DNA of 64,000 nt, from the NCBI GenBank assembly GCA_905182525.1, contig CAJJBV010000003.1, forward strand, positions 186,001 through 250,000, given 5' to 3'. The notes beneath the pieces were generated by a model that saw only the letters and a program-made list of their open reading frames with translations, made no database searches and was not told the DNA's origin. This stretch comes from Cryomorphaceae bacterium. GTDB lineage: Bacteria; Bacteroidota; Bacteroidia; Flavobacteriales_D; Parvicellaceae. A program made the translations under genes and the position numbers. Positions 1 through 64,000 of this stretch are shown here, piece by piece (the stretch's first letter is position 1; the number at the start of each line of letters is the position of its first letter).

Positions 1-257
1 CTCCAATAGGAATTCTAGCATTTTATAGCTATTTCCAAGCTGGAGCATTTAATTTAGTAATTGAAGGTGTTGATCATAAGAATCTATTAATATATTATGC
101 ACTAGTTATGGCATTTTTCTTTGTTTTTGGTGGGTGGATTGGTGCGAAATTTGCATTTAAAACTCCTATTCATATTGTTCAATTACTTTTCGGTCTGTTT
201 ATGCTTTACGCATCGATTAAAATGATAATTAACGGAGTTCAGTATTATATTAAATGA
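1..257 (+). CDS. TauE/SafE-like sulfite exporter family protein, C-terminal fragment
   Basis: This is the last 84 codons of a membrane protein that begins before the window; the open frame runs from base 3 to a TGA at 255-257. It shows a hydrophobic stretch, then a Gly-rich turn (FGGWIGAKFAF), a Pro-containing loop, and a final hydrophobic helix (LLFGLFMLYASIKM). That order matches the C-terminal repeat of TauE/SafE permeases, which move sulfite or organosulfonates. The substrate cannot be read from the fragment. Its TGA overlaps the ATG of the next gene (ATGA), so the two are probably translationally coupled. The family call rests on a short stretch and is moderate. Confidence 0.6.
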   Translation, partial: PIGILAFYSYFQAGAFNLVIEGVDHKNLLIYYALVMAFFFVFGGWIGAKFAFKTPIHIVQLLFGLFMLYASIKMIINGVQYYIK

Positions 258-1429
258 TAAATAAAGTTAAAAATATTGCTAAAAAACATGTTGAAAAAGT
301 AATTAACGTGAGAAGGTATTTGCATGCTAATCCAGAACTTTCTTTTAAAGAATACCAAACATCAAAATTTATTCAGTCCATTCTTAAAGAGAATAAAATT
401 CCATTTACTAATAACCATGTTAAAACTGGAATTATTGCTACAATTAAGGGTAATAACCCTAGCATAAAAGAAATTATCCTAAGGGCAGATATGGATGCTC
501 TCCCAATTCAAGAAGAAAATAATTTAGACTATAAATCTAAAAATGATGGATTAATGCATGCATGTGGGCATGACGTTCATAGTGCATCACTTATAGGAAC
601 GGCATTAATTTTAAATGAATTAAAAGACGAATTTGAAGGAACTATTAAATTAGTTTTTCAGCCTGGAGAAGAAAAACTTCCTGGCGGTGCAAAATTAATG
701 ATTGAAGATGGGCTCTTGAAAAACAAGCCCATAGCATGTATTGCTCAGCATGTTTATCCAGAACTTCCTGTTGGAAAAGTTGGCTTTAGATCTGGTTTAT
801 ATATGGCTTCTGCCGATGAATTACATGTGACCATAAAAGGGAAAGGTGGTCACGCAGCATTACCACATCTATTAAATGATCCTGTTTTAATGTGTTCTCA
901 AATAATAACAAGTCTTCAACAAATTATAAGCAGAAATAATAAACCAAATAATCCATCAGTTCTTTCATTTGGATATGTAAATGCAGCTGGAGAAACCAAT
1001 ATAATTCCAGATTTTGTAAAGCTTAGAGGTACTTTTAGAACATTTGATGAAAAATGGAGATTTACTGCACATGAAAAAATGAAAAAAATTGCTAATGCAA
1101 TATGCGAAAGTGCTGGAGGATCGTGTGAATTTGATATTAAAGTAGGTTATCCTTCCTTAATTAACAATAATAAAGTTACAGAAGATGCAAAGGCATCAGC
1201 TGAAAGGTATTTAGGGGGGGAGAATATAATTAACCTTGATCTTAGAATGACTTCTGAAGATTTTGCATACGTTAGTCAAGCTAGTCCGTCTTGTTTTTAT
1301 AGAATTGGGACTGGTGATGGCGATTCAATTAAAAGACTTCATACATCTAAATTTAACATTGATGAAAAAATATTTACAATTTCATCTGGTTTAATGGCCT
1401 ATATTGCTCTTGAAAAAATTAGTAAATAA
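254..1429 (+). CDS. M20D-family amidohydrolase / N-acyl-amino-acid hydrolase
   Basis: A 391-residue cytosolic metallo-hydrolase of peptidase family M20 (hippurate hydrolase/IAA-amino acid hydrolase group), which cleaves N-acyl or N-carbamoyl amino acids. The family motifs occur in order: RRYLHANPELSFKE near residue 20, LRADMDALPI near 77, HACGHDVHSA near 102, FQPGEE near 134, the dimerisation-domain GGHAALPH near 198, and MTSEDFAYV near 335. Cys and His in HACGHD and Glu in PGEE fit the usual metal-binding and catalytic residues. No signal peptide is seen. The start overlaps the preceding exporter stop by 4 bases. The exact substrate is unknown. Confidence 0.9.
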   Translation: MINKVKNIAKKHVEKVINVRRYLHANPELSFKEYQTSKFIQSILKENKIPFTNNHVKTGIIATIKGNNPSIKEIILRADMDALPIQEENNLDYKSKNDGLMHACGHDVHSASLIGTALILNELKDEFEGTIKLVFQPGEEKLPGGAKLMIEDGLLKNKPIACIAQHVYPELPVGKVGFRSGLYMASADELHVTIKGKGGHAALPHLLNDPVLMCSQIITSLQQIISRNNKPNNPSVLSFGYVNAAGETNIIPDFVKLRGTFRTFDEKWRFTAHEKMKKIANAICESAGGSCEFDIKVGYPSLINNNKVTEDAKASAERYLGGENIINLDLRMTSEDFAYVSQASPSCFYRIGTGDGDSIKRLHTSKFNIDEKIFTISSGLMAYIALEKISK

Positions 1430-1495
1430 TTAACATAAACTAGAGTGAATAATAAATTTAAATGCTCTATATTAGAATAATAGATTATTTAAAAA

Positions 1496-3694
1496 ATGAA
1501 TAGGGTTCAAACTGATTTAAAAGCTTCATTATTAAAGTACTTTGGATTTGATTCTTTCAAGGGCGAACAGGAGGAAGTCATTTCAAATCTTCTCTCAGGT
1601 AATAATACATTTGTAATAATGCCAACTGGCGGAGGAAAGTCACTTTGTTACCAGCTTCCTGCTTTAATTTGCGATGGTACAGCTATTGTAGTTTCTCCTC
1701 TTATTGCTTTAATGAAAAATCAAGTTGATGCTATCAGACAAGTAAGTGATAATGATGGAATTGCCCATTTTTTAAATTCCTCTTTGAATAAAGGTGAAGT
1801 CAAAAAAGTTAAAAGTGATGTGTCAGATGGCACTACTAAGCTATTATATGTAGCTCCTGAGTCACTTACTAAAAAAGAAAATATTGATTTTTTAAAAACT
1901 ATTACTATTTCTTTTTTTGCAATTGATGAAGCTCATTGCATTTCAGAATGGGGGCATGATTTTAGACCTGAATATAGAAGACTAAAACCAATAATAAAAT
2001 CAATTGATGACGTCCCTATTATTGCCCTAACAGCAACTGCCACTTCAAAAGTTCAAGTAGATATTCAAAAAAACCTTGGGATGACAGATGCTAAACTTTT
2101 TAAAGCATCTTTCAATAGAAATAACTTATTTTATGAAGTTAAACCAAAGAAAAATGTACAAAAAGAAATTATTAGATTTATCAAATCAAGAATTGGAAAA
2201 TCTGGTATAATTTACTGTTTAAGTAGAAAAAAAGTTGAGGAAATTTCCCAGTTATTACAAGTTAACGGGATATCTTCTTTGCCCTATCATGCAGGTTTAG
2301 ATCCTGTTACAAGAGCTAAACATCAAGATATGTTTCTTATGGAAGACACTGATGTCATCGTTGCAACAATAGCATTTGGAATGGGAATTGACAAGCCAGA
2401 TGTAAGATTTGTCATTCACCACGACATTCCAAAATCATTAGAAAGTTATTATCAAGAAACAGGGAGAGCCGGAAGAGATGGTGGTGAGGGCCATTGTTTA
2501 GCATTCTACAGTTATAAAGATATAGAAAAACTAGAAAATTTTTTACATGGAAAACCGTTAGCAGAACAGGAAGTTGGTCATCAATTACTTCAAGAAGTTG
2601 TAGCATATTCTGAAACCAGTATTAATAGACGAAAGTTTTTACTTCACTATTTTGGTGAGGAATTTGATGAAATTAATGGCCCTGGTGCAAATATGTGCGA
2701 TAACTCTCAAAATCCTAAAGAAAAAATACAAGGGTTAGATTATGTAAAATTAGCCTTAGAATGCGTAAAATCAGTTACAGGAAAACACAAGGTGAAATAT
2801 TTTGCAAATTTGTTAGTCGGAATAAAAAATGCTGAGATGACTACTTATAAGGGAACAGAATCTCCTTTTTTTAGTAAAGGTTCTCATGAAGACGAGCATT
2901 TTTGGCATGCAGTATTTAGACAAATTGTGGTGATGGGTTATTTAAAGAAAGAAGTCGAGTCTTATGGCACTCTACTATTAACTCAAAAAGGTAAAGATTT
3001 TATTAAATCTCCATATAGCATTGATCTTATTAAAGAGCATGATTTTAGTGATACAGATGATACCGACATTATTCTTAATCAGAAGAGTGGAGGTGGTGCT
3101 TTAGATGAAAAACTATTCAAAATGTTAAAGGATCTAAGAAAAAGTATTGCTGTCAAAAAAAGTATTCCTCCATTTGTTATCTTTCAAGATCCTTCAATTG
3201 AAGAAATGACGATGCAATATCCTATAAACATTGATGAATTACAGAAAATTAGCGGTGTAGGAATTGGAAAGGCAGAAAGATATGGCAATCCTTTTGTTGA
3301 TCTTATAAAAAAATATGTTGATGAAAATAATATAGAAAGAATACAAGATTTTGTAATGAAAAGTATTGTAAATAAAAGTGGTAAAAAAGTTAATATAATT
3401 ACAAATATTGACAGAAAATTACCACTAGAAGACATTGCGAAAAGTCAAAACAAAAAAATTGAAGAGCTAATTTTAGAAATTGAAAATATTGTATTATCAG
3501 GAACAAAAATTAATATAGATTATTATCTTAACAATATTATGGACGATGATTCTCAAAAAGAGATTTATGATTACTTTTTAGAGGATGCTAAAACAGATGA
3601 TATTTCAGAAGCTTATGATGAGTTTGATGGTGATTACAGCGAAGATGAACTTAGACTTATTAAGATAAAATTTATGAGTGAAATGGCTAATTAA
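1496..3694 (+). CDS. recQ: ATP-dependent DNA helicase RecQ
   Basis: A 732-residue superfamily 2 helicase that unwinds DNA in recombination and repair. Walker A is TGGGKS near residue 45, and the DEAH box is in DEAHCISEWGHDFRPEYRRL near 143. The conserved helicase motif VATIAFGMGIDKPDVRFVIH and the arginine-finger region QETGRAGRDG follow. An RQC region comes next, then an HRDC-like segment near 535-620 and an acidic C-terminus. The zinc-binding site of Escherichia coli RecQ is degenerate: only one of the four Cys positions, Cys401, is present in the GPGANMCDNS stretch. Length exceeds E. coli RecQ by about 120 residues, as is usual in Bacteroidota. The 3' end overlaps the convergent neighbour by 8 bases. 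Confidence 0.95.
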   Translation: MNRVQTDLKASLLKYFGFDSFKGEQEEVISNLLSGNNTFVIMPTGGGKSLCYQLPALICDGTAIVVSPLIALMKNQVDAIRQVSDNDGIAHFLNSSLNKGEVKKVKSDVSDGTTKLLYVAPESLTKKENIDFLKTITISFFAIDEAHCISEWGHDFRPEYRRLKPIIKSIDDVPIIALTATATSKVQVDIQKNLGMTDAKLFKASFNRNNLFYEVKPKKNVQKEIIRFIKSRIGKSGIIYCLSRKKVEEISQLLQVNGISSLPYHAGLDPVTRAKHQDMFLMEDTDVIVATIAFGMGIDKPDVRFVIHHDIPKSLESYYQETGRAGRDGGEGHCLAFYSYKDIEKLENFLHGKPLAEQEVGHQLLQEVVAYSETSINRRKFLLHYFGEEFDEINGPGANMCDNSQNPKEKIQGLDYVKLALECVKSVTGKHKVKYFANLLVGIKNAEMTTYKGTESPFFSKGSHEDEHFWHAVFRQIVVMGYLKKEVESYGTLLLTQKGKDFIKSPYSIDLIKEHDFSDTDDTDIILNQKSGGGALDEKLFKMLKDLRKSIAVKKSIPPFVIFQDPSIEEMTMQYPINIDELQKISGVGIGKAERYGNPFVDLIKKYVDENNIERIQDFVMKSIVNKSGKKVNIITNIDRKLPLEDIAKSQNKKIEELILEIENIVLSGTKINIDYYLNNIMDDDSQKEIYDYFLEDAKTDDISEAYDEFDGDYSEDELRLIKIKFMSEMAN

Positions 3695-4595
3695 AAATTT
3701 TGATTTTATATCTTTTTTCAAAACCTTCTATTCCTGAAATTCCACCAGAGTGTAGTGCTATAATTTTTTTATTTTGAAGCGCCTTATTAGTTTTTAATTC
3801 ATTTACTAAGCCATAGAACATTTTTCCAGAGTAAATAGGGTCTGTAATTAGCCCCGTTATTTTATAAAATTCCCTAATAAAAGCTATTAATTTCTCATTA
3901 TATTTAGCGTATCCTCCTAGATGATAATCATGACTCAATAACCAATTTCCATCAAAAATTTTGTTCGTATGATTGTGATAATTCTTTGAAATATTCTTGC
4001 TTATGTTAGAAGCACCTTTAAGAACTACAATACCAAAACAGATTTGATTTTTGTTAAGTCCCGAGACTAATCCAGAAAAGGTAGCTCCAGTTCCAACTTC
4101 GCAAAATATATAATCAAACTTTACTTTAATTTCATTTACGATTTCTTGACACCCATTTATTCCATACAAATTCGCACCACCTTCTGGTATAAAAAAATGA
4201 TTATTGTAATTAACAGCTAAATAATTATTAATCCAAATGGAGTTTTTATAGTTTTCACGGGATATATATTTAATAGAAGCTCCAAACGATTTGCATTTAG
4301 ATAGCACATCATTTAATGGGTTAGATAATTCTCCTCTAATTAATAAAACACAGGGAATAGAGTATTGATTACATATATAAGATAGTGATAAAATATGAGA
4401 CGAGTAAGCTCCCCCCATACTAACTATTCCTTGTTTAGATATGGAAAAATAGTGATCTAGATTATATTTTAATTTTCTCCACTTATTGCCTGAAACTACT
4501 GGATGAATTAAATCATCTCGTTTTACATAAACTTTATTCTTAATACCATAGTATGATAAATCAAGATTTTCAATTGGAGAATCATTAAAAGTCAT
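3687..4595 (-). CDS. PLP-dependent D-cysteine desulfhydrase / ACC deaminase-like protein
   Basis: A 302-residue fold-type II PLP enzyme of the 1-aminocyclopropane-1-carboxylate deaminase/D-cysteine desulfhydrase family. The N-terminal signature VKRDDLIHPVVSGNKWRKLK carries the PLP-binding lysine in SGNKWRK. GGAYSSH and the Gly-rich phosphate loop EVGTGATFSGL follow, and LHSGGISG lies near the C-terminus. Members release pyruvate, ammonia and sulfide from D-cysteine, or open the cyclopropane ring; sequence alone does not separate these, and D-cysteine desulfhydrase is the commoner bacterial role. It overlaps the DUF4286 gene by 4 bases and recQ, on the other strand, by 8. Confidence 0.85.
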   Translation of the reverse strand: MTFNDSPIENLDLSYYGIKNKVYVKRDDLIHPVVSGNKWRKLKYNLDHYFSISKQGIVSMGGAYSSHILSLSYICNQYSIPCVLLIRGELSNPLNDVLSKCKSFGASIKYISRENYKNSIWINNYLAVNYNNHFFIPEGGANLYGINGCQEIVNEIKVKFDYIFCEVGTGATFSGLVSGLNKNQICFGIVVLKGASNISKNISKNYHNHTNKIFDGNWLLSHDYHLGGYAKYNEKLIAFIREFYKITGLITDPIYSGKMFYGLVNELKTNKALQNKKIIALHSGGISGIEGFEKRYKIKIFN

Positions 4596-4906
4596 GAATT
4601 TACTTCATAAATAATCTCTAGTACTGTTCTAAAAGCAACACTTTTATTAGCATATTTTTTTTGATATTTTTTTTGCAACTCTTCAGCAAAACTAGATTGA
4701 TAATCTTGATAATTTTCCCAAGAATTTAAATAATATTGAATACTATAAGAAATGCCTCCCTCCTGCTCGGCATGAATTTTTGCAATCTTACTTTTTATGA
4801 ATAGCCCAGTAGACAAGACATCTGGAATATGAACTTCTTTCATCCAAATAAGCCACTCTTGATGTACATCATAATCAATACTAACAGTAATATTATATAA
4901 AATCAT
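4592..4906 (-). CDS. DUF4286 family protein
   Basis: A 104-residue protein with no signal peptide or membrane segment. It resembles the small DUF4286 family of Bacteroidota: an opening beta-strand (ILYNITVSID), the WLIWMKEVHIP segment, and an aromatic-rich YYLNSWENYQDYQ stretch, consistent with a dimeric alpha/beta-barrel ferredoxin-like fold. Function is unknown. It sits in a minus-strand run, one base overlapping the TPR gene upstream and four bases overlapping the PLP enzyme downstream, so all three are probably on one transcript. Confidence 0.75.
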   Translation of the reverse strand: MILYNITVSIDYDVHQEWLIWMKEVHIPDVLSTGLFIKSKIAKIHAEQEGGISYSIQYYLNSWENYQDYQSSFAEELQKKYQKKYANKSVAFRTVLEIIYEVNS

Positions 4907-6783
4907 TATGAGTTTTTTATAATTTTCTCGTTTGTACTACCTGCTAATTTTCTAAATCTTTTTCTTGCCTCAGCAGTATATAAACTTCCCTGATGTTCAA
5001 AAAGAATAGTTTTAAAATATTTTTTTGCACTATCAAGATCTTTGATGTTTTCTTGATATATACACCCTGCTAAAAATAATGAATTGTCTAATAATATAGA
5101 ATTAGGGAATTTTTTCTCGATTTCTAATAAGTTATTTATTGCTTGAGAATAATTATTTTGCTTTAAATATATTTTGGCTTTTCTAAACAAAATCTCGTCA
5201 TTTAAAGAATGATTTTTAAAGTTGTTTAAAACAGAATCATATAATATTATTGCCTCCGAATATTGTTGTTGTGCAGAAAGCATATCAGCATAAGAAAATA
5301 ATTTCATAGCTATCTCTGAGGTGTCCATATTAAAATTATCAGAAATTAAAACTGATAATTCTAGGGCATCATTAGCAATTAGCTTTGAAGTGGAAGCTTT
5401 TAAAACATCTAATTGGGATTGACACCAGTCATATTCGCCAGAAAAATAATAAACTTGGGCGTTTTTGAACTTCGCTAAATGACCTAATTGATCGTCTTTA
5501 AATTGTTTTTCTATTTGAAGGTATTTTAAAGATGCCTCCCAAATATTATCTTCTAAAACTAGAATATCAGCCAACTTCAATTTTGCCTCTGCCTTAAGTT
5601 TTTCTTTTAATCTTGGAATTAATATGGCAGTATTTAAATGTTGTTTAGCGGCGCTTACATCATCCAGATAATATGCTTCAATTTCAGAAAGGTCAACAAG
5701 TAAGTTATATTTTCTAATTGAATTATTAAAGGTATTATTAGAAATATCTAATTGTGATAATGTTATAATATAATTAGACTTAAGTTCTTTTAATTCCTCT
5801 ACAAGAATATGATTTCCAGTAAGCAGTTTTCTTTTAATAGCAAGTAACTTTTTGTTCTTTGCTTCTAGTTTATTCTCTAATACACTACTGTTTTCAATGA
5901 CATATTGATAGGATTTAACAGCAATATTATAGTTTTTATTATTTAATGATATATTTCCTAATTCTAAAACCTTTGATCCATTTTTATTAAGCTTTTTATC
6001 TAAAGATTTAATTTGTATAAAAGCATTTTCATAATCATTATTAGTCATATAAAACCAAGAAAGAAGTTCGATATAAATAGTTTTTTGTGACTCAGATTGA
6101 ATTTTTTTAATTATAAACTTTCTTAATATTTCTTTTTCTTTTAAATTATTTTGAAAATCTATACTGTTTATTAGTCCATTTTGAACAGTATTTAAAAAAT
6201 TATCACTTTGATCAAGCATTTCAAAAAAAGTGTTTATCATTTTGCTTATTTCTCCTTTTTTATTGTAGATCAATGCCGTCTTTGAGTGAAAAGAAAAAAT
6301 ATTTTGTTTACTACTAGCTTCAAAGTTTAAATAGGTTAATAAGGCTCTATCTGTGTCTCCAATTTTCTCAAAAGCTAGACCAAGATCTAAAGCGTCATTA
6401 TACAAAGTCTGATCACTAATTTGTTTAATGGCCTTGTCAAGAATTTGAGACTTCTTTTCCAACTTATTATCAAGACCATATACTAAACCTAGATCAACTA
6501 CAGTGCTGAGTTTATTTGGGAAATCTTTAATAATATCTTTACATAATTTTTCAGCACTTTTTAACTGTTTTAGTTCTATAAATGATGAATAATAGTTGTT
6601 ATATATTTTGAGTTTATAATTCGGTTCTTTCGCTATTTTATTATAATAAAGAATAGCTTTTTCATATTCTGCATCTACATAATATTTTTGAGCTAATTGT
6701 AAATCAAGTTCACTTACCTGAGCAAAAGAACAATACGTGTATAAAAATGAAAACAATATGATGAATTGATATTTAAGTCTCAT
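4906..6783 (-). CDS. Exported tetratricopeptide-repeat protein
   Basis: A long exported TPR protein of about 625 residues. The start was placed at the second Met (base 6783), because MRLKYQFIILFSFLYTYCSFAQ is a good signal peptide and the codon sits just after the stop of the upstream gene; a longer start at 6807 would overlap it. TPR-like helical hairpins run through the whole length, for example LAQKYYVDAEYEKAILYYNKIA near the N-terminus. The C-terminus (YLKQNNYSQAINNLLEIEKKFP, then DSAKKYFKTILFEHQGS) resembles the YfiO/BamD type. It probably acts in the periplasm as a scaffold, and no enzyme motif is visible. It is co-directional with the lipoprotein and serS genes upstream. Confidence 0.75.
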   Translation of the reverse strand: MRLKYQFIILFSFLYTYCSFAQVSELDLQLAQKYYVDAEYEKAILYYNKIAKEPNYKLKIYNNYYSSFIELKQLKSAEKLCKDIIKDFPNKLSTVVDLGLVYGLDNKLEKKSQILDKAIKQISDQTLYNDALDLGLAFEKIGDTDRALLTYLNFEASSKQNIFSFHSKTALIYNKKGEISKMINTFFEMLDQSDNFLNTVQNGLINSIDFQNNLKEKEILRKFIIKKIQSESQKTIYIELLSWFYMTNNDYENAFIQIKSLDKKLNKNGSKVLELGNISLNNKNYNIAVKSYQYVIENSSVLENKLEAKNKKLLAIKRKLLTGNHILVEELKELKSNYIITLSQLDISNNTFNNSIRKYNLLVDLSEIEAYYLDDVSAAKQHLNTAILIPRLKEKLKAEAKLKLADILVLEDNIWEASLKYLQIEKQFKDDQLGHLAKFKNAQVYYFSGEYDWCQSQLDVLKASTSKLIANDALELSVLISDNFNMDTSEIAMKLFSYADMLSAQQQYSEAIILYDSVLNNFKNHSLNDEILFRKAKIYLKQNNYSQAINNLLEIEKKFPNSILLDNSLFLAGCIYQENIKDLDSAKKYFKTILFEHQGSLYTAEARKRFRKLAGSTNEKIIKNS

Positions 6784-6784
6784 T

Positions 6785-7300
6785 TTATAAACATTGTTTT
6801 TCAGCATATTGCTTTATTGGAAAGTATAAACTATCATTTGTAGAAACAATAAAATTATATAGGTCTAGTAAATTAAGAATGTCATCAGAAATTCTTTGGA
6901 CATTTCTTTCTTCAAGCTCAATAAAAAAAGGTATAGAATCAAGGCTAATAATATTATTAGAAATATCAGATTTAAAATCTTTAAGTTGATTATTCTGAGA
7001 TTCTAAATTTTTAATTATAACTCTATACTTATTAAAAAAATCAGGACATGCTTTTCGTATGCCTTTATAATTGTTTATTTTCTGAATGAATTTATTGTCA
7101 ATAGAATCAACACATTTTTTTACTAAATCTATATTTTCTTTATAACCTTCTAGGGCAGTAGATACTGCTGGGGAATTTATTTCTTGAATACTATTCTCTA
7201 GGTAAGATAATTTTAAAATAAGCAAATTAACTTCCTTCTTACCCGGGCTGTGGCATGATAACAATGATGAAAGTATAATAAATAAAATTAGATTTCTCAT
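6785..7300 (-). CDS. Hypothetical lipoprotein
   Basis: A 171-residue protein starting with a lipoprotein signal peptide (MRNLILFIILSSLLSC, lipobox LLSC, Cys16). The rest is predicted mostly alpha-helical and coiled-coil-like, rich in Lys, Asn and Ile. I do not recognise a family. It lies between serS, 6 bases upstream, and the TPR protein, whose best start follows its stop at once. It is probably the membrane-anchored partner of that TPR protein, but this is inferred from position only. Confidence 0.7.
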   Translation of the reverse strand: MRNLILFIILSSLLSCHSPGKKEVNLLILKLSYLENSIQEINSPAVSTALEGYKENIDLVKKCVDSIDNKFIQKINNYKGIRKACPDFFNKYRVIIKNLESQNNQLKDFKSDISNNIISLDSIPFFIELEERNVQRISDDILNLLDLYNFIVSTNDSLYFPIKQYAEKQCL

Positions 7301-7306
7301 AAAAGT

Positions 7307-8578
7307 TTATATCGAGTCAAATCCAGTATAGGGTCTTAAAACTTTAGGGATTTTAATACCGTCCTGATATTGATTTATTTCTAATAATGATGCCATAATC
7401 CTTGGAAGTGCAAGTGCGCTTCCGTTTAGTGTGTGAGCTAATTCAATTTCTCTATCTTGATTTCTAAACCTTAATTTCAATCTAGTAGATTGAAAGGTTT
7501 CAAAATTAGAAACAGAGCTTACTTCAAGCCATTTGTCTTGTCCAGACGAATAAGTTTCTAAATCGTATGTAAGGGCTGATGTGAAACCTAAATCACCACC
7601 ACAAAGTTTAAGTTTCCTATATGGTAATTCTAGCTTTTTAATTAACCCCTCTATATAATTCACCATTTTATCTAGAGTATTATAACTTTCATTTGGATTT
7701 GTTATTTGAACAATCTCAACTTTATCAAACTGATGTAATCTATTTAATCCTCTAACCTCCTTACCATATGAACCTGCTTCTCTTCGAAAGCAAGGAGTAT
7801 AGCCTACATGTTTTACGGGTAAATCTTTATAATCTAAAATTACATCTCTGTAGATATTTGTAATTGGAACCTCGGCTGTTGGAATTAAATATAAATCATC
7901 AACTGAAACATGATACATTTGCCCTTCTTTATCTGGAAGTTGCCCTGTTCCATAACCAGAAGATTCGTTTACTAAATGAGGAACTGATAGTTCTTGATAA
8001 CCATCTAAGTTTCCTTGATTTAGAAAAAACTGAATTAATGCTCTTTGAAGAATGGCCCCTTTTCCTTTATAAACAGGGAATCCAGCACCTGATATTTTAA
8101 CACCAAGTTCAAAGTCAATTAGGTCATACTTTTCACAGAGTTCCCAATGAGGTAATAATTCTTTATTTTTTATTTGAGATAAGTCAGATGAAAAAATTAC
8201 TTCGTTATCACTTTCTAATTTACCAGGTGGAACTATTTCATTAGGTATGTTGGGGATTTGATACAAAAGATCAATAATTGAATTGTCTAAATCCATAAAA
8301 CTACTTTTCAGAAGCTTTATTTTATCTTTTAAAGTAGTTGTTTGTTTTTTTAAATCATTTGCTTTATCGATGTTACCAGCTTTAAATTCAGTTCCAATTT
8401 GTGATGATAAAACATTCATCTGTGAAGAAAATTCGTCTAAACTCTTTTGAGTTTCTCTTTTTTGTAAATCAAGATCATATATCTGATTTATCTGATCTGC
8501 AACATTAATGTTTCTGATTTCTAAAATCTTTTTAATAATAAAATCTTTGTCAGATCTAATTTTTTGAATTTGTAACAT
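7307..8578 (-). CDS. serS: Seryl-tRNA synthetase
   Basis: A 423-residue class II aminoacyl-tRNA synthetase that charges tRNA-Ser. The N-terminal coiled-coil arm that grips the tRNA variable loop spans roughly residues 25-105 (alternating Gln, Lys and Leu). Motif 2 is in TPCFRREAGSYGKEVRGLNRLHQFDK, motif 3 in ELAHTLNGSALALPRIMASLLE, and TAEVPITNIYRD lies near residue 235. Length and motifs match the bacterial enzyme. It is the first gene of a minus-strand run leading into the lipoprotein and TPR genes. Confidence 0.97.
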   Translation of the reverse strand: MLQIQKIRSDKDFIIKKILEIRNINVADQINQIYDLDLQKRETQKSLDEFSSQMNVLSSQIGTEFKAGNIDKANDLKKQTTTLKDKIKLLKSSFMDLDNSIIDLLYQIPNIPNEIVPPGKLESDNEVIFSSDLSQIKNKELLPHWELCEKYDLIDFELGVKISGAGFPVYKGKGAILQRALIQFFLNQGNLDGYQELSVPHLVNESSGYGTGQLPDKEGQMYHVSVDDLYLIPTAEVPITNIYRDVILDYKDLPVKHVGYTPCFRREAGSYGKEVRGLNRLHQFDKVEIVQITNPNESYNTLDKMVNYIEGLIKKLELPYRKLKLCGGDLGFTSALTYDLETYSSGQDKWLEVSSVSNFETFQSTRLKLRFRNQDREIELAHTLNGSALALPRIMASLLEINQYQDGIKIPKVLRPYTGFDSI

Positions 8579-8633
8579 TCTAGGTTATTATTTATTGTAA
8601 AAATATCAAAATTGGTGGTTTAAAAAAAACATA

Positions 8634-8660
8634 TAAAAAAAGCGCTTTACAAGCGCTTTT
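8634..8660 (-). terminator. Rho-independent terminator after rplU-rpmA
   Basis: The arms AAAAGCGCTT (8638-8647) and AAGCGCTTTT (8651-8660) are perfectly complementary around a TAC loop. On the minus strand the hairpin is followed by a run of T. It lies 28 bases past the rpmA stop and before serS, so it ends the ribosomal protein transcript. Confidence 0.85.
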
Positions 8661-8687
8661 AATTTAATTATATTTTAAAGTAAAAAC

Positions 8688-8948
8688 CTAATTCTCTAAA
8701 AGTGTTACAGAAACAAATGATTTGTTTTTTGCTTTTTTTCTAAATTCTACAATACCGTCTTTAAGAGCAAATAATGTGTGGTCTTTTCCAATCCCAACAT
8801 TTTCACCTGGGTTATGTTTAGTTCCTCTTTGCCTAACGATAATATTACCAGCAATTGCTAATTGACCACCAAAAATTTTGACTCCAAGTCTCTTTGATTC
8901 TGATTCTCTACCGTTATTTGAGCTACCAGCTCCTTTCTTATGTGCCAT
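8688..8948 (-). CDS. rpmA: 50S ribosomal protein L27
   Basis: An 86-residue large-subunit protein whose N-terminal tail reaches the peptidyl transferase centre. It begins [18 protein letters not shown] and contains the hallmark [24 protein letters not shown] and [18 protein letters not shown] segments. Length is normal. It follows rplU by 24 bases, the universal L21-L27 order, and is followed by a strong terminator. Confidence 0.98.
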
Positions 8949-8972
8949 AATAAATAGATTAAAAAATTAAAT

Positions 8973-9419
8973 TTATTTTTTTGTTTTTGGAGCAGCTGCT
9001 TTTGCTTTTGTAGCTGGTTTTTTAGACGCCACTTTATTAACAGGGGCTGCTTTAATAGTTTCTAATTCTTTCTTTTCAACTTTTGGAGCTGCTTTTTTAG
9101 CGGCTAACTTTTTTCCAATTTCTTGAACAGTTATTTCAGTTAGTCTTTGTCTATGACCATTTTTAACTTTATAACCTTTTCTTCTTTTCTTTTTAAAAAC
9201 AATCACTTTATCTCCCAAAAGATGTTGTTCAATTTTTGCTGTGACCTGAATTCCGTTTACAGATGGTGAACCGACTGTAACTTTACCTTTGTCGTCTAGT
9301 AAAAGTACGTTTTCAAAAGTTATTTTTGAACCTGGCTTGCCCTCTAATTGATGAACAAAATATTTTTGATCTTTTTCAACTTTGAATTGTTGCCCAGCTA
9401 TTTCTACGATCGCATACAT
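8973..9419 (-). CDS. rplU: 50S ribosomal protein L21 with Ala/Lys-rich tail
   Basis: A 148-residue L21. The core of about 105 residues (MYAIVEIAGQQFKVEKDQKYFVHQL to the KKRRKGYKVKNGHRQRLTEI signature) binds 23S rRNA. A C-terminal extension of about 40 residues rich in Ala, Lys and Pro follows, as often seen in Bacteroidota L21; its role is unknown. It is the first gene of the rplU-rpmA operon and has a well-formed Bacteroidota promoter about 40 bases upstream. Confidence 0.96.
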   Translation of the reverse strand: MYAIVEIAGQQFKVEKDQKYFVHQLEGKPGSKITFENVLLLDDKGKVTVGSPSVNGIQVTAKIEQHLLGDKVIVFKKKRRKGYKVKNGHRQRLTEITVQEIGKKLAAKKAAPKVEKKELETIKAAPVNKVASKKPATKAKAAAPKTKK

Positions 9420-9456
9420 TACTTAATAATTTATTTGTTAACTAATTTAAGGGTGG

Positions 9457-9488
9457 CAAATGTAACTACTTTTATTTACTTCTCACAA
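9457..9488 (-). promoter_or_regulatory. Predicted Bacteroidota-type promoter of rplU-rpmA
   Basis: On the minus strand, TACATTTG at 9464-9457 matches the -7 consensus TAnnTTTG exactly. A TTG at 9488-9486 lies 21 bases upstream as the -33 element. Transcription would start near 9450, leaving a leader of about 30 bases before the L21 start at 9419. Confidence 0.6.
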
Positions 9489-9597
9489 TTTGAACTTAAT
9501 AAATACAAAGCAAATGTTACACATATGTATATATGTTTGTAAATTTAGATATAAATTGATATTCTAAATCAGAATAATAAAAATTATGAAATTTTAA

Positions 9598-10842
9598 ATG
9601 AGCCAAGATTTACCAAAAAAATATTATGAGAAGTTAGAATTAAATGAATTCAAATTGAATTCACTTTTGGAAATAACTAAAGCCATAAACAATAACTTAT
9701 CCATTGATAATATCCTTAAAATTTTTGAATATATACTTAGGGAACAACTAGGTATTAGTAAATTAATCTTGTATGCTAACAATAGTAAAAAATGGAATTG
9801 TATTCTTCATTTTGGAGGAAGAGGTCTAAATAAAAAAATTAATGTCGAAGAGGAGCTAATTAATATTAAAGATATTACTGTAATTGAGTCATCATCTATT
9901 GAGACACTTAATTCTTTTGATATTGTAATACCTGTTTTTCACAAAAAAAAAGCACTAGCTTATTTATTAATTGGAGACTTAGATGAAGAGACAATCGCAA
10001 TTAGTCCAGGAATAAAACATATGCCTTTTATACAAACATTGGCTAGTATTATTGTAGTTGCTATAGAAAACAAAAGATTCTCAAAAGAAATAATAGAGCA
10101 AGAAATTAATAAAAAAGAAATGGAATTAGCTGCAGAAATGCAGAAATTATTATTTCCAACAAATCTCCCAAATAATAATTCTTTGGATGTCGCCGCACGA
10201 TATGAGTCCAAACATTTAGTTGGAGGGGATTATTATGATTTTATTGCCCTTAATGAAAATGAATGTTTCCTTTGTATTGCCGATGTTTCTGGGAAAGGAA
10301 TCTCTGCAGCATTACTAATGAGTCACTTTCAAGCAAAACTTAGAGCTAATATTAAGTACAATTATCAAAATATAAGTTTAAAAAGCCTTATTAAAGATTT
10401 AAATGAAGATGTAAATAATGCTGCTAAAGGTGAAAAATTTATCACATTTTTTGCTGGACACTACAATAAAAAAAATAAAACCCTTCAGTATGTAAATGCT
10501 GGCCATAATTACCCTATTCTAATAAATAAAAAAGAAACTAAGTTTTTAAATAAAGGATGTATTGGTTTAGGAATGTTAGAAGATATTCCAAAAATTGAAG
10601 TTAATAAGATTAAGTTTCAACAAGACACAGTCTTGGTTTGTTATACTGATGGTTTAGTAGAGCTAGAAAATAATAATGGTATTGCATTTGAAACGGATAA
10701 CTTAACTAAAGTCATTGAAAATAATTTCAATCTTAGCATGAATGAATTAGATCAAAAAATATTTTCTAGACTTGAAGATTTTAAAGGAAATCAAGAAATG
10801 ATGGATGATACAGCTGTAATGAGCTGTAAATTCTATATTTAG
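9598..10842 (+). CDS. GAF domain-containing PP2C/SpoIIE-type serine phosphatase
   Basis: A 414-residue cytosolic signalling protein. Residues about 20-165 look like a GAF sensor domain (KLNSLLEITKAINNNLSIDNILKIFEYIL at its start). A short helical linker (KKEMELAAEMQKLLFP) leads to a SpoIIE/RsbU phosphatase domain. There GGDYYDFI and IADVSGKGISAALLMSHFQAKL supply metal-binding Asp residues, with NAGHNYPILI, VLVCYTDGLVELEN and DDTAVMSCKF later. Such enzymes usually dephosphorylate anti-anti-sigma proteins; no partner gene is adjacent. Its stop abuts the sufS stop on the other strand with no gap. Confidence 0.9.
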   Translation: MSQDLPKKYYEKLELNEFKLNSLLEITKAINNNLSIDNILKIFEYILREQLGISKLILYANNSKKWNCILHFGGRGLNKKINVEEELINIKDITVIESSSIETLNSFDIVIPVFHKKKALAYLLIGDLDEETIAISPGIKHMPFIQTLASIIVVAIENKRFSKEIIEQEINKKEMELAAEMQKLLFPTNLPNNNSLDVAARYESKHLVGGDYYDFIALNENECFLCIADVSGKGISAALLMSHFQAKLRANIKYNYQNISLKSLIKDLNEDVNNAAKGEKFITFFAGHYNKKNKTLQYVNAGHNYPILINKKETKFLNKGCIGLGMLEDIPKIEVNKIKFQQDTVLVCYTDGLVELENNNGIAFETDNLTKVIENNFNLSMNELDQKIFSRLEDFKGNQEMMDDTAVMSCKFYI

Positions 10843-12048
10843 TTAAGTCAGCATCTTAATTGCTTTCTTCAAAGAACTAATAAAAAAATCTATTTCACTT
10901 TTTTGATTGTAGAATGCAAAACTAGCTCTGGCAGTACCAGGAATATTATAAAAACTCATAAGAGGTTGGGTGCAGTGGTGGCCTGTTCTTATTGCAATTC
11001 CTAATTGATCCAATAGTGTTCCTAAGTCAAATGGGTGAATCCCATCTACTGTAAAAGAAATTACGCTGGCTTTGTCTTTAGCATTACCAAATATTTTTAA
11101 TTTGTCTATTTTAGATATCTTTTCAAGTGCATATTTAAGAAGCTCATTTTCTATAATTGCAATATTATCTATTCCAATTTTGTTTACATACTTTAAGGCT
11201 TCATTTAAACCAATTACTCCGGCAATATTAGGGGTGCCCGCTTCAAATTTATGCGGATGAGTGTTGTAAGTTGTTTTTTCAAAAGAAACTTCTTTAATCA
11301 TGTCTCCTCCTCCTTGATATGGCTTCATCTCTGGAAATCTGTCTTCTTTAACATACAAAATTCCAACACCAGTTGGTGCGAAAATTTTGTGGCCACTAAA
11401 AACTAAAAAATCACAATCAAATGAGCTAACATCAACTTTGAAATGTGGTATTGATTGAGCTGCATCAATTAAAATTTTACAATTATTTTCTTTAGCCAGT
11501 AAAGTAATTTCTTCTATGGGATTAATTGTCCCTAATGTATTTGACACATGGGTAAGAGCTATTAATTTTGTTCTAGCGTTAATTAAACTTTCAAACTCAT
11601 TCATTATTATTTCGCCATTCTTATTAATTGGAGAAACTATGAGCTTGGTCCCCAATTTTTCACATAACATCTGCCATGGAACTATATTACTATGATGTTC
11701 CATTGTTGTTATTAATATTTCGTCTCCTTTTTTTAATTGATTCTCTGCCCAAGAACTAGCTACAATATTAATTCCATCCGTAGTTCCCTTAGTAAAAATA
11801 ATTTGATTTGATTTTTTAGCACCTATAAAATCTCTAACAGTATCCCTAGTTGATTCATACTCGCTAGTAGCCCTTTGGCTTAACTCGTGTACTCCTCTAT
11901 GAACATTGGAATTGAAGTTTTTGTAATAATTATTTACCGCATCAATTACACATTGTGGCTTTTGTGAAGTTGCTGCATTATCAAAGTAAATTAATGGTTG
12001 CCCATTTACTTTGCTTTTAAGTATTGGAAAATCCTTTTTGAAATCCAT
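10843..12048 (-). CDS. sufS: Cysteine desulfurase SufS
   Basis: A 401-residue group II cysteine desulfurase that transfers sulfur from L-cysteine to the SUF Fe-S assembly system. It has THVSNTLGTINPI and DAAQSIPH (PLP-binding region), FSGHKIFAPTGVG with the Schiff-base lysine at Lys221, and RTGHHCTQP with the catalytic Cys359. SufBCD and SufE are not in this window. Length and motifs are typical. The short upstream gap to the large exported protein (55 bases) may hold its promoter, but I see no convincing element. Confidence 0.95.
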   Translation of the reverse strand: MDFKKDFPILKSKVNGQPLIYFDNAATSQKPQCVIDAVNNYYKNFNSNVHRGVHELSQRATSEYESTRDTVRDFIGAKKSNQIIFTKGTTDGINIVASSWAENQLKKGDEILITTMEHHSNIVPWQMLCEKLGTKLIVSPINKNGEIIMNEFESLINARTKLIALTHVSNTLGTINPIEEITLLAKENNCKILIDAAQSIPHFKVDVSSFDCDFLVFSGHKIFAPTGVGILYVKEDRFPEMKPYQGGGDMIKEVSFEKTTYNTHPHKFEAGTPNIAGVIGLNEALKYVNKIGIDNIAIIENELLKYALEKISKIDKLKIFGNAKDKASVISFTVDGIHPFDLGTLLDQLGIAIRTGHHCTQPLMSFYNIPGTARASFAFYNQKSEIDFFISSLKKAIKMLT

Positions 12049-12103
12049 ATTATAATTTAGTGTAAATATAGTTTAGTATAATAAACTAATAGATTTTGAC
12101 TAA

Positions 12104-14599
12104 CTAATTTAAAGATGGAATTTGATAACAAATCAAAATATTATTATTAATAATTGTTATTAACTCTTTGGATTTATCATTATTTATATTTCCAATACAA
12201 GACATTCTGGAGGCCCTGAATAAATTTGGATTTATATTAAATTTGCTGTCAATTAATTGAATTTCATTTGAAGAATTATTTAGAACTGCTATGTAATTAG
12301 CATATTTAGTATCGTGAAGAAGGGTGTAAGGATAATAAAATTGAAATTGGAAAATCTCATCACTTTGGTCAATTATTTTAAGCTTTTCTAAACCTTTTAA
12401 ACAGTAATTAATCTTGTTAAATTTAGTGTTTGAAAAAATCTTCCAATTATATTTACCATCTAAAGTATCGTCAAGCTGTTTGTGAATTTTTTTTACAGAG
12501 CCACCAAACAATAATTCAGAAATACCATTCATAGAGTCTTCAAAAATAATTGATGTTGAATCAATAATAAATGATTTTCTAATTGAAAAATCAGCAGATT
12601 TTTTCAATTCTAAGTTGTTTTTAACAGTAAAACGTTCACCTCCTCTTCTATTATGTAATTTAATAGTACCATTATTTTGAACTGAAAAAATATAGTCTAA
12701 CCCATTTATAGCAAAATGCCTAAGAGCTCTATTTACTCTAGAGGATAATTCTGGGTTAATCCACCCCGAAACTTTTGAACCAGAAATATTATAATTATGA
12801 ATTTTATTATCGTCGCCAACAACTAAAAATCTATAATCCTTATTCAAATCATAGTCAAAAACAGCTAGTGGATTTGTTGCTTCATAACTAAATTTTATTG
12901 GAAAATCATCTATTTCGTTGCCAAGTATATCTACTATATGTAACTTTGATTTAGTATTAAAAACCATTTGATATTTATTATTTTTATAGGCATCTATTTG
13001 AGAAATATCGCCTAAAATTTTACTTTCTAAACTTCTAGACCATTTTATTTTTCCCCCAGCACTAATTAAATGAATTGTATTGTCTTTATCTTGTACAATT
13101 ATGTCTTTGGTTCCAGACCTATGATTATTTAATGTAAATGGACCCCATGTAATATGTGGAATAGTTACTTTCCAAAGAATTTTTTTATCTACTTTTCTTG
13201 GTGAAAACTTCTTTAGATTTAATCCATGATGAATTCTATTGTTGTAGTTATTAATAGTCCAGCTGAGGCCCCCTACGGACTTAAAAATATTATAAATAAT
13301 ATTATTTAAATCTGAAGTAGCTAATTCAATACTTTTCAAAAGTCTTTGTTGTGAGTAGTATGAAAATCTTGAGTGGGATTGATCAAATTCTATATTTTTA
13401 TTATCACTGAAAACACTAGAGTTTAGTTCCCTTGAATTTCTTTGAGAAATTATATAATCAAATTCTTGCTTTGATTCTAGATTTGCTATTAATAGAAATT
13501 GATTACTTAAAAATCCAAATTTATTTTTAAAAATTATATTTGGGAAGAATGGTTTTAAAAGAGAACTATCTACAACATTATAAGAACTTTGATTCTTTAA
13601 AGATGGAGAACTAATAGAAAAAATAAATTTGGACAACTCGTTGTATTCAGGATTTTCAGAATTGTTTTCAAGCACTAAAATCTCATGCTCTTTTTCTTGA
13701 ACTAAATCTTTGAATTTTAATTCCAGCGATTTAAAAGTTTTGAATTTGCCTAGTGAGTCGGTTTTTATTTTTAAAATTCTTTTATCTATGTAGTCAACAT
13801 CATCTGGAATCCAGTCTTTAAAAGCATAATATTCTGGACTAGATAATGATACTAAACTATCAAAATCAGTTATCCCTACAATTTTTATATTATTAGGAGA
13901 ATAATTAATGTCAAATTGAATCCAATTTTTAGTGTGCAATTTATTTATAAAATCAAATTTTTGGAAACCTAAAGAAGATGAATTTAAAAATTCTTGGAGT
14001 TTGTTGATATTTACAAAACAAGAGATATTGGACATGTCGCTTGAGAAAATCATTTTTTCTTTAACAGTGTTAAATTTTAAAGCCTCATTATTAGACTTGT
14101 AATTCGAATTGAATTCATTAATTAATTCTTTTGAGTTTGAAATAATAATAAAAGGTTGAGTCACACTAAAAAAATATGATTTAAGTAATTTTGAATCAAT
14201 CTCCAGAGGTTTATTATAATTGCTATGTAAAAAGTTTTTTACGATAATCCAATTCATTTCCCCCTCAACGTTATAAAATGAAACGTTTGTAGTTCCGCCA
14301 TTGAAGATCTCATTACAGTTCGAATCTGCTAGTAATTTATTAACATCATCAGTAATATAACTGTATTTACTATTAACTAAAACTTCTTCAAATTTTGACC
14401 AAATCATGCTAGTTTCAAAAAAATGATGAAATGTTTTTGAGAAATCTTTTGCTTCAAGAAAAAAAACTGGATTTGGAGGAAAAAAATTTTGTGGTTCTTG
14501 AAATACTTTACTTTGTTCGCCTAATTTTTGAAAAATATTATATACAATTGAAGATAATATTAATACTAATAATAAAAAGAAAATGAATCTTTTAGTCAT
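12104..14599 (-). CDS. Large exported protein with DUF3352-like N-terminus and beta-propeller-like C-terminus
   Basis: An 831-residue protein with an N-terminal membrane anchor or uncleaved signal (MTKRFIFFLLLVLILSSIVYNI). The region of about residues 35-430, opening with a PPNPVFFLEAKDF motif, resembles DUF3352-like proteins seen in other Bacteroidota. Residues about 460-830 contain repeated strands typical of PQQ-like or WD-type propellers, such as TIHLISAGGKIKWSRSL and IHNYNISGSKVSGW. No catalytic motif is seen. It is probably anchored in the periplasm. It lies between sufS and a DUF6580-like gene, and no function can be assigned. Confidence 0.7.
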   Translation of the reverse strand: MTKRFIFFLLLVLILSSIVYNIFQKLGEQSKVFQEPQNFFPPNPVFFLEAKDFSKTFHHFFETSMIWSKFEEVLVNSKYSYITDDVNKLLADSNCNEIFNGGTTNVSFYNVEGEMNWIIVKNFLHSNYNKPLEIDSKLLKSYFFSVTQPFIIISNSKELINEFNSNYKSNNEALKFNTVKEKMIFSSDMSNISCFVNINKLQEFLNSSSLGFQKFDFINKLHTKNWIQFDINYSPNNIKIVGITDFDSLVSLSSPEYYAFKDWIPDDVDYIDKRILKIKTDSLGKFKTFKSLELKFKDLVQEKEHEILVLENNSENPEYNELSKFIFSISSPSLKNQSSYNVVDSSLLKPFFPNIIFKNKFGFLSNQFLLIANLESKQEFDYIISQRNSRELNSSVFSDNKNIEFDQSHSRFSYYSQQRLLKSIELATSDLNNIIYNIFKSVGGLSWTINNYNNRIHHGLNLKKFSPRKVDKKILWKVTIPHITWGPFTLNNHRSGTKDIIVQDKDNTIHLISAGGKIKWSRSLESKILGDISQIDAYKNNKYQMVFNTKSKLHIVDILGNEIDDFPIKFSYEATNPLAVFDYDLNKDYRFLVVGDDNKIHNYNISGSKVSGWINPELSSRVNRALRHFAINGLDYIFSVQNNGTIKLHNRRGGERFTVKNNLELKKSADFSIRKSFIIDSTSIIFEDSMNGISELLFGGSVKKIHKQLDDTLDGKYNWKIFSNTKFNKINYCLKGLEKLKIIDQSDEIFQFQFYYPYTLLHDTKYANYIAVLNNSSNEIQLIDSKFNINPNLFRASRMSCIGNINNDKSKELITIINNNILICYQIPSLN

Positions 14600-14676
14600 G
14601 AATCAAAAATAAAGATTTGATACACTTAAGATATGAAATCAAAAAATATATTTAAACAGTAAGTTGTCAGCTTGTT

Positions 14677-15201
14677 TTAAGTTCTTTTGGTGGCTGTTAA
14701 GTATTTATTAACCAATTGATTAAACCACTCATACCCACCAAAGAGAATTAAGGAAAATATAATAGCACTTAATAAAGTATATTTAAAGAAAGGTATTCCC
14801 ATAGTAAAGCAACTTAAAAGGCCTGTTAAATCTTTTGGATAAAAACTTCCTGTGGCCCAAACCGCAAAATTGGTAACTATAAAAAATAAAACTGCAGAAA
14901 AAATAGAGTTTAAAATTATTAATTTACCATTTGCCTTTTTCATAAAAAACCCTAACATAACAATAGCAGAGAATGATAAATATACAGCCCACATTAAAGA
15001 ATGAAAACCTATAAAATAATCTGAAATCAGCATACAAGCTATAGGGATTATAATAGCAACTTTTTTATTTGATAAATAAAATCCTGAAAATAATGCAACT
15101 GACGCTATCGGTGAAAAATTGGGAATATTAGCCAATAAAACGTTAGAAAATGAAGTAACTACAATTAAAAGGAAAACGAGTATATATTTATTACGGTCCA
15201 C
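14677..15201 (-). CDS. DUF6580-like integral membrane protein
   Basis: A 174-residue protein with about five or six predicted membrane helices. It has the pattern NFSPIASVALFSGFYL, then IIPIACMLISDYFIGFHSLMWAVY, and FYPKDLTGLLSCFTMGIPFFKY. This matches the DUF6580 family, which looks like the substrate-binding (S) component of ECF vitamin transporters. The ligand is unknown and no ECF ATPase is nearby. It lies 77 bases upstream of the large exported protein on the same strand. Confidence 0.75.
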   Translation of the reverse strand: MDRNKYILVFLLIVVTSFSNVLLANIPNFSPIASVALFSGFYLSNKKVAIIIPIACMLISDYFIGFHSLMWAVYLSFSAIVMLGFFMKKANGKLIILNSIFSAVLFFIVTNFAVWATGSFYPKDLTGLLSCFTMGIPFFKYTLLSAIIFSLILFGGYEWFNQLVNKYLTATKRT

Positions 15202-15388
15202 TATTTTTTTTTACAAATTTAATTAAATATTAGACATTTTAAATCTTGTTTGAAAACATTTTGATTAGTAGAAACAACCTTAATTTGTGTTTTTTAAAAA
15301 AGTAATTCATAATTCAATGTGGATAGAATATTATTTAACTGATTATAAAATGAATTATAAAAATGAAATTTGCATTAAAATAAAGTTA

Positions 15389-15988
15389 ATGAAACAAGGC
15401 GATTATCATTATGGATTATTCCCTCTTAGAATTTTTTTATTTCCTGGAGAGCAAACTACACTTCATATTTTTGAACCAAGATACTTGCAACTTGTGACAG
15501 AGTGTTTAAGTAATGATGAATTCTTCGGAATCCCTTACCAGGGTAAAACAACTCTTAGTGAGTTGGGATCATTAGTTAAAGTTGTTCAAATATTAAAAAA
15601 ATACGATTCTGGAGACTTAGATATTTTAATTGAGTGTAAATCAAATTTTAAAATCCATCATTTTCAAAATAAAAATGAACATAAGCTTTTCCCTGTTGGA
15701 TCCGTTTCAAAAATAAAGAAAAACACTTTGAAGCCATCTAAAGAATTAGAAATGCATGCTTCCAAATATTTAAGTAGTCTGATTTCTGATTCTAAAGAAT
15801 CTAAAACTGATAAATTGCTTTCTTTAAGTAACTTAATAAATGTAGCAAATTTATCAGATGATGATAAAATTAAATTTATTGGACTTTCTGATGTTAAGAA
15901 AAATGAATTTTTAATCAGGAAATTTAAGTTTATGTCTATTCTACTAAATCAAGAAAAAATGGTTGATCAAAACTTTTACTTAAACTAA
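15389..15988 (+). CDS. LON substrate-binding domain protein
   Basis: About 199 residues when started at the ATG at 15389 (MKQGDYHYGLFPLRIFLFPGE). The frame is open back to 15287, but the extra 34 residues do not look like protein of this family. The LFPLRIFLFPGEQTTLHIFEPRYLQLV opening is the signature of the N-terminal Lon (PUA-like) domain found in stand-alone form in many bacteria. The ATPase and protease domains of Lon are absent. It may bind unfolded protein, but its role is unproven. It is convergent with the glycosyltransferase gene. Confidence 0.85.
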   Translation: MKQGDYHYGLFPLRIFLFPGEQTTLHIFEPRYLQLVTECLSNDEFFGIPYQGKTTLSELGSLVKVVQILKKYDSGDLDILIECKSNFKIHHFQNKNEHKLFPVGSVSKIKKNTLKPSKELEMHASKYLSSLISDSKESKTDKLLSLSNLINVANLSDDDKIKFIGLSDVKKNEFLIRKFKFMSILLNQEKMVDQNFYLN

Positions 15989-15997
15989 AATTTAATT

Positions 15998-17083
15998 TCA
16001 TAGATTTTCAATGATGCGTTGAACTTTAGAAGCTGAATTGTCCCAAGAGAATTTTTTAGATTGAATTAATCCCTTTTTACTAAAATCTAATCCCTCTTTT
16101 AAGGCTCTATTCATTCCTTGACAGATACTTTCTTCATTAAAAGGATCAACATATATAACAGAATCTCCACCAACTTCAGGAATACTTGTTAAATCACTAG
16201 TAACAACTGGGACTCCAGAAAGCATTCCCTCAAGCACTGGTAATCCAAACCCTTCAAAATATGAGACATAAATAAGCGCTGTACTTGAAGCTACCCACTT
16301 GGAAAGTTCATCTCCGGATTTTCGACCTAAAAACTTTACATTGTTTAAAAGCCCTTCCAATTTTAACTGATTCTTCCACATGTCAGTTCCCACAATTACA
16401 AAATCCATTTTTTTTTGAGTATTAAATTTTTGAAACCCAATTAACATTCTCTCAATATTTTTTCTTTTGTGTAGTGACCCTACATAAATAAAAAATGGTC
16501 TTGAATTATTATTTGATTTGATAAATTGAACTTTCGTTTTTTCACTTAATTTTTTAAAGTTTGGGTTAGCTCCGTTGTAAATAACATGTAATTTTTCTGT
16601 TGGGATATCATATTTACTTATTATATCATTTTTAGAGAAATTAGAAACCGTGATTATTTTTTTTGCTTTTTTGGCAAATAGTGGCATGTGTTTCTTATAA
16701 TATTTTAAGACTATTTTAGGTAAATCTTCAGGATAGTGTTCAAAATTCAAATCGTGTATGACTCCAATTTGAGCAATGTTTGTATTTAAAGAAACAAATC
16801 CGTCTGGAGAGAAAAAAATATCAATATTATATTTTTTAAATGCTTTAGGAAGAACATAATTAAACCAAATTTTAAATAAGTATGGGTGTCTTGCTGGTGG
16901 ACTTAAAATCACATTAGTCACGTTAGTATTTGAAATTAAAAATTGAGTGTTTCTATCGTGAAATAAAAAAAAATGATGATTTGGCATTAGAACAACCAAT
17001 CTTTTTAGTATTTCTAAACTGTACCAGCCAATTCCTTCAAGTTTTCCTTTTATTAAATGTCTTGCGTTTATGGCAATGTTCAT
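15998..17083 (-). CDS. Family 4 (GT-B) glycosyltransferase
   Basis: A 361-residue retaining glycosyltransferase when begun at 17083 (MNIAINARHLIKGKLEGIGWYS). An upstream Met at 17188 would add 35 unlikely hydrophobic residues and overlap the divergent gene. The GT4 donor-site pattern occurs near the C-terminus: SYFEGFGLPVLEGMLSGVPVV, then TSDLTSIPEVGGDSVIYVDP. GSLHKRKNIERML marks the start of the nucleotide-binding half. It probably adds a sugar to LPS or another surface glycan. No other sugar genes are adjacent, and its donor and acceptor are unknown. Confidence 0.85.
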   Translation of the reverse strand: MNIAINARHLIKGKLEGIGWYSLEILKRLVVLMPNHHFFLFHDRNTQFLISNTNVTNVILSPPARHPYLFKIWFNYVLPKAFKKYNIDIFFSPDGFVSLNTNIAQIGVIHDLNFEHYPEDLPKIVLKYYKKHMPLFAKKAKKIITVSNFSKNDIISKYDIPTEKLHVIYNGANPNFKKLSEKTKVQFIKSNNNSRPFFIYVGSLHKRKNIERMLIGFQKFNTQKKMDFVIVGTDMWKNQLKLEGLLNNVKFLGRKSGDELSKWVASSTALIYVSYFEGFGLPVLEGMLSGVPVVTSDLTSIPEVGGDSVIYVDPFNEESICQGMNRALKEGLDFSKKGLIQSKKFSWDNSASKVQRIIENL

Positions 17084-17139
17084 ATTAATATTAATAAGTA
17101 ATATAAATGTTAAAGTATAAAAATAATAACTTAGTAACC

Positions 17140-18165
17140 GTGAAAAAAGTATTACTATTTTTAGTTTTATTCTTAACATTAGGTTCATGTGTGATCAAAA
17201 TCCCTTTACATTCATTTGAAAAAGAGGTTCCAAAGACAAAACCTAACTATAGTAATATTAATTATTGGGCTGCACATCCTGGAAAATTTGATTATTCAGA
17301 TTTTCTTCCAAAAAACCTTAAAAATGATAGTCTTATTTTAGATTCAATAGACGTCTTTTATGTATATCCAACTATGTATAATAATGGTCTAGACTGGAAT
17401 GCTAGTGTCGAGGATAAAAAGCTAAATAAGAAAATTGGTTTGTTATCGTTAAAAAATCAAGCTAATGTTTTTGCCGGGATGGCTAGTGTATATTCTCCTT
17501 TTTACAGGCAGATGCATCTCAATGGGTATAAAGACGAGGTGAACGGTATAAAAGCTTTCAACTTAGCATATAAAGATATTGAAAATGCCTTTAAATACTA
17601 CCTTGAAAATTTCAATAAGGGTAATAGGATTGTTTTAGCTGGACATAGTCAAGGAACACATCATTTACAAAAATTATTTAATGACTACATTTCTATTAAT
17701 GACTCAATTTTAGAAAAAATTGAGCTGTGTTACTTTGTAGGAGATCTTTATGTAAGTAGTTTTTCAATTAAAAATTATCCTATTTGCACAAATCCGACTG
17801 ATTTAAATTGTTATTTAAATTGGAATAGTTATCCAATAGGAACTAATTTTTCTCAGGTTAGCACAGAAAATAAATCGGTAACAAATCCCATAACTTGGAT
17901 AAATAATGACAGTTCTAGTACCTACACCAGTCACAAGGGTATTCTGTTTAATAATTTTAAAATTATATTAACAGGAAATAAATTAAAACACGCAAATACT
18001 ATACGAGCCAAAACAAATAACGGATTACTATTGGTAGAAATTCAGGAGTTTCCACTTTTAAAGATTTATGATAAAATTCTAAACAAGAATTATCATGCTT
18101 TAGATTATAATTTATTCTGGATGAACATCCGGGAAAATTTCTACCTAAGAATGAAAAAAAAGTAA
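17140..18165 (+). CDS. DUF3089 family lipoprotein, alpha/beta-hydrolase-like
   Basis: A 341-residue protein when begun at GTG 17140, which gives a clean lipoprotein signal peptide (KKVLLFLVLFLTLGSC, lipobox TLGSC). An ATG at 17107 in the same frame would add 11 residues. It contains the DUF3089 segments YWAAHPGKFDYSDFLP, DVFYVYPTMYNN and the nucleophile elbow AGHSQGTHHLQKLF (G-H-S-Q-G). That implies a serine hydrolase fold facing the periplasm or surface. The substrate is unknown. It is divergently transcribed from the glycosyltransferase. Confidence 0.8.
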   Translation: MKKVLLFLVLFLTLGSCVIKIPLHSFEKEVPKTKPNYSNINYWAAHPGKFDYSDFLPKNLKNDSLILDSIDVFYVYPTMYNNGLDWNASVEDKKLNKKIGLLSLKNQANVFAGMASVYSPFYRQMHLNGYKDEVNGIKAFNLAYKDIENAFKYYLENFNKGNRIVLAGHSQGTHHLQKLFNDYISINDSILEKIELCYFVGDLYVSSFSIKNYPICTNPTDLNCYLNWNSYPIGTNFSQVSTENKSVTNPITWINNDSSSTYTSHKGILFNNFKIILTGNKLKHANTIRAKTNNGLLLVEIQEFPLLKIYDKILNKNYHALDYNLFWMNIRENFYLRMKKK

Positions 18166-18177
18166 GCTTTAATTGAT

Positions 18178-19395
18178 TTATTGAACAATTAATTTTTGTT
18201 GCTGGACTGATTCTCCAATTGAAAGCTTTACAATGTATATTCCTTTTTCTAAATTGTTAACAAAGATTGGTAGTTTCATAGTGCCGTTAAAATGATAATC
18301 TCTTGCAGATATTATTTTTCCATTAATATCTAAAATAGTCAAACTAATATTTTTATTATCATTATTTGTAATGTCAATATAGGTAGTTCCGTTAGTTGGA
18401 TTGGGAAATAATTTAAATTCTTCAATAGAATAAATATTATTTATATTAACAGCTGTATTTAATGTAGTAAAAGTTGACCCTATCCAAGAGCTTGTTACAG
18501 CATTTCCACAGTCAGACTGAACATAAACGTCATAAACTGTATTACTATCTAAATTAGTTAGAGTATAATTAGTAGTTGAAGTTGAGGGAACTAAATTACC
18601 AGTCCCTTGAGTAAATCCTGAGGTTCCCCATTCTAAATTCCAAGCTGTTTCTGTTGATATCCAAGATATGTCAGCACTATTATTTGTTATGTTTGAAAAA
18701 TCTAATCTTGTAGGATCTAAACATAAATTACTGTCTGGTGTATGATCATAACTTACGTCATCAACATAAAATCCAGAAATATCATTTCCGCCGTTTGCAG
18801 CTGAATTTGTTGGATAAAAATCTAAAATTCCAATTGAATTTGTGGTATTAGAAAAAGATCCTTTACTAGAGTTGTCAATAAATAATTCCCAATTATTTGC
18901 TGTTAAATCAATTTCCATTCTTAAATTAAACCAAGTACCTGTTGGATAATTTGATGTTAAATAAGTAATCCCACCACTGCTTAGTTCTAAAGTTCCATTA
19001 TCTAGCATGAAACAATCAATTGCCCAAACCTGGGCTACTACCCAAGTTTCTTGCATATTAAAATAAGCTCCTTTACCAGATTCTACCAAAATATTCATGT
19101 CTAATGTAAAAGTTCCTGATGTATAAACTGAAGCATATCTTAAAATAATATCTTCTGGACCTCCATTAGGTAAATTAGAAGAAAAATAAAGTGCGTTTGA
19201 AGGACTAGCAGAATTTGTATTAGAAATAAGGACATCTTCATTGGGAGTTGATGGTGTCCAAGTATCCCAATCTGTAGGATTTTGAGAAACTAGACCTTGA
19301 CCTACAGTGTAAGAATCAAAATTATCAGAAAATATTTGAGTAAAAAATGTTCCTGATAATAATACACAGGTAATTATGAGATAAATTTTTTTCAT
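18178..19395 (-). CDS. T9SS type A cargo with lectin-like and fibronectin III domains
   Basis: A 405-residue secreted protein. After a signal peptide (MKKIYLIITCVLLSGTFFTQIFS), residues about 25-210 resemble a concanavalin/LamG-like sandwich ending at DDVSYDHTPD. A fibronectin type III domain covers about 220-310 (LDFSNITNNSADISWISTETAWNLEWG). Residues about 328-405 are a type A sorting domain (EEFKLFPNPTNGTTYIDITN ... GKIISARDY ... LEKGIYIVKLSIG ... QKLIVQ), which is recognised by the type IX secretion system. It is probably a surface or secreted binding protein, next to the large type B cargo on the same strand. Confidence 0.85.
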   Translation of the reverse strand: MKKIYLIITCVLLSGTFFTQIFSDNFDSYTVGQGLVSQNPTDWDTWTPSTPNEDVLISNTNSASPSNALYFSSNLPNGGPEDIILRYASVYTSGTFTLDMNILVESGKGAYFNMQETWVVAQVWAIDCFMLDNGTLELSSGGITYLTSNYPTGTWFNLRMEIDLTANNWELFIDNSSKGSFSNTTNSIGILDFYPTNSAANGGNDISGFYVDDVSYDHTPDSNLCLDPTRLDFSNITNNSADISWISTETAWNLEWGTSGFTQGTGNLVPSTSTTNYTLTNLDSNTVYDVYVQSDCGNAVTSSWIGSTFTTLNTAVNINNIYSIEEFKLFPNPTNGTTYIDITNNDNKNISLTILDINGKIISARDYHFNGTMKLPIFVNNLEKGIYIVKLSIGESVQQQKLIVQ

Positions 19396-19512
19396 TGACT
19401 TTAAATTATTTTAATATAAATATAAGATAAAATATTTTATTATTTTTGGCTTATTAAGCTTAAAAAACTGATAAGAAAAACTTTAATTTTTATTAATTAT
19501 TAAAAATCAAAC

Positions 19513-22500
19513 TCATCTTATAACGTTTATATGCCCTACTTTGTTATGGATTTTATTGTTAATGTCCGTGAATTCTAATTTCCAAAGATACTCTCCGTTC
19601 TCTACAAGGTTACCTTTATATATACCATTCCAAGGTTGGAATTTTGAATTTGATTGAAAAATAAGCTCTCCCCATCGAGTGAAAATATAGAACTTGTAGT
19701 TTTGATCTAAAATACCAAATCCATTGGGAAGCAATTCATCGTTAAGCCCATCTCCGTTTGGTGTGAATGCATTTGGAATAAAGACTCCATACTCCCCTTT
19801 GATAACAACATTTTTAGAATTTGTAGCTTCACAACCATTAATATCTGTAACCGTTAAGCTTACAATATAGTTTCCAGTGTCAACTGGAAAAGTATAAAAA
19901 GGGTTTTGTGAGCTGCTTTGCATTAATCCTCCAAAATCCCAATTCCAGTTGGTAATATTAATATCCGATTGGTCATAAAATCTTACTGTGGGATCAAACA
20001 TAGTTGTTGGGTTCGGATTCATGGTAAAGTCTGCAGTTGGATTTGTGAAAAATTGTAAATAGTTAGGTTTGGTTAAAGATCCTAGACAACTTCCAAAAGC
20101 AGCACTATTGATTACCGTTAAAGTAACATCATAAGACCCAGGGCTGTTGTATGTATGTGTTGCCACATTTGTTGACCCTGTAGTCCCATCACCAAAATCC
20201 CAAGTAACTGATCCTGAATTTGGAGTTAAGTTGGTTAGTTCAAATGGCAATTGAGGAATTTCACATAGAATTAAGTTTGCAGCAGTAAAATCAACAACTG
20301 GGAGCGGATTCACATTAATTGTTACCGAATCTCCTACGTATTTTGAACATGCGTCGTTTATAGTTGCTAAATAAGTAGTCGTTATAATTGGGGAAACACT
20401 ATAGTTTTGAGCTGTTCCTAATGAGTTATCCCAATAGAAATTATAAGGTGGAGTGCCTCCAGCAGCAATTGCTGAAATATTAGTGTTTTCTCCAAAGCAA
20501 ATAGATTCATCGTTTCCAGCATTAACAGTTAGTTGTGTTGGTTCTACAATATTTACTAAAGTAGTATCAATACAACCTGTTATATTATCTGTTAAAGTAC
20601 AAATATATTGTCCTGCAGGAAGATTAGTTGCCGTTTGAGTAATTTGTGTTGGAGCACTATTCCAAGAGAAGCTGTAGGTGGCTGAAGGATCAGATCCTAT
20701 TGCAGTAGCTGTTCCTGAAGATTCTCCAAAACAAATGACGTCTAATTTAGCATCAATACTTGCCATAAAAGGCAAGTTGTTCCCTGGTGAAATAGTAATA
20801 CTTATATTGGTATCGCAGTTATTGGCATCGGTAACAGTTACTGAATATGTGCCGGGAAGTAAGCTAGATAGTGTATTATTTGTTGTTGGGCCTGCTCCCC
20901 AATCGTAATTATAGTCAGGAAAACCACCTGTAAAATTAAGTACCGAAACTGAGCCATCAGGCAAGCCACAGTTAGAGTTTAAAAAATCTGTTGTAAAAGA
21001 AAACCCTAATGGATCAATTAAAGTAAAGGTAGAGTCTACAAAACATCCAAAATTATCTGTTACCGTAACAGTATAATTTCCCGCAGCTAAATTAGTAATT
21101 GTATTAGTGATTTGGATAGGGGAAGTATTCCAAGAGCAACTATATGGTGCTGATCCTCCTTGAGGAATTAAATTAATTCGCCCATCATTTCCGCCATTAC
21201 AAAGAGGGTTTGTTAGGGTCTTTAGCACGCTCAATTTTGGTATGACTTTAATTTCTATGCTGTCAATACCAACACAATTATTAGGGTTGCTAACTGTCAA
21301 CATATATAATGTGGTTTGCAGCGGCGATACAGTTGGATTATACGAATTCGAAAAATTGAGATTTGCTGGTTCATCCCAAGTATAGCTATAAGATGCATTA
21401 AAAGGATCTGCATTTAAATCAAAACTATCTCCTTCACAAATAATAGCAGTTAATCCTGCGTCAACTATCAAGTTAGAATCTACACTAACAATAACTGTTG
21501 TAATAGGGCTTACACAACCATTAATTGTTGTTTGAACGTAGTAAGATTTAGTTGATGTTAATATAGGAGTTGTAAAAGTATATGAAGTATCTAATACATT
21601 AACAGCAGAAATTGAATCAAACCATTGATAATTACCTACTGGCAATGTAGCTGTTAAAGTAGCCGAATTATTAGTGCAAATAGAAATATTTGCCACTGTT
21701 GGCGCAGCTGGAATAGGGTTAACCGTTACATTAAAAAATGCTGTATCTGAAATACATGGTAAAATTGCTTGAGTTTCATAAATAAAAGAATATGTTCCTG
21801 CTAAGCCAGTCGTAATTAAAACACCTGATAAAGAATTAAATTGTCCTGAGAATGTTGTTTCGGTAAATATTCCTGGATTAACTCCTAAGGAAAGAAGCTG
21901 GTTTAGATCAAAAGTTGTGTCACCTACACATAAAATAGTATCATTGTCATTTCCTGAGTTAGAAGATTGATTTAGGATTGTAAAGGTAGTGTCTTTAGAA
22001 CATCCATTTGTATCGCTAACAGTAACTGTATAGTTTCCTGCACCTAAATTAATTGCTGTTTGTGTAGTTTGGTTTGCTGCTAAAAAATCCCATTGAAATG
22101 TAAAAAGAGGAACTACCGCCAATAGGATTGGCAGAAGCCTGACCATTATTTAGTCCTCCACAATCATTAATAACAGATCCTGAAATATAAAATAGTGTAT
22201 CCGTTGATTCAAAGGCTCCAATATCTACAATGTTAGCTCCTCCATAGTTATTTAATCGAGGAAAATCTCTTTGATCTAAAGCTGGAGCAACAGCGTCTAA
22301 TCCAGCATCGATAGCAGGACTAGCTGGGCAGGTTGCAATTTTTATTGTGTGGGTTGACCCCCCATTATTTGCTAATGGAGAAATTAGTGGATCTTGCCCA
22401 ATAATATTTCCAGTTGTATTTCCTGTTAAAACACCAGATCCAATATTAAAAATTAAATTATGTCCATTGGTTGATGTAAATGTTCCATACAATTCTTCGT

Positions 22501-23828
22501 TAGAAGCAATTCCAGCAGTATTAGAATTCAGAATGTCATTATAATTGGTATTGCTTGCAATAAGTGTATTGCTTAAATCGACTGTACCCGATCTATTAAA
22601 AATTCCTCCGCCTAGTCCCTGTCCAGGTGTGCCTCCTGCAGCATATCCTCCTATTGAATTTAGTCTTTGACCTTGACCACCGTAAGCACTATTAAAAGCT
22701 ATTGAAGAATTTATAGACGTTATTGTTCCCCCGTTGTTAAAAATTCCGCCTCCAAAACCTGCACCACCACCACCACCACCACCACTACTACAACATGGAT
22801 TACAGCCTTGACCACCTCCAAATCCATTTAAGCCTCCAGAGCCAGGAGAAGTTCCTCCACCAGATCTAGCTCCACGACCACCACCACCAGCACCATAGCC
22901 TCCCATGCCGCCTGTGCCGCCAAAACTTCCAGAACTTCCTCCACCGCCTCCACCAGAAAAATCGCCTCCATTACCACCTGCACTACCTCCAGCTGCACCT
23001 CCATTACCACCAAGTAGTCCAGCTCCTCTTTTTCCTGTAAAGGTAAAATTCCCCCCGTTTGTAGATCCTGATGAAAACTTCCCTCCAACAGCATTATTAT
23101 TTGAAATAGTAGAGTTTTTTAGTGTTATTACTCCATTTAAGTTGTTATAAATAGCTCCGCCAAAACCAGGAGTACTTCCCCCTCCTCCTCCTCCATTTTG
23201 GCCATTAGTACCTCTACCACCAATTGCCTCATTTAAAAACAAGGTTGAATTTTCTATTGTTAAATTGCCAAAATTTGCAATTCCCCCGCCAAATCCACCA
23301 GAATAAGTAGCCCCAACTGGTAAAGTAGACGTGTTTTCTGTTATATGACAATAATTAATGGATAATACACCTTGGTTTAAAAACCCACCCCCGTGATCTT
23401 TTAATGTATTTCCATTTTTAATTGTTGTATTTGAAATTGTTAAGACTCCACGTTGATAATATGATGGAAACCTCTATCAATATTATTAACATCAATTATA
23501 GTAAGTGAGGGTGAAACACCGTTAATTGTAATATTAGAAGTAACATCTAAATCTCCTGTTGCAGAAGCATCTTCATTGATTCCTGCAACTGAAAGAGTAA
23601 TGTTCCTGCAGGTAATGTAATTGTATGTGCCCCGCCAAGTGCATTACTTTCTTGTATTGCAGCTCTTAGTGGACAATTTCCCAATCCATCATCACAAATC
23701 CCATTCCCTGGATTGGCATCTACTGCATCAACGATACTGTTTACAACAAAATTTTGAGCGTTTCCAGTAACAATTAGCAACAGAAAAAATAACAGTAATA
23801 AATATTTTTCTTTAATAAAAGTCCTCAT
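19513..23828 (-). pseudogene. Giant T9SS type B surface protein (choice-of-anchor Q, SprB-like repeats, PKD), split by three frameshifts
   Basis: The coding signal continues over about 4.3 kb but in changed frames near 23,600 (one base missing), near 23,455-23,470, and at a run of five A (plus strand) near 22,102-22,106 (one base extra). Joined, it would encode about 1,440 residues. It would have a signal peptide (MRTFIKEKYLLLLFFLLLIVTG) and a polymorphic-outer-membrane/choice-of-anchor Q region with very Gly-rich loops. SprB-like repeats follow (LAAGNYTVTVTDNFGC and similar), then PKD domains (VTWDFGDGTTGSTNVATHTY) and a gliding-associated C-terminal type B sorting domain (FIPNAFTPNGDGLNDELLP). 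The largest intact piece, 19,513-22,146, is 877 residues. Either a decaying surface adhesin or a correct gene with consensus errors. Confidence 0.8.
22762..22785. repeat. Trinucleotide microsatellite, eight CAC units
   Basis: Eight tandem CAC triplets lie inside the Gly-rich part of the giant surface protein gene. On the coding strand they read as consecutive GGT glycine codons in the frame of that segment. Such a tract can gain or lose whole triplets without shifting the frame. Confidence 0.8.
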
Positions 23829-23932
23829 GTTATAATGCGATTTAAAATAAATCAATACATGGTTATTAATTATACGTAATATAAATGAATTAGTTTATTT
23901 AGACTAATTTCTAGATGTTTTGATAATTAAAA

Positions 23933-24298
23933 TTAGAATTTTTTAGACTTATAAGAAACAAACATATGAATCCAAACCGATCTGGAAACTACTACTATAT
24001 ATGGTGTTAAGACAATTATAAAGCCCAAAATAAAATATATAATATTTTTCCAGTGGATGCTGGTAAACCAAAATAAAAGATTAAATACAATAAGAGAATT
24101 CAATACTTGAAATCCATAACTTACATATGCAGCACCTTGATAGAAACCTGGCTCTAATGAAAATTTTAAATCGCATTTAGAGCAGCGTTCATGCATCTTG
24201 TTAAGATCTCTTAATTTATAAGGATTTTGATTTATGAAAAGACTACCTATTCTACAATTTGGACATTTAAGTTGGAAAACAGAACGGAAAAAATTCAA
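23933..24298 (-). CDS. DUF983 family membrane protein
   Basis: A 121-residue protein. Two CxxC pairs at the N-terminus (CPNCRIGSLF and CSKCDLKF), likely a small zinc ribbon, precede two membrane helices at about residues 62-80 and 87-106. The GFYQGAAYVSYGFQ segment between them is the DUF983 hallmark. Function is unknown; other members occur near cytochrome oxidase and cell-envelope genes. Its start overlaps the SOUL gene by 4 bases, so the pair is co-transcribed. Confidence 0.85.
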   Translation of the reverse strand: MNFFRSVFQLKCPNCRIGSLFINQNPYKLRDLNKMHERCSKCDLKFSLEPGFYQGAAYVSYGFQVLNSLIVFNLLFWFTSIHWKNIIYFILGFIIVLTPYIVVVSRSVWIHMFVSYKSKKF

Positions 24299-24903
24299 TC
24301 TTTAAAAAGTTTATTTTTCACATCTAAAGCATCTACTTCTACCCAAATTTCATTTTTTCGATTAATAAATTGAAATGGAGGTTGATAAACAGCAATCATG
24401 AAATCGTTATTGCATTTAATGTCGTTTTTCTTTAAAGTATTTAACAGCATCTTGTGATTAGATGCACAATTATTTTCGTTTGCAAAACCACTAAATTTTA
24501 TTGAAGCAATACATTGATTTTTCACGGTTTCAAAAAATATATCCTCGGTGTTTGGAGATGGTAGATTGCTAAACTCCATTGGCATAATAAATGAGAAAGA
24601 GGATTTATTACTCATATTATAAAGAACGGGAGAAGTCATAGCTATTTGCAAACTATCCTTATTTCCACCAAAAATATAGTTGGCCAAAACTGGAAACTTA
24701 CTACTTGCAGAGTTCATATTGTAGGCCTTTGAATTAACAGAGGCTTTTATGTACTCATCGTAGATTTTAAAGTCTATAGAATCTATAGTGCCAAGAATTA
24801 CATTTGGTAGCGTTTCATAATTTTTATTAGAATAAGAAGTATAAAATTGCCATGCAGTAAAAACAAATAAAATTGCAAAAAATATGTAGAGGAAAGTTTT
24901 CAT
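24295..24903 (-). CDS. SOUL/HBP-like heme-binding family protein
   Basis: A 202-residue protein with one N-terminal membrane segment (FLYIFFAILFVFTAWQFYT). The family pattern occurs in order: YDEYIKASVN, LANYIFGGNKDSLQIAMTSPV, SFSFIMPMEFS, SIKFSGFA and the C-terminal NRKNEIWVEVDAL. SOUL proteins bind heme or other tetrapyrroles in eukaryotes; for bacterial members this is not established. It is probably membrane-anchored on the periplasmic side and is followed by the overlapping DUF983 gene. Confidence 0.85.
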   Translation of the reverse strand: MKTFLYIFFAILFVFTAWQFYTSYSNKNYETLPNVILGTIDSIDFKIYDEYIKASVNSKAYNMNSASSKFPVLANYIFGGNKDSLQIAMTSPVLYNMSNKSSFSFIMPMEFSNLPSPNTEDIFFETVKNQCIASIKFSGFANENNCASNHKMLLNTLKKNDIKCNNDFMIAVYQPPFQFINRKNEIWVEVDALDVKNKLFKD

Positions 24904-24970
24904 TTATTGATAAACAAATATACTAAAATTATTAATTTTGTTTAATTTTAAAAACTAAATATTAAACAGA

Positions 24971-25672
24971 ATGTTTGTAGGCATTGATGGATATATAAAT
25001 GGTTGGTGTTGCTGTATAATACAGGAGAATATTAGAATAGAATTGCATGAAAATTTAAATAATTTATTTGAAACTATCGGAACTAATAACCTAACATTAA
25101 TCGATATACCTTTAGGGCTTTCTTCTAAAAATTTTGAAAGAAGTATTGATTTTAAGTTAAGAACTTATTTGCCTAAAAATAAAAAAAGTAGTGTTTTTAC
25201 AGCTCCTTGCCGAGAAGCAGTTTTAAGTAGTGACTACAGTTCTGCAAAAGAAGCAAATAAAATTATAACCAAAAGAAGCATTTCAATACAGTCTTGGAAT
25301 ATTAGTAAAAAAATTAAAGAGGCCGATGAGTTCTTAAGTTCTAATATTGAAAATAAATTTTTAATTCATGAATCACACCCTGAATTTTGTTTTATCAATT
25401 TAAATAATAACAAACCACTTTTATTTAATAAAAAAACAAAAGATGGGTTTGAAGAAAGGGTTTCTATTCTAAGCAATTATGAAAAACAAATTTCATTTAT
25501 TGTAGAAGATTTTTTTAAGAAAAATAAAAAAGAAATGGTGAAAAAAGATGATATTTTAGACTCAATTGCACTAGCAATAACTTCAAAAAAATGGCAAAAA
25601 AACGGATCTAGAATTATTACACAATCACCTGAAAATGACGAATTAGGTATACCATTTGAAATTTATTACTAA
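24971..25672 (+). CDS. DUF429 family protein
   Basis: A 233-residue protein with the DUF429 layout, an RNase H-like fold. It opens with VGIDGYINGWCC, has TLIDIPLGLSS near residue 46 and VFTAPCREAV near 83. HESHPEFCFINLNN near 139 and DDILDSIALAIT near 202 carry conserved acidic and His residues. The biochemical role of the family is unknown. It is the first gene of a four-gene plus-strand operon; its TAA overlaps the photolyase ATG (TAATG). Confidence 0.85.
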   Translation: MFVGIDGYINGWCCCIIQENIRIELHENLNNLFETIGTNNLTLIDIPLGLSSKNFERSIDFKLRTYLPKNKKSSVFTAPCREAVLSSDYSSAKEANKIITKRSISIQSWNISKKIKEADEFLSSNIENKFLIHESHPEFCFINLNNNKPLLFNKKTKDGFEERVSILSNYEKQISFIVEDFFKKNKKEMVKKDDILDSIALAITSKKWQKNGSRIITQSPENDELGIPFEIYY

Positions 25673-27150
25673 TGATGAAAATAAATATAATTTTTCCAAA
25701 CCAACTATTTAAAGACTCCGAGCTTTTAGATGAAAACTCCACTCATTATATTATTGAAGAGAACATGTTCTTTAATCATTATAATTTTCATAAACAAAAA
25801 ATATATTTTCATAGATGCTCCATGAAAAATTATTATGACTTCTTGGTGCTTAAAGGGCTCAAGGTAAATTATATAAATTCTAACGATGAAAACTCAGATA
25901 TTAGAAAGTTTATTGATCAGCTAAATAGTACTGAAATTGATAAAATTCAATGTATTGATCCTGAAGATAATTGGCTAGAAAAAAGGTTAAGAGAATCGTC
26001 AAAAAAGAAAGGTATTGATCTTGTATTATTAGAAAATCCTGCATTTATTAATACCAAAAAAGATCTTGATCCATTTTTTAGAACAGACAAGAAAAAATTA
26101 TATCAAACATCATTTTATAAAGCCGAAAGAAATAGACTTCATATTTTATTAGATGGTATAAACACTCCACAAGGCGGCAAATGGACCTATGATGATCAAA
26201 ACAGAGAAAAGTATCCTAAAGATAAAACCACTCCGAAAATTAATTTTCCAAAAAAAACTAAAAATCATCAAGAAGCGTTATTATATGTTGAAAATAATTT
26301 TAAAAATAATAATGGTGCGTTAAGCGATGACCCTCTGTATCCAACAGATTTTGAAACTGCTGAAAATTGGTTCAATGATTTTTTAAAAACTAGATTTAAA
26401 GAGTTTGGTCCTTATGAGGATGCTATATTAAAAGAGAAATCAATTATCAATCATAGCATATTATCACCACTTATAAATTCAGGTTTATTGTATCCTAAAA
26501 TTATTGTAAATAAAACACTAGAATATTATAAAAAAAATAATATTCCTATTAATTCTTGTGAGGGTTTCATAAGGCAAATTATTGGATGGAGAGAATTTAT
26601 TCGAGGTGTTTATCGTTGCAAAGGAACTGAAGAGAGAACTAAAAACTTTTGGGGATTCAACAGGAAAATTCCAGAATCTTTTTATAGTGGAACAACTGGT
26701 ATCGAACCTCTTGATGATACTATACATAAAATAAATAAATCTGGATATGCAAATCATATTGAAAGATTAATGATTGTTGGGAATTTTATGCTTTTATGTG
26801 AATTTGATCCAGATGAAGTTCATAGATGGTTTATGGAGCTTTTTATTGACTCTTATGACTGGGTAATGGTTCCTAACGTTTACGGGATGAGTCAATTTGC
26901 CGATGGAGGACTAATGTCTTCTAAACCTTATATAAGTAGTAGCAATTATATTATAAAAATGAGTAATTATAAAAAAGGAGAATGGTGTAAAATTTGGGAC
27001 GGGTTATTCTGGAATTTTATGGATAAACAAAGAGCTTTTTTCCTTAAAAACCCTAGAATGAGAATGCTAATTAGTAGTTTTGATAAAATGGATTCATCCA
27101 AAAAAGAAACTCACTTAGTTACAGCTGACAATTTTTTAAACAGTCTTTAA
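25672..27150 (+). CDS. Cryptochrome/photolyase-related protein of the FeS-BCP (DPRP) family lacking Fe-S ligands
   Basis: A 492-residue flavoprotein related to the bacterial (6-4) photolyases such as Agrobacterium PhrB. The N-terminal Rossmann-like domain (about 1-130) is followed by a helical FAD domain with EGFIRQIIGWREFIRG near 303, YANHIERLMIVGNFMLL and PNVYGMSQFADGGLMSSKPYIS near 410. In PhrB four Cys hold a 4Fe-4S cluster. Here only the last (Cys439, in GEWCKIW) is present; the first is Pro and the CxxC pair and its loop are missing. The cluster is therefore probably absent. A repair role (6-4 or CPD) is inferred from family and not shown. Confidence 0.88.
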   Translation: MMKINIIFPNQLFKDSELLDENSTHYIIEENMFFNHYNFHKQKIYFHRCSMKNYYDFLVLKGLKVNYINSNDENSDIRKFIDQLNSTEIDKIQCIDPEDNWLEKRLRESSKKKGIDLVLLENPAFINTKKDLDPFFRTDKKKLYQTSFYKAERNRLHILLDGINTPQGGKWTYDDQNREKYPKDKTTPKINFPKKTKNHQEALLYVENNFKNNNGALSDDPLYPTDFETAENWFNDFLKTRFKEFGPYEDAILKEKSIINHSILSPLINSGLLYPKIIVNKTLEYYKKNNIPINSCEGFIRQIIGWREFIRGVYRCKGTEERTKNFWGFNRKIPESFYSGTTGIEPLDDTIHKINKSGYANHIERLMIVGNFMLLCEFDPDEVHRWFMELFIDSYDWVMVPNVYGMSQFADGGLMSSKPYISSSNYIIKMSNYKKGEWCKIWDGLFWNFMDKQRAFFLKNPRMRMLISSFDKMDSSKKETHLVTADNFLNSL

Positions 27151-27162
27151 ATCTTTAAATAA

Positions 27163-27576
27163 ATGGGGTTATACAACATCACCTACAAAAATAAAGAGAA
27201 TGAAAAACTCATTAACCAAGAAATGGGAAATGCTTATTCTATAATCAATAAATTAAAGCTTGGCGGTATAGGGTCTAGAAGAATGATTATTGAACATTTT
27301 AGTGAGAACATGAATCATTTAAAGTTAAAAGTTAGTGGATTACAATATGGCAATATTGAAATTAGGCCTAGTGGAATAATTTTACACATAAATCAAGGTA
27401 TTTACACCTACGCTTGGACCATTCCTTTTTTTCATTTAAATATTTATAACGGGGATTATTTTACAATTCATGGAGCGGGAGAATTTATTCAATTTAACAG
27501 AGAAAAAAGCTGGAAAGAAAACCGTACATTTCTTAATAAGTTAGTCCATCTAAAGGCCAATTTTAATCCTATTTAA
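27163..27576 (+). CDS. Hypothetical protein in photolyase operon
   Basis: A 137-residue protein without signal peptide or membrane helix that I do not recognise. It is rich in beta-strand patterns, for example NMNHLKLKVSGLQYGNIEIRPSGIILHI and YTYAWTIPFFHLNIYN, with a basic C-terminus. It starts 12 bases after the photolyase gene and ends 2 bases before the thioesterase start, so it is a firm operon member. A role with the photolyase or thioesterase is possible but only inferred from position. Confidence 0.75.
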   Translation: MGLYNITYKNKENEKLINQEMGNAYSIINKLKLGGIGSRRMIIEHFSENMNHLKLKVSGLQYGNIEIRPSGIILHINQGIYTYAWTIPFFHLNIYNGDYFTIHGAGEFIQFNREKSWKENRTFLNKLVHLKANFNPI

Positions 27577-27578
27577 AT

Positions 27579-28100
27579 ATGTACCCTATACTAAGGCTAA
27601 TAAAAGTTGTTACTGTAAGTCAATTTCAAAAGAAACTTTCCTTTGATAATGAATATATTGACCGCATAAATCTTATGGTTTTACCGCAAGATATAGATCC
27701 TTTCATGGAACTTAATAATGGTAGATATGTTACACTTTTAGATTTAGGAAGATTTAGCCTTGGTGCCAAAGTAAACATGGGAGGTTTTTTAAAAAGAAAT
27801 AAATGGTCTTTAACAATTATTGGAACTTATAATGAATATAGATATAGATTAAGACTTTTTCAGCGTTTTGTATTACAAACTAAAATTATTGGATATGATG
27901 ATAAATGGTTTTATTTTTTTCAGAAAGCAGAAAGAAATGGAAAAACTCATATGGCATCGGTAGTTAAATTTGCATACACTAGTAAAGAAGGTTTAGTAAT
28001 GCCTAAAGTGGTTATTTCTGCAATGGGAATAAAATACGAGCCAAATAAACTTCCAACATGGATTAATGAGCTGACAGAACATCAGCTTTTTAAAAAATAG
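27579..28100 (+). CDS. Hotdog-fold acyl-CoA thioesterase (4HBT/THEM6-like)
   Basis: A 173-residue protein. The segment LPQDIDPFMELNNGRYVTLLDLGRF is the hotdog active-site pattern (D-x-x-x-x-x-NNGRY), as in 4-hydroxybenzoyl-CoA thioesterase-like and THEM6-like proteins. Later strands (FVLQTKIIGYDDKWFYFFQKAERNGK) fit the fold. It probably hydrolyses an acyl thioester; the acyl group is unknown. It is the last gene of the DUF429-photolyase operon and converges on proteorhodopsin across a hairpin terminator. Confidence 0.8.
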   Translation: MYPILRLIKVVTVSQFQKKLSFDNEYIDRINLMVLPQDIDPFMELNNGRYVTLLDLGRFSLGAKVNMGGFLKRNKWSLTIIGTYNEYRYRLRLFQRFVLQTKIIGYDDKWFYFFQKAERNGKTHMASVVKFAYTSKEGLVMPKVVISAMGIKYEPNKLPTWINELTEHQLFKK

Positions 28101-28103
28101 CAT

Positions 28104-28128
28104 AAAAAAAGGAGGGCAAGCCCTCCTT
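28104..28128 (-). terminator. Terminator between thioesterase and proteorhodopsin genes
   Basis: GGAGGGC (28111-28117) and GCCCTCC (28120-28126) form a GC-rich hairpin. Read on the minus strand it is followed by seven T, which fits the end of the proteorhodopsin transcript. On the plus strand a less regular T run follows, so it may also stop the photolyase operon. Confidence 0.85.
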
Positions 28129-28150
28129 AAAAAAATATTTTTAGTTTATG

Positions 28151-28882
28151 TTACTTCGAAGAAGAAGAAACAGCTAAGTTGTAAACAACTAGACCAAAAC
28201 CAATTTTGTTGATAGCATCACCAATGTTATAAATAACATCCATGTCTAATCCACCAAATATTCCTTCATACCAACCTGGAGTACCAGCCATATATCCAAT
28301 TGGATAAATTGCCCATCCTATTAATACAAATTTACATAGAATATTGTGAGCCTTAAGAACTTCTCCACCAGCTGAAGTAGCTAATGCTTTTGCCTCTCCG
28401 AACCAGATTATATACACTATGTAAAAGTAAGCAGCACCAGAAACAGCTCCCCATACTTGGGCATTTGCTTGGTCTACACCTTCACCAGCATATCCAGTTA
28501 CTAACATTACTGTAGATGCTCCAATAAGAGTCCACATTAATCTTTTAGTTGCACCAGCTGCTCTTAGAATTAAATAAAATTCTACGCACATTAATGGTAC
28601 AGTTAGAATCCAATCAACATATCTAAAAAATGTTGGAGATTCAGCGTTAGTAGCCCAGTAATCACGCATGTAATAATAGTGAACTGCTGCTATAAAAGTA
28701 ATGAGTCCTGAGACTAAAATAGAAGTTCTCCATTTTGCGTCAAAAGAATTCATTGATAAGAAAAAGAAGGCCGAAGCCGCCATCATGGCCATACATCCTA
28801 CAAAAAATGTAAAACCAACATAATCATCAGTAGCCATTTTGGGTACTGCGAGTAACATATTATTTAAAGTTTCCATATTCAA
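28151..28882 (-). CDS. Proteorhodopsin, green-absorbing proton pump
   Basis: A 243-residue seven-helix retinal protein that exports protons in light. Helix C (RYVDWILTVPLMCVEFY) carries Asp90, Thr94 and Glu101, the acceptor-Thr-donor (DTE) set of outward proton pumps. The tuning site is Met98, which corresponds to residue 105 of the reference protein; Met or Leu there gives green absorption, Gln blue. His68 matches the conserved His75. Lys226 in helix G (DAINKIGFGLVV) binds retinal. No retinal synthesis gene (blh) is in the window. It is monocistronic, with its own promoter and terminator. Confidence 0.97.
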   Translation of the reverse strand: MNMETLNNMLLAVPKMATDDYVGFTFFVGCMAMMAASAFFFLSMNSFDAKWRTSILVSGLITFIAAVHYYYMRDYWATNAESPTFFRYVDWILTVPLMCVEFYLILRAAGATKRLMWTLIGASTVMLVTGYAGEGVDQANAQVWGAVSGAAYFYIVYIIWFGEAKALATSAGGEVLKAHNILCKFVLIGWAIYPIGYMAGTPGWYEGIFGGLDMDVIYNIGDAINKIGFGLVVYNLAVSSSSK

Positions 28883-28906
28883 GTTTAAAGTTTATCGTTT
28901 GTTGAA

Positions 28907-28939
28907 CGAATTTAACTATTAATTCAACAGATTTCCAAA
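28907..28939 (-). promoter_or_regulatory. Predicted proteorhodopsin promoter with overlapping inverted repeat
   Basis: On the minus strand TTTG (28939-28936) and TAAATTCG (28914-28907) are 21 bases apart, one mismatch from the Bacteroidota consensus TTTG-N20-TAnnTTTG. A start near 28900 would give a leader of about 18 bases. An imperfect inverted repeat, GTTGAA (28901-28906) to TTCAAC (28923-28928), covers the -7 element and could be an operator. Confidence 0.5.
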
Positions 28940-29033
28940 TTTTTGTTAATTTTTTTTTGCAACAGAGGGAATTACTCTAGTTAATTAAGCAATTAATGTA
29001 GAAAAAACACTAATTACGAACATAAATATATAT

Positions 29034-29486
29034 TTATTCAATGTTTTTTATTTTATAATCAACTCCTCTTAACTGAAAACTTTTATTGATAGTCTTGTTC
29101 TTAATTATCATTCCAATAGGAGAGTCTAAAGAAATTATAAAAAAATCATTGCTTTTAATATTAATCTTCCCTAATCCAATAGATATAAAAAAAGTCGCTT
29201 TATTAGTTACGACTAATGAGCCAAAAACAGCTTTGTTATTTTTTAAACTAATATCTATTGAATCTAATTGATGAAGTTGATTTAAGGATATTGACAGCTG
29301 TTTAGAATAATGATCAATTTCCGTTTGAATTTTAGCCCTTGAAGTTTCATGTTTATCACCAGCAGAACTTTTTGTATCAGAATTCCTAGAATCGGTTGTT
29401 GATTTAATTAGTAGTTGAAGGTTTTTAATCTTCTCATTTTGCCTAATTATTAATTCGCAATAAATTAATTTCTTGATATCCTTCAC
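29034..29486 (-). CDS. GreA/GreB-like protein
   Basis: A 150-residue protein. The N-terminal half is predicted helical and contains NSDTKSSAGDKHETSRAKIQTEI, a motif shared by a Bacteroidota family related to transcript-cleavage factor GreA/GreB. The C-terminal half (FGSLVVTNKATFFISIGLGKI, then SPIGMIIKNKTINKSFQLRGVDYKI) resembles the FKBP-like Gre C-terminal domain. Some databases label such proteins 3-oxoacyl-ACP synthase, which the sequence does not support. It may bind RNA polymerase, but a cleavage function is unproven. Confidence 0.65.
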   Translation of the reverse strand: MKDIKKLIYCELIIRQNEKIKNLQLLIKSTTDSRNSDTKSSAGDKHETSRAKIQTEIDHYSKQLSISLNQLHQLDSIDISLKNNKAVFGSLVVTNKATFFISIGLGKINIKSNDFFIISLDSPIGMIIKNKTINKSFQLRGVDYKIKNIE

Positions 29487-29541
29487 TTTTTTTTAATTCG
29501 TTGATTATAAATCATTTAAAAAGTAAAGTTTGTTTTAAAAT

Positions 29542-31596
29542 TTACCAAATACGAACTCGGTTTTCAGGGGAAATATACATGGCATCTCCTTTAATAATAT
29601 TAAAGGCTTCAAAAAATGCATCTACGTTTTTCAAAGGTTCAGTAGCTCTCCATCTTCCTGGTGTGTGAGGGTCAGTTTTTACTTGATTTATCAAAGACTC
29701 TTCTCTTTGTTTAGTTCTCCATACGGTAGCCCAACTCATGAAAAAACGCTGCTCGGGAGTAAATCCATCAATTTTACCTGGTTTTCCATTTTGTTCAAAG
29801 TGAAGCTGAAGCCCGTCAAATCCAGCAAGAACACCACCTAGATCACCAATGTTTTCACCTAAGGTAAATGCACCATTAACATAAACGCTATCCAATACTT
29901 CTATAGCACTGTATTGATCTATTAATGCTTTTCCTTTTACTGTAAACTGGGCTAAATCCTCTTCAGACCACCAATTTACTAGATTTCCATCTGCATCAAA
30001 GCGAGAACCTGCATCGTCAAAAGCGTGAGAGATCTCATGACCAATTACTGCACCAATACCACCATAATTTACAGCATCGTCTGCTTTATAGTCATAAAAT
30101 GGAGGTTGTAAAATGGCGGCAGGAAATACAATTTCATTATTAAAAGGATTAAAATAAGCATTTACAGTTTGGGGTGACATTCCCCATTTTGATTTGTCTA
30201 CAGGCTCATTAATTTCGGATAGGTTTTTTTTGAACCCCCAATTTGTCACTGCAGTCATATTTTCATAATAACCTTTATCTGAACTAACTTCCATTAAACT
30301 ATAGTCTTCCCACTTATCTGGATATCCTATCTTCACAGTGAATTTATTAAGCTTTTCAATGGCTTTTTCTTTTGTTTGAGGATCCATCCAGTCTAAATTC
30401 ATAATTCGATTTTTATAGGCTTGAATAACATTGGCTATCATTTTTTCTGCTTTTTCCTTTGCCTCTGGAGGAAACATTTCATCAACATATAATTTCCCCA
30501 AAGCTTCACCAACAGTACCATTTACAGTAGCAAGAGCTCGTTCATCAGCTGGACGTTGTTTTTTGGCGCCATTAAGTGTTTTGCTATAAAAATCCCAATT
30601 TGCTTTTTCGATTTCTGTAGTTAACCTTCCAGCTGCATCATTTAATGTTGCCCAACGCATTACAATTTTCCAAGTTTTAATATCAGCACTTTTAAAAATT
30701 TCTTGAACAACCTCCATATATTTAGGTTGCATAACTATAAGTGTATCTAACTCTTTTTCAATTCCTAAATCTTTAATAGCTAACGGCCAATTTAATGAAG
30801 GAACCATTTCCTGTAACTCATTAAGAGATCTTGGGTTGTTTAATTTTCTAAAATCTCGTCTTTGAACTTTATCTAACTTGGGGATTGCTAAAGAAGTTTC
30901 AAAATTTAAAATTGTTTCTGCTTGTTGTTCTGCAGATTTTTCATCATCACCCAAAAACTGAAGCATTCTTGAGATATGGTTTAAATATTGTGCTCTAATC
31001 GAAATAGATTTAGAATCTTTATTTGTATAAAAATCTCTGTCTGGCAATCCTAAACCACCTGGTGACAAATATGCAGAATTAATAGAACTGTTAGAAGGAT
31101 TTGAAAAAGCTGAAATCCCAAAGAAAGGTTGAGAAACAGTTGTTGCGTTTAGAGTAATTACTTTTTGGAAATCCTCAACTGAATTTATTCCAGAAATTAA
31201 ATCTAAAGCAGGTTTAATTGGAAGGATTCCTAATTTGTTTCTTGAATTAGTATCTAATTTTGATTTAAAAACCGCTATTGCTTTAGATTGATCGGTTCCT
31301 TCTGGATATTTCCCGCTTTTAGCAGCTTTATCTAAAATTTCTAGTACGTCCTTGTCAGTACTTTTTCTTAGAACACCAAATCCCCCCCACCTAACTTGAT
31401 CTTCGGGAATTGTTGTTTTTTTATCCCAATTTCCATTTACAAAATTGTAAAAGTCGTCTTTAGGACTAACAGTTGTATCCATATTGGATAAAATAATTCC
31501 ATGTTCTTTATTTTCCATTTCTGTTTTAGGGTTTGTGTTGCTACAGCTTGTAATTATAGTTGAAAGCGCTAGTAAAAAAAGTATTTTATTATTCAT
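29542..31596 (-). CDS. M13 family (neprilysin/PepO-like) zinc metallopeptidase, lipoprotein
   Basis: A 684-residue peptidase with a lipoprotein signal (MNNKILFLLALSTIITSC), so probably on the periplasmic or outer membrane side. Residues about 35-410 form the helical M13 N-terminal domain. The catalytic domain holds the zinc motif HEISHAFDDAGSRFDADG (HExxH), the third-ligand region ENIGDLGG and the preceding VNAYFNPFNNEIVFPAAILQPPF. The C-terminus KGDAMYISPENRVRIW matches the family ending. It cuts peptides of limited size. It is followed, on the same strand, by the broken epimerase gene 30 bases upstream. Confidence 0.93.
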   Translation of the reverse strand: MNNKILFLLALSTIITSCSNTNPKTEMENKEHGIILSNMDTTVSPKDDFYNFVNGNWDKKTTIPEDQVRWGGFGVLRKSTDKDVLEILDKAAKSGKYPEGTDQSKAIAVFKSKLDTNSRNKLGILPIKPALDLISGINSVEDFQKVITLNATTVSQPFFGISAFSNPSNSSINSAYLSPGGLGLPDRDFYTNKDSKSISIRAQYLNHISRMLQFLGDDEKSAEQQAETILNFETSLAIPKLDKVQRRDFRKLNNPRSLNELQEMVPSLNWPLAIKDLGIEKELDTLIVMQPKYMEVVQEIFKSADIKTWKIVMRWATLNDAAGRLTTEIEKANWDFYSKTLNGAKKQRPADERALATVNGTVGEALGKLYVDEMFPPEAKEKAEKMIANVIQAYKNRIMNLDWMDPQTKEKAIEKLNKFTVKIGYPDKWEDYSLMEVSSDKGYYENMTAVTNWGFKKNLSEINEPVDKSKWGMSPQTVNAYFNPFNNEIVFPAAILQPPFYDYKADDAVNYGGIGAVIGHEISHAFDDAGSRFDADGNLVNWWSEEDLAQFTVKGKALIDQYSAIEVLDSVYVNGAFTLGENIGDLGGVLAGFDGLQLHFEQNGKPGKIDGFTPEQRFFMSWATVWRTKQREESLINQVKTDPHTPGRWRATEPLKNVDAFFEAFNIIKGDAMYISPENRVRIW

Positions 31597-31625
31597 GAAT
31601 TAATTTTAAAAATTAAATATAATAT

Positions 31626-32653
31626 TTAATTAGCTCTTTGATCAATTATTTTCTTTACAGCTATAGCTGAGTCAACAATAGTGTCTTTAATTGAAATGGG
31701 ATTCCAATCAAAAATTTCTTTTGTTTGTGATATATCGAATTTTGTTTTAACTCCTAAATAAGTTTTCATTGATTTCATATCACTGTTAATCAAAGCCATC
31801 ATTTTAACAACAAAATCAGGAAGTTTTTTTGACGGTGCTTTATTAAAACCACTTTCCCTTAAAAATTTTGCTACTTCCAACATTTCTATCGGTTCGCTAT
31901 AGCTACAAATAATTCTCTTATTTTCTGATTCTGGCTTTGTGAGACTTTCAATATGAAGTTTAGCAACATCTTTTACATTAGTAAAACCAAATGTAATATT
32001 TGGACATGCTGGAATTTTCCCAGTAATAAATTGTTCAATAAAATTCATTGAAGTACCAGAAATATTTTTGCCAAGAGGAGCTCCAAATATCCCAGATGGA
32101 TGAATGGTAGTCAGCTTCATTGAAGAATTCTCTTCTTTATTGACAAATTCCCAAGCAGCTTTTTCTGCAAAAGTTTTACTTTTCATATATGCATCGACTC
32201 CTTTTGGACTATTAGTATTAGTCCAATCTTTGTGGCTCACAGTTATGTTTTTTTTATTATGACCAAATGCAATAGATGCAACAGACGAAGTAATAACTAC
32301 TCTTTTAATATTGGCTGTTTTAGCTGCATTTAAAGCTCTTATTGTTCCCTGAACTGCAGGCTTAATTAAATCTTGTTCATTTTTTGGTTGTTTAAACGGA
32401 AAAGGAGAAGCAGTATGTAGTAGAAATCGCAACCTATCATAGATTCATTCCACCCTTCATCACTTAATAAATCTAATATGCAAAATTCTAAATCCTCAGG
32501 TTTTTTTAAGTAGTCTTTAATAGCATTTAATACTTCTACTTTTTTAGATTCATTTCTTACAGATGTTTTTACTCGGTAACCTTTTTCAAGAGCAAGTTTA
32601 ATACAGTGAAGTGCTAAGTAGCCACTCCCGCCAGATATAAATATTTTTTTCAT
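31626..32653 (-). pseudogene. NAD(P)-dependent dihydroflavonol-4-reductase-like epimerase, one frameshift
   Basis: Joined, this would be a short-chain (extended SDR) reductase of about 342 residues. The N-terminal part (32,366-32,653) carries the NAD(P) loop GGSGYLALHC. The C-terminal part (31,626 to about 32,428) continues with FLLHTASPFPFKQP, VKRVVITSSVASIAFGHN-type segments and the YMKSKTFAEKAAW active-site region. The break is a missing base at a short T run (plus-strand AAA at 32,424-32,426): one extra T restores DFLLHTASPFPF. Its natural substrate is unknown. The single indel suggests a recent loss or a consensus error. Confidence 0.85.
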
Positions 32654-32810
32654 AATTAATTATGTTTTACATAGCATAATCAAATAACATGCCAATTAAT
32701 TGTTAGAAAAGAAGATGTCATAATATCTTGAAATAGATATCGACATTATAATTATTAAGGTGTTGAAATAAAAAAATAACAGAAATAGTTATCTGTAAGC
32801 AAAATTGATT

Positions 32811-33518
32811 TTATTGCTTTACAAAGCGCATTGTTTTAAAACTCTTATTGTAATTAAGTTTAAGAATGTACAATCCTATTGGCAAACTAGATACATCTAT
32901 TTTTTGTTTGCCATTAATATTATTTATGTTTTGGAATAATTGGCCGTAAATATTAAAAATTTGTAAAGAATATTCTTCTTTAGGACCATCAATATAAAGA
33001 TCATTCGAAGCTGGAGAAGGGAAAACATTAAAATTAGTTTCATCTATCTGGTTTTCATTCACATCCGTCACGTTTGATCCGACATTACCATGGACAAATT
33101 CCCAACGTCCATATATTGTTCCGGATGGATATACCCCTTCATACCAATATATTTGATCTTCAAAAAAACAATTAACTATATTACCGTCAGGCAGAATAGC
33201 AGAATCATTTTTTAGATATACAACAACATTCATTGTGTCTGAAACAGGAGTGTTATGATCAATATAATAATTTGAACTATTAACTATAGTATCTTGAGAT
33301 ATTATATTGCCTTGCATAGTTGTAATTTCCCAAGTAAAGACATTGTAAGACTGGGGGTGGGTTAGATATTGTCCTGAATGATATAACTTAATCCTATTAG
33401 TATCAGAACCTACATTAACACTCATCCCTAGTTGATCACAAGGAAGACTGGTTGTTTGTGCTTTTATTATTGGAGTTATTCCTAATACAATAGATAATGT
33501 AAGTAAGATATTTTTCAT
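32811..33518 (-). CDS. Small T9SS type A cargo protein
   Basis: A 235-residue secreted protein with signal peptide MKNILLTLSIVLGITPIIKAQ. The middle, about residues 22-150, has no recognised domain and a beta-rich pattern. Residues about 158-235 are a type A sorting domain (FNVFPSPASNDLYIDGPKEEYSLQIFNIYGQLFQN ... LPIGLYILKLNYNKSFKTMRFVKQ), so export by the type IX secretion system is likely. Function is unknown. Confidence 0.8.
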   Translation of the reverse strand: MKNILLTLSIVLGITPIIKAQTTSLPCDQLGMSVNVGSDTNRIKLYHSGQYLTHPQSYNVFTWEITTMQGNIISQDTIVNSSNYYIDHNTPVSDTMNVVVYLKNDSAILPDGNIVNCFFEDQIYWYEGVYPSGTIYGRWEFVHGNVGSNVTDVNENQIDETNFNVFPSPASNDLYIDGPKEEYSLQIFNIYGQLFQNINNINGKQKIDVSSLPIGLYILKLNYNKSFKTMRFVKQ

Positions 33519-33595
33519 GATTTTATTTTATATTTCAAACTTACAGCTTTAGAATATGAAACAGCTTACCAAATGACAAGAAAGAAAGGTCAAAC

Positions 33596-33624
33596 AAAAA
33601 AGCCCCCTTATCTGTTAAGGAGGC
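33596..33624 (-). terminator. Rho-independent terminator after the two tRNA genes
   Basis: On the minus strand GCCTCCTTA (33624-33616) pairs with TAAGGGGGC (33610-33602), one pair being G-T, and is followed by TTTTTT (33601-33596). It lies just 3' of tRNA-Leu and ends the tRNA (and possibly mutS) transcript. Confidence 0.8.
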
Positions 33625-33632
33625 TAATTAAG

Positions 33633-33716
33633 TACCCGAGGCGGGACTTGAACCCGCACGACCAGATGGTCACAAGATTTTAAGTCTTGCGTGTCTACCA
33701 ATTCCACCACTCGGGC
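33633..33716 (-). tRNA. tRNA-Leu (anticodon TAA)
   Basis: An 84-base gene with 5' acceptor arm GCCCGAG pairing with CTCGGGT (G-T end pair), an anticodon stem CAAGA/TCTTG with loop CTTAAAA (anticodon TAA, reading UUA), a long variable arm as expected for a class II tRNA, and a T-loop GGTTCAAGTCC. No CCA is encoded, as usual in Bacteroidota. Confidence 0.96.
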
Positions 33717-33741
33717 ATTTACTTATAAAAAGTAAAAATAA

Positions 33742-33814
<73 letters not shown>

Positions 33815-33872
33815 ATGTAAAAGAACAATTGGATGTCAAAAATAATTAAATTTTGATAAAAGCCTCAGAAAT

Positions 33873-36479
33873 TTAACTGCCTAATTTTTTTTTAATCTCA
33901 TTTAATAAAATTAATGCATCAACTGGAGTTAATGAATTAACGTCTAAATTTTCAATTTCGTTCCTAATATCACTTAGAATGGGGTCATCTAGCTGAAAGA
34001 AACTTAATTGTTGGTTGTCATCATTATCAATAGTATTTAACTCTTTTTTCGTGTTTTCTGTTTTATCCAACTCTAGATTCTTTAATATTTTTTCTGCTTT
34101 AGAAATTATTATTTTAGGCATTCCCGCAACTTTTGCAACATGGATTCCAAAACTATGCTCACTTCCACCCTCGACTAATTTTCTTATGAAATGTATTTTT
34201 TTATCTATTTCCTTGACTGAAACATTGAAATTTTTGATCCTTTGGAGTTTTTTACTCATGTTGTTTAACTCATGATAATGAGTAGCAAACATAGTTTTGG
34301 GTTGGTATTTAGGGTTTTCATGAAGAAATTCTGCAATAGACCAAGCTATAGATATGCCATCATAGGTACTAGTTCCTCTGCCAATTTCATCCAACAGAAT
34401 AAGGCTTCTCTGAGAAATATTATTCATAATACTAGATGTTTCATTCATTTCTACCATAAAAGTTGATTCTCCTGAAGATATATTGTCGTTTGCTCCAACT
34501 CTAGTAAATAATTTATCTATCACACCAATTTCAGCAGATTTAGCAGGAACAAAAGAACCTATTTGAGCCATAATCAAAATTAAAGCAGTTTGCCTTAAAA
34601 GTGCTGATTTACCGCTCATATTAGGACCAGTAATCATCATTATTTGCTGTTTTTTGTTGTCTAAAAAAACATCATTGGGAATGTAAGATTCACCTAACGG
34701 AAGAAATTGCTCTATGACTGGGTGCCTGCCATCCTTAATATTAATTTCTAGCCCATCAACAATCTTAGGTTTACAATAATGATTTGAAATTGAAGCTTGA
34801 GCAAATCCATGAATTACATCAAGATATGCAATACATTTTGCGTTGTGAACTACTTTATCAATCGTTGGCAAAAGATCTTGAATAAGCTTAGAAAAAATTT
34901 GCTGCTCTAGAGTTAATATTTTTTCTTCGGCACCTAAAATTTTTTCTTCATAAACTTTTAACTCTTCTGTAACATATCGCTCTGCAGATGTTAAAGTTTG
35001 TTTTCTAATCCAATCTTCAGGGACTTTATCTTTGTGAGTATTCCTAACTTCTATAAAATAACCAAAAACATTATTAAATGCGATTTTCAAACTTGAGATA
35101 CCTGTTTTTTCTATCTCTCTTTTTTGAATTTTTAATAAAACAGATTTAGCATCAGAAAGTAAATTTCTTAGTTCATCTAATTCGTTATTAAAACCAGCTT
35201 TTACAACTTGACCTTTGCCAATAGCTACTGGAGCCTCTTCAAAAAGTATTTGCTCTATAGTTCCAATTGTCTTAGAATTATCTTTCAAGTTAGTTGCCCA
35301 ACTATTTAATTGTTTGTGGTTTTGAGAGAGTAATTCTTCCTTTACTGGTATTATTGATTTTAATGATTTTTTTAATTGGTTAAGTTCTCTTGGAGATGTT
35401 TTTAAGACCGCAAGTCTTGATGTCATTCTTTCCAAATCTCCAATTTCTTGAAATTGAGCTTTTACGAAATCAAAAGCCTCGATATTATTTATGAAAAATT
35501 CCACAACATCTTGTCTGTTTTGAATTTTTTCAGCTGAAATTAAAGGAAATAACAGCCATTTCTTTAAAAGTCTTCCTCCCATTGCGGTAGAAGTTTTGTC
35601 TAAAACCTCTACCAAAGTATGTCCATTATAATTTGTAGAATGTATTAATTCTAAATTAGAGACTGTAAAGTCATCCATCCAAAGGTGGTTGTCTTTGTCA
35701 ATTCGCTGTATGCTAGAAACGTGACTTGTATGGTGATGTTCAGCTGTTGATATATAATGAAGAATTGCACCAGCGGCAACAATAGCTAAATCCAGATTTG
35801 AAATTCCAAAACCTTTTAAAGATTTTGTTCCAAATTGAATATTTAATTTTTCTAAAGCAAAATCTTTTTCAAATACCCAATCATCTAGTTTAAATTTATA
35901 TGCTTTAGATTTAAAATTTTCTTGAAAAAACAAATCTTTATTCTTTGAATATAAAATTTCTGAGGGAGCAAAATCATTTACTAATTTTGATATGTAACTA
36001 ATCTCTCCTTCTCCAACATAAAACTCGCCTGTCGAAATATCTAAAAATGCGATTCCAGCTTTATTGCTTGAAAAACTTATTGCAGACAGGAAATTATTTC
36101 CTTTGCTTTCTAACAGTTGATCAGTTAACGCAATTCCTGGAGTTACTAACTCTGTGACACCTCTTTTTACAATTTTTTTTTCTTTTGAAGCTTGTTCTAA
36201 TTGATCGCAAACTGCTACTCTGTGACCTGATTTAACAAGTTTAGGTAAATAGGTGCCAATGGAATGATGTGGAAAACCAGCCAATTCTATTTTAGAAGAA
36301 CCATTATTTCTTGCTGTGAGTGTAATTCCTAAAATTCCAGCAGCTGTAATAGCGTCTTTTCCAAAAGTTTCATAAAAGTCCCCTACTCTAAATAATAATA
36401 AAGCATCAGGATGTTTAGCTTTGATTGAATTGTATTGTTTCATCAAAGGGGTTTCAGATTTTGGCTTTACTTTTGACAT
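33873..36479 (-). CDS. mutS: DNA mismatch repair protein MutS
   Basis: An 868-residue mismatch-recognition ATPase. The mismatch-binding domain opens with TPLMKQYNSIKAKHPDALLLFRVGDFYETFGKDA, including the Phe-x-Glu wedge (FYETFG). The connector and lever domains follow. The ATPase domain has Walker A GPNMSGKSALLRQTALI, then ESTFMVEMNETSSIM, LDEIGRGTSTYDGISIAW (Walker B and signature), and FATHYHEL. It binds mismatches and recruits MutL, which is not in this window. Length is normal and the gene is intact. It is divergent from the RNA methyltransferase gene. Confidence 0.97.
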   Translation of the reverse strand: MSKVKPKSETPLMKQYNSIKAKHPDALLLFRVGDFYETFGKDAITAAGILGITLTARNNGSSKIELAGFPHHSIGTYLPKLVKSGHRVAVCDQLEQASKEKKIVKRGVTELVTPGIALTDQLLESKGNNFLSAISFSSNKAGIAFLDISTGEFYVGEGEISYISKLVNDFAPSEILYSKNKDLFFQENFKSKAYKFKLDDWVFEKDFALEKLNIQFGTKSLKGFGISNLDLAIVAAGAILHYISTAEHHHTSHVSSIQRIDKDNHLWMDDFTVSNLELIHSTNYNGHTLVEVLDKTSTAMGGRLLKKWLLFPLISAEKIQNRQDVVEFFINNIEAFDFVKAQFQEIGDLERMTSRLAVLKTSPRELNQLKKSLKSIIPVKEELLSQNHKQLNSWATNLKDNSKTIGTIEQILFEEAPVAIGKGQVVKAGFNNELDELRNLLSDAKSVLLKIQKREIEKTGISSLKIAFNNVFGYFIEVRNTHKDKVPEDWIRKQTLTSAERYVTEELKVYEEKILGAEEKILTLEQQIFSKLIQDLLPTIDKVVHNAKCIAYLDVIHGFAQASISNHYCKPKIVDGLEINIKDGRHPVIEQFLPLGESYIPNDVFLDNKKQQIMMITGPNMSGKSALLRQTALILIMAQIGSFVPAKSAEIGVIDKLFTRVGANDNISSGESTFMVEMNETSSIMNNISQRSLILLDEIGRGTSTYDGISIAWSIAEFLHENPKYQPKTMFATHYHELNNMSKKLQRIKNFNVSVKEIDKKIHFIRKLVEGGSEHSFGIHVAKVAGMPKIIISKAEKILKNLELDKTENTKKELNTIDNDDNQQLSFFQLDDPILSDIRNEIENLDVNSLTPVDALILLNEIKKKLGS

Positions 36480-36551
36480 TTGGTCTTTGTGTAGGTTCTA
36501 GATATGTTTGTAAAAATAAACTAAATGAACACTTTATCAAATTAACATTTA

Positions 36552-37079
36552 ATGAATAAAAAATTAAAATTAGAGGAATTAAATAGATTATCGGTAACAC
36601 AATTTAAGCAATCTGAAAAAGATCCAATAATAGTTGTACTAGATAATATAAGAAGTCTCAATAATATTGGTTCAATTTTTAGAACCTGTGACGCAATGGG
36701 GACAAAAAAAATTTATTTATGTGGTATAACTGCTCAACCTCCACATAGAGAAATTAGAAAAACTGCTATTGGTGCTTCAGAAAGTGTAGATTGGGAGCAC
36801 CAACAAAATGCTTCAGATGTTATATCTAAATATAGAAAATTAAATTATTCAATAGTTAGTGTAGAACAAACTTCAAAATCTGTTTCTTTAGAAAATTTTA
36901 GTTTTAAAAAAAAGACAGTTCTTATTTTCGGAAATGAAGTAGATGGCGTTAGTCAAAAACTAATAGACTTAAGCGATTTAAGCCTTGAAATTCCTCAGTG
37001 GGGCACCAAACATTCTATGAATATTTCAGTTTGTGTAGGAATAGTTCTTTGGAATTTAAAAGTTAATTATTTAAAATAA
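36552..37079 (+). CDS. TrmH/SpoU-family RNA 2'-O-methyltransferase
   Basis: A 175-residue SPOUT enzyme that uses S-adenosylmethionine to methylate a ribose in tRNA or rRNA. Motif 1 is LDNIRSLNNIGSIFRTCDAMG, motif 2 is LIFGNEVDGVSQKLIDLSD, and motif 3 is IPQWGTKHSMNISVCVGIVLW, which forms the trefoil knot. No N-terminal substrate domain is present. The target RNA is not known. It is followed 26 bases later by the DUF6089 gene, probably on one transcript. Confidence 0.9.
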   Translation: MNKKLKLEELNRLSVTQFKQSEKDPIIVVLDNIRSLNNIGSIFRTCDAMGTKKIYLCGITAQPPHREIRKTAIGASESVDWEHQQNASDVISKYRKLNYSIVSVEQTSKSVSLENFSFKKKTVLIFGNEVDGVSQKLIDLSDLSLEIPQWGTKHSMNISVCVGIVLWNLKVNYLK

Positions 37080-37105
37080 ATAATTGTATTAACTTTATAT
37101 TTTAA

Positions 37106-38162
37106 ATGATTAAAAGACAAAAAAAATTGAAAAAAATCATTACCATATCCATACTTTTTTTAATTATTCCTTTTTTTTCCAATGCACAGTTTTACAATAA
37201 AAAAATTTTTAAATCTCAAAGACATGAAATAAGCTTTGGTGTTGGTGGGTCTAGTTGCCTTACTGATCTAGGAGGAGGCAGCAGTGAGGCTAAAGCATTT
37301 TTATTGGATATGGATATTCAAAAAACAAGTTTTATAACCAACTTCTCTTATTTATATTATTTGAGAAATGATATTTCTTTACGATTTTGTTTAACTTATG
37401 CTAAAGTGTCAGGAGACGATGCTTTATCAGGTGATCTATACCGAAAAAATAGAGCTTTAAACTTTAATACAACTGTTGCTGAATTAAGTACAATGATTGA
37501 GTATACATTAATCAAAGAAAAATCTGGCAATAAATTTGGTTTAAAAAATAGCAGTGGAATCTTTGGAGCATGTGAAAAATCCTATACAATTTGGAGTTTA
37601 CACGTTTACTGGTGTTGGGGTGTTTTACTACGACCCATGGGGAGACTAATAATTTTCTTAGCACTAATGGGATAGTGTTGGGGATGGTAAAAAATACAGG
37701 CTTAGAGAACTTCATACTGAGGGTCAAGGATTTGATGGTGGTCCAGAAGAATTTAGCGAAGGAAAAAAGGTTCTACATACAAAAAATTTGCTGTTTGTAT
37801 ACCTTTTGGATTTGGAATTAAAAAGTCTTTCAGTAATACTTTTGGCATTAACCTTGAAGCCAGTTACAGATTTACAAATACTGATTATTTAGATGATGTT
37901 AGTACTAATTATTACGACAGAGATAAATTAAAAACTGAAATGACTAATTTATATGATGAAGATCTAGGAAATAATGCATATGTAATGTCCGGAACTGAAA
38001 CTGGAGCTGGCACTAACTCCTGGAGAACAAAGAGGAAACCCTAATTCTAATGACAGCTATATGTTTTTAACGATTTCCGTTTACAAAAAATTAACTAAGT
38101 CACAAAACTATTTTAAATCTAGGGGTGCTAGTACAACAAGAAAGTTAAGGTCTTCTTTCTAA
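37106..38162 (+). pseudogene. DUF6089 outer-membrane protein gene, broken by about five frameshifts
   Basis: Coding segments of a DUF6089 (Bacteroidota outer-membrane barrel) protein can be followed in changing frames. The N-terminus is intact (signal peptide to HEISFGVGGSSCLTDLGGG and RNRALNFNTTVAELSTMIEY). YTFTGVGVFYYDPWGD follows near 37,600, then YRLRELHTEGQGFDGGPEEF near 37,700, FAVCIPFGFGIKKSFSN near 37,800 with DVSTNYYDRDKL, and finally GEQRGNPNSNDSYMFLTI near 38,030. These lie in frames 2, 0, 1, 0, 2 and 0 (position modulo 3), implying five single-base indels in about 480 bases. A restored product would be about 350 residues. It is either decayed or badly resolved sequence. Confidence 0.8.
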
Positions 38163-38243
38163 ATTTTATTTGAAAATTTTTTTTATAAAACCCTCATGAT
38201 TGATTAACTTTTTTTATATTATAGGAATTAAATTTAATTCACT

Positions 38244-39402
38244 ATGCCTAGATACCATAAATTAGGTTCTTTTCCTCACAAGCGTCATACTGTTTTTAAA
38301 AATGGTGGGGAGAAATTGCACTATGAACAACTTTTTGGAACTATTGGATTTGAGGGAATGTCTTCACTATTATATCATATATCATCCCCCAACCCAAGTA
38401 AAGTCTATTGAAAAAAAAATAGATATTTCCCCAAAAATAGCAGTTAAAAACAACATGCAAATGCGGGGGTTTAAAGGGTTTAATATTAATGAAAAGTTAG
38501 ACTTTTTAAAATCTAGAGTCCCTATTTTAACAAACTCAGATGTTACTCTTCACTTATCCAACCCAATAAATTCCAAAGCGGATTATTTTTATAAAAATGT
38601 GGATGCAGATGAAGTTATCTTTGTTCATAAAGGAACTGGAGTTTTAAGAACTCCTATGGGTAAAATTGAATTTAAATCAGGAGATTATTTAATAATTCCA
38701 AGAGGAATGATTTACAAGATGGATTTTAATGATGATGAAAATAGACATTTTATAATTGAGTCCAACCATCCAGTTTATACTCCAAAAAAATACAGGAATT
38801 GGTTTGGACAATTATTGGAACATTCTCCATACTGCGAAAGAGATCTTAGAGTTCCTAGTGAATTAGAAACATATGATGAAAAAGGAGATTTTTTAATTAA
38901 AATTAAAAAAGAAGGATTTTTATACGATTATATTTATGGCTCTCATCCTTTTGATGTAGTTGGTTGGGATGGATATAATTATCCATATGCATTTTCAATA
39001 CATGATTTTGAACCAATTACAGGTAGAATACATCAGCCACCACCTGTTCACCAGACATTTGAAACTCCAGCATTTGTTATCTGTTCATTTTGCCCAAGAC
39101 TATACGATTATCATCCGGAATCAATTCCAGCTCCATATAATCACAGTAACATTGATTCAGATGAAGTATTATATTATGTAGATGGTGATTTTATGAGTAG
39201 AAATGATGTTGAGATTGGACAAATAACTTTACATCCATCTGGAATTCCTCATGGCCCTCATCCTGGGGCATATGAGAGAAGTATTGGGAAAAAATCTACT
39301 GAAGAATTAGCTGTAATGGTAGATACATTTAAACCTCTTAAGGTAACCGAACAAGCAATGAATATTGAAATTAAAGAATATTATAAATCTTGGATGCATT
39401 AG
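38244..39402 (+). pseudogene. hmgA: Homogentisate 1,2-dioxygenase, one frameshift in a C run
   Basis: The enzyme opens the ring of homogentisate to maleylacetoacetate in tyrosine and phenylalanine breakdown. The true start is ATG 38244 (MPRYHKLGSFPHKRHTVFK ... YEQLFGTIGFEGMSS); this part is in another frame from the main body. Removing one C from the five at 38,386-38,390 joins them as YHISSPTQVKSIEKK and gives about 385 residues, normal for Bacteroidota. The body has HPSGIPHGPHPGAYERSIG and EELAVMVDTF, with the iron-ligand His and Glu region. It heads the hmgA-hpd-kynA-paaABC operon. A translation from 38,302 alone would have a false N-terminus. Confidence 0.9.
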
Positions 39403-39416
39403 TTATTTAAATATTG

Positions 39417-40577
39417 ATGAAAAAAGAATTGAAAAATACAGAAGATGGAATAGAAAAAATCTTCAAGAACGCAAAAGATTTTCTTCCTCTTTTAGGAACT
39501 GACCATATAGAATTTTATGTAGGGAATGCAAAACAAGCAGCTCATTACTATAAAACTGCGTTCGGATTTCAATCACTTGCCTATGCTGGTTTAGAAACTG
39601 GACTTAAAGATCGTGTTTCATATGTTTTAAAACAAGATAAAATAAGAATTGTACTAACTACTGCGTTAAATAGTAAATCAGAAATTGGTGAGCACGTTAA
39701 AAAACATGGAGATGGAGTTAAAGTTATTGCTCTTTGGGTAGATGATGCCAAAAAGTCATATGAGGAAACTATTAAAAGAGGAGCAGTATCCTATTTAAAA
39801 CCAACTGTTGAAAGTGATGAGTTTGGAAAAGTTGTTAAATCTGGCATCTATACATATGGAGAAACTGTTCACTTATTTATTGAACGAAAAAACTATGATG
39901 GTCATTTTCTTCCCGGTTTTGTCAAATGGGATTCTGATTACAACCCCAAAAGCGTTGGTCTAAAATATATAGATCATATGGTGGGAAATGTAGGTTGGGG
40001 AGAAATGAATACTTGGGTAAAATGGTACGAAGACGTTATGGGATTTGTGAATTTTCTATCCTTTGATGACAAGCAAATCCATACTGATTATTCAGCTCTA
40101 ATGAGTAAAGTAATGAGTAATGGTAATGGAAGAATAAAATTTCCTCTAAATGAGCCTGCAAAAGGTAAAAAAAGATCTCAAATTGAAGAATATTTAGATT
40201 TTTACGAAAGCCCTGGAGTTCAACATATTGCAATTGCAACTGATGATATCGTAAAAACAGTTAAAGAGTTGAAGGAAAGAGGTGTTGAGTTTTTATCTGC
40301 TCCACCAAAAGAATACTACAAAGACATTCCAAATAGGCTTGGAAGTCATATGGATATAATGAATGAAGACATTGATGAGCTAGAAAAATTAGCAATTTTA
40401 GTGGATGCTGATGAAGATGGATATCTATTACAAATTTTTACAAAAACAGTGGAAGATAGGCCAACCTTATTTTTTGAAATTATTCAAAGAATGGGAGCTA
40501 AAGGGTTTGGCGCAGGAAACTTTAAAGCATTATTTGAATCCATTGAAAGAGAACAACAAAATAGAGGAACACTATAA
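39417..40577 (+). CDS. hpd: 4-hydroxyphenylpyruvate dioxygenase
   Basis: A 386-residue Fe(II) enzyme that converts 4-hydroxyphenylpyruvate to homogentisate, the substrate of the upstream hmgA product. It has two vicinal-oxygen-chelate domains: TDHIEFYVGNAKQAAHYY near 28, then the catalytic one with iron ligands His187 (IDHMVGNV), His270 (VQHIAIATDD) and Glu354 (FFEIIQRMGAKGFGAGNF). ATG 39417 was chosen over an adjoining TTG at 39414. It is intact, 14 bases after hmgA and 5 bases before kynA. Confidence 0.96.
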   Translation: MKKELKNTEDGIEKIFKNAKDFLPLLGTDHIEFYVGNAKQAAHYYKTAFGFQSLAYAGLETGLKDRVSYVLKQDKIRIVLTTALNSKSEIGEHVKKHGDGVKVIALWVDDAKKSYEETIKRGAVSYLKPTVESDEFGKVVKSGIYTYGETVHLFIERKNYDGHFLPGFVKWDSDYNPKSVGLKYIDHMVGNVGWGEMNTWVKWYEDVMGFVNFLSFDDKQIHTDYSALMSKVMSNGNGRIKFPLNEPAKGKKRSQIEEYLDFYESPGVQHIAIATDDIVKTVKELKERGVEFLSAPPKEYYKDIPNRLGSHMDIMNEDIDELEKLAILVDADEDGYLLQIFTKTVEDRPTLFFEIIQRMGAKGFGAGNFKALFESIEREQQNRGTL

Positions 40578-40582
40578 ATTAT

Positions 40583-41545
40583 ATGAGTAAAAAACTAAAT
40601 AATGATACTTTGAAAGCGCTTTCTGAAAAGGGACTTAATACTGATGTTTTCATGGAAGGTATCCAAAGCGCTAAGCCTCTTACTTATTGGGATTATATTC
40701 AGCCAGAAGCATTAATAAATCTTCAAGTTCAAAGAACTGATCTTCCTGATGAGATGGTTTTTATTGTTTATCACCAAATCAATGAACTACTTTTCAAAAT
40801 GATTCTATGGGAAATTGAACAGGTTGCTTTTCGAAAAGATTTAAAAGCAAAGTTTTTTTCTGAAAGATTAGGTAGAATAAGTGGTTACTTTGATATGCTT
40901 TGTAGTTCGTTTAGAATTATGAAAGATGGAATGGAATTAAAGCAGTATATGAAGTTTAGAAAAACTTTGGCCCCTGCAAGTGGATTTCAAAGTGCTCAAT
41001 ATAGAATGATAGAATTTGCTAGTACTGATCTTATAAATTTAATTGACTACCGATTCAGGAAAACGATAAATCGAAATACTCCATTTAAACATGCTTTTGA
41101 ACATTTATACTGGCAAGCTGCAGGGAAAAATCATGAAACAGGTGAAAAAACCACAATGATTAATCTGTTTGAAAAAAAATATTTGAACGTATTTATTGAT
41201 TTCATGAAAAAATACAACAATAAAAACCTTTGGTGTATTTTTGAAAATCTTCCTACAAAAGAAAAAAATAATGTAGAGCTACTTAACTCTATGAGGCATT
41301 TTGACCATACGGTAAATGTTAAATGGGTAATGGAGCACTATAACACCGCATCAAAATATTTAGATGGAGCACAAAAAGCAGAAAAAGCAACTGGAGGAAG
41401 TGATTGGAAGAAATATATGCACCCTAAGTACCAAAAAAGAACTTTTTTTCCTAAATTATGGACATCAGATGAAATTAAAAATTGGGGTGAACAAAACTTA
41501 GAAGGTTATAAAATACTTAGTAATTTTAAAGAATTAGAAATTTGA
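40583..41545 (+). CDS. kynA: Tryptophan 2,3-dioxygenase
   Basis: A 320-residue heme dioxygenase that converts L-tryptophan to N-formylkynurenine. Family signatures are YWDYIQPEALINLQVQRTDLPDEMVFIVYHQINELLFKM near residue 34, FRKTLAPASGFQSAQYRMIEF near 132, HFDHTVNVKWVMEHY near 250 with the proximal-His region, and GGSDWKKYMHPKYQKRTFFP near 275. It lies 5 bases past hpd and 3 bases before paaA. No kynureninase or formamidase gene is next to it. Confidence 0.9.
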   Translation: MSKKLNNDTLKALSEKGLNTDVFMEGIQSAKPLTYWDYIQPEALINLQVQRTDLPDEMVFIVYHQINELLFKMILWEIEQVAFRKDLKAKFFSERLGRISGYFDMLCSSFRIMKDGMELKQYMKFRKTLAPASGFQSAQYRMIEFASTDLINLIDYRFRKTINRNTPFKHAFEHLYWQAAGKNHETGEKTTMINLFEKKYLNVFIDFMKKYNNKNLWCIFENLPTKEKNNVELLNSMRHFDHTVNVKWVMEHYNTASKYLDGAQKAEKATGGSDWKKYMHPKYQKRTFFPKLWTSDEIKNWGEQNLEGYKILSNFKELEI

Positions 41546-41548
41546 GTT

Positions 41549-42490
41549 ATGGAAGATGAAAAAAAATTAGAAGAATTTCAGCAAAAAATTGATGCTAATA
41601 TTAAAATTGAACCTAAAGATTGGATGCCAGAAAAATATAGGCAAACTTTAATACGTCAAATTTCTCAACACGCTCATTCGGAAATAATTGGAATGCAGCC
41701 TGAAGGGAATTGGTTGACAAGAGCTCCTAGTCTAAGAAGTAAAAAAATATTGATGGCTAAAATTCAGGATGAAGCTGGTCACGGCCTTTATCTTTACTGT
41801 GCTGCAGAAACATTAGGAGTTAAAAGAGAGCAATTTTTAGAGTGGCTTCATGAGGGAAAAGCAAAGTATTCTAGTGTTTTTAATTACCCTACATTAACCT
41901 GGGCAGATATGGGAGCTGTTGGTTGGCTAGTAGATGGTGCCGCTATTGTAAATCAAGTTTCTTTGCAGGGAACTTCTTACGGACCATACGCTAGAGCTAT
42001 GGTGAAAATATGTATGGAAGAAAGCTTTCACCAAAGGCAGGGTTTTGAGATAATGGTTGAATTAGCAAAAGGAACTAAGGAACAAAAACAAATGGCACAA
42101 GATGCTTTGAATAGGTGGTGGTGGCCCTCCATTATGATGTTTGGACCCCATGATTCTGAAAGTGCTCATTCAAACCAATCTTTAAAATGGAAAATTAAAA
42201 GAGCATCTAATGATGAGCTAAGACAGAGCTACATAGATAAAACTATTGAACAAGGTCATCATTTAGGACTAACTTTTCCTGACCCAAATCTAAAATTTAA
42301 TGAAACAACTAAACATTATGATTATTCTCCTATCGATTGGGACGAATTTTGGAATGTTGTTAAAGGCAATGGTGCGGGGAATAAACTTAGATTAAAACAT
42401 CATATAAAAGCGCATGAAGATGGGAAATGGGTTAGAGAAGCTGCAAAATCTTATGCTCAAAAACAAAATTTAATTCAAAAATCAGCTTAA
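41549..42490 (+). CDS. paaA: Phenylacetyl-CoA epoxidase subunit PaaA
   Basis: A 313-residue catalytic subunit of the ring-1,2-phenylacetyl-CoA epoxidase, a diiron monooxygenase that turns phenylacetyl-CoA to its ring epoxide. The diiron ligands sit in a four-helix bundle ([18 protein letters not shown] with ExxH near residue 73, and [20 protein letters not shown] with a second ExxH near 155). Further family segments are [14 protein letters not shown]-like residues and [19 protein letters not shown]. Length matches PaaA, and the gene is 3 bases after kynA. Confidence 0.96.
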
Positions 42491-42491
42491 T

Positions 42492-42782
42492 ATGGATAAT
42501 GATGACCAAGGTATTTTATGGGAAGTTTTTATTCAAGTAAAGGCTGGAAGACCATATAAACATATTGGGAGTTTACATGCTTATGATAAAGTAATGGCAA
42601 TGCAGTCAGCTAGAGATCTTTATACAAGAAGAAATGAAGGAAATGGTATTTGGATTGTAAAAGCAGATGATATAGTTTCTTCTGAATCAAGCGATGGAGA
42701 AGCTTTTTTTGACCCTTCAAATGATAAAGTTTACAGACATCCCACTTTTTATAAAATTCCAGACGGGGTAAAGCATATTTAA
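42492..42782 (+). CDS. paaB: Phenylacetyl-CoA epoxidase subunit PaaB
   Basis: A 96-residue small subunit needed for assembly of the epoxidase. It shows the family opening WEVFIQVKAGRPYKHIGSLHAYDKVMAMQSARDLYTRRNEG and ends YRHPTFYKIPDGVKHI. It begins one base after the paaA stop, and its stop overlaps the paaC start (TAATG). Confidence 0.96.
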   Translation: MDNDDQGILWEVFIQVKAGRPYKHIGSLHAYDKVMAMQSARDLYTRRNEGNGIWIVKADDIVSSESSDGEAFFDPSNDKVYRHPTFYKIPDGVKHI

Positions 42783-43535
42783 TGAAAAATGAACTTATAG
42801 ATTATTGCTTAAGAATTGGTGACTCCTCACTTATATTAAGCCATAGAATTGCTGAGTATTGTAGTAAAGCTCCGTTATTAGAAGAGGATTTGGCAATTAC
42901 TAATGTCGGCTTAGATTTACTTGGACAGGCAGAAAATTTCTTGAATTATGCATGCAGAAATTAAAGGCAATACCAATGCCGATAATCTTACTTTTAAAAG
43001 GAGAGAGCAAGATTTCAGATGTTTACATTTAGTTCAGACGCCTAATACAGATTTTGCATTTATTCTAGCTAGACAATTTTTTATTGATGTCTATCATAAA
43101 CTATTATTTAGTAAACTAGTAAAGAGTGAAGATTTAACTATTACAGGAATTTCAAAAAAAGCTATTAAAGAAATTAATTATCATTTTCAAAGAAGTAGTG
43201 ATTGGATTAAAAGACTTGGACTTGGAACTGAAGAAAGTAATAAACGTTTACAGAATGCAATTAATGAACTTTGGATGTATACTGATGAGCTTTTTATTGA
43301 CAATGAAACGGATCTAATTATGTCTAAGAATAATATTGGACCTTTAAGTAGTAGTCTTAAAATAGAATGGACCAAGATTGTTAACTCTGCGCTTAATTCT
43401 TCTGAAATTACAATACCAGAGAGTGATGTCTATTCTTTAAGGTATGGTAAAGATGGATTTCATACAGAGTATCTAGGATATATTTTAGCAGAAATGCAAC
43501 ATTTGCCCCTGCTTTATCCGGATGCAAAATGGTAA
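42782..43535 (+). pseudogene. paaC: Phenylacetyl-CoA epoxidase subunit PaaC, one frameshift
   Basis: PaaC is the structural partner of PaaA, a diiron-like bundle without metal. The gene starts at 42782, but one extra base in GCATGCAG (about 42,953) changes the frame; removing it joins NFLNYA to AEIKGNTNADNLTFKRREQDF. Restored length is about 250 residues, normal for PaaC, and the end HTEYLGYILAEMQHLPLLYPDAKW is complete. Downstream segments, such as HFQRSSDWIKRLGLGTEES, are well conserved. No paaD or paaE follows. If real, the break should impair the whole epoxidase. Confidence 0.9.
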
Positions 43536-43560
43536 GCTTTTCAGTTGCTTGATGATTAAT

Positions 43561-44652
43561 TTAATTAATTATAACATCATTAAGCTCTTTGATACGGTCT
43601 TCAATTATAAAATTATTAAAAACACGTTTTTTACTAGCTTCTCCCATTTCTTGGATTAAACTTGAGTCATTTGCCAATGTCAAAACATGATTTGCAAATT
43701 TACTTGTGTCGGGGAATGGGGCCAAAAATCCAGTCTCTTTATCCTTAATAATCTCAGGATTACTTGAAATATCAAAACATACAACTGGGACTTTTCTAGC
43801 CATTGCTTCTACTAAAACGAATCCAAATCCCTCCCATTCTGATGTTAAAAGAAAAACATCAATGGAATTCATAAATGCATTCATATCATCTATAAAACCA
43901 AGCATAATGATCTCTTCATTGAGTCCATTTTCGATAATCAATTGCTTTAGTTCAGATTCCATATCTCCAGTACCAGCAATAAATAAAGTAAATTCTAAAT
44001 TTTTATTTTTAAGTTTTTTTGCAATATCAATCAAGTACTTCTGCCCCTTTTGAGCAGTTAGTCGACCTGCATTTCCAAGAATTATTCCCTTACTATTTTC
44101 TATGACTTCTTTCAACTTGGTATCATTTGATGATATTATTTTTGAAACATCAATGCCATGGTAAATAGTGTATAACTTGTCTTTAGAAATAACTGAACTT
44201 AAATTCTTCAAAATCATTCTTTTGGTCTCTTCAGAATTAGCTACTATGTGTGTGAAGCAAAATTTAAATAAGTAACGATTAACAATATTTGATTTAATAG
44301 GTGCTGCAAGTCCCCTTAGATATACAATGTTTTTTAAGCCTGCAAATCTTGCTGCAATTCCCGCTAATTTAGAATCCTGAGAGGAAGAAAAAATGACAGT
44401 ATCAATATTATTATTTTTAAAGAATCTTATACATTTAAAAAGCTTGAAAGGATTTAAAAAAGACAGGTTTAAGACCTTTAATGAGAAAACATCTAGATCA
44501 TGGGATTTTGATTTATCATAAAGTGGAGCTTTAGAATTTGAACAAATAATAATTTCATGTCCCAACTTTTTAAATTCCAAAGCAGTTTCAAGATGGAGCT
44601 TTTCACCTCCTCCCCAAAAAACAATAGTATTAAAAAAACAAATCTTATTCAT
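43561..44652 (-). CDS. Family 4 glycosyltransferase
   Basis: A 363-residue GT-B enzyme. The opening NTIVFWGGGEKLHLETALEFKKLGHEI and the donor-site half starting GNAGRLTAQKGQKYLIDIAKKL match GT4. The catalytic Glu pattern is LTSEWEGFGFVLVEAMARKVPVVCFDIS near residue 290. It probably builds LPS or O-antigen. It lies in a minus-strand pair with the glycosyltransferase 12 bases upstream. Confidence 0.88.
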   Translation of the reverse strand: MNKICFFNTIVFWGGGEKLHLETALEFKKLGHEIIICSNSKAPLYDKSKSHDLDVFSLKVLNLSFLNPFKLFKCIRFFKNNNIDTVIFSSSQDSKLAGIAARFAGLKNIVYLRGLAAPIKSNIVNRYLFKFCFTHIVANSEETKRMILKNLSSVISKDKLYTIYHGIDVSKIISSNDTKLKEVIENSKGIILGNAGRLTAQKGQKYLIDIAKKLKNKNLEFTLFIAGTGDMESELKQLIIENGLNEEIIMLGFIDDMNAFMNSIDVFLLTSEWEGFGFVLVEAMARKVPVVCFDISSNPEIIKDKETGFLAPFPDTSKFANHVLTLANDSSLIQEMGEASKKRVFNNFIIEDRIKELNDVIIN

Positions 44653-44664
44653 TTAGAGATGAAT

Positions 44665-45423
44665 TTAATCAGAATTAGATTCTTTTAAGTATTTAATTTT
44701 TAAACTTCTAACGAATACAGACATACTAGAAAGAATACATAAAATGAAACCGGTGAGTCCATCAAGAAAACCCAACTTGAAAAAATAATCTCTTGTAAAT
44801 CTAAAAATAGGTTTAATGACAAAATGATAAAAATTTGGATTTTCTCCTTTTAAAAATCTTTCATTTGCACTCCATGTAGTGTATCGATCCCATTTTTCCA
44901 AATAGTGATTGATGTCTTTAAATGTAAAGTGAGTCATTTTTGTTTTTAAAACACCAACTTTTCCATTACAAATAATTTCTTCATGGACATTTTTATCTTC
45001 ATATCTACAACTATCCCTTTTAAATAACCTAATAACTTTATCTCCTTGCCAACCAGAAAATCTTATTTTTTTCCCCATAAAATGGTTTTGTCTTCTAATC
45101 CAGAATGCATTAAATGACGATTCTCTATTGAGGATATTAATTATTTCTGTTTTCAAATCATAAGGAATTCTTTCATCGGCATCAATTAAAATTATCCAAT
45201 CATTTTTAGCTTGTGGAATGGCCCAGTTTTTTTGAGAGGCAGGATAGTTATAGGCACGCTGAATCACTTTTGCACCTTTTTTTTTTGCTATTTCAATAGT
45301 GGAGTCTGTACTGAAAGAATCTACGACCAAAATCTCATCAGCCCATGAGACTGAATCAATAGCATCAGAAATATTATGCTCTTCGTTAAATGTTGGGATT
45401 AAGGCTGATATCTTCTGCTTCAT
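44665..45423 (-). CDS. Family 2 glycosyltransferase (WaaE-like)
   Basis: A 252-residue inverting glycosyltransferase when begun at Met 45423 (MKQKISALIPTFNEEHNIS); an upstream Met at 45453 adds ten residues that look less likely. The GT-A core shows WADEILVVDSFSTDSTIEIAKKKGAKV and a DxD at DWIILIDADERIPYDL. The W-x-GWQGDKVIRLFKR region (FSGWQGDKVIRLFKR) resembles the WaaE/KdtX LPS core enzymes. A C-terminal hydrophobic segment may hold it to the membrane. It is co-transcribed with the GT4 gene downstream. Confidence 0.88.
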   Translation of the reverse strand: MKQKISALIPTFNEEHNISDAIDSVSWADEILVVDSFSTDSTIEIAKKKGAKVIQRAYNYPASQKNWAIPQAKNDWIILIDADERIPYDLKTEIINILNRESSFNAFWIRRQNHFMGKKIRFSGWQGDKVIRLFKRDSCRYEDKNVHEEIICNGKVGVLKTKMTHFTFKDINHYLEKWDRYTTWSANERFLKGENPNFYHFVIKPIFRFTRDYFFKLGFLDGLTGFILCILSSMSVFVRSLKIKYLKESNSD

Positions 45424-45679
45424 TCCGATCTTAATTTTGAACAAAGGTATCATTTTATAATTTTGTTTTTATCTAAATTATAATTTACAAAATTGAAAAT
45501 AAGTAGCTTTAATGTTACTGAAATATAAAAAACTATTTACTTATTAGGGGTTGGGAATGCTTTCTCTAAAACCATTATATTATAACTTTATATAGTTTAT
45601 AGAATCTAATTATATGAAAATTAATAAATTAAAATTATCATTCTATTTAATCAAAAAACCTTTTTATTACTAAATAAAT

Positions 45680-45687
45680 TAATTTTG
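45680..45687 (+). promoter_or_regulatory. Possible -7 element for the nitroreductase operon
   Basis: TAATTTTG matches the Bacteroidota -7 consensus TAnnTTTG exactly, 32 bases before the nitroreductase start. No good -33 TTTG is found about 20 bases upstream, so the call is weak. The rest of the 45,424-45,719 gap between the divergent genes shows nothing else I can name. Confidence 0.3.
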
Positions 45688-45719
45688 GAAATAGCATTTA
45701 AAATAAAACAGGATAAAAC

Positions 45720-46304
45720 ATGAAGTATAACTTAAGTGAAATAACAGAACTTATAAAGAATAGAAGAACGATTTATCCTAAATTTTACAGCTCTAGAAAA
45801 GTTCATAAAGAGATTATAGAGCACTTGATAAGAAATGCTACATGGGCTCCAACACATGGCAATACTCAGCCTTGGCGATTCAAAGTTTACAGAGAAGAAA
45901 GTAGAAAAGAATTGAGTGTAAAACTTGGAGATTTATATAAGGAATTAACACCAGAGAATTTATTTAAGGAAGAAAAACTAAAAAAAATAATAGCAAGACC
46001 TTTTTTATCATCTGTTGCAATAGTTATCTGTATGAAAAGAGGAGATAATGAAAAGATACCTGAAATTGAAGAAGTTCAAGCAGTAGCTTGTGCAGTCCAA
46101 AACATGTGTCTTACTGCTACAGCATATGGACTAGGTTCATTTTGGTCTTCCCCAAAGATTATTTACAGTGATCAAATGAAATCATACTTAAAATTAAAAA
46201 GTGAAGATAAATGTTTAGGAATATTATACCTTGGTTATCCTACCATAGACTGGCCCAAAGGTCAAAGAAAACCTATTGAGTATTTAACCGAGTGGAATGA
46301 CTAA
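45720..46304 (+). CDS. Nitroreductase family protein
   Basis: A 194-residue FMN-binding oxidoreductase of the nitroreductase fold. The FMN-phosphate arm RRTIYPKFYSSRKVHKEI, NATWAPTHGNTQPWRFKVY near 45, CAVQNMCLTATAYGLGSFWSSP near 120, and CLGILYLGYPTIDWPKGQRKP near 160 are typical. Substrate could be quinones, nitro compounds or a flavin. It leads a three-gene plus-strand group with short gaps (11 and 3 bases). Confidence 0.9.
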   Translation: MKYNLSEITELIKNRRTIYPKFYSSRKVHKEIIEHLIRNATWAPTHGNTQPWRFKVYREESRKELSVKLGDLYKELTPENLFKEEKLKKIIARPFLSSVAIVICMKRGDNEKIPEIEEVQAVACAVQNMCLTATAYGLGSFWSSPKIIYSDQMKSYLKLKSEDKCLGILYLGYPTIDWPKGQRKPIEYLTEWND

Positions 46305-46315
46305 ATTTAAATTTT

Positions 46316-46669
46316 ATGGATGATATGGATGAAGGGCTGATCAAACTAGCTAATCATAAAGATCATCCTACAAACAAAGCTTATAAAGTTTATTTTTTTT
46401 ACAAAAGGTTTCAATCCGATTATTTCAAAGATTTACTTATAAAAGATAATGTGTTTTTTGAATACGCAGAGGAGCCCAATAAAAGAGGAACTATATTCTT
46501 ATTTGGTGTTCGAAAAACTGATAACCAAAAAGTACTTAACCTTAACTACGTGACACTTGGTAAGTTTAGATCCCCTTTTATAACTCAAAAATGGGGGCAA
46601 TATTCCGTAATAATAATTAGTATTATAATTATCCTTTTTTCTTTAATCTCATTTTATATGAATAAATAA
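46316..46669 (+). CDS. Hypothetical protein with C-terminal membrane anchor
   Basis: A 117-residue protein. The first part is cytosolic, with helical and strand segments (KVYFFYKRFQSDYFKDLL, then YAEEPNKRGTIFLFGVRK). One C-terminal hydrophobic helix (WGQYSVIIISIIIILFSLISFYM) makes it a tail-anchored membrane protein. I do not recognise a family. It lies 11 bases after the nitroreductase and directly before the beta-barrel gene, so it is probably co-transcribed with both. Confidence 0.7.
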   Translation: MDDMDEGLIKLANHKDHPTNKAYKVYFFYKRFQSDYFKDLLIKDNVFFEYAEEPNKRGTIFLFGVRKTDNQKVLNLNYVTLGKFRSPFITQKWGQYSVIIISIIIILFSLISFYMNK

Positions 46670-46672
46670 ATT

Positions 46673-47413
46673 TTGAGCAAAATAATCTTTAATATATTAT
46701 TGTTTTTAGTAATTGGAAATAATACTATTAGTCAAAAAAACAGTTTAAAAAATCAAAAGGTTGGATTCTTGATTGGCGCATTAACAACGGTTAATTATTT
46801 TGGGATTGGATCAGTAGAAGAGGCAGAAGAAAATTCATTTTTATCAGTTAATAATAAGCTTGGATATCAATTTGGAATGTTGTTAAAATCTGAATTTAAT
46901 AAAAAAGTAAGTTTAGAAACAGGAATACTTTTTTGTCGTAGAAACTTTCAAATAAATGGATCTACCTTAAATCAACCTGACATTTTGAAAGATAATAGTG
47001 ATTTTGGATTTATTAACTATTCTTTTCCTGTTAAGGCCTTAGTTTATGTGCAGCTAAGTAAGGATTTATACATACGGAACTCTATTGGTTTTAATTTAGA
47101 TTTTTATGCTTCTGCGGTGGCTAGTAAAGGAAAGAATTTTTATATTGACCATTACTCAGAAAGAGCTAGATGGATAAATGGATCAATAAGTGGGAATCTT
47201 GGAATTGAAAAAAGAAATAATAAAATAGGAGATTTTTATTTAGGTGGAGAAGTAAATATTTCAGTTAGTTCAATTGCGGTGACAAGATTAAAATTTTATT
47301 ACGATGGACTACTATATGACAGCTATGAACCTATATTCTTAAGAGGTAATTATTTTGGGATTAAATTTAAATATTATCTGCCAAAAGAAATGGAAGAAAA
47401 GAAAGTTGACTAG
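46673..47413 (+). CDS. Outer-membrane beta-barrel protein (PorT-like), TTG start
   Basis: A 246-residue exported protein. The signal peptide ([19 protein letters not shown]) requires the TTG at 46673 as start; the preceding in-frame stop is only 3 bases upstream and no ATG lies before the mature part. Alternating hydrophobic strands ending in aromatic residues ([35 protein letters not shown] at the end) fit a PorT-like small outer-membrane barrel. Function is unknown. Its TAG overlaps the infB TAG on the other strand in the palindrome CTAG. Confidence 0.7.
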
Positions 47414-49965
47414 CTCTTTCTTTCAACCTCAACTTCTTCAAAAGCTTCTACTATATCCCCTGTTCTGATGTCATTAAACTTATCAATATTAAGTCCACAT
47501 TCATAGCCATGCTGAACTTCTTTTACGTCATCTTTAAATCTTTTTAGAGAGCCTAGTTTACCAGAATATATAACGATTCCCTCTCTTATGATTCGAACTT
47601 GATGATTTCTTTTAATTTTTCCTTCAGTTACATAACAACCTGCAATAGTTCCGAATTTTGTAATCTTAAATGTTTCTCTTATTTCTGCAGTAGCAACAAT
47701 TTCTTCTTTAAACTTAGGCGATAACATGCCCTCCATTGCCTCTTTAATTTCTTCTATAGCTTTATAAATAATTGAATAAAGTCTTATGTCTATTTCTTCT
47801 TTTTCTGCAAGTTTTCTTGCTCCCGCAGAAGGTCTTACCTGAAACCCAATAACGATAGCATCAGAAGCAGAAGCTAGAAGAATATCTGATTCAGTAATTT
47901 GTCCAACTGCTTTGTGAATGACATTAATTTGAACAGATTCTAAAGAAAGTTTCAAAAGTGAATCAGAAAGGGCTTCAATAGATCCATCAACATCACCTTT
48001 TACAATTACATTTAGTTCTTGAAAATCTCCAAGAGCAATTCTTCTTCCAATTTCATCTAGAGTAATATGTTTTGTAGTTCTAAGTCCTTGTTCACGTTGT
48101 AATTGCTGTCTTTTTGTTGCTATTTGCTTAATCTCTTTCTCATCATCAAGAATATTAAATATATCACCAGCACTAGCTGCACCATTCATACCAAGAACAG
48201 AAACAGGTCTTGATGGACCAGCCTCATCAACTAATTGGCCACTTTCATCATGCATTGCTTTTATTTTACCAAATTCTTTTCCTGCAATTAAAGTATCTCC
48301 AATTCTCATTGTTCCATATTGAACTAATAAAGTAGTAACATATCCTCTACCTTTATCTAGAGATGCTTCAATAACAGTACCTTTAGCGTTTGTGTTTGGG
48401 TCTGCTTTTAATTCAAGTAATTCAGATTCTAAAAGTACTTTTTCTAACAATTCGTCAATACCAGTTCCATCTTTTGCTGAAATCTCTTGGCATTGATATT
48501 TTCCTCCCCAGTCCTCAACTAAAATATTCATAGCTGAAAGTTCTTCTTTGATTTTATCTGGATTTGCAGTGTCCCTATCGCACTTATTTAGTGCAAAAAC
48601 CATAGGGACTCCTGCTGCTTGAGAATGATTTATTGCTTCTTTTGTTTGAGGCATTACCCTGTCATCTGCAGCTATAATAATTATAGAAACATCTGTTACT
48701 TGAGCTCCTCTAGCTCTCATTGCTGTAAAAGCTTCATGACCAGGAGTATCTAAAAATGTAATTAGTTTGTCATTTCTTTTTACGGAGTAGGCTCCAATAT
48801 GTTGAGTGATTCCTCCTGCTTCTCCAGCAGTTACATTTTCACTTCTTATATGATCTAATAAGGATGTTTTACCATGATCAACATGACCCATGACAGTGAC
48901 AATAGGTGGACGCTCAATCATTTGATCTGGATTTTGAGTATCCTCCACTACAGATGCAGTTACGTCAGCACTGACAAATTCCACAGTGAAACCAAACTCT
49001 TCAGCTACCATAGTTAGAGTTTCTGCATCAAGCCTTTGATTAATTGAAGCAAATACTCCAATTGACATTAAAGTTCCAATAATATCATTGGGAGACTTAT
49101 TCATCATAGATGCTAATTCCGAAACAGTTACAAATTCTGTTAGTTTTAATACGCTTTTTTCTTGTTCAGCTCTTATAACTTCTTCCTCAATTTTTTCTGA
49201 AACAGCTTGTCTTTTTTCTCTCCTTAATTTAGAAGATTTAGACTTCCCTTTACTACTAAGTCTTGCAAGAGTTTCTTTAATTTCTTTTTGTATTTCTTCA
49301 GGTGAAGCCTCTGTTTTTTGAGGAGTTCTTGTTGGTCTCTTTTGATCTTTAAATGCTTTTTTGCCTGCTTTTTCTACATTTACTTTTTTAATTCTTTTTC
49401 GTTTTCTTTTAGAAGCTTCTAAGTCAATTGAAGCCTGTGATTTGACATGTGGTTTAGGTAACTCAATTTTTCCGAGAACTGTTGGCCCGGAGAGTTTTTT
49501 GACATTCGCTTTGATGGTCTCTGACTTAGGCTCTTTTTCTTGTGGAGTATCTAACTTAGGCTCTTTAACTTCTTTATTGGATTCCGGTGCCTTTTCTACT
49601 TTAACTTCTTCTTTAATAGTTTTCGAAGGTTTCTCTTTAGGAGTTAAATCAATTTTACCAAGGACAGATGGCCCAGAAAGTTTATCTGCTTTTGCTACTA
49701 TTTTAACAATCTGTTTTTTGGGTTCTTCTTTATTTATTGAAATTACCTTTCTCTCGGTTTGATCAATTACAACATTATCAGCTTTTTCTTTTTCAAATTT
49801 TTCCTTTTGAAATTCTTGAAGTAAAATCAAATACAAATCTTCACCGATTTTAGTGTTAGGATTTGAACTGACTTCTTTACCTTGAGAACCTAAGTATTCT
49901 ACGATGGTAGAAATACCAACGTTTAATTCCCTTGCAACTTTACTTAGCCTTTTTAATATTGCCAT
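47410..49965 (-). CDS. infB: Translation initiation factor IF-2
   Basis: An 851-residue GTPase that places initiator tRNA on the ribosome. The N-terminus has the IF2N winged-helix-like motif ([26 protein letters not shown]), followed by a long charged, low-complexity segment of about 200 residues with VLGKIDLTP-type repeats. A second IF2N module, then the G domain, follow: [15 protein letters not shown] (G1), DTPGHEAF (G3) and NKCDRD (G4). Domains II to IV complete the protein. It is the third gene of rimP-nusA-infB, 24 bases past nusA, and overlaps the convergent barrel gene by 4 bases. Confidence 0.97.
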
Positions 49966-49989
49966 AATAATTTAACTTTCAATTTGATT

Positions 49990-51228
49990 CTATTTGTCAA
50001 ACTCAGAACTTAAGATTTTAATTATTTCGTCAACTGTTTCAACTTCTAAATCTGTTCTTTTTACTAATTCAATTTTACCAATTTCTAAAACACTTTTTGC
50101 AGAATCACAACCAATAGCCTTCAGTTGATCAATAATCCAATTGTCGATCTCATCTGAAAACTCATCTAAATCAACATCATCAATATCTTCAGCACCCTCA
50201 CGATAAACATCTATCTCAAGACCCGTCAGTCTAGATGCTAATTTGATATTATGACCACCTTTACCAATTGCTTTAGAAACTTCATCTGGTTTTAAAAATA
50301 CTTCAACTCTAGATTCCTCTTCATTGATGGTCATATTACTAATTTTTGCAGGATTTAAAGCCCTTTGAATTAGAAGCTGCATATTAGTAGTCCAAGGAAT
50401 AACATCTATATTTTCATTTCTAAGTTCTCGAACAATTCCATGTATTCTAGACCCATTCATTCCAACACAAGCACCTACAGGATCAATTCTGTCATCATAA
50501 GATTCTACTGCAACTTTAGCTCTTTCACCTGGATTTCTAACAATTTTTTTAATAGTAATAAGGCCATCGAATACTTCTGGAACTTCTTGTTCAAATAGTC
50601 TTGCTAGAAATTCAGGAGCAGTTCTAGATAGAATAATAACAGGATTATTATTTCTTAAATCTACTTTTGAAACTACAGCTCTGGTAGTATCTCCTTTCCT
50701 AAAATAATCGGAAGGAATTTGCTCGGATTTTGGTAGAATTAATTCATTACCATCATCATCTAAAATAAGAATTTCTCTTTTCCATATTTGATAAACTTCC
50801 CCGTTTACTATATCTCCAACTCTTTCTTTATACTTTTGATAAATGCTGTCTTTTTCAAGCTCCATAACTTTAGAAGCTAGATTTTGACGCAATGATAAAA
50901 TATTCCTTCTTCCGAAATCTTCAACTTTAACTTCCTGTGAAACTTCTTCTCCTATTTCGAAATCTGGCTCAATTTTAAGAGCTTCTGAATATTTGATCTG
51001 AGTACCTTCATCTTCAAATTCTTCATCTTTTACAATTTCTCTATTCAACCAAATTTCTAAATCTCCTTTGTCAGGATTGATTATAACATCAACATTATCA
51101 TCTGATCCATATTTTCTTTTTAATGTAGCACGGAAGACATCTTCTACAATTCTCATCATGGTGACTCTATCAATATTCTTTAATTCTTTAAATTCTGAAA
51201 ATGAGTCTATTAGTTCTATTGCATTCAT
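49990..51228 (-). CDS. nusA: Transcription termination/antitermination factor NusA
   Basis: A 412-residue RNA-binding factor that modulates RNA polymerase pausing and termination. The N-terminal RNAP-binding domain opens MNAIELIDSFSEFKELKNIDRVTMM. An S1 domain covers about 135-200 (DIVNGEVYQIWKREILILDDDGN). Two KH domains follow: VGMNGSRIHGIVRELRNENIDV and KAIGKGGHNIKLASRLTGLEI. The E. coli acidic repeats are shorter here, as usual for this phylum. It lies 9 bases after rimP, as part of the conserved operon. Confidence 0.97.
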   Translation of the reverse strand: MNAIELIDSFSEFKELKNIDRVTMMRIVEDVFRATLKRKYGSDDNVDVIINPDKGDLEIWLNREIVKDEEFEDEGTQIKYSEALKIEPDFEIGEEVSQEVKVEDFGRRNILSLRQNLASKVMELEKDSIYQKYKERVGDIVNGEVYQIWKREILILDDDGNELILPKSEQIPSDYFRKGDTTRAVVSKVDLRNNNPVIILSRTAPEFLARLFEQEVPEVFDGLITIKKIVRNPGERAKVAVESYDDRIDPVGACVGMNGSRIHGIVRELRNENIDVIPWTTNMQLLIQRALNPAKISNMTINEEESRVEVFLKPDEVSKAIGKGGHNIKLASRLTGLEIDVYREGAEDIDDVDLDEFSDEIDNWIIDQLKAIGCDSAKSVLEIGKIELVKRTDLEVETVDEIIKILSSEFDK

Positions 51229-51237
51229 AGGGTTTAA

Positions 51238-51711
51238 TTAAAAGGATATAATTAATTTAGTTTCTCTTATATCGCTCATCAATAGTTGATGAACTGTTTC
51301 TATTGTTTCTTTCTTCTTTGTAGCCTTATTTTTTTCTATTGTAATTTCTTTAATAGATAACTGATCTTCAGTAACAATCATTAACTCTCCTGAAAGCACT
51401 TTTTGATTTTCTAGAGTTACTGAAACTTGTTTTCCGATATTCTTTAAAAACTGTTTATGAACCATAAAAGGTTGATCTATACCCGGTGAAGAAACCTGTA
51501 ATTCAAAATCTTCAACTTCTCTATCAAGATTATGCTCTATATTTCTACTTACACTAACACAGTCTTTAACACTTACTCCACCATTTAAATTATCTATTTT
51601 AACGCTGATAGCATTTTTAGAAGAAATCATTACATCTACTAAATAATTCCCATTATCAAGTTCGTTAATTCTTTCTTGGGCTAATCTCGTAATTTCTTTT
51701 TTTGTTATCAT
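51238..51711 (-). CDS. rimP: Ribosome maturation factor RimP
   Basis: A 157-residue protein needed for 30S subunit assembly. It shows the RimP N-terminal domain (YLVDVMISSKNAISVKIDNLNGGVSVKDCVSVSRNIEHNLDREVEDFELQVSSPGIDQPF) and an SH3-like C-terminal part (LENQKVLSGELMIVTEDQLSI). It is the first gene of rimP-nusA-infB. Its ATG lies six bases from the T run of a strong hairpin, described separately. Confidence 0.95.
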   Translation of the reverse strand: MITKKEITRLAQERINELDNGNYLVDVMISSKNAISVKIDNLNGGVSVKDCVSVSRNIEHNLDREVEDFELQVSSPGIDQPFMVHKQFLKNIGKQVSVTLENQKVLSGELMIVTEDQLSIKEITIEKNKATKKKETIETVHQLLMSDIRETKLIISF

Positions 51712-51717
51712 TCCTAG

Positions 51718-51747
51718 AAAAAAAAGAGAGGACTTCCGTCCCCTCTT
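51718..51747 (-). promoter_or_regulatory. Terminator-like hairpin in the rimP leader
   Basis: On the minus strand AAGAGGGGAC (51747-51738), loop GGAA, and GTCCTCTCTT (51733-51724) pair fully, with one G-T pair, and are followed by a run of T (51725-51718). The ATG of rimP begins six bases later. No minus-strand gene lies upstream, so the hairpin belongs to the rimP transcript. It could act as an attenuator or as a structure that affects translation start. Confidence 0.65.
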
Positions 51748-51770
51748 GTTATTATCGTTCTATTTAAATG

Positions 51771-51802
51771 TAAAAGTAAGATAATTTAAGATGCATTACA
51801 AG
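51771..51802 (-). promoter_or_regulatory. Predicted promoter of rimP-nusA-infB
   Basis: On the minus strand TACTTTTA (51778-51771) differs from TAnnTTTG at one base, and TTG (51801-51799) lies 20 bases upstream. Transcription would begin just upstream of the leader hairpin, giving a leader of about 50 bases. Confidence 0.4.
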
Positions 51803-51829
51803 TAAAACGTAAAAAAACTATGTTCTTAA

Positions 51830-52933
51830 ATGATTTCTTTGAAAATAATGTTGCACACAATAAAATTTTCATTGATTAAAGGCATTGGTTTAATTTCTAA
51901 AAGAAAACTCATTGACCAAGAAGGGTCTTCAGAAATGGCGTTTTTAAAACTAAAGTCTGAACTCTTAAAAACCCGTTCTAAAAAAAGTCTTGGAATCTTA
52001 AAACAAATGAATTCAAAATCACTTTCTCAACAAGCTTTAGAAATAGTAGAGGATTGTGAAAAAAATCATATTCAGATTATACCATATTGGCATGACTATT
52101 TCCCGGAAAATTTAAATCATTGTGTTGACGCACCCTTAATTATTTATATAAAAGGCAACAAGAATCCTAATGATTATCAATTAATATCGCTAGTAGGAAC
52201 TAGAAATTGCTCAGAATACGGGCTTAAAGAATGTGAGAAAATACTTGAGTTCTTAAAGCCCTATCGTGTTGGAATTGTGAGTGGATTAGCTTATGGAATT
52301 GATATTTTTGCCCATAAACTATCAAATAAATTTAATATTGCAAACTATGCTGTATTAGGAAGTGGTTTAAATAAGGTATATCCTAAAAATCATATTAATG
52401 AAAGCTATCTTACAGAGAAAAATGGAATGATTATTTCAGAATATCTTCCTTGTACTTCACCATTAAGTTATAATTTTCCAAAAAGAAATAGAATTATTGC
52501 CGGGATGAGTAAATGCACAATTGTTGTTGAATCTAGAATAAAAGGAGGAGCAATGATAACTGCAAGACTGGCAAATGAATACAACAGAGAGGTATTTGCT
52601 GTCCCAGGGAATAACCAACAGGCAAACTCGTCCGGAACAAATTTATTGATTCAAAACCACCAAGCAAACATTCTAAATAATCCAGAACAGATTTTAGAAT
52701 TTTTAAATATTGAAAAAAAAATTAATAGCAATATCAATTATCAAAAACAAAAACTTAATATTGAAGAACAAATAGTTTATGACATAATTTTTAAAAATAA
52801 AGAATTATCAACAAATGAAATTCAATTAAAAAGCGGAATTAAAACATCTATTCTAAATGCCCTATTAATAAATTTGGAAATAAAACAGTACATAAAGCTG
52901 AAATTTGGCAACTTTTACGAAATTAAATTTTAA
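51830..52933 (+). CDS. dprA: DNA-processing protein DprA
   Basis: A 367-residue Rossmann-fold protein that loads RecA on single-stranded DNA in natural transformation. SLVGTRNCSEYG, IVSGLAYGIDIFAHKLS near 157, VLGSGLNKVYPKNH near 180, FPKRNRIIAGMSKCTIVVESRIKGGAMITARLANEYNREVFAVPGN near 225-270 define the family. The last 60 residues form a winged helix (DprA_WH). ATG 51830 was used; Met at 51848 is an alternative. It is divergent from rimP and upstream of the permease gene. Confidence 0.95.
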   Translation: MISLKIMLHTIKFSLIKGIGLISKRKLIDQEGSSEMAFLKLKSELLKTRSKKSLGILKQMNSKSLSQQALEIVEDCEKNHIQIIPYWHDYFPENLNHCVDAPLIIYIKGNKNPNDYQLISLVGTRNCSEYGLKECEKILEFLKPYRVGIVSGLAYGIDIFAHKLSNKFNIANYAVLGSGLNKVYPKNHINESYLTEKNGMIISEYLPCTSPLSYNFPKRNRIIAGMSKCTIVVESRIKGGAMITARLANEYNREVFAVPGNNQQANSSGTNLLIQNHQANILNNPEQILEFLNIEKKINSNINYQKQKLNIEEQIVYDIIFKNKELSTNEIQLKSGIKTSILNALLINLEIKQYIKLKFGNFYEIKF

Positions 52934-52963
52934 TGCTATTTTGGAATTATTAGATTAGTGGTA

Positions 52964-54175
52964 ATGAATATTTCAAATTTTATTTCTAAAAGATATTTAT
53001 TTTCTAAAAAATCTAGAAATGTTATTAATTTGATTTCTTTAATCTCACTAACTGGTTTATTAGTAAGTGCAGCATCATTAATTGTGATTTTAAGTGGGTT
53101 TAATGGAATTCAAAAATATGTAGAAGACGTCTATGAAAAGTTTTCTGCCTCCATTTATGTTTACCCAAAAACAGGAAAATTAATTAATCAAACTGATTCT
53201 ATTTTTTTTTACTTAAATAACCAAAAAAAAATTAAATATTTCAGTAAAGTTATTGAGCAAACTGCATTGTTGAAATTTGAAAACAGATGGGTTACTTCAA
53301 CAATAAAAGGAGTAGATTCTAATACCTATAACTTAAAAAATTGGTCTTCAAATTTATTGGAAGGTAATGGGGAACTATATACCAAAACACAACCTAAAAT
53401 CTTATTAGGTTATGGAATTCAAAACGAATTACAAGTCCCTTACAACAAAGATTCCCCAAACGAAATTAAAATTTTTAGCATATCAAAAACAAAAAAAATT
53501 TCTATGCAAAATAGAAGTTCTTTGAATAAAAAGAACTTAATCTTTGGTGGTACTTACACCATAAACCCAGAACTAGACTTCTCATCTGCAATTATAGACT
53601 ACTCTGTAGCCAACAAAGTTTTTGAAATGAAAAATGGTGCTAATTATCTGGAAATTTTTTTAAAAAACAAAAAAGATATTTTTAATATTAAATATGAATT
53701 AGCCGCTAATAATAAAAAACTTTTATTCAAAACACATAGAGAAAACAATCAGCTTATTTATGCTGCTAGTGATGCTGAAAAGTGGATTGTTTTGGCAGTC
53801 CTTATTTTTGTTCTTACACTCTCTTCATTCACTGTTGTTGCCTCAATAACCATGTTAATTATTGATAAAAAGAAAGATATTAAAAGTTTAATTGCATTAG
53901 GGTGTAATTCTAATACCATAAAAAATATATTTCTCAAAGAAGGTCTAATGATTAGCTATTTTGGAAGTATGGGTGGTTTAATTATTGGATTATTTATTTG
54001 CTTTATTCAAATGAAATTTCATTTATTAAAATTAGAAAATTCGGCTTTAGAGTATTGGCCTGTTGTAATCAAGTCTAAAGACATTCTAATGCTGCTGATT
54101 ATACTTTTTACGATGGGTTTTATTTCATCATATATTCCAGCTAGAATTTTAGTTAGAAGAATATTAAAAAACTAA
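52964..54175 (+). CDS. LolC/E-like ABC transporter permease (FtsX/MacB family)
   Basis: A 403-residue permease when begun at ATG 52964; a GTG two codons earlier is possible. It has one N-terminal helix (VINLISLISLTGLLVSAASLIVILSGFNG), a large periplasmic domain (about 45-265), then three C-terminal helices (WIVLAVLIFVLTLSSFTVVASITML, YFGSMGGLIIGLFICFIQMK, ILMLLIILFTMGFISSYIPA). The topology and the IDKKKDIKSLIALGCN cytosolic loop are typical of LolC/LolE, which release lipoproteins from the inner membrane. No ATPase is adjacent. It overlaps gldE (other strand) by 4 bases. Confidence 0.88.
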   Translation: MNISNFISKRYLFSKKSRNVINLISLISLTGLLVSAASLIVILSGFNGIQKYVEDVYEKFSASIYVYPKTGKLINQTDSIFFYLNNQKKIKYFSKVIEQTALLKFENRWVTSTIKGVDSNTYNLKNWSSNLLEGNGELYTKTQPKILLGYGIQNELQVPYNKDSPNEIKIFSISKTKKISMQNRSSLNKKNLIFGGTYTINPELDFSSAIIDYSVANKVFEMKNGANYLEIFLKNKKDIFNIKYELAANNKKLLFKTHRENNQLIYAASDAEKWIVLAVLIFVLTLSSFTVVASITMLIIDKKKDIKSLIALGCNSNTIKNIFLKEGLMISYFGSMGGLIIGLFICFIQMKFHLLKLENSALEYWPVVIKSKDILMLLIILFTMGFISSYIPARILVRRILKN

Positions 54176-55437
54176 TCTTTTTCCAATATTTTAAGTTCTA
54201 CAGTACTTATTTTAGTCTCGTGGACTTCTAAAACTTTGAGTTGATAATTTTCAATGTTAAAGACAGCTCCATTTTCAGGAATTGTTTCGGCAAATGATAT
54301 TATCATTCCAGACAATGTCTCGTAATCCTCCTTAACAGGAAGTTTTAATCTATACTTTTCATTAATGAAATCAATCTCTAATCTAGCAGAAAATAAAAAA
54401 GTATTCTCATTGATGATTTTATGAGTAAACTCTTCTTGATCATGCTCATCATCAATTTCGCCAAAAATTTCTTCAATAATATCTTCCATTGTTAATATAC
54501 CAGAAGTTCCTCCATATTCGTCAACAACAACAGAAACACTTCTTTTTTTGTCAATGAAATCTTCTAACAATTTAATTCCAGGCATAGATTCTGGGACAAT
54601 GGATAAGGGAATCAACATAGATTTAATACTAACTGGAATTTTAAATTGTTCAATGCTATGAACATACCCAATTATATTGTCAATATTTTCCTTAAAAATT
54701 ATTATTCTAGAATACCCAGAATCTATAAATGTTTTTTTTAATTCTTCTATATTATCATTTAATTCTAAGGCAACAATTTCATTTCTAGGAACCATACAGT
54801 CTCTAGCTATAACATTAGAAAAACTTAAAGCATTATGAAAAATTTTAACATCGTGCTCCATTTCTTCATCATCATCTAAATCTTTTTTTAATTCGCTAAT
54901 ATATAAGTCAAGATCAGTTTTTTTAAAACTGACTTTATTTTCGGCTTCTTGATTGCCAAAGATTTTTAAAATTATATTACTTAGAAAAACAACAAACGCT
55001 GTTAATGGCCACAAGAAAATATAAAATAAAAATAGAATTAGGCTAAAAAAACGAAGGGTAGAATTTGGGTTTAATCTAAATATTGATTTTGGTAAAAACT
55101 CGGCAAATAATAAAATGAAAAAAGTTGAAAATAGTGTTTGAAATAATAGTACAAGAGTAGAATTGAAATTTAGCATCATTAGATAAGGCTCAATCAAGTC
55201 TGTTATATATAATGTATAAACAACCATAGCAACGTTATTGCCAATTAACATAGAGGCAATAAACCATGCTGGTTTAGATGTGAAAAAAGAAAGAATCTTA
55301 GCACTGAACTCTCCTTTTTTATTATCAATTTCAATTTTAATTTTACTAGAAGAAATGAATGCTATTTCCATTCCAGAAAAAAAAGCAGAAAATGAAAGAG
55401 AAATAATTGTAAGTAATAATAATGAAAAAGTTGACAT
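54172..55437 (-). CDS. gldE: GldE-like CNNM/HlyC-CorC family membrane protein
   Basis: A 421-residue protein. An N-terminal CNNM (DUF21) membrane domain (about 1-155; SFSAFFSGMEIAFISSSKIKIEIDNKKG) is followed by two CBS domains (MVPRNEIVALELNDNIEEL, SVSVVVDEYGGTSGILTMEDIIEEIFGEIDDEHD) and a CorC_HlyC domain. Flavobacterial GldE, involved in gliding, has this plan; general divalent-cation exporters look alike, so the name is a best guess. It lies in a minus-strand envelope block, 9 bases after the small membrane gene. Confidence 0.75.
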   Translation of the reverse strand: MSTFSLLLLTIISLSFSAFFSGMEIAFISSSKIKIEIDNKKGEFSAKILSFFTSKPAWFIASMLIGNNVAMVVYTLYITDLIEPYLMMLNFNSTLVLLFQTLFSTFFILLFAEFLPKSIFRLNPNSTLRFFSLILFLFYIFLWPLTAFVVFLSNIILKIFGNQEAENKVSFKKTDLDLYISELKKDLDDDEEMEHDVKIFHNALSFSNVIARDCMVPRNEIVALELNDNIEELKKTFIDSGYSRIIIFKENIDNIIGYVHSIEQFKIPVSIKSMLIPLSIVPESMPGIKLLEDFIDKKRSVSVVVDEYGGTSGILTMEDIIEEIFGEIDDEHDQEEFTHKIINENTFLFSARLEIDFINEKYRLKLPVKEDYETLSGMIISFAETIPENGAVFNIENYQLKVLEVHETKISTVELKILEKD

Positions 55438-55446
55438 TTTTAATTT

Positions 55447-55641
55447 TTAACGGTCTAATCTTTTACTTAGCCCTCTTCTAATTAAGTAAATTCCCCATGC
55501 CATAATTGATAATAAATAATAAACCTTAACCTCTTTAAAATTATCAATAATTGATATCACAATGGCTGCTACAGTAGATATTAAAGATATTATAAGCCAG
55601 ACTTTTTCAGAGCGTTTATTCCATTTTTTTAAACTTTCCAT
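55447..55641 (-). CDS. Small two-helix membrane protein
   Basis: A 64-residue protein with two predicted membrane helices (VWLIISLISTVAAIVISIIDN and VYYLLSIMAWGIYLI) and basic ends. Family unknown. It overlaps the lptC stop by one base and precedes gldE by 9 bases, the same position small membrane genes take in this block elsewhere. It is probably real on account of spacing and hydrophobic pattern. Confidence 0.7.
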   Translation of the reverse strand: MESLKKWNKRSEKVWLIISLISTVAAIVISIIDNFKEVKVYYLLSIMAWGIYLIRRGLSKRLDR

Positions 55642-56204
55642 TATTCTAAATTATAATTAATATGACTCTGAGAAACATTAGATAGTTTGAAAAAAGTGAA
55701 ATTACTGTTAGCTATCAATTTATTACCTGTAATCCTTCCTTCGCTATTTGAAAAGGTAACTAATTTTTCAGAATATACACTGTCTTTGATGAAATCAATT
55801 TCTAGCTCTTCTGCATATAAAGTGTCTAATTTATAATTATTAAAAACCACATTTTCTCTGACTATAAAAAACTGTAGTTCAGAAAATAGTTTGCCATAAT
55901 CAGCTATTAAAACAGATTCAATATTTTTTAAAGAATCATAAAATATTAATTCTAATCCATCTGGACATTCCATTATTAATTGATCGTTTAAATCTATAGT
56001 TTTTATAAGTTTTGGGGCTTTAAGTAAAAGTTTTGACCTTCCTAAGTCTGAGAAGTTCAACGTGACTCCTGTTGCTGTTTCAGTAGATTGAAGCTCCTCT
56101 TGATAAAAGTTTAAATCTGAAATCTCTGGGTTTTCAACACATGAGACTAACAACAAAAAACATGAAAAAATTACTCTTAAATATAGTTGAAATCTGATTT
56201 TCAA
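55641..56204 (-). CDS. lptC: LPS export system periplasmic protein LptC
   Basis: A lipoprotein of about 187 residues. The frame is open from an ATG at 56237, but a TTG at 56204 that overlaps the upstream TGA (TTGA) gives a better signal (KIRFQLYLRVIFSCFLLLVSC). The rest shows repeated beta-strand patterns of the LptC jellyroll (VTLNFSDLGRSKLLLKAPKLIK, then GLELIFYDSLKNIESVLIADYGKLF, then LDTLYAEELEIDF). It moves LPS from the inner membrane toward LptA. No lptA or lptB lies in the window. Confidence 0.85.
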   Translation of the reverse strand: MKIRFQLYLRVIFSCFLLLVSCVENPEISDLNFYQEELQSTETATGVTLNFSDLGRSKLLLKAPKLIKTIDLNDQLIMECPDGLELIFYDSLKNIESVLIADYGKLFSELQFFIVRENVVFNNYKLDTLYAEELEIDFIKDSVYSEKLVTFSNSEGRITGNKLIANSNFTFFKLSNVSQSHINYNLE

Positions 56205-57499
56205 TCTCGAGTTTTTAATTCTACATCCTGACCCCAAAAAGGAACTTTTTGTATGGAGTTGCTTTTAATATCTAGCATTATTAATTCACTTTTAGGAAGT
56301 AATTGACCCTTCCAATTATTAATTGCCGAAGCACTTGTTTTACCACACGAATTAGAAGCATATTTTAATGCTAGGCAGTATATTAAACTTTTATTAAATG
56401 CACTATTTCCATATTTTGAAGAGCTTGCAGCTACAATTCTAGCTTTTTTATCATTAGAAATACATTTATCTGCAAATTTACCAGCAACTACCAGCCCTTT
56501 TTTAAACTGGTTTTTATTAAATGCAATATCATAAAGTATTTCATACATTTTTTGTTTTAAATTATCATCATTGCATATTTTTATAGCCCGATTGAATCTT
56601 TCTTCTGCTTTTGAGAATTCTTTTCGTTTATAATTAGCTACTGCAGCATTATAAAGATCTTTAGCACTAGGTGGGTTCATAGGATCATTTAAAACTTTGT
56701 CAAGCAAAGTAATATACAATGGTGAATCTGTACATTTATTATTACTAAGTCTTTCAAAGATCTTTTTAGTTAAGTCCATATTATTGGGATCTAAATTATA
56801 TTTTGAAGTATATATTTCTTCTAACTTATCACAACTAGCACAAGGACTAATTTCTTTGTCTAGGAATACTTGGACTTTAATATATTTCTCTTCCTTGTTG
56901 CCAATAGAAATATTCTGATCACATATTGCAGATAATATTTCATAATTTTCTAAAAATTGATCGCAATTTATTTTTTTTGTTTTAAGCATGTATTTATTAG
57001 CGTAAACAAAATATTTAATATCGTTGTAAGAAGTAAATTGAGGAGATTTATCAAATACTTCCTTATATAAACTATAAGCTTTAGGGAATCCCTTAGAGGC
57101 GTCAAATGCCATAATATCTGCAGCTAGATCAGCTTTAATCTCATTACAGTTCCCAAAATTTATAACCCAAGAATCATAGATAGAATAAATAGTGTCTACA
57201 TAAGACTTGAGCTCTGGTGATTTAGATTTTTTCTTTTCCTTTGCAATTTGCTTGTAAATATAAATTCCATTTTTGTAAAGGTTAGGTTTATATTGTGGAC
57301 AAAAAAATTGTGTTTTTCTCCAAAACTTAGCAGCATCAGGATAAACTTTCTGCTTCATGAACTCAGAGTAAAGAGAAACGTTTTTTCTACATTCTAAACT
57401 ATCATCTCCCCAATTAGCTTTACTCGCTTGAAAACAGTCTTGTGATGAAAAAGTGAGAAATATTAAGAAATAACATAAGGAAGTAAATAATTTATTCAT
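56201..57499 (-). CDS. Exported TPR protein in lptC operon
   Basis: A 432-residue protein with signal peptide MNKLFTSLCYFLIFLTFSSQDCF. It has scattered TPR-like helices (AAKFWRKTQFFCPQYKPNL, KDLYNAAVANYKRKEFSKAEERFNRAIKICN) and several Cys residues. It lies 9 bases after the OMP gene and overlaps lptC. This arrangement is common in Bacteroidota and suggests an envelope role, but the function is unknown. Confidence 0.75.
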   Translation of the reverse strand: MNKLFTSLCYFLIFLTFSSQDCFQASKANWGDDSLECRKNVSLYSEFMKQKVYPDAAKFWRKTQFFCPQYKPNLYKNGIYIYKQIAKEKKKSKSPELKSYVDTIYSIYDSWVINFGNCNEIKADLAADIMAFDASKGFPKAYSLYKEVFDKSPQFTSYNDIKYFVYANKYMLKTKKINCDQFLENYEILSAICDQNISIGNKEEKYIKVQVFLDKEISPCASCDKLEEIYTSKYNLDPNNMDLTKKIFERLSNNKCTDSPLYITLLDKVLNDPMNPPSAKDLYNAAVANYKRKEFSKAEERFNRAIKICNDDNLKQKMYEILYDIAFNKNQFKKGLVVAGKFADKCISNDKKARIVAASSSKYGNSAFNKSLIYCLALKYASNSCGKTSASAINNWKGQLLPKSELIMLDIKSNSIQKVPFWGQDVELKTRD

Positions 57500-57508
57500 T
57501 TTTTTAAA

Positions 57509-58870
57509 TTAATCATATTTTCTTTTTCTGAACCAACGGTCATATCTAGTGTCAGGTCCAAGTGAAAAACCAATAGAAAACTTAAAGTAGTTTTCTTCAA
57601 TATTATTGGATTTTAAATCCCCTAATTTACCAAATTCAAATCCGAAGTTAATCCTTGACAAGGATCTTGAACTTAGCATTGGTATTGATACGCCAAAATT
57701 TATACCATTATTAATTAAAGACTCATTATCAATAATGATTTGTGATTTTGTTTGGTGAAGTCCAAATGAATAAGTCGACTTACTTATTAATGATTTATTA
57801 GAATTGGCCCAATCCAAATTAGGAGACAATCTATAACCAAATGAAATTCTTGAAGAAGCCCCCATTGGAAAGTCAGTTTGTGTCGAATAAGTTGAATTAT
57901 CTTTAAAATTAGACCAATCTGTATTAGAATATTGAATACCTAAATCCCATCTTCTTTTATTCTTGTAAATTTTACCAAATGCAATCCCAACATCAAGTTT
58001 TTGGGGGATAACCATTGAAGATACTTCATTACTCATTTCTATAGTATCCTTAGCAATCTCTTGGACATTGAAGTTATAGATAAATGAATAAGCAAAGAAG
58101 TCGTTATCAGATATTAAATCAGAACCTAAAACGTAATTCAGTCCTAAATTTAGGATTAATTTATTTTTTGAAGATGTTTCAAATTTTTTGTAAAACTGCA
58201 GTCCTAAATCAAAACTCCATCCACTCAAAGAAGAACGGTACTGAATTCTTGAATTATTATAGTTATTAGAATTGTTGTAAATAACGGAACTTGTTCTTTC
58301 TAAATTCCCAAATAAGTATGAGCAGTTAATCCCAAATGCTAACCTTGTTGTATCCCCTTTATTAATAAAATTAAATCCATTACCAATCATTAATTTATTG
58401 ACGGATCCATCACCTTTATAGAGATAAGAAACAGTTGATGATTCAAAGGGAACCGTATTAGTAATATTATAACCTTGTGAAGAAATTGGAGTTATTCCAA
58501 AAACTAATCCCCAGTTTTTTTTAATAGGGAGTCCTATAAATAAGGTGTTTAATCCAAAGTTATTCCCAGTTGAATTCGTCTCTTTTCCGTTATAATTAGA
58601 ATTGTACAATGCTGACTTCCCAGAAAGAGACACATTAAAAATTGGGTTATATTGAATAAAAGAAGCATATGAAGCTGGATTATTTATATTGATATTTTGA
58701 GGTTCTGATAATGCAGAACTAATATTTCCAAAACCAAAATAATGAGCTGATTGAATAGTATTTAATTCTCCAATACCATAACGAGAAAATGGTGAAGTAT
58801 TTAGATCTTGACCAGCAGATGAAATAGCAAAGAAGAAAACGAAAATATATAGGATATTATTTTTCAACAT
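57509..58870 (-). CDS. FadL-like outer-membrane protein
   Basis: A 453-residue outer-membrane protein. Signal peptide MLKNNILYIFVFFFAISSAGQ is followed by the typical SPFSRYGIGEL and NINNPASYASFIQYNPIFNVSLSGKSA segments, then strands with alternating polarity (FGLNTLFIGLPIKKNWGLVFGI), as in FadL-type barrels. The last strands (FGFEFGKLGDL, FSIGFSLGP) are complete. The transported substance is unknown. It overlaps coaX by 14 bases. Confidence 0.8.
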   Translation of the reverse strand: MLKNNILYIFVFFFAISSAGQDLNTSPFSRYGIGELNTIQSAHYFGFGNISSALSEPQNININNPASYASFIQYNPIFNVSLSGKSALYNSNYNGKETNSTGNNFGLNTLFIGLPIKKNWGLVFGITPISSQGYNITNTVPFESSTVSYLYKGDGSVNKLMIGNGFNFINKGDTTRLAFGINCSYLFGNLERTSSVIYNNSNNYNNSRIQYRSSLSGWSFDLGLQFYKKFETSSKNKLILNLGLNYVLGSDLISDNDFFAYSFIYNFNVQEIAKDTIEMSNEVSSMVIPQKLDVGIAFGKIYKNKRRWDLGIQYSNTDWSNFKDNSTYSTQTDFPMGASSRISFGYRLSPNLDWANSNKSLISKSTYSFGLHQTKSQIIIDNESLINNGINFGVSIPMLSSRSLSRINFGFEFGKLGDLKSNNIEENYFKFSIGFSLGPDTRYDRWFRKRKYD

Positions 58871-59582
58871 TGAATTTTATAATATTATTAAGACCTTTTA
58901 GGGTTAAATTTTCATCTGCAAAGATGCTGTTTTTTTTAATTGTTTCTATTGATTTTAGAAAAGTAGTGTCCCCACCAGTAATTAAAACGTTTATTTCAGA
59001 GTATAATTCTTCATAAGCAAAAATATTTTGAATTATTTCTCCAATGGTACCGTTGACTACCCCGCTTATCATAGATTCCTCTGTACTTTTTCCAATCAAT
59101 GAAGTTTTTTTAAGCTTGAAATTTATTGTAGGCAAGCTTTCTGTAAATCCACTTAAGGACTTCATTCTTAAATTAAATCCCGGAGAAATACTTCCCCCTA
59201 AATATACGTTCGAACTAGTTAGGAAATCATAGGTAATACATGTTCCAACATCAATTACTAAGTTATTATTATTTGGGAATATTGAGTATGCTCCAACAAC
59301 ATTAGCTACTCTGTCATGTCCCAAGGAATTAATTGAATTATACTTAATTTTAATAGGCAACTTTAATTTATAACTCATAACAATTAGTTGCGGAAAGGCC
59401 TTTAATATCTTTTGACATAAAGACTTATTTCCAACATTAGAGATTATTCCAGATTTGAAATTAATTTTTTTCAACTCATTTAAAACCTCATTTTGTTTGA
59501 GAAAAACAACTTTTAAAAGTTCCTTATTTTTAAATTTAGCAACTTTAACTCTAGTATTTCCTATATCTATAACTAAGCTCAT
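58857..59582 (-). CDS. coaX: Type III pantothenate kinase
   Basis: A 241-residue ASKHA-fold kinase that makes 4'-phosphopantothenate, the first step of coenzyme A synthesis. N-terminal phosphate motif SLVIDIGNTRVKVAKF, substrate motif SLGHDRVANVVGAYSIFP near 87, LVIDVGTCITYDF near 108 and GGSISPGFNLRMKSL near 125 with the catalytic-site residues are all present. It is the first gene of a minus-strand run through the OMP, TPR, lptC, small membrane and gldE genes. Confidence 0.95.
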   Translation of the reverse strand: MSLVIDIGNTRVKVAKFKNKELLKVVFLKQNEVLNELKKINFKSGIISNVGNKSLCQKILKAFPQLIVMSYKLKLPIKIKYNSINSLGHDRVANVVGAYSIFPNNNNLVIDVGTCITYDFLTSSNVYLGGSISPGFNLRMKSLSGFTESLPTINFKLKKTSLIGKSTEESMISGVVNGTIGEIIQNIFAYEELYSEINVLITGGDTTFLKSIETIKKNSIFADENLTLKGLNNIIKFNVEK

Positions 59583-59588
59583 ATATAT

Positions 59589-59613
59589 GAAAAATCCGAC
59601 ATTTAGTCGGATT
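59589..59613 (-). terminator. Rho-independent terminator after hppA
   Basis: AATCCGAC (59593-59600) and GTCGGATT (59606-59613) form a perfect hairpin with loop ATTTA. On the minus strand it is followed by T residues. It lies 28 bases past the hppA stop and 6 bases before the coaX start. Confidence 0.85.
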
Positions 59614-59641
59614 AAATTTAATGTAAAAGAATTAATATTAT

Positions 59642-62086
59642 TTAATCATTTGCAGAAGATTTTTCTGCTTTTACAATTGAATCCATATTAGGATTTTCTC
59701 CAGTAATATTAATTTCTTTATTGATTAAAGTGTCTCCGTCTTTTAAAGATGTAACTAAAACACTAGCTAAACTATCAGAATCCGAAGAAGTTTGATTAAC
59801 ATCGATATTTACAGTCAAATCTTTGCCGGGATTAGTTGAACAACAAGGCATTTTACAATCTGCTGAACATTCTTTAACCTCACTATTATTCATAGCTTTA
59901 TTTTGATTTGAATTATGACCATCTCCTAAAATTGGAGCAATTACTAATCCTATTAAACAAGTAAGTTTAATTAGTATGTTCATAGAAGGTCCTGAAGTGT
60001 CTTTGAACGGGTCACCAACTGTGTCTCCAGTAACTGCAGCTTTATGAGCATCAGAGCCTTTAAAAGTCATTTCACCATTTATTTCTACTCCGGCTTCAAA
60101 AGATTTTTTTGCATTATCCCAAGCTCCTCCAGCATTGTTTTGAAAAATAGCCCAAAGAACACCTGAAACAGTTACTCCGGCCATGTATCCACCCAACATC
60201 TCAGCAATAAGTAAATTATTTTCTGGATAAACTAGTTTTCCAAGTAATACAATTGCAATTGGAAATCCTATAGTTAACAATCCGGGTAACATCATTTCCT
60301 TAAGAGAAGCTTTTGTCGAAATGTCAACACATTTATCATATTCTGGCTTTCCAGTACCTTCCATAATCCCTGGAATTTCTTTAAACTGTCTTACTACTTC
60401 ATTTACCATTTCCATGGCTGCTTTTCCAACAGCATTCATTGCTAAGGCAGAAAACACAACAGGAATCATACCACCAACAAATAACATTGCAAGTACAGGT
60501 GCTTTAAAAATATTAATTCCATCAATTCCTGTGAAAGTAACATAAGCAGCAAAAAGTGCCAATGAAGTTAGTGCTGCAGAAGCAATAGCAAATCCTTTTC
60601 CTGTAGCTGCAGTAGTATTACCAACAGCATCTAAAATATCAGTTCGCTCTCTTACGATAGGATCTTGTTCACTCATTTCAGCAATTCCTCCAGCATTATC
60701 AGCAATGGGGCCAAATGCATCAATTGCTAATTGCATAGCAGTAGTTGCCATCATGGCTGATGCAGCTAAAGCAACTCCGTAAAAACCTGCAAGAGCATAA
60801 GAAGTCCAAATTGCTGCAGCAAATAATAAAACAGACGAAAAGGTTGATATCATTCCAGTAGCTAATCCTGCAATAATATTAGTTCCTGCACCAGTACTAG
60901 ATTGTTGGACAATTTTTAATACAGGTTTTGAACCCAATCCAGTGTAATATTCAGTGAAAGCGGATATTCCTGCGCCAACAACTAAACCAACTAAACAGGA
61001 ATAAAATACTCTCATTGAAGAAATGTCTTTCAGCCCCTCCCCAAAGAAATTCATTTGCATAGTTTCTGGTAGCATCCACGCTACCAAACCATAACAAGCT
61101 ATAGCAACCATTATAATTGAGGACCAGTTTCCAATGTTTAAAGCTTTTTGGACATCGGCCTCTTTAGCGTCATTGGATGAGATTTTGACTAATAGAGTTC
61201 CAATTAGAGAAATAATAATACCTACTCCAGCGATTGACATAGGCAATAGTATTGGTCCAATTCCACCAAAAATATCTTGAATTGCTCCACCCATATCCTT
61301 AATAACATAATTACCTAAAACCATTGCGGCTAAAACAGTGGCTACATATGAACCAAATAAATCTGCACCCATTCCCGCAACATCTCCAACGTTATCTCCA
61401 ACATTATCTGCAATAGTAGCAGGGTTTCTTGGGTCATCTTCAGGAATGTCAGCTTGTACTTTTCCGGCTAAATCAGCTCCAACATCAGCAGCTTTGGTAT
61501 ATATACCACCACCAACTCTAGCAAATAAAGCAATAGATTCAGCACCTAAAGAAAAACCAGCAAGTGCCTCTAGAACTATCGTCATTTGATCAGTATTTGT
61601 CCACTGACTTCCCATAAAAACTTGATAAAAAATTATGAAAAACATGGTAAGTCCTAAGACTGCTAATCCTGCAACGCCAAGCCCCATGACAGTACCTCCT
61701 CCAAAAGAAACTTTCAATGCATTTGGCAAACTTGTTTTTGCAGCTTGTGTAGTTCTAACATTTGTTTTTGTGGCAATTTTCATGCCCATATTTCCAGCAA
61801 AAGCAGAAAATATAGCTCCAATAATAAAAGCAAAAACAATAAAGTAAGTAGTGTCCATGAAAAAAGCGATACTAGCTAAAGCAACACTTGAAATAATAAC
61901 AAAAATTGTTAGCAACCTATATTCTGCATTTAAAAATGCCAAAGCACCCTGATAAATATGATCAGAAATCTCCTTCATTTTTCCGTCACCGGCATCTTGT
62001 TTCATTACCCAAGATTTTTTAACTAGCATATAAGCTAGTCCTAATAAAGCCATAGCGATTGGCATCCAAATCATCATTGATCCCAT
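59642..62086 (-). CDS. hppA: Membrane-bound pyrophosphatase (ion-pumping), K+-dependent type
   Basis: An 814-residue membrane protein that couples pyrophosphate hydrolysis to H+ or Na+ export. It has the substrate motif [46 protein letters not shown] and the second acidic set near 460-500 ([39 protein letters not shown]). The Ala in GNTTAA is the K+-dependent form; K+-independent enzymes have Lys there. Na+ or H+ specificity is not settled. The last 80 residues, after the final helix, are soluble and contain [10 protein letters not shown]. It has its own promoter and terminator. Confidence 0.94.
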
Positions 62087-62118
62087 ATATTGTTTTTTTA
62101 GTATTAATTTTAGGACTG

Positions 62119-62150
62119 CGAAATTATATTTTTAAACATTATTCTGCAAA
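62119..62150 (-). promoter_or_regulatory. Predicted promoter of hppA
   Basis: On the minus strand TTTG (62150-62147) and TAATTTCG (62126-62119) are 20 bases apart, one mismatch from the Bacteroidota consensus. A start near 62112 would give a leader of about 26 bases. Confidence 0.55.
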
Positions 62151-62289
62151 TATGAAGAACTAAATATATTATTTACAGAGGAAATTAGAATAACACATAT
62201 TAGTTTTTTAAGGTTATTTACACAAAAATGTCTTGTTTTTAGTAATATTTAACCAGACAATTCTGAAATCAAGTATATTTAATTCATTA

Positions 62290-63621
62290 ATGAAAACCAT
62301 ATTATATATAATTTTTAGCTATCCGCTGTTTATAATTGGCCAAAACAAGAATTTAAATAAATATATTCCTTATGAAACAACCAGTCATATAACTCATCCT
62401 GTAATTGAAATTAAAGTTTGGGCACATATTATCCAAAAAAATGAAAAAAACATTCAAAATTTTAGCAAAGACTCAACTGCTATTATTAAACAACATTTCA
62501 AATGGATTAACGAGACATATGCCTCTCTTAAGCCACCAACACTATCAAATTCAAAAGGAATTAAACCCTTCATTAAAGATAGTAGAATTAAATTTAATCT
62601 TGACACTATAACTTTTCATGTCAATGAATATGATTGGGACAGATTAAAAATAGTTCCAGAAGAAAATAAAAGTAAATGGCTTGAGATTTTAAAAATCGAT
62701 CCTGATTCAAGCACATTACTTGTTAAACCTAACAGTAATCTCTACAGTCCAATTTCAGACAGCATCATGATAAAAGAAACAAGATTTAGTAATGGTTTAT
62801 ACCACGTAAAAAAAATATTAGAAGATGGTGTTAATTCCTTGATATTTCTAGAAGAAGATATATTCATTTCCGAAGAAATGACTGGCTATGTAAGTTCTTT
62901 TAAAAAAGTTGATAAAAATTGTAGTGATGATAATTGGATTAAATATACTAATAAAAATAAAAATTATTTACACATTTTCTATACTGGATCATCTGCAGAT
63001 GTCCCTGGGTTTGGATGTGGACCGTCTCCGTTTTTTTTAAATATTTCGAAAGCGAATTACGGTGGGAAATATGCAAATGCACAACTAATAAGTCATGAGA
63101 TAGGTCACTGTTTAGGGCTAAGCCACACCGATAATCCTCAATTTAATGATCTGCCACGCTCAGATAAATTTGGATGGATTAAATGTAATGATTACAACAC
63201 TAGTAATAATATAATGGGTTACAATACGTGTAGACGATATTTATCTCCACTTCAAATTGCCTATATTCATTATAAATATTCAACTTTTGAAAACCTTAAT
63301 TATACTTTAAAAAATATATTACCAAATAATAGTACAACGCAAATAAAATACAATACTACATGGGAGAAAAATATTATTGCAACTGGTATTATTGTAGTAA
63401 AAAAAAATCAAACACTTACGGTTAAGAAAAATCTAATTATTCCAGAAAACGGAATTATATTTTTAGAGAAAAATAGTAGCATTGTTGTAGATGGAGGGAA
63501 AATATATTCGCCATCAAAAAATTGGGAAGGGATCGTAGAGAAAAATATTAAAAAAAGAAAAAAAGAAACTCAGCAGTCCCAATTAATAGAATTGTTAAAT
63601 AATGGGACAATACTTTACTGA
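62290..63621 (+). CDS. Secreted metzincin (matrixin-like) zinc metalloprotease
   Basis: A 443-residue protein when begun at ATG 62290, which gives a proper signal peptide (MKTILYIIFSYPLFIIGQ); an upstream ATG at 62233 adds 19 unlikely residues. The zinc motif HEIGHCLGLSH (HExxHxxGxxH, near residue 272) and the Met-turn region NIMGYNTCRRYLSP mark a metzincin endopeptidase. Residues about 370-440 form a beta-rich tail of the kind seen near sorting domains, but no clear T9SS domain ends it. It is probably exported; the substrate is unknown. It overlaps the AsmA-like gene by 7 bases. Confidence 0.88.
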   Translation: MKTILYIIFSYPLFIIGQNKNLNKYIPYETTSHITHPVIEIKVWAHIIQKNEKNIQNFSKDSTAIIKQHFKWINETYASLKPPTLSNSKGIKPFIKDSRIKFNLDTITFHVNEYDWDRLKIVPEENKSKWLEILKIDPDSSTLLVKPNSNLYSPISDSIMIKETRFSNGLYHVKKILEDGVNSLIFLEEDIFISEEMTGYVSSFKKVDKNCSDDNWIKYTNKNKNYLHIFYTGSSADVPGFGCGPSPFFLNISKANYGGKYANAQLISHEIGHCLGLSHTDNPQFNDLPRSDKFGWIKCNDYNTSNNIMGYNTCRRYLSPLQIAYIHYKYSTFENLNYTLKNILPNNSTTQIKYNTTWEKNIIATGIIVVKKNQTLTVKKNLIIPENGIIFLEKNSSIVVDGGKIYSPSKNWEGIVEKNIKKRKKETQQSQLIELLNNGTILY

Positions 63622-64000
63622 TCAATCTCGAATTCTGGTTTTGGCTTAACCTTTTCCTCCACCCCCAACTTTTTTAAAAATTTATTAAACTTTGTTGAGT
63701 CATTTTTCTTTTTAGAAAGATTGATGTCTTTTAAAATAGGTTTATTAAATTCTACCTCTTCTTGTTCTATTTCATCATTTTCTAACTCAAATTCTTCGGG
63801 CTTTATTTGAGGCTGCTTAATTTCGCCTTTGATTATTTTCTTTATAGTTTCTTTTTCGTTTTTAATTTTAACTTTTCTTTCATTTTTAATTTCCGACTTA
63901 TCAAACCCATAAGTCAAATCATCCAAAGGCCCCCAAATTTTCAAATACAACTGTTTTCCTTCAATTTTATTTTCTTCAACAATATTAGATTTTGATTTAT
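63615..64000 (-). CDS. AsmA-like protein, C-terminal fragment
   Basis: The frame is open to the window edge at 64000, so this is the 3' end of a longer gene; about 127 residues are seen. IEGKQLYLKIWGPLDDLTYGFDKSEIKNE resembles the end of the AsmA-family C-terminal region in Bacteroidota proteins, which bridge the periplasm for lipid transport. A long charged tail of Lys and Glu follows. The family call is moderate since only the tail is visible. Confidence 0.55.
   Translation of the reverse strand, partial: KSKSNIVEENKIEGKQLYLKIWGPLDDLTYGFDKSEIKNERKVKIKNEKETIKKIIKGEIKQPQIKPEEFELENDEIEQEEVEFNKPILKDINLSKKKNDSTKFNKFLKKLGVEEKVKPKPEFEIDQ

Follow-up and report, generated by a model that had tools for sequence, protein, structure and literature searches.

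The four cysteines that bind the 4Fe-4S cluster of PhrB (Cys350, Cys438, Cys441 and Cys454) were termed completely conserved across the FeS-BCPs in 2011 (PMC3204975). A gene in a 64,000-nucleotide stretch of DNA from a Cryomorphaceae bacterium (contig CAJJBV010000003.1; the whole stretch is called the window below) encodes a photolyase of this family in which, according to the original prediction, three of the four are lost. This raises the questions of whether a cluster could still be bound, what stabilises the C-terminal cap in its place and what the protein does. The PhrB cysteine positions given in that prediction agree with PMC3204975.

Identification of the photolyase gene

The gene was taken from the list of open reading frames of the 64-kb window and encodes 492 residues. 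The interval that first drew attention, 26500-27150, is the C-terminal FAD/cap half of the protein. The N-terminal domain is PF04244, the domain of the PhrB/DPRP family, and the Pfam DPRP match (E 1.6e-50) was above the cut-off. FAD_binding_7 remained below the Pfam threshold with 22.2 bits against a cut-off of 27 bits. PF00875, the N-terminal domain of class I CPD photolyases, gave no Pfam match at E 0.01, and the only match in NCBIfam was to DASH, far under its cut-off. Comparison with PhrB (4dja) by phmmer gave E 4e-71, and the best solved relatives in a PDB sequence search were prokaryotic (6-4) photolyases and CryB. An AlphaFold2 (AF2) model, run on 41 cluster-free sequences, matched 4dja over 485 residues with Z 49.5 and an rmsd of 2.0, indicating a PhrB-like full-length fold. 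No protein in the phage-record collection matched the photolyase. Judged from sequence comparison, the gene very probably encodes a cluster-free prokaryotic (6-4) photolyase of the PromaPL or "subgroup M" kind, with a cluster that was probably lost once. Features of the locus are listed in Table 1.

Table 1. Features of the photolyase locus, in window coordinates
Feature	Position	Strand	Evidence
SOUL haem-binding protein gene, divergent from DUF429	24295..24903	-	Pfam PF04832; 8/9 own-family loci
DUF429 gene, last base overlaps photolyase start	24971..25672	+	Pfam; directly upstream in 8/9 own-family loci, ninth on a 4.3-kb contig
Predicted cluster-free prokaryotic (6-4) photolyase, PhrB/DPRP family, PromaPL type, 492 aa	25672..27150	+	ORF, Pfam DPRP, phmmer, AF2 model, tree
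Tyr338, equivalent to PhrB Trp342 (photoreduction Trp)	26683..26685	+	Tyr in 108/143, Trp in 35/143 cluster-free rows; PMC4619345
Pro346, at the place of ligand PhrB Cys350	26707..26709	+	Pro in 142/143 cluster-free rows; Cys in 105/105 FeS rows
His362, equivalent to PhrB His366, needed for (6-4) repair in PhrB	26755..26757	+	His in 143/143 cluster-free and 105/105 FeS rows; PMC4619345
Trp386, equivalent to PhrB Trp390, kept	26827-26829	+	Alignment
Tyr420 and Tyr426, equivalent to PhrB Tyr424 (lesion binding) and Tyr430	26929..26949	+	Tyr in 142/143 cluster-free rows, remaining row a gap
Shortened loop and helix start, residues 434-446, replacing the CxxC...C segment; Trp438, Cys439, Trp442, Asp443, Phe446	26971..27009	+	About 10 residues shorter than PhrB
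137-aa protein adjoining photolyase	27163..27576	+	Homologue near photolyase in 19/100 loci, 9 of these own family
Thioesterase-like (4HBT_2) gene, same run	27579..28100	+	Pfam PF13279; 9/9 own-family loci
Bac_rhodopsin (proteorhodopsin-type) gene, converging on photolyase run	28151..28882	-	Pfam PF01036; same place in 9/9 own-family loci

Loss of the cluster ligands

An alignment of 248 rows was made from the photolyase, PhrB, 29 best matches from 60 relative genomes, 129 proteins from a sample of 395 genomes of the phylum, 80 from named loci (the best 80 of 583 confirmed candidates) and 8 from plasmid loci. All four cysteines were found in 105 rows, the remaining 143 were cluster-free and no row was intermediate; as relatives were drawn nearest first, cluster-free proteins are over-represented, close relatives appear repeatedly and the ratio of 143:105 is no census. 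Two of the 143 cluster-free rows end before the CxxC (L156 and L069, the latter with an in-frame stop).

Cys350 of PhrB is replaced by Pro346 in the photolyase and Cys454 by Lys440, both with agreement of phmmer and MAFFT. Cys441 falls in a gap of about 10 residues, and Cys438 is paired with Lys434 in the large MAFFT alignment and with a gap in phmmer and the small MAFFT alignment, so that none of the four FeS-BCP cysteines is present. Replacement of the first ligand and deletion of the CxxC loop had thus been correctly foreseen. Cys439, originally thought to be the one ligand that remains, pairs with PhrB Ala453, one residue before Cys454, and the loss is of four cysteines out of four. As a surviving ligand Cys439 was rejected on this offset and because its position is Cys in only 55/143 cluster-free rows. 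Residues 330-470 of the photolyase contain only two cysteines, 376 and 439, and a CxxC is absent from this region in the photolyase and in all 143 cluster-free rows. Other cysteines as substitute ligands were rejected on these grounds, the alignment giving no four-ligand set in the photolyase. That a 4Fe-4S cluster seems impossible, as had been proposed, is supported by the sequence, in which neither a ligand nor a CxxC is left. An assembly or sequencing error was also rejected, since PhrB position 350 is Pro in all but one of the cluster-free proteins (Leu in L025), which come from many assemblies.

A candidate replacement for the cluster

In PhrB, the 4Fe-4S cluster is regarded as a structural staple. 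Five columns switch with the cluster, those of Pro346 (142/143), Asp348 (142/143), Trp438 (140/143), Trp442 (139/143) and Asp443 (139/143). About 30 further columns also separate the cluster-free from the FeS rows, which is expected because the two clades are distant. Instead of the cluster, the clade has a Trp-rich segment, GxWxxxWDxLFW, plus the proline.

A structure prediction around the cap, suggested together with the original prediction, gave a folded cap. The pLDDT was 93.3 overall, 98 for residues 341-350 and 96-97 for residues 431-450, and a helix of residues 437-452 begins at the former cluster loop. Residues 401-420 form the weak part of the model, with a pLDDT of 67-69. Pro346, Trp438, Trp442 and Asp443, the shortened loop and the helix from residue 437 are, on the alignment and the model, candidate stabilisers of the cap. 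The work of the cluster would be taken over by the shortened loop leading into the helix, with the four residues lying near the former cluster site. Among eight family sequences in the PDB no solved cluster-free member was found; the ligand cysteines were seen in six, the alignments of 9q8f and 7ykn set aside. 9q8f is, by its title, a mutant of the Caulobacter enzyme, and 7ykn is the V. cholerae enzyme, for which a cluster is described (PMC9852545).

Descent and distribution

A tree was calculated from 160 representatives after removal of the trait columns. All 108 cluster-free representatives were found on one side of a branch with an SH-aLRT of 100, and the predicted cluster-free branch was thereby borne out as one clade by alignment and tree. 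A Prochlorococcus row (L126), a single-cell-genome sequence and not the published PromaPL, lies inside this side of the branch. In an outgroup tree with 13 photolyases of other classes the cluster-free rows were nested inside the FeS rows (branch 98), which points to cluster loss rather than a primitive lack; the rooting is weak, with very long outgroup branches, and the two trees differ in the FeS lineages that they place beside the clade, each placement having starred support. The cluster was probably lost once from an FeS ancestor. Cluster absence as the ancestral state was weakly rejected by the outgroup rooting, in which long branches meet.

In the sample of 395 genomes of the phylum, DPRP was present in 132, of which 40 had the cluster-free and 92 the FeS type; three genomes whose hits were all weak (G279, G424 and G395) were left unclassed. 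Each had one DPRP, except G447 (13% contamination), which had two copies of equal score, one of which was aligned. Both types were never observed in one genome, against 9.3 such genomes expected under random pairing (P 1.3e-5, uncorrected for kinship). Both types did occur within one genus, in different species, in three genera (g33, g39 and g113). The cluster-free and FeS types look like two versions of one function that replace each other.

By the titles of the best 80 of the 583 candidates, the clade spans Bacteroidota, Prochlorococcus and other cyanobacteria, Planctomycetota, Verrucomicrobiota, Candidatus Actinomarina and Neomarinimicrobiota; many of these records are MAGs, which may contain stray contigs. 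Two Prochlorococcus single-cell genomes each had one DPRP gene. A cluster-free photolyase with 42% identity and Pro at PhrB position 350 was also found on a viral contig (L272, IMGVR_UViG_3300006481_000154, 504-2180), where its neighbours are phage-type genes for a helicase loader, an exonuclease and a single-strand DNA binding protein. Four other viral-contig matches all carry the four cysteines. On two plasmid loci (L250:1-105 and L251:25-177) a DUF2256 gene was found directly upstream of an FeS-type photolyase, two genes in all.

Relation to known photolyases

The original prediction spoke of a family defined by its cluster. This description is outdated, since PMC9178010 already separates a cluster-less subgroup M. 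As early as 2015, 7% of 464 homologues were reported to lack both Tyr460 and the cysteines (PMC4619345); this position is Phe446 in the photolyase, and Tyr is kept in 30/143 cluster-free rows. In 2022, subgroup M was described with 20 of 110 sequences, including PromaPL of Prochlorococcus, and the name prokaryotic 6-4 photolyases was proposed for the whole group, in which FeS-BCP would be a subtype (PMC9178010). Phr2 of marine picocyanobacteria was, in the same year, said to correspond to PromaPL and to be mostly without the cysteines (PMC9426592).

The photolyase shares the absence of the four cysteines with the PromaPL kind, and Prochlorococcus proteins, represented by single-cell-genome sequences, fall in the same clade. 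The Prochlorococcus proteins among the best 80 of the 583 candidates are 49-50% identical to the photolyase and have Pro at PhrB position 350 and the motif GPWC.IWDGLFW. They differ in His at PhrB position 365, which is Asn in the photolyase. Compared with PromaPL, the photolyase is set apart by its DUF429/4HBT/rhodopsin neighbourhood. With PhrB it shares the whole fold and the equivalents of H366, Y424, Y430, D179, D254 and W390, whereas the four cysteines, the 4Fe-4S cluster, Trp342 and Tyr391 are found in PhrB only, and none of the DMRL-pocket residues of PhrB (E37, H43, I51 and R108) is present. SePhrB of Synechococcus elongatus (8ijy) is similar in fold (Z 45.4) and has a Met near FAD N5 at the position of PhrB E403 (PMC9178010), which is likewise Met in 142/143 cluster-free rows. 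It differs in having a cluster and an 8-HDF antenna, the genome here having no CofG hit. Phr2 of marine Synechococcus is alike by its description, as a counterpart of PromaPL that mostly lacks the cysteines, and differs in the CPD activity that its authors infer (PMC9426592).

Photoreduction path and antenna pocket

PhrB Tyr391 is replaced by Phe in 142/143 cluster-free rows, but also in 47/105 FeS rows. According to PMC9178010, the photoreduction chain is intact in no member of subgroup M, whose antenna pattern is termed complex. In the pocket (PhrB numbering), the cluster-free rows have Phe at E37 (137/143), Phe at H43 (127/143), His at I51 (134/143) and Trp at R108 (89/143), and Lys47 is kept (138/143). 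FO synthase CofG gave no hit in the photolyase's own genome, which is 96% complete, and native 8-HDF is therefore unlikely.

These substitutions suggest, tentatively, a rebuilt enzyme. Its pocket of Phe34, Phe39, Lys43, His47 and mostly Trp at PhrB Arg108 differs from both the DMRL and the 8-HDF pattern as published, and could hold an antenna new to prokaryotic 6-4 photolyases, or none. The photoreduction path would be altered (Tyr for Trp342 in most members, Phe for Tyr391), and a plug of Pro and Trp would substitute for the 4Fe-4S cluster. As a whole, this picture is possible yet doubtful.

Gene neighbourhood

The order SOUL, DUF429, photolyase, 137-aa protein, 4HBT and rhodopsin (window 24295-28882) is conserved in the photolyase's own family. 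The 137-aa protein had no match in Pfam or NCBIfam, and four photolyase neighbours had none in NCBIfam. Among 100 loci, many of them on short contigs, a homologue of the genome's 428-aa photolyase was found in 28 (24 at 90 bits or more), a homologue of its FAD-domain-only protein in 22 and a flavin reductase in 20. In relatives, the photolyase gene is often near other photolyase and flavin-reductase genes. The FAD-domain-only protein, encoded at about 240.4 kb of the same genome (G000:C1; L162:1489-2238), has 249 residues with only part of a photolyase FAD domain and lies beside genes for a flavin reductase and a histone-deacetylase-like protein. Near cluster-free photolyases, most of its homologues exceed this length (median 372 aa), and the 249-aa copy may therefore be shortened. 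Proteorhodopsin-bearing Flavobacteriia have more photolyase genes (PMC5932025). A literature search for proteorhodopsin together with photolyase or cryptochrome in Bacteroidetes gave nothing evidently on this gene.

Repair residues and likely function

In mutants of PhrB, His366 and Tyr424 were essential and Tyr430 was needed for efficient repair (PMC4619345). These three residues are found in the photolyase as H362, Y420 and Y426. PhrB H366, Q306, L370, M371 and D254 are identical in 143/143 cluster-free rows, D179, Y424 and Y430 are kept in 142/143 and M410 in 141/143. PhrB His365 is Asn361 in the photolyase (26752-26754) and His in 121/143 cluster-free rows. Asn at this position, beside the essential His, was found in 22/143 cluster-free proteins in all. 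The genome has a separate gene for a 428-aa PF00875/PF03441 photolyase, whose motifs, as we read them, place it in class I. At E 0.001, PF00875 was matched in 36 of the 40 cluster-free genomes, two of these matches being weak, and the four genomes without belong to one genus (g93).

Repair of (6-4) lesions is favoured by the conserved residues, by the exclusivity of the two gene types and by the presence of a separate PF00875-type photolyase, although residues and exclusivity are no proof of (6-4) activity. UV protection is on record for Phr2: without it a marine Synechococcus survives UV-B less well, and E. coli is protected by it against UV-B and UV-C (PMC9426592). In such a reaction FAD would be bound in the PhrB-like helical domain, blue light would excite FADH- and an electron would pass to the 6-4 lesion. 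His362 would supply a proton, and Tyr420 and Tyr426 may help to hold the lesion.

A change of substrate that came with the loss of the cluster, as proposed for cyanobacterial Phr2, would instead make the protein a CPD photolyase. Phr2 behaves like predicted CPD enzymes in the UV-B tests, and the authors infer CPD activity from the missing cysteines (PMC9426592); the four of 40 cluster-free genomes without a PF00875 match also agree with such a role. However, the equivalents of His366, Tyr424 and Tyr430 are conserved, a PF00875 match is present in the other 36 and in the photolyase's own genome, and PMC9178010 names PromaPL a 6-4 photolyase, which makes CPD repair improbable. The lesion-contact residues likewise speak against a role as photoreceptor, a cryptochrome passing light signals to the adjoining rhodopsin and SOUL genes. 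The neighbourhood of these two genes is conserved in the photolyase's own family, and gene regulation is described for one member of the family, CryB of Rhodobacter (PMC9178010), but outside the nine own-family loci only 3 of 91 gave a rhodopsin gene, many contigs being short, and the neighbours could simply all be light-related. A photoreceptor function is accordingly judged very improbable.

A cluster or another metal might, in spite of the lost ligands, be bound through Cys376, Cys439, His and Asp, in relatives also Cys360. Position 376 is Cys in 132/143 cluster-free rows and position 360 in 82/143 (Ala360 in the photolyase itself), positions 360, 376 and 439 are all three Cys in 25 rows, and nine of the 143 have four or five cysteines in the 330-470 region. 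With only two cysteines in this region of the photolyase, no CxxC in any of the 143 rows, the CxxC loop deleted and the cap modelled at high confidence without a metal, binding of this kind is hardly credible. A cluster-free (6-4) photolyase is the reading retained.

Significance of the cluster-free clade

The cluster-free branch itself is already known, and the photolyase is a further, well-anchored member of it and not a lone oddity. The clade bears on the origin of cluster loss. A FEBS J paper on PromaPL reportedly holds the idea that iron-poor seawater drove the loss. The tree agrees with a single origin, and members of the clade among the best 80 of the 583 candidates include, by title, the soil, air or freshwater genera Dyadobacter, Segetibacter and Fluviicola.

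The role of the cluster in PhrB is hard to test, because conditions intended to remove it gave little or no soluble protein (PMC4619345). A large natural cluster-free clade is a matching control for this role, and the small set of columns that change in concert (Pro at PhrB position 350, the shortened loop, Trp438, Trp442 and Asp443) suggest what a cluster-free cap needs.
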